Of a stretch of DNA of 25,807 nt, positions 1-25,807 are shown one piece after another. Both the position numbers and the translations under genes were made by a program. The notes below the pieces were generated by a model, which made no database searches, was not told the origin of the DNA, and saw nothing but the letters and a program-made list of their open reading frames with translations. The DNA comes from a virus. The stretch covers positions 1 through 25,807 of the IMG/VR virus record IMGVR_UViG_3300031951_001081; one strand, given 5' to 3'. Within the stretch, counting starts at the first letter, position 1. Every line of letters starts with the position of its first letter.

Positions 1-196
1 ACTGCTCCAGCGCTAGGAACTCTTCGAGATCGTTACGCTTATGTTCTGGTTTACTCTCTACCTTTTCTTGTAGCTTTGATTTGTTGTTGAAGTATTCAAG
101 TAATGCTTGACCAGCACTGACTATCTCACCTCCATTCTTGATGGCAGTCTTGATTACTTGAAAGGCTGCATTGGCTGCTGCCAGTTCTACTAACAT
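1..196 (-). CDS. Conserved phage protein, N-terminal part (runs off the left edge)
   Basis: The start is ATG at 196, preceded by a good ribosome site (GGGAG, six bases before the ATG). The frame stays open to base 1, giving 65 residues that begin MLVELAAANAAFQVIKTAIK and include GGEIVSAGQALLEYF and NDLEEFLALEQ. The first half is Ala-rich and could form an amphipathic or membrane-associated helix; the second half is charged. Short proteins of this look are found next to the internal virion proteins of other aquatic podoviruses, normally as hypothetical proteins. It is the last gene visible of the ejection module and follows the largest internal virion protein after 26 bases. I cannot assign a function; a virion or lysis accessory role is only a guess from position. 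Confidence 0.75.
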   Translation of the reverse strand, partial: MLVELAAANAAFQVIKTAIKNGGEIVSAGQALLEYFNNKSKLQEKVESKPEHKRNDLEEFLALEQ

Positions 197-222
197 TATA
201 TCTCCCAGTATACATTAGTTAT

Positions 223-2256
223 TTACTCTTCCTCTTCTTCTACTAACGAACCAAGGCCCATCTTTTGCATTTCCTTCAGTATGTACTGTGCTCGTAAAGC
301 TGGATCTTGAATTAAAGTACCAAGCGCAGCTAGACGTTCTTGTTGCCTAATCTCAGTTACCATTTCTTTTAAGAACTTTGCTTGTAAAGATTTAGGAACA
401 CTAGCAAACCCAGGATTAGCTGCCATCATACCAAATACTTCATACACTCGCTGACCAACACGCTGTTCAAGAGCAGCAAACTGTTCCATGTCTAGCTCAA
501 TACCGCCAATCTTTCTATCTGGTCTGTCAATAGTAAGATAAGGATTATCAAGGAGAGCACGTACTTCATCTTGATTTACTGGAGCTACAGCGATACCAGT
601 AGACACGCCATATAATGGTTGCTCTTGACCTAAGACATCAGGACGAGCAGGTAATTGTTCCCTTAACCCTGGTATACGAGATTTAATACTATTAAGCATC
701 CAGTCTGCTAGTTCAGGATCTTTAGTTTCTCGGACCAAAGGATCACGCAACCTTGCTATTTGATTTACAATAGCTGGTACTAATGGATTGGTTAGACTTA
801 CTAAATAACTTTCTAAGTAACGATCTGATTCTTGAATAGCTAAAAACATTTTACCAAGACCTTCAGTAAAAGTTTTATCTAGTAAGTTACGTCCTACAAT
901 CTTAGCTATATCCCCAACACCAGGAGATTCACCTTTCATTCTACCTTCTTTAAGAGCAGTCATACCATCTGCTACTAGACCCATGACTGTAGAGAATGGC
1001 TCTACTCGGTCATAACTAATCCACCTGTCCCCAACTTTAATAGACATCTCACGCATACCGGATGCCATTTGTTTCTGCCTTGTAGCAGGATCAGAAGAGT
1101 AGTGACCAGTTAACAGACCAGCGTTAACTAACCCGTAGGTAGACAGCATCATACCAGCACCAACAACCTGTTGGACATAGAACTCAGGTATCTGTTCTTC
1201 TTTAAATGTACGAGTACCTTCAAGTTTACGCCTGCGTGTTTCTAATGCTTGAGCTTTAGCTCTCAAGCTTTCTGCTTGACCAGGGAACAAAGCTTGATTG
1301 GCTTTCTCTTTAGCTTTAGTTTCTCGTTGTAGCAGAGAATTAATCTGGCTGTCGAGAAGTTCAATGTCTTTCTTTGCTTGTCGTACACGTAATTGACCTA
1401 GACCAGGAATAAATCCACCAGCATATTTAGCTACGTTAATACCAGTACGGACAAATGGAACCACAAGGTTTAGCTCAGGAGCTACATTCTTTGCATCAGA
1501 TATTTTCTTACCCATCTGATCAAGCAAAGATCTACCCAATGGTGTACGGAATGTACCAGCAGCAGCAAACTCTTGTAACTGTTGATACAACTCAGGACTT
1601 TGATTCTCTAACAGACGTAAGAACGATAGGTTACCATCACCTCTCTTCAACGCTACTTGTTCTAGTTCTTGTACAAACTTTGTTTTATCTAATCCATTAC
1701 GAGTAAAGTATTCATCAGGAAAAGAATTCTTAATACGATGTAGCATAGCTTTAAATTCCATCCGCTCAAGCACAGCAGAGAATGCTTGGTCTAAAGCACC
1801 TGTCAATTTCTGTGGATATGTAAGAGCAGCATCAGCATATTTATTACGTACTATGTCAAAAGCATTATGTGTATTACCATCAAAGTCTTCAGTACGCTTA
1901 GACAAACCAGCAAAAAATCTAGGGAATGCTTCAAGGAATCCTTCAGTAATTCCCTCGAGCATTGCCAAACCTTCTCGTGGTTTACCTGATAGTGTACGAA
2001 TAATAGGTGAAGTAATAATAGGGACGAGGTTATTAACAAAGTTAATTGCTTGAGTTGACATAGCACTCAAGTAACTATTACGAATAAACGAACCAATCCT
2101 ATCTCGAATACCAGGAGTCTTTAGTGCTTTTGTCATTCCTTCTGCTGCAGCTTGAGCAGCCTCAGCAGGGGACACAGCAGGATTAGTATACAGTTCGTTA
2201 ATACTGTCAGACATCCTTGCAATAAAATCTAAACACTTTTTAGAAAGGTTTACCAT
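223..2256 (-). CDS. Internal virion protein, C-terminal large part (DNA ejection)
   Basis: A 677-residue protein, probably part of the ejection apparatus that leaves the capsid with the DNA. Ala-rich helices fill the first 250 residues. PFVRT is near residue 267, a hydrophobic Gly/Ala segment (VVGAGMMLSTYGLVNAGLL) is near 370-390, and IKVGDRWISYDRVEPF is near 410. The last two resemble the conserved C-terminal region of giant internal virion proteins in marine podoviruses. The protein ends in five Glu. I chose ATG 2256, which overlaps the previous stop as TAATG with GGTGAG just upstream. A GTG two codons earlier is possible. With the two genes before it the total is about 1340 residues, the size of a single giant protein in related phages, so this looks like a split gene. 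Family assignment is by resemblance only. Confidence 0.72.
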   Translation of the reverse strand: MVNLSKKCLDFIARMSDSINELYTNPAVSPAEAAQAAAEGMTKALKTPGIRDRIGSFIRNSYLSAMSTQAINFVNNLVPIITSPIIRTLSGKPREGLAMLEGITEGFLEAFPRFFAGLSKRTEDFDGNTHNAFDIVRNKYADAALTYPQKLTGALDQAFSAVLERMEFKAMLHRIKNSFPDEYFTRNGLDKTKFVQELEQVALKRGDGNLSFLRLLENQSPELYQQLQEFAAAGTFRTPLGRSLLDQMGKKISDAKNVAPELNLVVPFVRTGINVAKYAGGFIPGLGQLRVRQAKKDIELLDSQINSLLQRETKAKEKANQALFPGQAESLRAKAQALETRRRKLEGTRTFKEEQIPEFYVQQVVGAGMMLSTYGLVNAGLLTGHYSSDPATRQKQMASGMREMSIKVGDRWISYDRVEPFSTVMGLVADGMTALKEGRMKGESPGVGDIAKIVGRNLLDKTFTEGLGKMFLAIQESDRYLESYLVSLTNPLVPAIVNQIARLRDPLVRETKDPELADWMLNSIKSRIPGLREQLPARPDVLGQEQPLYGVSTGIAVAPVNQDEVRALLDNPYLTIDRPDRKIGGIELDMEQFAALEQRVGQRVYEVFGMMAANPGFASVPKSLQAKFLKEMVTEIRQQERLAALGTLIQDPALRAQYILKEMQKMGLGSLVEEEEE

Positions 2257-2888
2257 TAGCACTCACCATTCTGAAATAATCTGTTAATAGTCTCAGCTTG
2301 TTTAATTTGCCTATTTAAATACTTCATGGAATTCATAGCAACAGACACAGCATTCTTATCCCCAAACACAGCAGCAGACATTCCCATTGTTTTAACTAAT
2401 TCCATAGCTAATACAGAAGCAGTCTGAGTGTTGTTATTCTGATGTGCGTACTGAATCTGTCGAGTCAATAAAGGTAGGTTATCCATGCGATTCTTAAATG
2501 CAGGATAAATTACCGATCGTTCTTCCATTGACATAGGACTACCTTTACGGAAGTTCCTTGCTATGTTTTCTGCTGCTTCTTCAAGGTAATCCGATCCTTC
2601 GCTAGTAGCTTTAGCAAGGCGCTCTCCTGCTTGCTGAGCCTCTTGCATTACTTCAGGTATAGGTCTACCTATGTTAGTGGTTCTAGCAAATCGCTGAGGA
2701 GCTATAGCAGCCAAAGATTCTAATACTTTTGTAGTATCATCATTTAGATAATCACGAGAAGACAAATACTTTGTTGCTCGATGCTCACCTAAATTAGCAA
2801 TCATATCTAACTGACGAGCAGACAAAGCACTTGGGTTCTTTGCTGGAGCAAAATACTTATAAAACTTTAAGTCACACTTAGCAGCCAT
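2256..2888 (-). CDS. Internal virion protein, middle part
   Basis: A 210-residue, mostly helical and soluble protein with no membrane segment or recognisable catalytic motif. The frame is open upstream to 2930, but I chose ATG 2888 because AAGGAG lies six bases before it. This start overlaps the stop of the preceding gene by only 11 bases, against 53 for the upstream start. Its own stop overlaps the next start as TAATG. It is locked by overlapping frames between two putative internal virion genes, which points to the same function and a fixed stoichiometry. I do not recognise the protein alone; the role is inferred from context and from its fit in the gap of a giant ejection protein. It could also be an independent core protein. 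Confidence 0.68.
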   Translation of the reverse strand: MAAKCDLKFYKYFAPAKNPSALSARQLDMIANLGEHRATKYLSSRDYLNDDTTKVLESLAAIAPQRFARTTNIGRPIPEVMQEAQQAGERLAKATSEGSDYLEEAAENIARNFRKGSPMSMEERSVIYPAFKNRMDNLPLLTRQIQYAHQNNNTQTASVLAMELVKTMGMSAAVFGDKNAVSVAMNSMKYLNRQIKQAETINRLFQNGEC

Positions 2889-4245
2889 CAAATGCTCCTT
2901 GACCAAAGAGTTTGATCCAAGACTCTTCATCTAACTTGTTAATGAGTATGTCATCAAAAGACCGTGGTTTAAACTGCCTACCCATTGTTGTCTTCATTGT
3001 ATCTAGCAACTGAGAGTAACCACGTGCAGCTAGTACAGCGTCTTGTGAAGTAAAAGCAGGATCAATTTCTTTTACTTTTGTAACCAAAGTCTGTATATCA
3101 GGACTACGTTCATTAATTCTGTACAGTCCTTTAGCATCTGGTTGAATAGCTTTACCAAAATTATACACGAATTTTGATGAATCGTCAAGCTTTCTTGTTA
3201 CAGGAAACAATAAATTATCTAAGTTAGATGATAGATTAAAAGTAAAAGAGTCCAGAGTTTTCTGTCCTGCCATGCCTGCATCTTTCTGTGCTTTCATACC
3301 AGACTCAATTACTTCTTTACGCACAGCAGCAGCAAGTTTAGTTACTTCAGCTTCTGGTAGTTGTAATGACTGCTGCAAGAACTGCATATAATCATCGTGC
3401 CTTGCAGATTTAGTTTTAGGATTACCAACTGCATAAAGTGCGGCATCTAAGTCAGACTCAAAAGAAATCTCAGACTTAGCAAACCTTGGTTTTAAGCCAG
3501 ACAAGTATTGTGGTAGTTTAGGTAATGCGTTAATCTCATCAGTAAGATTAACAGGATCTTCTACAATAGAGGGTTTGATGTCTGGTTCATCTGCTTGTGC
3601 TGCAGTAGTTGCAGCAGGAGTTTCTGTAACTTTAGGACCATCATCTGGTACAGTCTTAGCTGCTGCTTCATCAGGAAACAATTGCTTCTTAAATGCTTTA
3701 CCAACAGCAGCAGTTAATAGACCGCCACCTGCAGCGCCATAAGCAATGTTCTCTAACCGACTATCACCAAACTGTTCATATGTAGGCTCGAGCACACCAC
3801 CAATAGCACCAGCACCTATACCCTGTTTAACGAAAGAACCAAAGGTTGCGGCTTTACCAAGAGGTATTGCAAGACCAGCGGGATCAGCAATAGAACCTAG
3901 TATCTGTGTGCCGTATCCAGTGATTGGGTTTTGATCTCTAGCAATCCTAAACTTTAATTCTTTCTGTTCGTCTGTCTCTTCAGTAGAGGATACAGGAGCA
4001 ACAGACATCATGCCAGTTAACGGATCTTCATACCCAGGAGTAACTTCTTCAGATCTACCACCTGCAAGAGTTCTAGCAGACGAAGTAAATCCACGCTCAA
4101 GACCCATAATTGCAGTTTCAGTTTTACTGTAGTCTCTTAGCTGTCCCTTGAATACTTTATTTTGAATAGTATCATATATCTCCTGATCAGACATATCTTC
4201 AGGAAACCCAATCTGCCCAAAAATCGGAAGCTCAATAATTTTCAT
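2878..4245 (-). CDS. Internal virion protein, N-terminal part
   Basis: A 455-residue protein. The N-terminus (MKIIELPIFGQIGFPEDMSD, then QEIYDTIQNKVFKG) is the signature-like start of large internal virion proteins in many environmental podoviruses. A Gly/Ala-rich stretch near residues 125-190 (QILGSIADPAGLAIPLGKA, then GAGAIGGV and GAAGGGLLTAAVG) could be membrane-active, as expected for a protein that helps form the ejection channel. The rest is acidic and helical. The start overlaps the previous stop as ATGA. The C-terminus (FGQGAFDGC) overlaps the next gene by 11 bases. In relatives this domain is usually followed by more than 800 further residues in the same chain; here the chain stops and two coupled genes carry on. 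The assignment is moderately sure. Confidence 0.72.
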   Translation of the reverse strand: MKIIELPIFGQIGFPEDMSDQEIYDTIQNKVFKGQLRDYSKTETAIMGLERGFTSSARTLAGGRSEEVTPGYEDPLTGMMSVAPVSSTEETDEQKELKFRIARDQNPITGYGTQILGSIADPAGLAIPLGKAATFGSFVKQGIGAGAIGGVLEPTYEQFGDSRLENIAYGAAGGGLLTAAVGKAFKKQLFPDEAAAKTVPDDGPKVTETPAATTAAQADEPDIKPSIVEDPVNLTDEINALPKLPQYLSGLKPRFAKSEISFESDLDAALYAVGNPKTKSARHDDYMQFLQQSLQLPEAEVTKLAAAVRKEVIESGMKAQKDAGMAGQKTLDSFTFNLSSNLDNLLFPVTRKLDDSSKFVYNFGKAIQPDAKGLYRINERSPDIQTLVTKVKEIDPAFTSQDAVLAARGYSQLLDTMKTTMGRQFKPRSFDDILINKLDEESWIKLFGQGAFDGC

Positions 4246-5078
4246 TTGGCTTTAGATAGATCTTGAAGAAGCTGATCTACAGTTCTAACACCGTTTTTAG
4301 GCGCAGGCGCAGCACCAGGAGCAGCTTGTCCTGGAGGAACTAAACCAGGAATCACAAGAGTTTTTGTACCGTCAGGATTCATTTGATATACGTTTTGAAA
4401 AGCGTCTCTTTGATATACAGGTCTAGCAGCAGGTGGTGTACGGCGATCTTCTGCAACCTCATACCCACCATGAATAGAAGGTTTATATTTTTCTTCTTCA
4501 CCTTTTTCATTCATTACATAAATTTGAGGCTCAGTTCCTTTACGATAAGTAGTTAATCGTTTAGTTGTAGTACCTATTGTAGTAATTTTATTTCGAGCTT
4601 CTTCAGCGGCGGCTGCTCGTTGTGCTGCAGTTTCTTTTGTAGCTTCTGCTTGTGCTTCTGTAGATCTGATACGAGCTTCTATTTCTTGCCGTTTAAGATT
4701 ACGATCTTCTCCTTGCCCTATAAACTTATTAGCTTCTGCAGCAGCAAGAGCAGCTTCTCTACCGTATCCACGTTGTGCTAATGTAGTAGCTAACTGAGCA
4801 TAGGATGTCCCAGGATTAGTAGGATCAAAGGATTGCATTGCTTCATTATATAAAGATTGTACCTCAGATACTTTACGCAATGCAGGATCACTTACTTCAA
4901 AGAACCCTCGACCACCAAATAGATTAGCTAGTCCTCGACCAAGTACTGCCCCGCTAGTAGCAGCTAGACCAATTTGCGGATTCTGAAAGTTCTGGTATTG
5001 TTGGATCTCTTTCCTGGCTAGTTGCCTAGCAAGATACTCTGGATCATTCTGTAGCATTTGTTGTGCATCAAGTCCCAT
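4242..5078 (-). CDS. Putative internal virion / core protein
   Basis: A 278-residue protein, rich in Ala, Gln and charged residues. Residues about 115-165 (LAAAEANKF through TETAAQRAAAAEEARNKI) should form a long helix or coiled coil. The tail contains Pro/Ala-rich spacers (VPPGQAAPGAAPAP) and ends in a short helix (VDQLLQDLSKAK). No catalytic motif is visible. The start follows the preceding gene by nine bases with TAAGGA upstream, and the stop overlaps the next start as ATGA. Its place between the gp14-like protein and the large internal protein, plus the composition, suggests a structural role inside the virion. The exact counterpart in T7 is not clear. Confidence 0.6.
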   Translation of the reverse strand: MGLDAQQMLQNDPEYLARQLARKEIQQYQNFQNPQIGLAATSGAVLGRGLANLFGGRGFFEVSDPALRKVSEVQSLYNEAMQSFDPTNPGTSYAQLATTLAQRGYGREAALAAAEANKFIGQGEDRNLKRQEIEARIRSTEAQAEATKETAAQRAAAAEEARNKITTIGTTTKRLTTYRKGTEPQIYVMNEKGEEEKYKPSIHGGYEVAEDRRTPPAARPVYQRDAFQNVYQMNPDGTKTLVIPGLVPPGQAAPGAAPAPKNGVRTVDQLLQDLSKAK

Positions 5079-5087
5079 GATTAATCC

Positions 5088-6311
5088 TTATCTAAAAAGC
5101 CGATCTTGTTCAGCAAGCATTCTAGTTTGTTGACTGAAAGGAATAGTACCGTAACGCGCAGCAGTTCCAAAGTTACTACCAAACCCTCCAAATCCTCCAC
5201 CTCCACCACCCATACCACCCGCAGCAGCACCAATCAAGGTCTGTAAGAAAGCTTGATTAGCAGCATTAGCTTGTTGTACTCCTTGATACCGAGTGTTAGC
5301 AGCTTGAGACAAACCAGCTTGTAGCATCTGTCCACCAGCTTGTCCACCTGCTTGAGCTTGTCCACCAAGTTCCATACCAAGGCGGTAAGGTTGTTGCCCC
5401 ATCTCTTCAATCGATCCTACAGTGCCTAGATAGCTCTGTAACGGTCCCAACGCCTGAGTAGGTAGGGCATATCGTTGACCCAAGAGAGACGCTCCTGTGC
5501 CGAATAGATCTGTTCCTAGACCTATGTCTTCTGCTAGTCTAGCTCTAGCAAGATTCTCTGCCTGCTGCTGAGTAGACAAACCAGACAATCCAAGCTGAGT
5601 ACCCAGACCAATATCTTGCTGTAGTTCTGCACGAGCACGCTCACGAGCTTGAGCAGCCAATGCAGTATTCTGTTCCTCTCGTGCCTGTGCCAGAGCAAAG
5701 AGTTCTGGTTGACCTTGACCACTAATATTCAATCCTGCCCTACCACGCCCAAAGACACCAGCGCCCAAGCGTGCCTCTTCACGTTGACGAGTAGGATCAA
5801 GCATTGCCTGAGCTTCTTGGTAGTAGCTCTGAGCAGCAGCACGAGGATCATAGCTAGTAGGAGTAACCTGATTAGCTAGACCATAGAGACGCTGTGCTTG
5901 AGCCATTGCCTCTGGTGAAGCTTGACGGGAGATGTCTGTAGGTAAGAATTGAGAACCTAAACCAAACAGACTCTGAGCAGCTTGACCTAGTGGTTGTCCT
6001 GCAGCAGCAGCTTCTTCTGCAGTGGTTAGCGCTCCACCAGTCAGACCCATAATTCGATCTTGGATAGATCTTAACTCAGGAGATAGTTCATAGCTACCAC
6101 CAGTGACACGAGGAAGACCAGTAACAGGATCTATCGTTTCTGTGAATTGAGAGCTACCAAAGCGAGTAGTAAACCCTACTGGTCTGAATGCAGCAGCGTA
6201 GCCAGCTTGTCTACCCGCTTCTGCTTGTTGACGAGCAGCATCCTCTGCTGCCCTGCGAGTAGCTTTAGCACCAGTAAAAGGTTCTAACAAAGACCCGACT
6301 GCTTTACCCAT
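5088..6311 (-). CDS. Internal virion protein, T7 gp14-like position
   Basis: A 407-residue protein dominated by Ala, Gln and Gly. It starts MGKAVGSLLEPFTGAKATRR followed by an Ala/Gln helix. It ends with a Gly-rich linker (GGMGGGGGGFGGFGSNFG) before a basic tail. Several short near-repeats occur, for example DIGLGTQLGLSG and DIGLGTDLFGTG, and a GQAQAGGQAGGQ run. Such Ala/Gln/Gly proteins are typical of podoviral ejection proteins that line or form the trans-envelope channel. The ATG at 6311 lies inside the end of the upstream gene (28-base overlap), with AGGAG about six bases before it. No enzyme motif is seen. Confidence 0.65.
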   Translation of the reverse strand: MGKAVGSLLEPFTGAKATRRAAEDAARQQAEAGRQAGYAAAFRPVGFTTRFGSSQFTETIDPVTGLPRVTGGSYELSPELRSIQDRIMGLTGGALTTAEEAAAAGQPLGQAAQSLFGLGSQFLPTDISRQASPEAMAQAQRLYGLANQVTPTSYDPRAAAQSYYQEAQAMLDPTRQREEARLGAGVFGRGRAGLNISGQGQPELFALAQAREEQNTALAAQARERARAELQQDIGLGTQLGLSGLSTQQQAENLARARLAEDIGLGTDLFGTGASLLGQRYALPTQALGPLQSYLGTVGSIEEMGQQPYRLGMELGGQAQAGGQAGGQMLQAGLSQAANTRYQGVQQANAANQAFLQTLIGAAAGGMGGGGGGFGGFGSNFGTAARYGTIPFSQQTRMLAEQDRLFR

Positions 6312-6607
6312 TCTAATCTCCTAGTATAAACTTTGTACTGGTTATTATCTGATCCAGTGACATCACGTAAATATTTAAATCCTATTGTATTACCAAACTT
6401 ACCAAGCTTATCGTTATCAACTAGACCAAACAAATCATCATTAAGAAGTAACTGAAGTTTATTTAGTTTATCTAGGTAGTCTTTCTTTACTTTACTTGTC
6501 CAGTTAAACACATCAGTGTGTAGCCAGTAAAGATCACTAAAGTATTCTAAGTATATTATGTAGTTGTTATTCTGTACTATTGGTAACTTCAAGCGGTACG
6601 TTTCCAC
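6284..6607 (-). CDS. Small protein before the internal virion genes; start uncertain
   Basis: A 107-residue protein if it starts at GTG 6607. A TTG at 6592, overlapping the upstream stop as TTGA with GGAAA before it, would give 102 residues. It contains aromatic-rich segments (NYIIYLEYFSDLYWLHTDVF), a Lys-rich helix (KVKKDYLDKLNKLQLLL) and GNTIGFKYLRDV near the end. The pattern of a strand, a helix and a final GF-x-Y recalls degenerate GNAT-like proteins at the T7 gp13 position, but that is a weak visual resemblance. It overlaps the collar-fibre gene before it and the gp14-like gene after it, so it is translated with the tail and ejection module. Confidence 0.6.
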   Translation of the reverse strand: METYRLKLPIVQNNNYIIYLEYFSDLYWLHTDVFNWTSKVKKDYLDKLNKLQLLLNDDLFGLVDNDKLGKFGNTIGFKYLRDVTGSDNNQYKVYTRRLEWVKQSGLC

Positions 6608-7413
6608 ATGTAGACTGTGATGTATGGTTGTAGGTTGGCATTGGTGCCTGAGGAACCTGTGGATGCCGTAGTGCCACTGAGGGTGTGGGTGTGGGCACCA
6701 GCAGATTCTGTAGTCCTTGTCTGTTCGATAACCTCAGCAGCGCCAGAAAAGTAGGCACTATCAATACCATCCACGCCATTGACATAAGCCCAACCAGGAA
6801 ACTGGTGGGTGTGGGTGCCTGCACTAGCTGTAGTGGCACTAAAGGTATGGGTGTGTGAGACAACAATCGCATCCTTAGAACCACCAGTCTCCTCTGCTGT
6901 ATCAAATAGAGGATCTGAGGCATTAAAACCTACAGGAACTCGACCAGCACCAAAGGCTGTCCAAGTACCAAAGCCCAATAATGTACCAGGATTAGTGCTG
7001 TTAGTAGCATTAATGTAAATAGAACCAACAGGATAAATTGCTTGTAATGCTGCTTGTACAAACGCTGTAGTAGCAAGTTGAGTAGTATTAGTTCCTGCTG
7101 TTGCAGTAGGTGCTGCTGGCGTACCAGTAAATGTTGGTGAAGCAATGTTAGCTTTACCAGCAATGTCTTGAGTGATACGATTAACTACATATGCAGTAGT
7201 AGAGATCTGAGTATTATTAGTAGCAGTAGAAGGAGTAGGCGCTAATGGAGTACCTGTTAGTGTAGGACTATCAGCATCAGGCTTAGATGCAATAGCAGCA
7301 GCAATAGCGTTGAACTCAGTATCAATCTCTGTACCTTTAACAATCTTAGCTGGATCACCACTATTCAAAGAATCTTTAACAGCAAAGTTGGTGGCTTTAA
7401 TATAATTAGCCAT
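6589..7413 (-). CDS. Tail fibre with phage collar domain
   Basis: A 274-residue protein. Two copies of a fibre repeat come first: residues 49-80 SPTLTGTPLAPTPS with NNTQISTTAYV, and 92-122 SPTFTGTPAAPTAT with NTTQLATTAFVQ. The collar-type sequence follows: YPVGSIYINATNSTNPG (127-143), then FGTWTAFGAGRVPVGF (148-163). The C-terminal tip has His-x-His pairs (SHTHTF near 186, THTHQF near 200, AHTHTL near 240), and it ends ITVYMWKRTA. His pairs in fibre tips of the T4 gp12/gp37 kind bind metal along the trimer axis; a similar role here is inference. A receptor-binding function is likely. The start ATG 7413 has AAGGAG seven bases upstream. It lies right after the gp12-like gene. Confidence 0.85.
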   Translation of the reverse strand: MANYIKATNFAVKDSLNSGDPAKIVKGTEIDTEFNAIAAAIASKPDADSPTLTGTPLAPTPSTATNNTQISTTAYVVNRITQDIAGKANIASPTFTGTPAAPTATAGTNTTQLATTAFVQAALQAIYPVGSIYINATNSTNPGTLLGFGTWTAFGAGRVPVGFNASDPLFDTAEETGGSKDAIVVSHTHTFSATTASAGTHTHQFPGWAYVNGVDGIDSAYFSGAAEVIEQTRTTESAGAHTHTLSGTTASTGSSGTNANLQPYITVYMWKRTA

Positions 7414-7423
7414 TAATATCTCC

Positions 7424-9049
7424 TTAGATTATAACCTTACCTTGTTTCAAACCAACATCAATCTTTTGAATAGAGAACGGATTACCATTGATGTCAGTTT
7501 CTACACCTAGTTGTAGGATTGCTCCAGCACCACCAACATTTAAGAAAAACTTTTCAAGTACAATACCACCAAAGTATTCTGCAATGTTATATTCACCTAT
7601 ACCATACTCATAACTAGTTCCGCCAGCTAGTACTTTAGTTTGTGCTAAGAAGTTTTCAGAATAATCAAAACCATACTTAACTGCTACTTCAGCACCTGAT
7701 CCGCCAATAACAATAAGACCAATCTTCTTTAGTACTTTAAGTAGGTTAGGTTGATCAAAGTCAAAGTGATTAGTAAAATACTCTAAACGGTATACTGCAG
7801 TATTATCAGTATGTCCAAAGTATTTACCAATATACCCAGGTTTACCTACTAATAGTTCTTTAATATCGTTAACAACAAATGCTTTAGGTTCTAAAGCATT
7901 CCATTTAGTTACTCGATATGATCCATCTTGCATTGGAGATCTAGTATCAAAACAATATACAATCTTAGATGTAGGTAAAGAAAGTAAGTAGAAAGCGTCT
8001 CTACTATAATATACACCCTTCATTGCAACAGCATTGCTTTCTGAGTTAACGTTAGCAATTAGTTCATCACGTACATTTTTAGAAATATCACGGAACGGTA
8101 GAGACTTCTCTTGAATCACTCGAGTCAAGCTACGTACACCAGAGTCAGACAAGAAAATAATATCTGTACCAGTAGATACTACAGAGTCTCTAGCAATACA
8201 TCCTACATTAGGAATATAATCAGCAAGGGTTAACTGAGTTACATCGATAGGGTTGCCATAGATAGCTATGTTGTTCCTACCAAAGATAATTAAGAATCCG
8301 TTGTGTGCTGCTAATGCAACAATCTTATCGTTGTTAGGAAATACTGCGTTTAATGACAAAGATCCTGAGTCTCCACCTTGGAAGTCAGAACCATCAAGTA
8401 GTCTGCTAAAGTAAACAGTCTGTCTATCACCAGTTAAATCAGCTAACCAGATCCTACCATAAGCTGCTAATGCACAATTAGGTTGAAAGTCTGCAGTAGT
8501 ATAACCAAGAGGCAATGAACCTACGTCACCTAGTCTTTGAAATCCAAACGTGCCACTATCGTGTGAGTGTGGGTTAGTACTACCCGCTACAGGAAGCTCA
8601 TGGTACACCAGGACAGGATGCCCAGTCTGTGCCATGTACACATGTGGCTTAGCAGCAGCACCGTCTCCAAAGGGCAGGGAAGCACCTTGCCAGTGGTTTG
8701 CTGTTATGGTTACAGATACGTTACCATTGTTAGCAGCATTACGTACTGTCTGAGTAGTCATAGTTGTAGTACCAGTAAACAACTTATTGTTACCAGCACT
8801 AAGAAGAATGTTACCACCAGTCTTAACCATCTCAAACATAAACTCTACAGGCTTACTAGATGTAAGATCAGAGTTAACTGTAGAGTTTACAGGAGTCCAT
8901 CCACGCCTTGCACCAATCCTACCATACTGATCGATAACACAGTTGTTAGCAGTTAAAGCAAAACCACTAGATAGTTGAACGCTACTATCCTGAGTGTTTA
9001 GACCCAGGAATCCAGGAGCAGCTATACTACCAGTTTGAATTGGTTTCAT
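7424..9049 (-). CDS. Tail nozzle / tail tubular protein B-like (T7 gp12 type)
   Basis: A 541-residue protein, largely beta by composition. The N-terminus APGFLGLNTQDSSV, followed by NNCVIDQYGRIGARRGW, is characteristic of podoviral tubular or stabilisation proteins of the gp12 type. The middle part carries repeated strands with LAAYGRIWLADLTGD, KIVALAAHNGFLIIFGRNNI and YVFLSDSG-like blades, which fits a propeller fold. Its partner gene, the gp11-like adaptor, ends directly upstream in a TAATG overlap. Together they would form the short tail below the portal and bind the fibres. The role is inferred from family resemblance and order. Confidence 0.78.
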   Translation of the reverse strand: MKPIQTGSIAAPGFLGLNTQDSSVQLSSGFALTANNCVIDQYGRIGARRGWTPVNSTVNSDLTSSKPVEFMFEMVKTGGNILLSAGNNKLFTGTTTMTTQTVRNAANNGNVSVTITANHWQGASLPFGDGAAAKPHVYMAQTGHPVLVYHELPVAGSTNPHSHDSGTFGFQRLGDVGSLPLGYTTADFQPNCALAAYGRIWLADLTGDRQTVYFSRLLDGSDFQGGDSGSLSLNAVFPNNDKIVALAAHNGFLIIFGRNNIAIYGNPIDVTQLTLADYIPNVGCIARDSVVSTGTDIIFLSDSGVRSLTRVIQEKSLPFRDISKNVRDELIANVNSESNAVAMKGVYYSRDAFYLLSLPTSKIVYCFDTRSPMQDGSYRVTKWNALEPKAFVVNDIKELLVGKPGYIGKYFGHTDNTAVYRLEYFTNHFDFDQPNLLKVLKKIGLIVIGGSGAEVAVKYGFDYSENFLAQTKVLAGGTSYEYGIGEYNIAEYFGGIVLEKFFLNVGGAGAILQLGVETDINGNPFSIQKIDVGLKQGKVII

Positions 9050-9696
9050 TAATTAGCTACCCAAGTAATCTCATCAGGATAACGATTAGCTTCTGCAGAA
9101 ATATGATCTGCTAATGATTCTTTAAACAATTGATATGCTTCGTTACTCATTACACCGTTGTCCTCACCACGCTCTACCAATGCTTTAGCATAAGCAAGGA
9201 ATATTACAGGTTCAGATGGTACTTTGATAATGTCAGCACTGAGTGTAAGTTTATCAGAAGGCTTGATTACGTTAAAGTAAATATTATATACACCATCAGG
9301 TACAGGATACAAGTCTACTTGTGTGTCACCATTAACATCTACACCGTTAAAGTTATAACGATCTGGAGAACCATACCTAAATGTTTCATTAAGAAACAAT
9401 TCATTCATACGAGAAGTAGTTTCATTGTTTAGAAACCAATCCTTCTCTTGGTTAATAACATCCAATACACGGAATCGTTGACCAATACCAGTTAGTACAT
9501 AGTTAAATACTTGGTTAGCAGTAGTGACTGTTAGTGTTTCAGTCAAAGCATTCCAGTTATAAGCATCTTCTACTTGACGCTTAGCATCATTAATAAACTT
9601 ACCAATAAGCTTAGAGTAAGCATTATCAGTTACCGCAGTAACCTCTTGCTCTCTAAGTCTTACTAGTACATCGTTAACAGCTTCTAAGTAGGTCAT
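9049..9696 (-). CDS. Head-tail adaptor / tail tubular protein A-like (T7 gp11 type)
   Basis: A 215-residue protein with the classic start MTYLEAVNDVLVRLREQEV, followed by a helical bundle (KFINDAKRQVEDAYNWNAL), a beta domain (GQRFRVLDVINQEKDWFL and NGDTQVDLYPVPDGVYNIYF) and a final helix (YAKALVERGED). This is the usual build of gp11-like adaptors that ring the portal. The ATG 9696 begins five bases after a perfect -10 box (9702-9707), so transcripts from that promoter would have essentially no leader and no ribosome site. Transcripts read through from upstream would have a leader but still no clear SD sequence. It is translationally coupled to the gp12-like gene by TAATG. Confidence 0.8.
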   Translation of the reverse strand: MTYLEAVNDVLVRLREQEVTAVTDNAYSKLIGKFINDAKRQVEDAYNWNALTETLTVTTANQVFNYVLTGIGQRFRVLDVINQEKDWFLNNETTSRMNELFLNETFRYGSPDRYNFNGVDVNGDTQVDLYPVPDGVYNIYFNVIKPSDKLTLSADIIKVPSEPVIFLAYAKALVERGEDNGVMSNEAYQLFKESLADHISAEANRYPDEITWVAN

Positions 9697-9701
9697 AATA
9701 T

Positions 9702-9730
9702 ATTATACCATAAAGTAAATTGAATGTCAA
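9702..9730 (-). promoter_or_regulatory. Consensus sigma70 promoter with extended -10 (P3, tail module)
   Basis: On the minus strand: TTGACA at 9730-9725, a 17-base spacer, then TATAAT at 9707-9702, preceded by TGG (extended -10). Both hexamers match the host sigma70 consensus perfectly. The expected start is about 9696-9695, on the start codon of the gp11-like gene. The last 20 bases, from the spacer end through -10 and beyond, match the P2 promoter at 18659 at 19 of 20 positions. Confidence 0.88.
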
Positions 9731-9733
9731 TAC

Positions 9734-9994
9734 CTACCACTTAACTTTATCTGCCCAAAACGCTGCAGACATCTTACCTTTAGCAATGTTAGCTGCGTGC
9801 CTAGCTTTAAATGATGCTTGTCTCTTGGTTGGTTGCCTATCACCTGTAACACCTTGCTGACCAAACCTAATAGTTTTTACTTTGTCTCCTTCTTTAGCCA
9901 CCACCACATGAGACTTAGTAGGATGATTAGGTGTACGCTTAGGCTGATTATATCCAGATACTCCTGCATTAGTTAGTCGAGAATCTTTCTTCAT
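9734..9994 (-). CDS. Small basic phage protein (DUF6321-like)
   Basis: An 86-residue, very basic protein. The sequence includes RLTNAGVSGYNQPKRTPNHP, TKSHVVVAKEGDKVKTIRFG, QQGVTG and a C-terminal SFKARHAANIAKGKMSAAFW block. I recognise this pattern as the phage DUF6321 family; no biochemical role is known to me. The start ATG 9994 overlaps the preceding stop as ATGA and has AAGGA six bases upstream, so I prefer it to the in-frame ATG 10 codons earlier. High Lys/Arg content suggests nucleic acid or capsid-interior contact, which is inference. Confidence 0.8.
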   Translation of the reverse strand: MKKDSRLTNAGVSGYNQPKRTPNHPTKSHVVVAKEGDKVKTIRFGQQGVTGDRQPTKRQASFKARHAANIAKGKMSAAFWADKVKW

Positions 9995-10185
9995 GTCTGA
10001 TCCTTGGTAGTAATAGGTAGACAAACACCTTCAATTAAATCTACTGGCAACTCTTGCTCTGCTTTATACATAAACTTTTGTGCAGCAGCTTGACACTCTC
10101 GTTCGCTGTAGAAGTTTTCATCAGGTTTCCAAAAAGCACATTGATGATTCATGCAAAAAACAACCACAGCGATCCACATATTCAT
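9991..10185 (-). CDS. Small secreted or membrane-anchored protein of unknown function
   Basis: 64 residues. The first 12 (MNMWIAVVVFCM) are hydrophobic and could be a short signal or anchor; Cys11, Cys16, Cys30 and Cys54 follow. The rest (FYSERECQAAAQKFMYKAEQ) is a charged helix. The ribosome site GAGGA lies seven bases before the ATG. The start overlaps the stop of the 42-residue gene upstream (ATGA), and the stop overlaps the next start (ATGA). Small phage proteins of this kind (hydrophobic head, Cys pair, REC-AA helix) are common and uncharacterised. An envelope or periplasmic location is inferred. Confidence 0.7.
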   Translation of the reverse strand: MNMWIAVVVFCMNHQCAFWKPDENFYSERECQAAAQKFMYKAEQELPVDLIEGVCLPITTKDQT

Positions 10186-10310
10186 TTCTTTTTCCTCTTT
10201 GCTTTGCTAAGAGCTATTGCTACTGCTTGCTTCTGAGGATAACCTTCTTTCTTCAGAGTACGAATGTTCTTAGAGACAGTCTTATCTGATTTACCTTTAG
10301 CTAACGGCAT
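10182..10310 (-). CDS. 42-residue basic phage protein
   Basis: The product begins MPLAKGKSDKTVSKNIRTLK and continues KEGYPQKQAVAIALSKAKRKKK. The NI-x-TL-x-x-EG-x-PQKQAVAIAL pattern is a common small phage protein motif, found near structural genes in many tailed phages. It would fold as a helix-turn-helix-like hairpin with a poly-Lys tail, but its function is unknown. The start overlaps the stop of the Cys-rich 28-residue gene as TAATG, and the stop overlaps the next gene as ATGA. It is missed by length-filtered gene calling. Confidence 0.75.
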   Translation of the reverse strand: MPLAKGKSDKTVSKNIRTLKKEGYPQKQAVAIALSKAKRKKK

Positions 10311-10396
10311 TAGTATTTACCTTTAGACTTCTTCATACACTTACCAGCTTTCTTACACTTCGCAGGACTAGGACAACCAGGGCAAGGTTTAAACAT
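10310..10396 (-). CDS. 28-residue Cys-rich miniprotein
   Basis: The peptide starts MFKPCPGCPSPAKCKKAGKC and ends MKKSKGKY. It has four Cys (5, 8, 14, 20) in a CxxC-x5-C-x5-C arrangement within a strongly basic peptide, suggesting one zinc site. A very good ribosome site (AAAGGAG, six bases before ATG 10396) supports real translation. Its stop overlaps the 42-residue gene as TAATG. The function is unknown; nucleic acid binding would fit the charge but is inference. Confidence 0.72.
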   Translation of the reverse strand: MFKPCPGCPSPAKCKKAGKCMKKSKGKY

Positions 10397-10406
10397 AGTA
10401 ACTCCT

Positions 10407-10760
10407 TTAGGTATTAAACTGAACTGCTATCTTAGGATCTAACTCTACTGATATAATAAAACTAAAGGTAGTAAGGTTATCTTGTTGCTCTACTCGAATC
10501 TGATCACCTTCTTCTAGTACAACATACTTACCATCACCACCCCACTCTAACCCTGTACCAGTGTTAAATGTTGTATTAACTATTCCATACTCTTCGTTGA
10601 TAGAAGCATCATACCAATATACTGCTGCTGATTTGTTGTTAGCACCAATGTTAGCAACATACAACAATGTCCATAATGCTGTCTGGTGCGTAGGAACAGT
10701 ATAAATAGTTTCCTTAGCAGCAGTAGTTTTAGTCTTACCTTTACTAATCTTTCTTGACAT
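10407..10760 (-). CDS. Small beta-rich structural-type protein
   Basis: A 117-residue protein. After a basic N-terminus (SRKISKGKTKTTAAKE) come alternating strands (TIYTVPTHQTALWTLLYVAN, SAAVYWYDAS, GKYVVLEEGDQIRVEQQD, SFIISVELD). This single beta-sandwich layout with TIYTVP near the start is typical of small phage decoration or tail-associated proteins that are usually listed as hypothetical. The start overlaps the upstream holin-like gene by 17 bases. A virion role is inferred from the fold pattern and location. Confidence 0.7.
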   Translation of the reverse strand: MSRKISKGKTKTTAAKETIYTVPTHQTALWTLLYVANIGANNKSAAVYWYDASINEEYGIVNTTFNTGTGLEWGGDGKYVVLEEGDQIRVEQQDNLTTFSFIISVELDPKIAVQFNT

Positions 10761-10932
10761 TGTTCTTTCCTAACCAACCTTGAACTGTTTGAGTTTCATA
10801 AATTCTAAACCCTGTCCACACAATAGTCAACAGTGCAGCAACAGCAGGCAACACTTCTGCTAGTGTTCCTACTACAGTTATTAGTGATACTGCATCACCA
10901 GCAGCTTTAGCAGTTTCATGTCCTACAGCCAT
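10744..10932 (-). CDS. Putative holin
   Basis: 62 residues with a hydrophobic core from about residue 14 to 45 (AVSLITVVGTLAEVLPAVAA and LLTIVWTGFRIY). This is enough for two short membrane helices around the Pro, and it ends in a charged tail (GKNNVKKD). Small size, short N-terminus, membrane hairpin and basic C-terminus are holin traits. The TIVWTG-x-RIYET-x-TVQGW ending recurs in podoviral proteins annotated as holins. No endolysin is visible in this window, so lysis genes would be dispersed. The start overlaps the preceding stop as TAATG. Another small membrane protein cannot be excluded. Confidence 0.6.
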   Translation of the reverse strand: MAVGHETAKAAGDAVSLITVVGTLAEVLPAVAALLTIVWTGFRIYETQTVQGWLGKNNVKKD

Positions 10933-11390
10933 TATACCACACCTCCATCAATATTACCAACAACTTGTGATCCTGGTGTTGCAGGTAACTCAACATTAGG
11001 GAAGTTAGGATCTTGTGGTAGATCACGCAATGCTTGACGATAAGTTGCCCAAGCAGTACGATCAACAGGAGCATCTAATACCTGAGTCCAGTCACTATTC
11101 ATAAGAGCAATGTCACGCTGTCTACGCAACTGTGCTGCTTTGGTGTCTACTTCAGCAGCGATGTCTTCTGCTGTTTTGTCAGCAACCTGTACAGTGTAAG
11201 CCCAACCATTATTAATGTAAGGCTCGGCTGGTACTAGCTTTTGTGTCTCACGGTTATGCGGTATAAACATATTAACTTTATACGCACCTTGCTCTTCCAA
11301 GAACTTATTACTAGGTCCAGTGGCAGAGAAAGATACTTGAGGAAACAAAACTTTGTAATCAGCGATAACACCATCTTTGTAAATCTGCAT
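10932..11390 (-). CDS. Tail fibre assembly chaperone-like protein
   Basis: A 152-residue protein. The C-terminal half holds RRQRDIALMNSDWTQVLDAP and VDRTAWATYRQALRDLPQDP, the hallmark of phage tail-fibre assembly or chaperone proteins (the R-x-x-LL-x-x-SDWTQ-x-PDAP-x-D family, related to DUF4376). The N-terminal half is a small beta domain (IYKDGVIADYKVLFPQVSF). It follows the LamG adhesin gene by 13 bases and has AGGAG before ATG 11390. Its likely job is folding or capping one of the three upstream fibre proteins. Confidence 0.78.
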   Translation of the reverse strand: MQIYKDGVIADYKVLFPQVSFSATGPSNKFLEEQGAYKVNMFIPHNRETQKLVPAEPYINNGWAYTVQVADKTAEDIAAEVDTKAAQLRRQRDIALMNSDWTQVLDAPVDRTAWATYRQALRDLPQDPNFPNVELPATPGSQVVGNIDGGVV

Positions 11391-11403
11391 TGTTTACTCC
11401 TAG

Positions 11404-13539
11404 TTATAGATCAGGGAATGGGGCAGTCGGGAAAGGTTCTGTTGGGTATCTCGCCACGCCCTTGGTGATGCGGAGATCGTCTATGTAGCCGTTGAATAGA
11501 TTGGATGTTCCAAAGTAACCGCCAACGACTATATAACCGCCAGTATAGTTTTGGTTATCGGTTTGTGTACCAAAACCAGAATCAGCAGTTCCATTAACAT
11601 ATAAATTTATTGATGACCCATTTCTTACCAAAGCAAAGTGAGTCCAAGTTCCGCTAGAAATGCTTGTTGTTCCTGCCCTAAAAGTACCGCCATAGTAAGC
11701 ACCAAGAACAAGATTATTACAGTAAACAGCAATGTTGTTTGTGTTGTTTGCTTGTAACCCACCGGCTGTTGTAGATATTTGTAACAACCCCATGTTTGCA
11801 GTAGAGGTTGTGTATAACCATCCTTCTATCGTAAATGAGCCAGTACCCATTATTAAATCTGGGTTTATAAAGTTGTTATTGGTTAGCCTGTCACCACTCC
11901 CATCAAACTCCATAGACCCAGTACCATATTTCTTCACCGTGGTATCTATCTGAGCATTACCGACTGTCTCTAGTACGTTCTTGCCTGTGTTGTCTAAGAT
12001 GCCTGCGTTGGTGAAGTTTAGGAGTAACGATGTTTCTGACGAAGAAAAAGTAGTGTTTATATTTGTCGTGCTTGGATAGGCAGAAGCTGATGCAGCCCCT
12101 GATGTGGACAAAGGCAATGTCGGTGGAGTAAAAGCACCTGTATAGACTGCGGTTCCTTTGACCGCACGAACATTATACAAATACCCATTAACACCAATAT
12201 TAAATGCCGTATAGTTTCCAACAGTAAACAAACCTTGCGGATAGTTTTTGGTTACAGTCCCAGAAGCAATTTGAACACCATTTGCAAAAAGTCTTGCTGT
12301 TGTTCCTTGTCTGGATACTGCAATATGTGTCCAAGAATTTAATGGTAATGTATATGTTGCTGTTAAGTCATAAGCGATTCCTCGTGACCCGAGCCAGACT
12401 GTTGTTGTGTCATATCCTAATATTGCACCGTTAGTAACATCTACCCCACAAATCAAAGTATCTGCTGCCAAAGAAGCGGGGTTTATCCACGCTTCAATAG
12501 TAAAGTCGCCTGTTCCAAACGCAAAAGCTGCATTAGACGCAGCGGTTAAATAGTCAGTATTACCATCAAAATACCCACTACCGCCATTAGTACCAGCAGA
12601 GTACGCCGCAGATGGCGCAAAGGGACTGAAGGGGGTTACACGCACATCACCGTTGCGAGTGATGGTGAAGCCTGTGCCTGAGTTTGCTACACCGTTATCT
12701 ACGAACCTGTTGCTCTGGCAAGTCAGGAGAGAAGTCTCTGTGCCTTGCGGTGGGTTCTGACCACCGGAGGTAGCGCCAAGAGGGACGGTGCTTGGGGTAA
12801 AGGCAGAGGTGTAGACGGCACGGCCTTTGACGATACGGACGTTGGAAAGGTAGCCTGGGAAGTTGTTTGTGTAACCTGTGTAAAAGCTAGCACCAACACC
12901 TGTTGCATTAGTTGAGTTAGATACAGTTTGATTACCAAGCGTTGTGCTGGCAACTTCAGCACCATTAAAAAACAATTTTGTAGTGGTTCCTGATCTTGCT
13001 ACCGCTACATGATGCCAAGTATTTTTAGTAATGGTTGCGGTATAGGTAGCAGCGTAATCAACACTACTTACAGTGTTCGCAAAAATTAAACCAGTGCCTG
13101 TGGTTGTTGAACTACCATTAAGGTACAACGCATATCCATTAACAGTTCCAGAAGTCGGTATTGCCGTAAAGATATTTGCTCCCCTAATCCCTCCAGCATT
13201 TTGTGCAGCGTCTGCGGTTAAATAAATCCACGCCTCAATCGTGAAGTCACCAGTACCCAAGTTAAACGCAGCATTGTTGGCTATTTGTAGACTATCCCCA
13301 GTACCATCAAAAAAGTTACTCCACTCCCCTGCCGCTAGACTGAACGGGCTAAATGTACCTTGGGTGGTATTGCCATTGCGGGTAATGGTGAAGTTGTTGG
13401 TAGAGGAGTCTAGGAATGTGTTGTTCTGTGCGCCGTTGGTTCCATCACCGTGGAGCAGCAACACTGTTTGCTTGAAGTTGGGGTCAGTCTCTGCCGCAGC
13501 AGCACCGCCCCTAGATAGCATCTTTAATACATTACTCAT
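11404..13539 (-). CDS. Triple LamG-domain adhesin / tail fibre
   Basis: A 711-residue protein with three consecutive LamG (concanavalin A-like) domains. Each starts with a strand (LLLHGDGTNG at about 28, TSLLTCQSNRF at about 266, TSLLLNFTNAG at about 502). Each has the FDG-x-x-D box (about 79, 323 and 545) followed by GTG-x-FTIE-x-W, and then W-x-H-x-A/F-x-x-R plus a VNGT-like turn. The first two also share GFTITRNG- and TPFSPF-type segments and end with a VRAVKGTAVYT- or VRIVKGRAVYT-like strand. LamG domains bind glycans, so this is a receptor-recognition candidate. It starts ATG 13539 in a TAATG overlap with the preceding fibre gene, and a chaperone-like gene follows. Enzyme activity is not indicated. 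Confidence 0.88.
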   Translation of the reverse strand: MSNVLKMLSRGGAAAAETDPNFKQTVLLLHGDGTNGAQNNTFLDSSTNNFTITRNGNTTQGTFSPFSLAAGEWSNFFDGTGDSLQIANNAAFNLGTGDFTIEAWIYLTADAAQNAGGIRGANIFTAIPTSGTVNGYALYLNGSSTTTGTGLIFANTVSSVDYAATYTATITKNTWHHVAVARSGTTTKLFFNGAEVASTTLGNQTVSNSTNATGVGASFYTGYTNNFPGYLSNVRIVKGRAVYTSAFTPSTVPLGATSGGQNPPQGTETSLLTCQSNRFVDNGVANSGTGFTITRNGDVRVTPFSPFAPSAAYSAGTNGGSGYFDGNTDYLTAASNAAFAFGTGDFTIEAWINPASLAADTLICGVDVTNGAILGYDTTTVWLGSRGIAYDLTATYTLPLNSWTHIAVSRQGTTARLFANGVQIASGTVTKNYPQGLFTVGNYTAFNIGVNGYLYNVRAVKGTAVYTGAFTPPTLPLSTSGAASASAYPSTTNINTTFSSSETSLLLNFTNAGILDNTGKNVLETVGNAQIDTTVKKYGTGSMEFDGSGDRLTNNNFINPDLIMGTGSFTIEGWLYTTSTANMGLLQISTTAGGLQANNTNNIAVYCNNLVLGAYYGGTFRAGTTSISSGTWTHFALVRNGSSINLYVNGTADSGFGTQTDNQNYTGGYIVVGGYFGTSNLFNGYIDDLRITKGVARYPTEPFPTAPFPDL

Positions 13540-14507
13540 TATGGCTTACCTACTTCAGTTGCGTAGATAGTAGTACCAACTTCCCACAACAGTATCCAAG
13601 TATAACCAGTGGTAGCCAATGTTGGTGCTGAACCAGTACCACCAACCTTAACCCAAGTAGGATTAACAGTGGACCAGGTAATAGTATAAGCAGTGCCATC
13701 ATCAATACCAAGCAACACTACCTGACCTGCTTCAAAGTTAGTTGCTGCTGGTGTACGGTTAGCACCTAAAGTTACTACTTGAATTGAACCATTAGCAGGA
13801 TCAATCTCAAATGCAGCACCGTCAGTGATAGTATGTACAGTATCTTTTACTTCTTTAAATGTTTGCTGTGCTGTAAAGGTAGTAGCAGTACCAGGAGCAA
13901 CATAGTCAGTACCAGCGGTAGCGGCACTGAAAGCAGAAGTACCGTTACCTTTGATAACACCTGTGAGTGTTGTTGCACCAGAACCACCATTAGCAACAGG
14001 CAATGTACCAGTAACATTGGTTGTTAGGTTAATACTATTTAGTGTTGCTACAGTACCTAAACCTAGTGTAGTACGCTGTGCAGCAGCATCAGCATCATCA
14101 AGGATAGCCCTACCAGCAGCAGTCAAAGTAGTTACAGCATAGGTATCAGATGCCGTTGTGTAAATCATTCTATCAGCAGCGGTAGTTAATCCAGCAATGG
14201 ATTGTAAACCTGCGTCATACGCCTGGACATTAGTACCAATCACAAGTCCTAATGTAGTTCTTTGTGCTGCGGCGTCTGCGTCATCTAATAGCGCTCGTCC
14301 AGCAGCGGTGAGATCTGTTACAGCGTAAGTATCAAGCGCCGTAGTGTAGATCATCTTATCTGCTGCTGTGGTTAATCCTGCAATAGATTGTAAACCAGCA
14401 TCATATGCTTGAACATCAGTACCAATAATCAATCCTGCTATTGCATCTCCTGACTGCAACTCTTCAATAGCAGTACCGTCAAGTACTAAAGGATATTTGT
14501 TTGCCAT
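13539..14507 (-). CDS. Tail fibre protein with 62-residue tandem repeat
   Basis: A 322-residue protein. Residues 27-88 and 89-150 are two copies of one unit (VQAYDAGLQSIAGLTTAAD, MIYTTA, LTAAGRALLDDADAAAQRTT) with six differences. Then come LPVANGGSGATTLTGVIKGN, a common fibre linker, and a beta-rich C-terminal domain (VVTLGANRTPAATNFEAGQV, YTWILLWEVGTTIYATEVGK). This architecture is that of shaft plus tip of phage fibres. It lies between the coiled Ala/Ser fibre and the LamG adhesin, so the three may assemble on one branched or alternative fibre set. The start ATG 14507 follows AAGGAAGAACA. Confidence 0.84.
   Translation of the reverse strand: MANKYPLVLDGTAIEELQSGDAIAGLIIGTDVQAYDAGLQSIAGLTTAADKMIYTTALDTYAVTDLTAAGRALLDDADAAAQRTTLGLVIGTNVQAYDAGLQSIAGLTTAADRMIYTTASDTYAVTTLTAAGRAILDDADAAAQRTTLGLGTVATLNSINLTTNVTGTLPVANGGSGATTLTGVIKGNGTSAFSAATAGTDYVAPGTATTFTAQQTFKEVKDTVHTITDGAAFEIDPANGSIQVVTLGANRTPAATNFEAGQVVLLGIDDGTAYTITWSTVNPTWVKVGGTGSAPTLATTGYTWILLWEVGTTIYATEVGKP
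14058..14429 (-). repeat. Tandem duplication of 186 bp inside the fibre gene
   Basis: Two units, 14244-14429 and 14058-14243, each encoding 62 residues. The proteins differ at six positions (I/V, D/N, K/R, L/S, D/T, L/I). The DNA differs at many silent third positions, for example the Ala, Ser and Leu codons of the DDADAAAQRTTLGL segment. The units are therefore old copies kept by selection on the protein rather than a recent slippage event. Confidence 0.88.
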
Positions 14508-14520
14508 TGTTCTTCCTTAA

Positions 14521-15873
14521 TTAAGAAACTGGTACGTTAACAGTACCGCCACTTCTATTCGTAATAGCTAAGAAACCATTAATCAATGGTACACTTATTG
14601 TAGCACCACTACGATCTGTTACTAACAACAGCGTAGCACCACCTCCACCACCAATAGCACCCCAAGCAGCACCGTCATAACCTTCAAAGCTATCAGTGTC
14701 ATCATTAAACCTAAACATACCTTTAGTAGGTGTAGGTCTTTGTGCTTGTGTACCAACAGGAATCTTAATAGCACCAGTGGTTGCTGCTAAAGCATCAGAT
14801 ACATCAGTATCATTAAGAGTTACAGAACCAGTCCTAGTATTAAACGCTGTTACACCACCAGTAACATTAAATGCTGCTGCATCCCAAGCACTACCATCCC
14901 ATATGTACAGTTGGTTAGCAGTAGTATTCCAGTAAATAGCACCAGTTAGTAATGCGTCACCGTCATTGTCAGTTGCAGGAGCAGAAGACTTAGCACCAAG
15001 GTAACGATCATCAAAAGAATCATAGGATGCTGCTGCGTTAGTAGCACTAGTAGCTGCTGAAGAAGCTGAGTTACTAGCATTGGTTGCTGAAGTAGCAGCA
15101 GCTTGTGCATGATACTTAGCTGAGTATTCCCCACCTGCTACAGGTCCACTAGTTTTAGTTGCCCACTCATTAGCAGATAGCTCGTATGCTTGTGCATTAG
15201 TTGCTGAAGTAGCGGCGTTAGTTGCTGATGTGGCTGCAGCACTGGCTGAGTTACTAGCATTAGTAGCTGCAGTAAAAGCTGTAGATGCAGATGACGCTGC
15301 AGCAGTTGCAGAATTAGCTGCGTTTGTAGCAGAAGTACTTGCGTTACTTGCTGAAGTAGCTGCAGCAGTAGCAGAGTTAGATGCGTTCGTTGCTGCAGTT
15401 GATGCAGTGCTAGCAGAGGATGCTGCATTCGTAGCAAAGGTAGATGCAGAAGATGCCGAGGAAGCGGCATTAGAGGCTGATGTAGAGGCTGACGATGCAG
15501 AAGATGATGCAGCACTAGCAGACGCTGTAGCAGACGTTGCAGAGCTTCCTGCGCTGGTTGCTGAGTTAGCTGCGTTAGTAGCTGAAGTTGCTGCTGCAGA
15601 TGCTGAAGACGCTGCTGATGTTGCAGAGTTAGCAGCATCGGTTACAGAACTACCAATAGCTGCTAAAGATGCCGCTGCTGAAGAAGCTGATGTTGCTGCT
15701 GATGTAGCAGAGTTTGCTGCGTTAGTAGCAGAAGTGTTAGCGTTGTTAGCTGAGGTTGAAGCATTAGCTGCTGAAGTTTGTGCTTGAGTTACAAGTGTAG
15801 ATACTAATGCTGCCTCACTAGCAGCATCAGTAGTTGCATCACCAGGACCACCAGGACCACGATAGATAGCCAT
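14521..15873 (-). CDS. Ala/Ser/Asn/Thr-rich coiled tail fibre
   Basis: A 450-residue protein. A short N-terminal anchor (MAIYRGPGGPGD) is followed by about 190 residues of almost only Ala, Ser, Thr and Asn with a seven-residue period (ATNAANS, ATSAATS and similar), expected to form a thin trimeric coiled coil. After YELSANEWATKTSGPVAGGE and a second short Ala/Ser block comes a beta domain (GAIYWNTTANQLYIWDGSAW, FNTRTGSVTL, KGMFRFNDDTDSFEGYDGAA) and a Gly-rich final repeat (LLLVTDRSGATISVPL and FLAITNRSGGTVNVPV). This is a typical fibre shaft with C-terminal tip. It starts 47 bases before the capsid terminator hairpin, with AAAGGAAACTAA before ATG 15873. Confidence 0.87.
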   Translation of the reverse strand: MAIYRGPGGPGDATTDAASEAALVSTLVTQAQTSAANASTSANNANTSATNAANSATSAATSASSAAASLAAIGSSVTDAANSATSAASSASAAATSATNAANSATSAGSSATSATASASAASSSASSASTSASNAASSASSASTFATNAASSASTASTAATNASNSATAAATSASNASTSATNAANSATAAASSASTAFTAATNASNSASAAATSATNAATSATNAQAYELSANEWATKTSGPVAGGEYSAKYHAQAAATSATNASNSASSAATSATNAAASYDSFDDRYLGAKSSAPATDNDGDALLTGAIYWNTTANQLYIWDGSAWDAAAFNVTGGVTAFNTRTGSVTLNDTDVSDALAATTGAIKIPVGTQAQRPTPTKGMFRFNDDTDSFEGYDGAAWGAIGGGGGATLLLVTDRSGATISVPLINGFLAITNRSGGTVNVPVS

Positions 15874-15925
15874 TTAGTTTCCTTTTACAGTTTGCTTAGA
15901 GCACTAAGTTAATGCGCTAAGAAAA

Positions 15926-15952
15926 CTGCCCAGACCTTGTGAGCCTGGGCAG
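15926..15952 (-). terminator. Intrinsic terminator after the major capsid gene
   Basis: On the minus strand, CTGCCCAG (15952-15945) pairs perfectly with CTGGGCAG (15933-15926) across an 11-base loop, and TTTTC follows directly (15925-15921). The hairpin starts eight bases after the capsid stop codon. A second weaker inverted repeat (CTTAG...CTAAG, about 15896-15921) follows. The run of T is short, so partial termination is likely: strong capsid expression with reduced read-through into the fibre genes. Confidence 0.75.
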
Positions 15953-15959
15953 AGGTTAC

Positions 15960-16904
15960 TTAGGCAGGTACAGCCAGCGCTACTGCAGCATCATCACGAA
16001 GCTCAGCAACACCGTAAAGCATGTCGGAAGTAAACAGCGTTCCGAGGTACTCTTGCTTGTACTGCGTCTGACTACGAACACCCATTTGCTCAGCCAGCAC
16101 AAAAGCATCTTTGTGAGCCAGCAGAACAATACGGTCCGTACCAGAAGTACCAGCAGCGGTATCAGCGTTGGTAGTCACGTATACTTTAACACCGTATACA
16201 TCACCAATCTGACCGTTACGGATCGTGTTAGCACCAGCAGCTTCACCAGTAAAGGACTGCTCAGTGAAGCGAGCAAGACCCATAAGGGTGCGACGAGTGG
16301 TGGGAGGAACGATCAGGAAGCGATCCGTCATAGGAACATCAGCATCATCAAGACGCTGGATGCTGCGACGAATAGCGTCATCTGCCAGAGCAGCAGCGTT
16401 GGAGGTGGTGGAGTTATACACTGTCGTACCGTTAGAACCAATAAAAGCATTGGTAGTAGCAGACGAAGTAGCGTAGTCATTCGTACCAACCGTAGCGCCA
16501 TTGACACCACGACCAAGACGAATCAGGTCAGTATCAACTTGACGAGACAGAGCGTAACCAGCGTCATCAGTGTAGAACTTCCGCATAGACGAAAGAGCTT
16601 GCACTTCGACGATGTCCTCGATCAGTCGGCTGTACTCGTAGTGCTTGTTAATAAGAACTTGAACTTCAGTCTCAGTAGCAGCAATCAAAGCTACTTGAGT
16701 CTGAGCAGTCTTCTCAGAAGCGTTACCACGAGTGGGTTTAGGAATATGAAGCGTGTCGCCTTTCTTACCCTGGAAAGACATTTTGGAGAACAGATTAGCT
16801 GCTACAAGATTCTTCTTATAGGCAGCGATAATCTCATCACTCCAAATCTCTGGGATAAACTTATCGGCGGTAGTCTTTGTTACATGTGCTGTTCCGAGAG
16901 GCAT
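15960..16904 (-). CDS. Major capsid protein (HK97 fold)
   Basis: A 314-residue protein. It starts MPLGTAHVTKTTADKFIPEI followed by WSDEIIAAYKKNLVAANLF. Next is the loop QGKKGDTLHIPKP, the long helix region HYEYSRLIEDIVEVQALSSM, the A-domain-like RFLIVPPTTRRTLMGL and the end GVAELRDDAAVALAVPA. This pattern matches coat proteins of environmental podoviruses with the HK97 fold. Codons are visibly different from neighbouring genes, with many GC-ending forms (CGT/CGC, AAC, GTC, CTC), as expected for the most expressed phage gene. ATG 16904 has AAGGA eight bases before it. The scaffold gene lies directly upstream and a terminator directly downstream. Confidence 0.87.
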   Translation of the reverse strand: MPLGTAHVTKTTADKFIPEIWSDEIIAAYKKNLVAANLFSKMSFQGKKGDTLHIPKPTRGNASEKTAQTQVALIAATETEVQVLINKHYEYSRLIEDIVEVQALSSMRKFYTDDAGYALSRQVDTDLIRLGRGVNGATVGTNDYATSSATTNAFIGSNGTTVYNSTTSNAAALADDAIRRSIQRLDDADVPMTDRFLIVPPTTRRTLMGLARFTEQSFTGEAAGANTIRNGQIGDVYGVKVYVTTNADTAAGTSGTDRIVLLAHKDAFVLAEQMGVRSQTQYKQEYLGTLFTSDMLYGVAELRDDAAVALAVPA

Positions 16905-16925
16905 TTTATATTTCCTTTATAAAGT

Positions 16926-17729
16926 TTATTTAACTCGTCCCTCTACATACGCTGCCATAATTTCTGGCTGTAGTTGAGCGTATCTATCAGGATCTTCCAA
17001 TTGTAGTCGGATAAGATCAGCCCTCCGATATACTTTACTCGAAGGTGCAGAACCAGTAGGACCGCCAACATCTACTGTAGCTTGCTTTACTGCTGCACGT
17101 TGCTGCTTCTTAACTTCTTGTTCAGCAGGTGCTGGAGCAGCTTTAGGTTTAACATATGTCCAGGTACTTAGTAGCTCAGCAGCAGAGTTATAATCGCCTT
17201 GGGCGTCTGCTTGTGCGTACAACTGTAACCGTACAGGTGATGCTTTAACCCAATCTGCAAACTCAGGATCGTTGACTGTTGCCTGAAAATCAGGAAACTC
17301 TTGCTGTAATCGATTCAAGGTCTGCATCTGTTTCAGAGCCAAGGCTTGTTGCCTAGCTTCCAAAATAGCAGGATGCTTATCAATCTTCTTGTTTACAGCA
17401 TTGTCAGGGTCTGCAAAAAAATCAATCTCGTCTTCTTTTGTAGCAGCCTTTGCCTCCGCTTTGGGAGTATCGAGTTGTCGCTTAAGAAGTTCATCAGCAA
17501 GTTTACGTACCTCACCTACCTCTTGAGCTTGTCTACCAATCAGCTTCTCAGCCTCTTGATGCATCTTGACAATCTCAGATAAAGACTTACCTTTGTATTT
17601 AGAAGGAAGTTCTTCTGGCTCTGGTTGCGGTTCTGGTTCTGGAGTTACCTGAGTTTCTTCCTCAGCTTCAGTAACCTGGTCTACTGGCTCATCATCTTCT
17701 ACTGGCGGGTCAAAAAAAGTAGCTGCCAC
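16926..17729 (-). CDS. Capsid scaffold protein
   Basis: A 267-residue protein. Residues 8-45 are extremely acidic with Pro (DPPVEDDEPVDQVTEAEEET, then PEPEPQPEPEELP). They are followed by KYKGKSLSEIVKMHQEAEKL, a long coiled region (GEVRKLADELLKRQLDTPKA) and a basic stretch near residue 210 (KKQQRAAVKQ). An acidic head, a coiled middle and a basic coat-binding C-terminal part are usual for podoviral scaffolds, and the gene stands directly before the coat gene. The start is a GTG at 17729 with a perfect AGGAGG five bases upstream. An ATG two bases earlier is in another frame. Confidence 0.82.
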   Translation of the reverse strand: MAATFFDPPVEDDEPVDQVTEAEEETQVTPEPEPQPEPEELPSKYKGKSLSEIVKMHQEAEKLIGRQAQEVGEVRKLADELLKRQLDTPKAEAKAATKEDEIDFFADPDNAVNKKIDKHPAILEARQQALALKQMQTLNRLQQEFPDFQATVNDPEFADWVKASPVRLQLYAQADAQGDYNSAAELLSTWTYVKPKAAPAPAEQEVKKQQRAAVKQATVDVGGPTGSAPSSKVYRRADLIRLQLEDPDRYAQLQPEIMAAYVEGRVK

Positions 17730-17782
17730 ATTATCCTCCTGTCCACAATGGATTCTAGGAAATTTAAAATGCCACCTGAAAA

Positions 17783-18016
17783 CTATGCTTCTTGTTTTTT
17801 GTAGGCGACTCTTGTTGCTTCTTCGTGTTTTCTAGCCCACGCATCTGCCGCTGAAGGAAACGCACCAGTGATGCCCTCCAACCAAATACGGGGTGACGAG
17901 ATAATACGAGAAGCTTCATTGCGACAATGAGGACATTCTATAGATCTGACCTCATCATCAACAAGCTTTTCACTTACGTGATCTTTAACACACCTAAATT
18001 CAAAAATTCTCTTCAT
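17783..18016 (-). CDS. FmdB-like zinc ribbon protein
   Basis: A 77-residue protein. The N-terminal half has Cys9, His13 and a CPHC knuckle (Cys28, Cys31) in the order seen in FmdB-type putative regulatory zinc ribbons. The C-terminal half is a helix (FPSAADAWARKHEEATRVAY). Such ribbons are frequent between portal and scaffold genes of podoviruses, but their task there is unknown. The start overlaps the end of the preceding small gene by 17 bases, and ATGAAGAG has no strong ribosome site of its own, so it probably depends on coupling. Confidence 0.75.
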   Translation of the reverse strand: MKRIFEFRCVKDHVSEKLVDDEVRSIECPHCRNEASRIISSPRIWLEGITGAFPSAADAWARKHEEATRVAYKKQEA

Positions 18017-18248
18017 TGTTTAACTCTTTCCAAGCAGCTTCAGATTCCTGCTTAAGATTTAAAACCCAGTAGAGAATGTCTAGTTGTCCTTTTCGTTTGT
18101 GAAACTCTTCAGCAGAGTTCAACGAAAGAACGTTATTATATTGTTTGATTATATTGTCTACGTCTTCTATAAAATCTTTCCAACCTTTAGAAGACATCAT
18201 CTCAAATCGAGATGAATAGTAATCATCTAATTCTTTATCAATTGCCAT
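18000..18248 (-). CDS. Small helical phage protein
   Basis: 82 residues if it starts at ATG 18248 (MAIDKELDDYYSSRFEMMSS, KGWKDFIEDVDNIIKQ); an ATG at 18257 would add three residues. Both overlap the end of the endonuclease gene. The protein is acidic and helical, with FHKRKGQLDILYWVLNL near the end. Small proteins with GWK-x-x-x-ED and RKGQLD-x-L are regular neighbours of portal and scaffold genes in environmental podoviruses. The function is unknown; a head assembly helper is possible. It stands downstream of the inserted endonuclease and probably followed the portal gene directly in an ancestor. Confidence 0.7.
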   Translation of the reverse strand: MAIDKELDDYYSSRFEMMSSKGWKDFIEDVDNIIKQYNNVLSLNSAEEFHKRKGQLDILYWVLNLKQESEAAWKELNNEENF

Positions 18249-18633
18249 AATACTCATCTAAATAATTAGCAAGTTTTCTTAAAGTATCAGAATTATCTTT
18301 AACACAGCCTAGTGCTATGTTGCAACCCTGACATATAAGACCTCTAATTCCACCGTCTTTATGACAATGATCTACAACTAATCTACCAAACTTACCTTCT
18401 GTTTCAAAATTTTCACATACCAAACATTTGTAATTCTGTTTTAAAAGCTGCTCTTCATATTCTTTTTTACTTATGCCATATGTTCGTTTATAATGCGAAT
18501 CTCTACCATAAGTTTCATAGTGACATTTTTTACAGTGCTTGTAGTATCCGTTTTTATATCGTCCGTTTTTATTAAACAAACTTAATGGAAGCTGTTCTTT
18601 ACATAGTTTACATTCTTGTAGGTCTTTATCCAT
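18238..18633 (-). CDS. Recombination endonuclease VII-like (free-standing nuclease)
   Basis: A 131-residue protein. A first zinc ribbon is formed by Cys8, Cys11, Cys34 and Cys37. It is followed by YGISKKEYEEQL, a pair Cys70/Cys73, the catalytic VVDHCH (Asp88, His89, His91), then GLICQGCNIALG (Cys101, Cys104, Asn105), KDNSDTLRKLANYL and the end. This is the order of the T4 endonuclease VII (His-Me finger) family. Many phage members are stand-alone homing-type nucleases; a Holliday junction role in packaging is the alternative. I start at ATG 18633 (AGGGA upstream), because the upstream in-frame ATG at 18660 lies at the -10 box of promoter P2 and before the expected RNA start. It sits between portal and head genes with its own promoter. 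Confidence 0.88.
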   Translation of the reverse strand: MDKDLQECKLCKEQLPLSLFNKNGRYKNGYYKHCKKCHYETYGRDSHYKRTYGISKKEYEEQLLKQNYKCLVCENFETEGKFGRLVVDHCHKDGGIRGLICQGCNIALGCVKDNSDTLRKLANYLDEYYGN

Positions 18634-18658
18634 TGCGGAGTCCCTATTTATATAATAC

Positions 18659-18687
18659 ATTATACCATAAATTTAATCATTTGTCAA
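18659..18687 (-). promoter_or_regulatory. Consensus sigma70 promoter with extended -10 (P2, before endonuclease)
   Basis: On the minus strand: TTGACA at 18687-18682, a 17-base spacer, TATAAT at 18664-18659 with TGG just before it. Both boxes are perfect. The expected start is about 18652, giving a leader of roughly 19 bases that carries AGGGA before ATG 18633. The -35 box overlaps the end of the portal gene. Confidence 0.88.
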
Positions 18688-20675
18688 GTAGTTTGCATCT
18701 GATTTTGAACTATTTTTTCATTTGAGGTCATTTCACGTTCTTTCAGTAGCAACTTAGCTATCTCAACCCTACGCTCGAAAGCGTCTTTGTCTTCCTCTTT
18801 TAGGTTCTGGGTAATAGCTTTCATTAGATCTACCTGCATTTGCTGCGGTATCATCTGAGCTTCAACCATAATCTTCTGTGCTCGAGCTTGTGCTTCCTGT
18901 GCGTCAGCGTTAGACTCAGCAGCTTGACCCATAAGCTGTTGGATCTGAGCGTTCATCAGTTCCATCTGCTGTTGCATCTGTTGCTGCTGCATCTGTTGCT
19001 GTTCTGGATTAGGCTGGTTCATTTGCTGCAGTGCAGCTACCAACTCTTCTTTGTTACCCAGACTGGATGACTCAACAATTCCTTGTAGTACTAAAGGAAC
19101 CACAGGAGACTCAGGTCCAAGTGTCTGCAGCAACCCAATGAACTGCTGCTGCTCGTACTCCCTGGCAATCATACCTACTGAAGTAACAGGGATAAACACA
19201 AAGTCTTGGCTTGGATAACGGTTAGGATCGAACTGCATGTACCTATGAGCTACTTTCGTAATCATAGGCATCAGGAAATCCTCATGGAAGTTCGTCAGTG
19301 CCTGTTTGTTCTTCTTGACGATAGCAGACATAGCCAAAGACATACCAAGCCCACCAGCGCCCTGTGAGCCTGCTGCAGCACGTGTTAGCTCAGCAGAATC
19401 TAGGGTTCCTGTAGCTTGCAGAAGCATAGCTTCAAACCCCTTAGCAGTCTCATAGTTACTAGGATCAGTAACACCGAACTTAAATGGCTGAAGAATCTCT
19501 GCAGGATTACCGTTAGTGAGAATAGACTTACCAGGAATGACTTCAAACTTAGCACCACGAGGTAGGCGGGTAGCGTCAATACCCATCATAGGTGCAGTAG
19601 TCAGTGCTAGACTGTCCAGATGTGAGCGCATCTGAGCGTCAATAGCCATCTGCATGTTGTAACCCTTCTCAACCGTACCTACACCCCAGAATAATCCAGG
19701 CACAGTCTCAGGTCTATGCGCCAATACGGGGCGATCCTTCATCATGTAAGGGGTTTCCTCTGCTTTAAGCAGTAGCGACCCGTTAGCGATGACTATAACA
19801 GCCTCTACGAGGTCAGAAACCTCATCCGCAGCGCTGTCTTCAGGGAACAGATCTACAATTTCCTTGTCTTTACCCTCAAGATTCTTCAGGTATTCACGAG
19901 GAACCAGACCATAGTAGCGCATAACACGTACTTTGTCATCAGTAAACACTGAATCCTGGGTGGTTGGCTCAAGATCGTTGTCATCATAGAAGGGTTCAAT
20001 GGTAACTTTACGATAAATGCCATCCTCAATACCCTTAACTACCTTATGCAATGAGGTATACTCCTCGATTGCTACGCCCAAAGCATCATTAATGTCTTCA
20101 GCATTGGGGTCAACAAGAAGATTTCGTGGATGAATTGCTTTAATTTGTACCGAAACACGTTCGTTTTCCATTACTCCTACCGCTGCCATACCCTGACCAG
20201 GCATTGGTTGCGTAGTTGGAGACATCTGAACCTTGGTTTTAACTAGAATCTCTGCTCCAGCAGTACCAAAGACTTCTCCCATCTTAATTACTTTGTGGAT
20301 TTCCTTCTCAAACTTATCACGCTTCAGATCTTCCGTTAGTTGTTTCTTCATTAGGTAAACATCTTGTGGACCAGTCTGATCCATGTTGTCATCTTTAATG
20401 TCAAACAACTTTCCGTTACCTGTAATGCCTTCGATAAGCTCAGCAACTTTATTATCTACTGCTTGACGAATAGCAGGTGTTACAATCTTGGAGCGTTCAG
20501 TTTTACGAACCTTATCCTCGTCTGACCACACACCGTAGTACAGTCGCTCATAGCGATCCCACTTACGCTGGTAGTTATTGTCTCGCCACTCACGCCACCG
20601 ATCAGTGTGAGAGATAACAAAACTTACCAGATCCTTATCTGGTTCTGTCATCTTGTCTTCAGCAAAGTCAGCCAT
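18684..20675 (-). CDS. Portal protein
   Basis: A 663-residue protein. The N-terminal region has WREWRDNNYQRKWDRYERLY and KTERSKIVTPAIRQAVDNKV with AELIEGITGN. The stem and crown parts follow, including VKGIEDG, APMMGIDATRLPRGAKFEVI and GSQGAGGLGMSLAMSAIVKK. The C-terminal part (about 555-610) is Gln/Met-rich coiled coil (QQQMQQQQMQQQMELMNAQI). Length and order fit the dodecameric portals of podoviruses. It forms the DNA entry channel and binds terminase and the gp11-like adaptor. ATG 20675 overlaps the preceding stop as TAATG and has AAAGGA upstream. Promoter P2 begins at its last codon. Confidence 0.88.
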   Translation of the reverse strand: MADFAEDKMTEPDKDLVSFVISHTDRWREWRDNNYQRKWDRYERLYYGVWSDEDKVRKTERSKIVTPAIRQAVDNKVAELIEGITGNGKLFDIKDDNMDQTGPQDVYLMKKQLTEDLKRDKFEKEIHKVIKMGEVFGTAGAEILVKTKVQMSPTTQPMPGQGMAAVGVMENERVSVQIKAIHPRNLLVDPNAEDINDALGVAIEEYTSLHKVVKGIEDGIYRKVTIEPFYDDNDLEPTTQDSVFTDDKVRVMRYYGLVPREYLKNLEGKDKEIVDLFPEDSAADEVSDLVEAVIVIANGSLLLKAEETPYMMKDRPVLAHRPETVPGLFWGVGTVEKGYNMQMAIDAQMRSHLDSLALTTAPMMGIDATRLPRGAKFEVIPGKSILTNGNPAEILQPFKFGVTDPSNYETAKGFEAMLLQATGTLDSAELTRAAAGSQGAGGLGMSLAMSAIVKKNKQALTNFHEDFLMPMITKVAHRYMQFDPNRYPSQDFVFIPVTSVGMIAREYEQQQFIGLLQTLGPESPVVPLVLQGIVESSSLGNKEELVAALQQMNQPNPEQQQMQQQQMQQQMELMNAQIQQLMGQAAESNADAQEAQARAQKIMVEAQMIPQQMQVDLMKAITQNLKEEDKDAFERRVEIAKLLLKEREMTSNEKIVQNQMQTT

Positions 20676-21598
20676 TAAATTGTCCTTTCAATCGGGTCTT
20701 GATACGATGGGTCAACTATTTCATCTTGAGATACAGCTTTGTAAGGTATACCATTACTTTTAATCAATCTATATTTATTAATATTATACCTTACTGATGC
20801 AGGATCAGTAGCTAATGTTTTAAAAAAATCTCGAGAGTTTTGTCGACCATAACGAAAAGCTACGTTACGTGCCATAGCTTCTCCAATTAGTTTTAGATAT
20901 CTTTGGTATGCTTCATTTTCAGATAAATTTAACTTAGACTTTCCTCCTGGTCTAAACATAGCAGGATTACCACCGCCTTCTAAACCTTCAATTTGTTGAA
21001 TTAAATGCTGTGATTCGTGAAGAATTGTACGAATAGTATTAGTCAAAGCAATAGGGTCTTTCTTTTTAAAAGATTCTTTGCTAGTGTTAACACCAATTAA
21101 TCCTGTTTGAATATCAAAAAAACCATTCTCTGGTTTACCTTCGCCTTTGTAAAACCTAATACGTGTGTCAGCTAAATCAGGATAAATTGTAAAGAAAGCT
21201 TTGTGGTCAAACACATCTCCAAGATTATATTCCTTTTCTTTTTCCAAATCTTCAAAATTAACTTTTAAAGTAGCAGCATTATCATCAATCTCTTTCATGA
21301 TCTTGCCTTGTTCATCAAAAGCAAAACCAGTACGAGCTTCAATGCTAGACATAGGATCACCACGATATAACATATCCTGAGCAAGCTTCATGTCTTTTTC
21401 TAATTGTTTCTTAACCTCTGGATTTACTTTAGTCATCATAGTAGCTACGCCTTGAGGACCAAGCATTAGTTCTGGATCTTTAAGACTAGACAACATACCC
21501 TCATCGATACTATCAACTTCCATACCACCAAAGGTTTTTCTTAGGCTTGCCGCCTCTGGAAATAAATTAGTAACAACTCCTTTGACTGCTTGTCCCAT
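20675..21598 (-). CDS. Putative zinc metallopeptidase-like protein (HExxH, LPD23-like)
   Basis: A 307-residue protein. A helical N-terminal half is followed by FFTIYPDLADTRIRFYKGEG, FDIQTGLIGVNTS and TILHESQHLIQQIEGLEGGG with NPAMF. Residues His194, Glu195 and His198 form HExxH, and IGEAMARNVAFRYG supplies Glu240 as possible third ligand. The order D-YPDL-AD, then H-E-x-Q-H-x-IQ-x-x-EG-x-x-GGNP, then GE-x-x-ARN resembles the LPD23-type domain of large polyvalent phage and conjugative element proteins. A maturation or envelope protease is possible, but no activity is proven for this group that I know. It lies between TerL (one base gap) and portal (TAATG), a place that usually has no enzyme. 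Confidence 0.75.
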   Translation of the reverse strand: MGQAVKGVVTNLFPEAASLRKTFGGMEVDSIDEGMLSSLKDPELMLGPQGVATMMTKVNPEVKKQLEKDMKLAQDMLYRGDPMSSIEARTGFAFDEQGKIMKEIDDNAATLKVNFEDLEKEKEYNLGDVFDHKAFFTIYPDLADTRIRFYKGEGKPENGFFDIQTGLIGVNTSKESFKKKDPIALTNTIRTILHESQHLIQQIEGLEGGGNPAMFRPGGKSKLNLSENEAYQRYLKLIGEAMARNVAFRYGRQNSRDFFKTLATDPASVRYNINKYRLIKSNGIPYKAVSQDEIVDPSYQDPIERTI

Positions 21599-21599
21599 A

Positions 21600-22859
21600 T
21601 TAGTATCCTGATATCTCGTCTAAAGGTTCGTATTCCTCTTCGTCCATATCCATATCAAAAGGCATTGTACATACCTGATCGATATAACTCAGAGCGTCTA
21701 GTAAGTCATCATGCACGTTAGCGGTGGGGAAGTTCAACAACTGATCTATGAACTCCTTAACCCATTCACCTTCTCTTAAGGTAATCTGACCATGCTCGAA
21801 CCTGCCCTGCAGTGACCAGACTATCCTATCTGTCTTCTTCTTGTTACCGTGGGTCAGGTCTTCAATCCTAGGATACACCTGCAACTTTAGCATCAACTCC
21901 TGCATGTAAGGCAGAACCGCATTCTTTAATGCTCCACGCTCTATCCCTACTATTGATGCGTTGTATTCCTTGGCATGCTTAAGAATCTTGTTGGCAGTCT
22001 CTTTAATATCCCACCTGCCATAATCAATCTTATCTACCCACCAACCACCTTCATGTACCTTAACTATCGCTATAGCTGTTTGGTCCAGATGCTTCTTTTT
22101 GTTACTAGCATTCTTTGCTACATCCTCAAAGCCAGCTAAGTCTACTGCTAAATAGTAATCACCATTAGCAGGTTCTTCATCTTCTTCCGCTGTCTTGATC
22201 CACTCCTCCTTAAACAACTCAGACTGAGGAGCTTCAAAGCTAGCCATGAACTCTTGCCTAAACGCAAAGGAAGACATAGACTTCTTAGCGATCTCAATCT
22301 CTTCAGGATCAAGAAGAGGATTGTCTAACGAAGTAAAGTGCCAAGCTTTCCAGTCTTTCTCATCACCACTCTTACCCATCTTATAGATGTCGTAGAAGTG
22401 GTTTCTACCTTTAGGTGTACCGATAAAGATTGCCTTACCTTTTAAGTCTGCTAAGGCAGGTCTTAGGATCTGTTCAAACACCTGTGGTTTAATGTCAGCA
22501 TACTCATCGAGGACAATAAATTTTAATGCCACACCACGCATTGTCTCTGGTCTATCTGCACCCTTTAAACTAATCATAGACCCATTGACTAGCTTCACCT
22601 GCATGTTATTTACATGACTACCAGATATGACAGGGTGTGCTAGTTCCAACAACTGCTGCCACATAATATCTCGTGCCTGCTGCTGCGTAGGTGCGATATA
22701 CCATACGTGACCTTTATCTGCCTGCAGTGCCTCTACAATCAAGCACCATGCCGCTAGTCTACTCTTGCCTGTACGTCGCCCTGCCGCTATAACCTTAAAC
22801 CTGCTAGGATCGTTCCAGACCTCTTGCTGCCAGGGTAGCAGTTTAATCTGTAGATCCAT
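21600..22859 (-). CDS. terL: Terminase large subunit
   Basis: A 419-residue packaging motor and nuclease. ATPase domain: Walker A AGRRTGKS (26-33), an adenine-type motif YIAPTQQQARD (54-64), Walker B FIVLDE (114-119, Asp118/Glu119), and coupling motif GTP (147-149). Nuclease domain with RNase H fold: Asp240 in YLAVDLAG, Glu307 in VGIERGA, and HDDLLDAL (383-390, Asp384/385/388). All catalytic positions are present and the length is usual. It acts at the portal to pump DNA and cut concatemers. ATG 22859 overlaps the small terminase gene by 17 bases. Confidence 0.94.
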   Translation of the reverse strand: MDLQIKLLPWQQEVWNDPSRFKVIAAGRRTGKSRLAAWCLIVEALQADKGHVWYIAPTQQQARDIMWQQLLELAHPVISGSHVNNMQVKLVNGSMISLKGADRPETMRGVALKFIVLDEYADIKPQVFEQILRPALADLKGKAIFIGTPKGRNHFYDIYKMGKSGDEKDWKAWHFTSLDNPLLDPEEIEIAKKSMSSFAFRQEFMASFEAPQSELFKEEWIKTAEEDEEPANGDYYLAVDLAGFEDVAKNASNKKKHLDQTAIAIVKVHEGGWWVDKIDYGRWDIKETANKILKHAKEYNASIVGIERGALKNAVLPYMQELMLKLQVYPRIEDLTHGNKKKTDRIVWSLQGRFEHGQITLREGEWVKEFIDQLLNFPTANVHDDLLDALSYIDQVCTMPFDMDMDEEEYEPLDEISGY

Positions 22860-23310
22860 CGTTATCCTCTACGTCAATATAGTCTTCTGTGGAATCTTCT
22901 GACTCGATCACTGTTGATCCACCAATGCCAGAGATCGTAATGTTGATAGCGTTTCTTCCTGATCCTTTTTCCTTTTCAAAGTAACTGATCGGTAGCAAAC
23001 GATCCACACACATCTTTAGACAAGCAACCTGGTCCTTGTCTTCATCACTCAGAGCTTTCCTGATGATAGTCTCAATGACCTTATCACCAGTAGTAGCTAA
23101 CAACCTAGCATGAAACTCCCTGATCCTACCAGCTTCACCAATAGGTCTACCACGCTTAGGTCTTTTTGTCTTTTCAAGTATCGCTGACTTCTTTGGTCTA
23201 CCACCCTTGCCCTTGGGTTTGACAACAGGGACGGGTGCTTCTGTAGCAGGGGACAAAGAAACATCAACGACTTCAGTCTTTACGTCTATGGACACAATGT
23301 GTTTCTCCAT
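22843..23310 (-). CDS. Terminase small subunit-like DNA-binding protein
   Basis: A 155-residue protein. Two AT-hook-like cores are present: GKGGRPKKS (35-42 region, GRP at 37-39) and KRPKRGRPIG (GRP at 54-56). They are followed by a helical part (GRIREFHARLLATTGDKVIE, QVACLKMCVDRLLPISYFEK) and an acidic tail (ESEDSTEDYIDVEDNDGSTD). Proteins with this R-x-F-x-x-LL helix and KMC-x-DR-LP-x-SYFE segment stand before terL in related podoviruses and serve as small terminase. ATG 23310 has no good ribosome site. A GTG at codon 6 with GGAG upstream is an alternative start. The leader from promoter P1 would be about 108 bases. Confidence 0.72.
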   Translation of the reverse strand: MEKHIVSIDVKTEVVDVSLSPATEAPVPVVKPKGKGGRPKKSAILEKTKRPKRGRPIGEAGRIREFHARLLATTGDKVIETIIRKALSDEDKDQVACLKMCVDRLLPISYFEKEKGSGRNAINITISGIGGSTVIESEDSTEDYIDVEDNDGSTD

Positions 23311-23424
23311 ATTAAGTTATTCTAAGTATTACTTAGTACTACTATGCAGACTGTAAGTAGATTAAATTATGATTATTATATTTAGGGTACTTAGTGCTGC
23401 ATAGTTACTTATTACATGCCTTTT

Positions 23425-23453
23425 ATTATAGCATATTTTTAAGGAAAAGTCAA
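23425..23453 (-). promoter_or_regulatory. Sigma70 promoter with extended -10 (P1, terminase operon)
   Basis: On the minus strand: TTGACT at 23453-23448 (five of six), a 17-base spacer, TATAAT at 23430-23425 preceded by TGC. The expected start is about 23418, with a 108-base leader before the small terminase gene. It has the same layout (17-base spacer, TGn) as P2 and P3. Confidence 0.83.
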
Positions 23454-23480
23454 GTACTTTAAGACTTTTATTTTATACAT

Positions 23481-23530
23481 GGCTACTTCGTAGTGCTCTA
23501 TTTCGTTATCTAGGCTGCTTCGCAGTGCTC
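23481..23530. repeat. Pair of 18-bp repeats forming covarying hairpins
   Basis: GGCTACTTCGTAGTGCTC (23481-23498) and GGCTGCTTCGCAGTGCTC (23513-23530) start 32 bases apart. They differ at two positions only, and these two pair with each other (A-T becomes G-C) in the small stem CTAC/GTAG or CTGC/GCAG around TTC. The compensating change supports a selected hairpin, in RNA or as cruciform DNA. The role is unknown. Confidence 0.7.
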
Positions 23531-23770
23531 ATTATCCTAACCAGTTGATTATGCAGGTATTTATGCAGAACTACCTACTCTTCTTTCATTATACAATTAC
23601 ATTAATTATATAGTGTTTTCTACTTTGCTCTCTTTTGTGTCTGATATGGTCCCGCATACGACTACATTGCTCATTACCCCCACCCCCCGTAGGGTTATGT
23701 TGGCACAGTTCTTGCTCTGGCATGCTTCTTGCTAGGCACAGACTATGCCATGCTGCAGAGCAACAAGAGA

Positions 23771-23811
23771 GTGTCTCTAAAGTACCACATAGGTGTCTCT
23801 TCCGTACCACA
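23771..23811. repeat. 22-bp tandem repeat, possible operator
   Basis: GTGTCTCT at 23771 and 23793, and GTACCACA at 23782 and 23804, give two copies of GTGTCTCTnnnGTACCACA at exactly 22-bp spacing, two helical turns. They lie 32 bp upstream of the first plus-strand promoter candidate. A dimeric regulator binding site is a reasonable guess. Confidence 0.6.
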
Positions 23812-23842
23812 CTGTATGTTTAGACATTAGGGTTTGTACCTA

Positions 23843-23871
23843 TTGTATGTTGCACTGCACACTGGTACTAT
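23843..23871 (+). promoter_or_regulatory. Candidate early promoter PE1
   Basis: TTGTAT (23843-23848), 17-base spacer, TACTAT (23866-23871) with TGG before it. The -35 is weak but the extended -10 may compensate. The start would be near 23878, exactly where a perfect 6-bp stem (CATCGC 23877-23882 with GCGATG 23896-23901) begins, so the RNA would carry a 5' hairpin. Confidence 0.5.
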
Positions 23872-23926
23872 TCAATCATCGCAGCAAGCAATACAGCGAT
23901 GCAGTAGCAGTAAGGGTTTTCCCTAG

Positions 23927-23955
23927 TAGACAATGCAGTAGATTCAGAGTACTAT
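23927..23955 (+). promoter_or_regulatory. Candidate early promoter PE2
   Basis: TAGACA (23927-23932, five of six), 17-base spacer, TACTAT (23950-23955). The box GTACTATTCAATC is identical to that of PE1, 84 bases upstream. The start would be near 23962, about 40 bases before ATG 24002. Confidence 0.5.
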
Positions 23956-24001
23956 TCAATCCATGCAGTAAACAATGCAGTTAACCTTTAGGAGATTTAA
24001 A

Positions 24002-24226
24002 ATGATCAAGCTCTTCAAAGTATCTGTTAAGTTTAATCGTATCCTTGGTAATCGTGGTGGTCGCTTCCTATCTATCTACAATAGTCAAGGTAAAAGAATT
24101 AATGGTAAAGTATTGACAAATGCATTTCTTTGGGTTAAATTCCAGCATGCTTCCACTGGTAAAGTAGAATGGGTTAAGAATTGGAATGTCAATCTGGTAG
24201 TGGCAGATCACTCTGTACACTTCTAA
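24002..24226 (+). CDS. Small basic early protein of unknown function
   Basis: A 74-residue protein: MIKLFKVSVKFNRILGNRGG, then RFLSIYNSQGKRINGKVLTN, then AFLWVKFQHASTGKVEWVKN, then WNVNLVVADHSVHF. It is basic and beta-like, with no known motif. I start at ATG 24002 (AGGAG seven bases before it) rather than at an in-frame ATG nine codons upstream, which has no site. It is the first gene of the plus-strand block. Its stop codon (24224-24226) touches the hammerhead ribozyme, so ribosomes finishing here would cover the 5' side of the ribozyme. Confidence 0.75.
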   Translation: MIKLFKVSVKFNRILGNRGGRFLSIYNSQGKRINGKVLTNAFLWVKFQHASTGKVEWVKNWNVNLVVADHSVHF

Positions 24227-24282
24227 GCTACACTGACGAGTCGTTAATCGACGAAACCCTCAGAGCATCGAGGGTCTGTAGC
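24227..24282 (+). ncRNA. Hammerhead self-cleaving ribozyme (type I)
   Basis: All parts of the hammerhead core are present. Stem I is GCTACA (24227-24232) with TGTAGC (24277-24282), 6 bp. Box CTGACGA (24233-24239) follows. Stem II is GTCG (24240-24243) with CGAC (24249-24252), loop TTAAT. Box GAAA is 24253-24256. Stem III is ACCCTC (24256-24261) with GAGGGT (24270-24275), loop AGAGCATC. Cleavage triplet GTC is 24274-24276; the cut falls after 24276. The open end is stem I, so type I. ACT (24219-24221) with AGT (24287-24289) could extend stem I beyond an internal loop, as known for natural type I ribozymes whose loop contacts loop II. No base deviates from the consensus CUGANGA...GAAA...NUH. 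Confidence 0.93.
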
Positions 24283-24319
24283 AAGCAGTAAACTATAATC
24301 TTTATAGGAGTATTGCATC

Positions 24320-24970
24320 ATGTTATCGAAGACTAGTAAACTAGGCTGTCATAGCTGGTCACTACAGGCATGGGACACTTGTCCTGGTGCTAGAGGTGAC
24401 GACGGTGAAGCAGTAGACGCATGTAAGTTTTGTTATGCTAGGCGTGGGAATTATGTTTATTCCAATGTTAAAGCAGTTCGAGCACGTAACCTAGAAGATT
24501 GGAAGTTAGATGACTGGTGCGATAGAATGGTTGACGCTATAGGCGAAGACCCTTATTTTAGGTGGTTCGATAGTGGCGATTGTTATCATCGAGAGTTAGC
24601 TTTAAAGATTCTCGAAGTAATGAGACGAACACCCAAGACTCAGCACTGGTTTCCTACTCGCATGCACAAGTTTGACAAGTTCAAAGATGTACTATTTGAC
24701 ATGTCGTGCTTGTCTAATGTCGTGGTTCGCTTGTCTAGTGATAGTGTGACTGGTGAGTGTCTTGATACTACTATGACATCGAGTGTCATTGTGCCTTATG
24801 CGAAGTATCCTACTAGTAGACCTAGTGACACTGTAGAGTGTGAAGCGTACACTCGTGAAGGTAAGTGTGGTGATTGTAGGGCGTGCTGGTCTAAGAATGT
24901 CAAGGTCATTGCATACCCTTATCATGGTACGTCGAAGGCGAAGGTTATTAAACTTGTAAAGGTGGCATAA
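24320..24970 (+). CDS. Phage Gp88-family Cys-rich protein
   Basis: A 216-residue protein. It begins MLSKTSKLGCHSWSLQAWDT with CPGA, the signature of the phage gene product 88 family, then DACKFCYARRGNY (Cys35, Cys38), WFDSGDCYHRELALKILEVM, TPKTQHWFPTRMHKF, and a C-terminal CGDCRACW (Cys183, Cys186, Cys189). It has 12 Cys in all. CxxCYA plus a C-terminal Cys cluster, with strand-helix repeats between, recalls radical-SAM-like phage proteins (Gp37/Gp68 type), so metal or Fe-S binding is plausible. No activity is established that I know. ATG 24320 has AGGAG ten bases before it. The leader after ribozyme cleavage would be 43 bases. The stop overlaps the next start as TAATG. Confidence 0.85.
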   Translation: MLSKTSKLGCHSWSLQAWDTCPGARGDDGEAVDACKFCYARRGNYVYSNVKAVRARNLEDWKLDDWCDRMVDAIGEDPYFRWFDSGDCYHRELALKILEVMRRTPKTQHWFPTRMHKFDKFKDVLFDMSCLSNVVVRLSSDSVTGECLDTTMTSSVIVPYAKYPTSRPSDTVECEAYTREGKCGDCRACWSKNVKVIAYPYHGTSKAKVIKLVKVA

Positions 24971-25191
24971 TGAAAACTATTGTACATGTGAACCAGCACA
25001 ATATTAAAAAGAATCGTAAGGAAAATTTATCTTTACCAGTCTTGACAGTGAAGACATATAAGAGTAATGTGTATGCTCATAAGGTAAAGATTCATGGGGA
25101 TTCAGAGATTGTATACAGTCCTGATAAACCTTTGTCTTGTGGTGCTCATGTCTGGATTCAGACTGATGGAGAGGTAGAAGTATTAGCATGA
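24970..25191 (+). CDS. Small conserved phage protein
   Basis: A 73-residue protein: MKTIVHVNQHNIKKNRKENL, SLPVLTVKTYKSNVYAHKVK, IHGDSEIVYSPDKPLSCGAH, then VWIQTDGEVEVLA. It is beta-rich and basic at the N-terminus. The combination VNQHNI, PVLTVKTYKSN-x-YAH and Y-S-P-x-KPLSCGA-x-VW is a recurring small phage protein that often lies near Gp88-family genes; its function is unknown. It starts in a TAATG overlap and ends in an ATGA overlap with a tiny membrane peptide gene. Confidence 0.75.
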   Translation: MKTIVHVNQHNIKKNRKENLSLPVLTVKTYKSNVYAHKVKIHGDSEIVYSPDKPLSCGAHVWIQTDGEVEVLA

Positions 25192-25265
25192 AAGCTTTAG
25201 CTGGTTTGTTGTTAGGGTTAGCACCTATTGTTTTTATAGTATTACTTTCTATATACTTGGGGTAA
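25188..25265 (+). CDS. 25-residue membrane peptide
   Basis: MKALAGLLLGLAPIVFIVLL followed by SIYLG. It is a single membrane helix with one Lys at the inner side. The start overlaps the previous stop as ATGA, so it is translationally coupled. It is too short for usual gene finding, but coupling and composition argue for a real product. The role is unknown. Confidence 0.58.
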   Translation: MKALAGLLLGLAPIVFIVLLSIYLG

Positions 25266-25269
25266 CGAA

Positions 25270-25371
25270 ATGAAAATAATTATGTTTGCGTTGTCAAGTC
25301 TATTGACTTTTATCTGGTTTGTTGCTATGATTGCTTTGTTGGGTATGACTATAGGAGCTGTTATATCATGA
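25270..25371 (+). CDS. 33-residue membrane peptide
   Basis: MKIIMFALSSLLTFIWFVAM, then IALLGMTIGAVIS. It is almost entirely hydrophobic, a single membrane span. It begins four bases after the 25-residue gene, with GGGG upstream, and its TGA overlaps the following ATG as ATGA. Two such peptides in a row suggest an early membrane-acting or regulatory module. The role is unknown. Confidence 0.55.
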   Translation: MKIIMFALSSLLTFIWFVAMIALLGMTIGAVIS

Positions 25372-25586
25372 GTATCGATCAGGAGTTTAAAATTAATAAC
25401 ATTATGTTCGATTATCGTAAAGAGATTGAAGACGATTTGTATTATATACATGAGTATATTGTCAAGTATCCTGAGTTATTGTCTGAGGTAGACTTTGAGA
25501 TCAGACAAGCTCGAGATGATATCCATGACATATTACTACGATTGAAGTATCTTACAGGAGCAGAGAAGGAGCACGAGTATGAGTGA
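25368..25586 (+). CDS. Small acidic helical protein
   Basis: A 72-residue protein: MSIDQEFKINNIMFDYRKEI, EDDLYYIHEYIVKYPELLSE, VDFEIRQARDDIHDILLRLK, then YLTGAEKEHEYE. It is helical, acidic and soluble, probably a helical hairpin. ATGA overlap at the start and an eight-base overlap at the end tie it to its neighbours. I do not recognise the family. Confidence 0.7.
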   Translation: MSIDQEFKINNIMFDYRKEIEDDLYYIHEYIVKYPELLSEVDFEIRQARDDIHDILLRLKYLTGAEKEHEYE

Positions 25587-25807
25587 TCGATTTGATTTAG
25601 AGAAAGATATAATGAATGTCTGGGCAACTGCAGAAGATCTTAATATTGTAAATAAACTTGTCTTAGATGGTGCTGAACCATTGACAGAAGATGAGATATC
25701 TAATATGATTATGGGTATCGAGCAGACCTTAGACTTGCGTTGTCGTAGTCTATGGGATACATTCTGTAGAGTGTATGAGCTTGATGGTTATCGTAAAATG
25801 AAACAGG
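25579..25807 (+). CDS. Acidic helical protein, N-terminal part (runs off the right edge)
   Basis: 76 residues are visible: MSDRFDLEKDIMNVWATAED, LNIVNKLVLDGAEPLTEDEI, SNMIMGIEQTLDLRCRSLWD, then TFCRVYELDGYRKMKQ. The reading frame is open to the edge. GGAGCACGAGT precedes the ATG and the gene overlaps the one before by eight bases. The pattern DLE-x-DIM-x-VW-x-T-x-EDL and the C-terminal LW-x-x-F-x-x-VYELD is seen in small early phage proteins of unknown function. Confidence 0.72.
   Translation, partial: MSDRFDLEKDIMNVWATAEDLNIVNKLVLDGAEPLTEDEISNMIMGIEQTLDLRCRSLWDTFCRVYELDGYRKMKQ

Follow-up and report, generated by a model that had tools for sequence, protein, structure and literature searches.

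A consensus sigma70-type promoter five bases before the start codon of a phage adaptor gene, with a predicted leaderless or near-leaderless message

The adaptor gene of an environmental phage is preceded by a perfect sigma70-type promoter, designated P_adp, whose -10 hexamer ends five bases before the ATG. The observations that define this arrangement are the promoter elements themselves and their conservation, gaps to the start codon that vary little in length, a weak Shine-Dalgarno (SD) match and the lack of an upstream ATG start. We think it fairly probable that P_adp is a real promoter from which RNA would start on the adaptor start codon, or within 0-4 nt of it, with translation from a 5′-terminal or nearly terminal AUG. 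The interest lies in the recurrence of the layout and not in the single site of the window.

The DNA analysed (hereafter, the window) is the whole of IMG/VR record IMGVR_UViG_3300031951_001081, which is 25,807 bases long and probably a fragment; its genes include those for terminase, portal, capsid and tail proteins, and a tRNA search of it found none. No relative turned up in the adaptor search of genome contigs, nor any cultured one in tblastn searches with the adaptor and portal; the cultured relatives identified with the capsid and terminase were distant only. A contig with an adaptor 98% identical to that of the window, G005, also encodes DNA polymerase A, a DnaB-type primase-helicase, a class II ribonucleotide reductase and ThyX. 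Ten proteins, nine encoded in the right part of G005 and one in the window, were scanned, and no RNA polymerase was among them; the profile for single-subunit RNA polymerases (PF00940) had no matches in seven contigs but none in 14 control genomes either, so its silence is uninformative. In this phage family, near-consensus sigma70-type promoters recur ahead of the terminase genes, behind the portal gene and in the early region, which fits the use of the host RNA polymerase.

The adaptor gene (9049..9696, minus strand) codes for 215 aa that match the SU10_adaptor family PF24175 over residues 1-201 (E 3.4e-11; 44.4 bits, with a cut-off of 27), so that the name given to it in the initial annotation is correct; its PHROG match is a tail protein. 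The upstream gene (9734..9994, minus) belongs to phrog_7595, of unknown function, and its TAG stop codon (9736-9734) is situated three bases before the TTGACA and 37 nt from the adaptor ATG. Downstream, and overlapping the adaptor gene by one base, there is a gene of 541 aa (7424..9049, minus) with PHROG matches to an amidase (phrog_5107) and to head closure Hc3 (phrog_578), which would be read from P_adp too.

P_adp (9730-9702, minus) scores 12/12 and is composed of the -35 element TTGACA (9725..9730) and an extended -10 element, TGG-TATAAT (9702..9710; hexamer 9707-9702), with a 17-nt spacer ending in TGG and thus a TG before the -10. The gap between the hexamer and the ATG (9696-9694) is ATATT (9697..9701). 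The initial annotation had described precisely this succession of TTGACA, 17 nt, TATAAT, five bases and the ATG at 9696, and the promoter scoring bears it out. Perfect sites with a spacer of 16-18 nt occur twice in the window against a shuffle mean of 0.02: among 1000 dinucleotide shuffles, 20 contained one such site and none contained two, and a perfect site with a 17-nt spacer and TG, also found twice in the window, did not appear in any. P_adp is therefore not a chance match, and its consensus hexamers and spacing, within 17 ± 1, are those of a sigma70-type promoter. Looser promoter-like matches (at least 9/12) were not enriched in either of two scans (20 where shuffles averaged 29.1, and 30 where they averaged 26.3). 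Nor does TTTATGGTATAAT stand out when up to two mismatches are allowed, matching the window twice with 1.32 matches expected, although both matches are exact. The sequence TTTATGGTATAATnTATTAT is common to both perfect promoters.

The second perfect promoter, P_cap (18659..18687, minus), is situated after the portal gene and 25 nt before a likely start codon at 18633. The gene directly after it (18633-18238, minus) codes for an Endonuclease VII-type HNH protein (PF02945) and is absent in G005. Upstream of the terminase genes there is an 11/12 promoter with an extended -10, P_ter (23425..23453, minus); an ATG TAA start-stop pair lies seven bases past its -10 (23425-23400, minus), a near-leaderless distance. 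The other strong promoters that precede genes in these phages have leaders of around 20 nt or more, most of them with an SD by eye. One relative that does not have P_adp, L213, carries a strong promoter further upstream of its adaptor (L213:1976-2004), with a leader of around 25 nt. Two look-alikes were discarded as coding sequence after reading the frames by eye: an 11/12 match at 3188-3160 (minus), which encodes DDSSKFVYN within a gene, and a TTGACAC..TATAAT that relatives carry within the gene following their adaptor.

The SD match of the adaptor gene is weak (-2.9 kcal/mol), in keeping with a leaderless gene, which would have no SD site before its start. This is not special here, because eight of 36 other starts (38 minus the adaptor itself and GP88, which had an erroneous coordinate) are weaker still; 21 of the 36 reach -5 or stronger. 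Ahead of the ATG, the in-frame codons are TAA (9705-9703, within the -10), TAT and ATT, so there is no upstream ATG, GTG or TTG start and 9696 is the first usable one. All 171 mapped leaderless starts of S. meliloti were AUG (PMC3616915). The folding of the first 60 nt of the adaptor gene, counted from its ATG, is no stronger than that of shuffled sequence (z 0.22).

Close relatives of the adaptor were collected (best 80 of 455), and 78 were scored after dropping L050 and L078, whose upstream sequence was missing. A promoter of 11 or 12/12 was present in seven of the 78, the gap being 5 or 6 throughout; the remaining 71 scored 9 or less, and most of their adaptors, judged by eye, begin at the upstream stop codon or close to it. 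The promoter is conserved in divergent relatives, yet absent from 71 of the 78 close ones. A scan for promoter plus start codon recovered nine loci, all of them adaptors, two being distant (47 and 52% identity), and the complete unit (gap 5 or 6) precedes adaptors 98, 79, 73, 52 and 47% identical to that of the window. Among six distinct promoter variants, the gap is 5 in five and 6 in L008. L217 and L218 share an identical promoter stretch, while the 120 nt upstream and the first 150 coding nt are 62% and 79% identical, respectively. The promoter is not brought by the upstream gene, since none of 80 homologues of that gene had a site of at least 10/12 after its own stop codon. L004 is nearly identical to the window nearby and has an Endonuclease VII-type HNH gene (PF02945; L004:1751-2165) inserted exactly before the TTGACA, directly ahead of P_adp, its stop codon falling within the -35 element. 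In an adaptor tree of 33 rows (28 of them different; relatives picked by hand plus the window; several forks weak), the promoter-bearing rows were scattered among promoter-less ones instead of forming one clade, which implies gain, loss or exchange at the adaptor junction.

A second clade of adaptors was reached through promoter-bearing members and then fetched by N-terminal protein sequence (best 80 of 312), a fetch that is independent of the gap. All 80 had a promoter of at least 10/12 and an ATG as the first in-frame start, at gaps of 5 (20 loci), 7 (21) or 8 (39). None had a gap of 6; hence, the peak at gap 6 described below does not hold for the adaptors. There are 15 distinct promoter-plus-gap sequences, comprising two dissimilar types, TTGACTTTTAAYCAATTTTATGGTATAAT and TTGACAAAACAGTCAAACTATGATAGGAT, with near variants, and many of the loci are near-identical, so the loci represent far fewer than 80 independent cases. 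In 35 of the 80 loci, but not in the other 45, another in-frame start follows nine bases later. Two different upstream genes precede these promoters in the seven loci that were read, indicating that the promoter goes with the adaptor; between L438 and L442 the promoter is 95% and the upstream sequence 52% identical, the upstream gene changing while the promoter stays. When adaptors with such a promoter were grouped, the gap was 5-8 in 17 of 19; the two others were L123, with a gap of 11, and L180, with a gap of 21 that comes with an SD-like AAGGA.

The recurrence of this tight layout in relatives makes a leader of 0-4 nt likely for the adaptor message, as judged from sequence. The modal discriminator is 6 bp (PMC7566282), which with the gap of 5 in the window would place the first transcribed base on the T of the ATG. 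Counted from the hexamer, the A occupies position 6, one base earlier than the modal start (position 7). A start on the G, at position 8, would likewise fall on a pyrimidine-purine step, although it would spoil the start codon. The candidate starts in the window would thus be position 6 (A) or 8 (G), and in L008 position 7 (A); gaps of 7-8 would allow leaders of 1-4 nt, within the limit of 5 nt by which leaderless messages have been defined (PMC7566282). The proposal of the initial annotation that the message is leaderless consequently stands in part: the retained promoter, the first ATG at 9696, the weak SD and the gaps of 5-6 (5-8 in the second clade) speak for it, but the early position of the A and the adaptor gaps of 11 and 21 do not.

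To place the layout in a wider context, viral contigs were scanned for TTGAC, a spacing of 17 and TTTATGGTATAAT, ignoring start codons, which gave at least 121 sites in at least 119 stretches. An ATG occurred at gap 6 in 16 of the listed sites, against approximately three per position at gaps 9-40. Ninety listed sites led to an ORF (at least 60 aa, or at least 30 aa if open-ended; homologues were kept, which inflates the counts), with groups at gaps 5-8 (19 sites) and 20-39, the latter with SD sites by eye. Counted by ORF family, there were six at gap 6, five at gap 23 and four at gap 31 among the matches listed, so by family the signal is modest. A second scan was restricted to gaps 4-8 and gave at least 119 stretches, from which 80 loci were used; pooling the loci of the two scans produced 205 distinct sites, 138 ORFs and 76 families among the matches listed. 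Family-by-gap incidences at gaps 4-8 were 1, 4, 20, 4 and 3 among these matches, counts that are partly selected because one scan was limited to those gaps; in this partly selected sample, gap 6 takes 20 of 32 incidences (binomial 1.9e-7 under equal probability of the five gaps). The fetched loci contained 188 other promoters, of which 96 had an ORF (at least 50 aa, or at least 30 if open) within 60 nt: four at gap 6, two at gap 7 and one at gap 8 (7/96), none at gaps 2-5 or 9-10, and 62 at 25-40. Strong promoters with an ATG close behind the -10 are, then, a minority class in viral contigs. A scan with an 18-nt spacer gave 45 stretches without a peak at 6 (8, 14, 7, 11 and 5 sites at gaps 4-8), but with only six ORF families (1, 1, 2, 1 and 1) this set is too small for testing the peak. 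Genes of the close-gap class include a T4-like DNA polymerase, UvsY (spacer 18, gap 5), an AMP-binding enzyme (Pfam) and a gene of 74 aa. In loci L303-L347, two arrangements with spacer-18 promoters were recurrent, one 5 nt before the ATG of a T4-like UvsY and another 7 nt before that of a cysteine-rich gene of 152-156 aa.

The layout is also found in cultured phages. Homologues of the 74-aa gene are situated between the portal and scaffold genes of Methylophilales phages MEP401 (L524:280-565) and MEP402 (L523:280-565), whose host is Methylophilales FZCC0133, and in both the annotated ATG (of gp43 or gp45) is preceded by TTGACT, 17 nt, TATAAT and the six bases TATAGT. In three cultured relatives of the polymerase case the close-gap layout was not found: the gap was 12 nt for gp43 of HTVC008M, gp43 of Melnitz-2 had a longer leader, and Mosig had no such promoter. 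Likewise, the uvsY starts of the cultured or named phages C48C1, syn9, S-SM2 and S-T4 had no promoter at 5-8 nt. Searches of the literature on leaderless messages and phage transcription returned, among the matches listed (mostly non-subscription papers), no title on leaderless adaptor genes. The initial annotation had considered leaderless messages rare in lytic phages of Gram-negative bacteria, a notion weakened by the minority class in viral contigs, by MEP401 and MEP402, and by a remark made in passing in work on phage AR9 (PMC5312081), according to which transcripts of phages "are often leaderless".

The tight gap might also have no translational meaning, P_adp being simply squeezed into a compact junction where a very short leader is tolerated. 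We regard this as possible, if rather unlikely. The whole intergenic space, from stop to ATG, is 37 nt; the adaptor start is a place of exchange, as seen in the endonuclease insertion of L004 and in the promoter-bearing adaptors not being one clade; and the gap varies among 5, 6, 7 and 8, and rarely 11 or 21. Against it, all of the best 80 of 312 second-clade adaptors keep the start within 5-8 nt of two dissimilar promoters, and across families a gap of 6 is favoured over 4, 5, 7 and 8.

Alternatively, the promoter could be real and start RNA at the G of the ATG or just inside the gene, serving the downstream genes only, with the adaptor translated from read-through RNA. Position 8, where a G follows a T, could plausibly serve as a sigma70 start, and position 6 is early; the tail genes beyond the capsid hairpin described below may need a message. 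However, on read-through RNA the adaptor would have just its weak SD, 37 nt past the upstream stop, so the stop-start coupling of many relatives is lost in the window; additionally, the gap of 6 in L008 puts an A at the modal start position, and the excess of families at gap 6 is what a start on A predicts. We consider this alternative unlikely. It is very improbable that there is no promoter and that an AT-rich, unstructured stretch for ribosome entry merely resembles one: the AT-richness and the weak SD would suit it, but ribosome entry does not need a TTGACA, and conservation extends beyond the -10 to the -35, the 17-nt spacer and the TG, with chance excluded. The perfect 12-nt palindrome ATAATATATTAT, which covers the -10 in the window, is scarcely credible as the operator of a phage regulator, being broken in L020, L008, L217 and L218, where the promoter stays.

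Returning to a start at or near the adaptor AUG, P_adp would act within the late structural operon and would probably be read by the host RNA polymerase. RNA would begin at the AUG or within a few bases of it, and the adaptor would be translated from a terminal or nearly terminal AUG, without a good SD site, while the tail genes behind it would be carried by the same transcript. The major capsid gene is followed by a terminator-like hairpin (15926..15952, minus), which four contigs have with compensatory changes, including two compensatory pairs in G017 (alignment read by eye). This hairpin might cut read-through from the capsid promoter, with P_adp making up the message for the tail genes beyond, a presumed dosage role; in relatives that lack P_adp, read-through would have to suffice.

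Extending this model, environmental phages may possess a discrete class of strong promoters 5-8 nt before the AUG of selected genes, producing leaderless or near-leaderless messages whose translation by intact 70S ribosomes would sustain these genes when canonical initiation is limiting. We put this forward tentatively, as possible rather than probable. Members of the proposed class would be the adaptors, the small gene between portal and scaffold, the T4-like DNA polymerase and UvsY, with a gap that is mostly 6 across families. The conserved placement of a promoter on the start of a virion-assembly gene, recurrent in many uncultured phages, together with that at the structural-operon gene of MEP401 and MEP402, would make leaderless translation testable in phage infection. 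Such genes may be misread by gene finders that rely on an SD and by models of transcription units that presuppose a leader.

Discussion of leaderless messages usually concerns phage repressors and certain bacterial phyla; their translation is reported to escape inhibition by kasugamycin (PMC5230787). The cI gene of lambda is transcribed from P_RM, a sigma70-type promoter with its -10 directly before the AUG that forms the 5′ end. P_adp resembles P_RM in the position of the -10, but cI is a regulator of a temperate phage, whereas the gene of the window is a virion-assembly gene with a near-perfect promoter. Transcripts of the Thermus phage phiYS40 reportedly lack leaders too; its host is a thermophile and its promoters differ from P_adp. 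The PeSL cassettes of T4-type phages consist of early promoters followed by a stem-loop. They are like P_adp in that the promoter marks the edge of a module and its neighbours change, but no stem-loop directly follows P_adp, with five bases between the -10 and the ATG and a start of the gene that folds as shuffles do. The layout of P_adp is similar to that of the Deinococcus-Thermus genes in which the -10 region is adjacent to the ORF, where in Deinococcus the motif lies around 6-7 bp before ORFs that are leaderless and have no ribosome binding site (PMC12340547). Those are host genes with a TANNNT by the ORF (PMC12340547), whereas P_adp has a full -35 and an extended -10, and, unlike in that case, many other genes of the phage of the window have SD sites.
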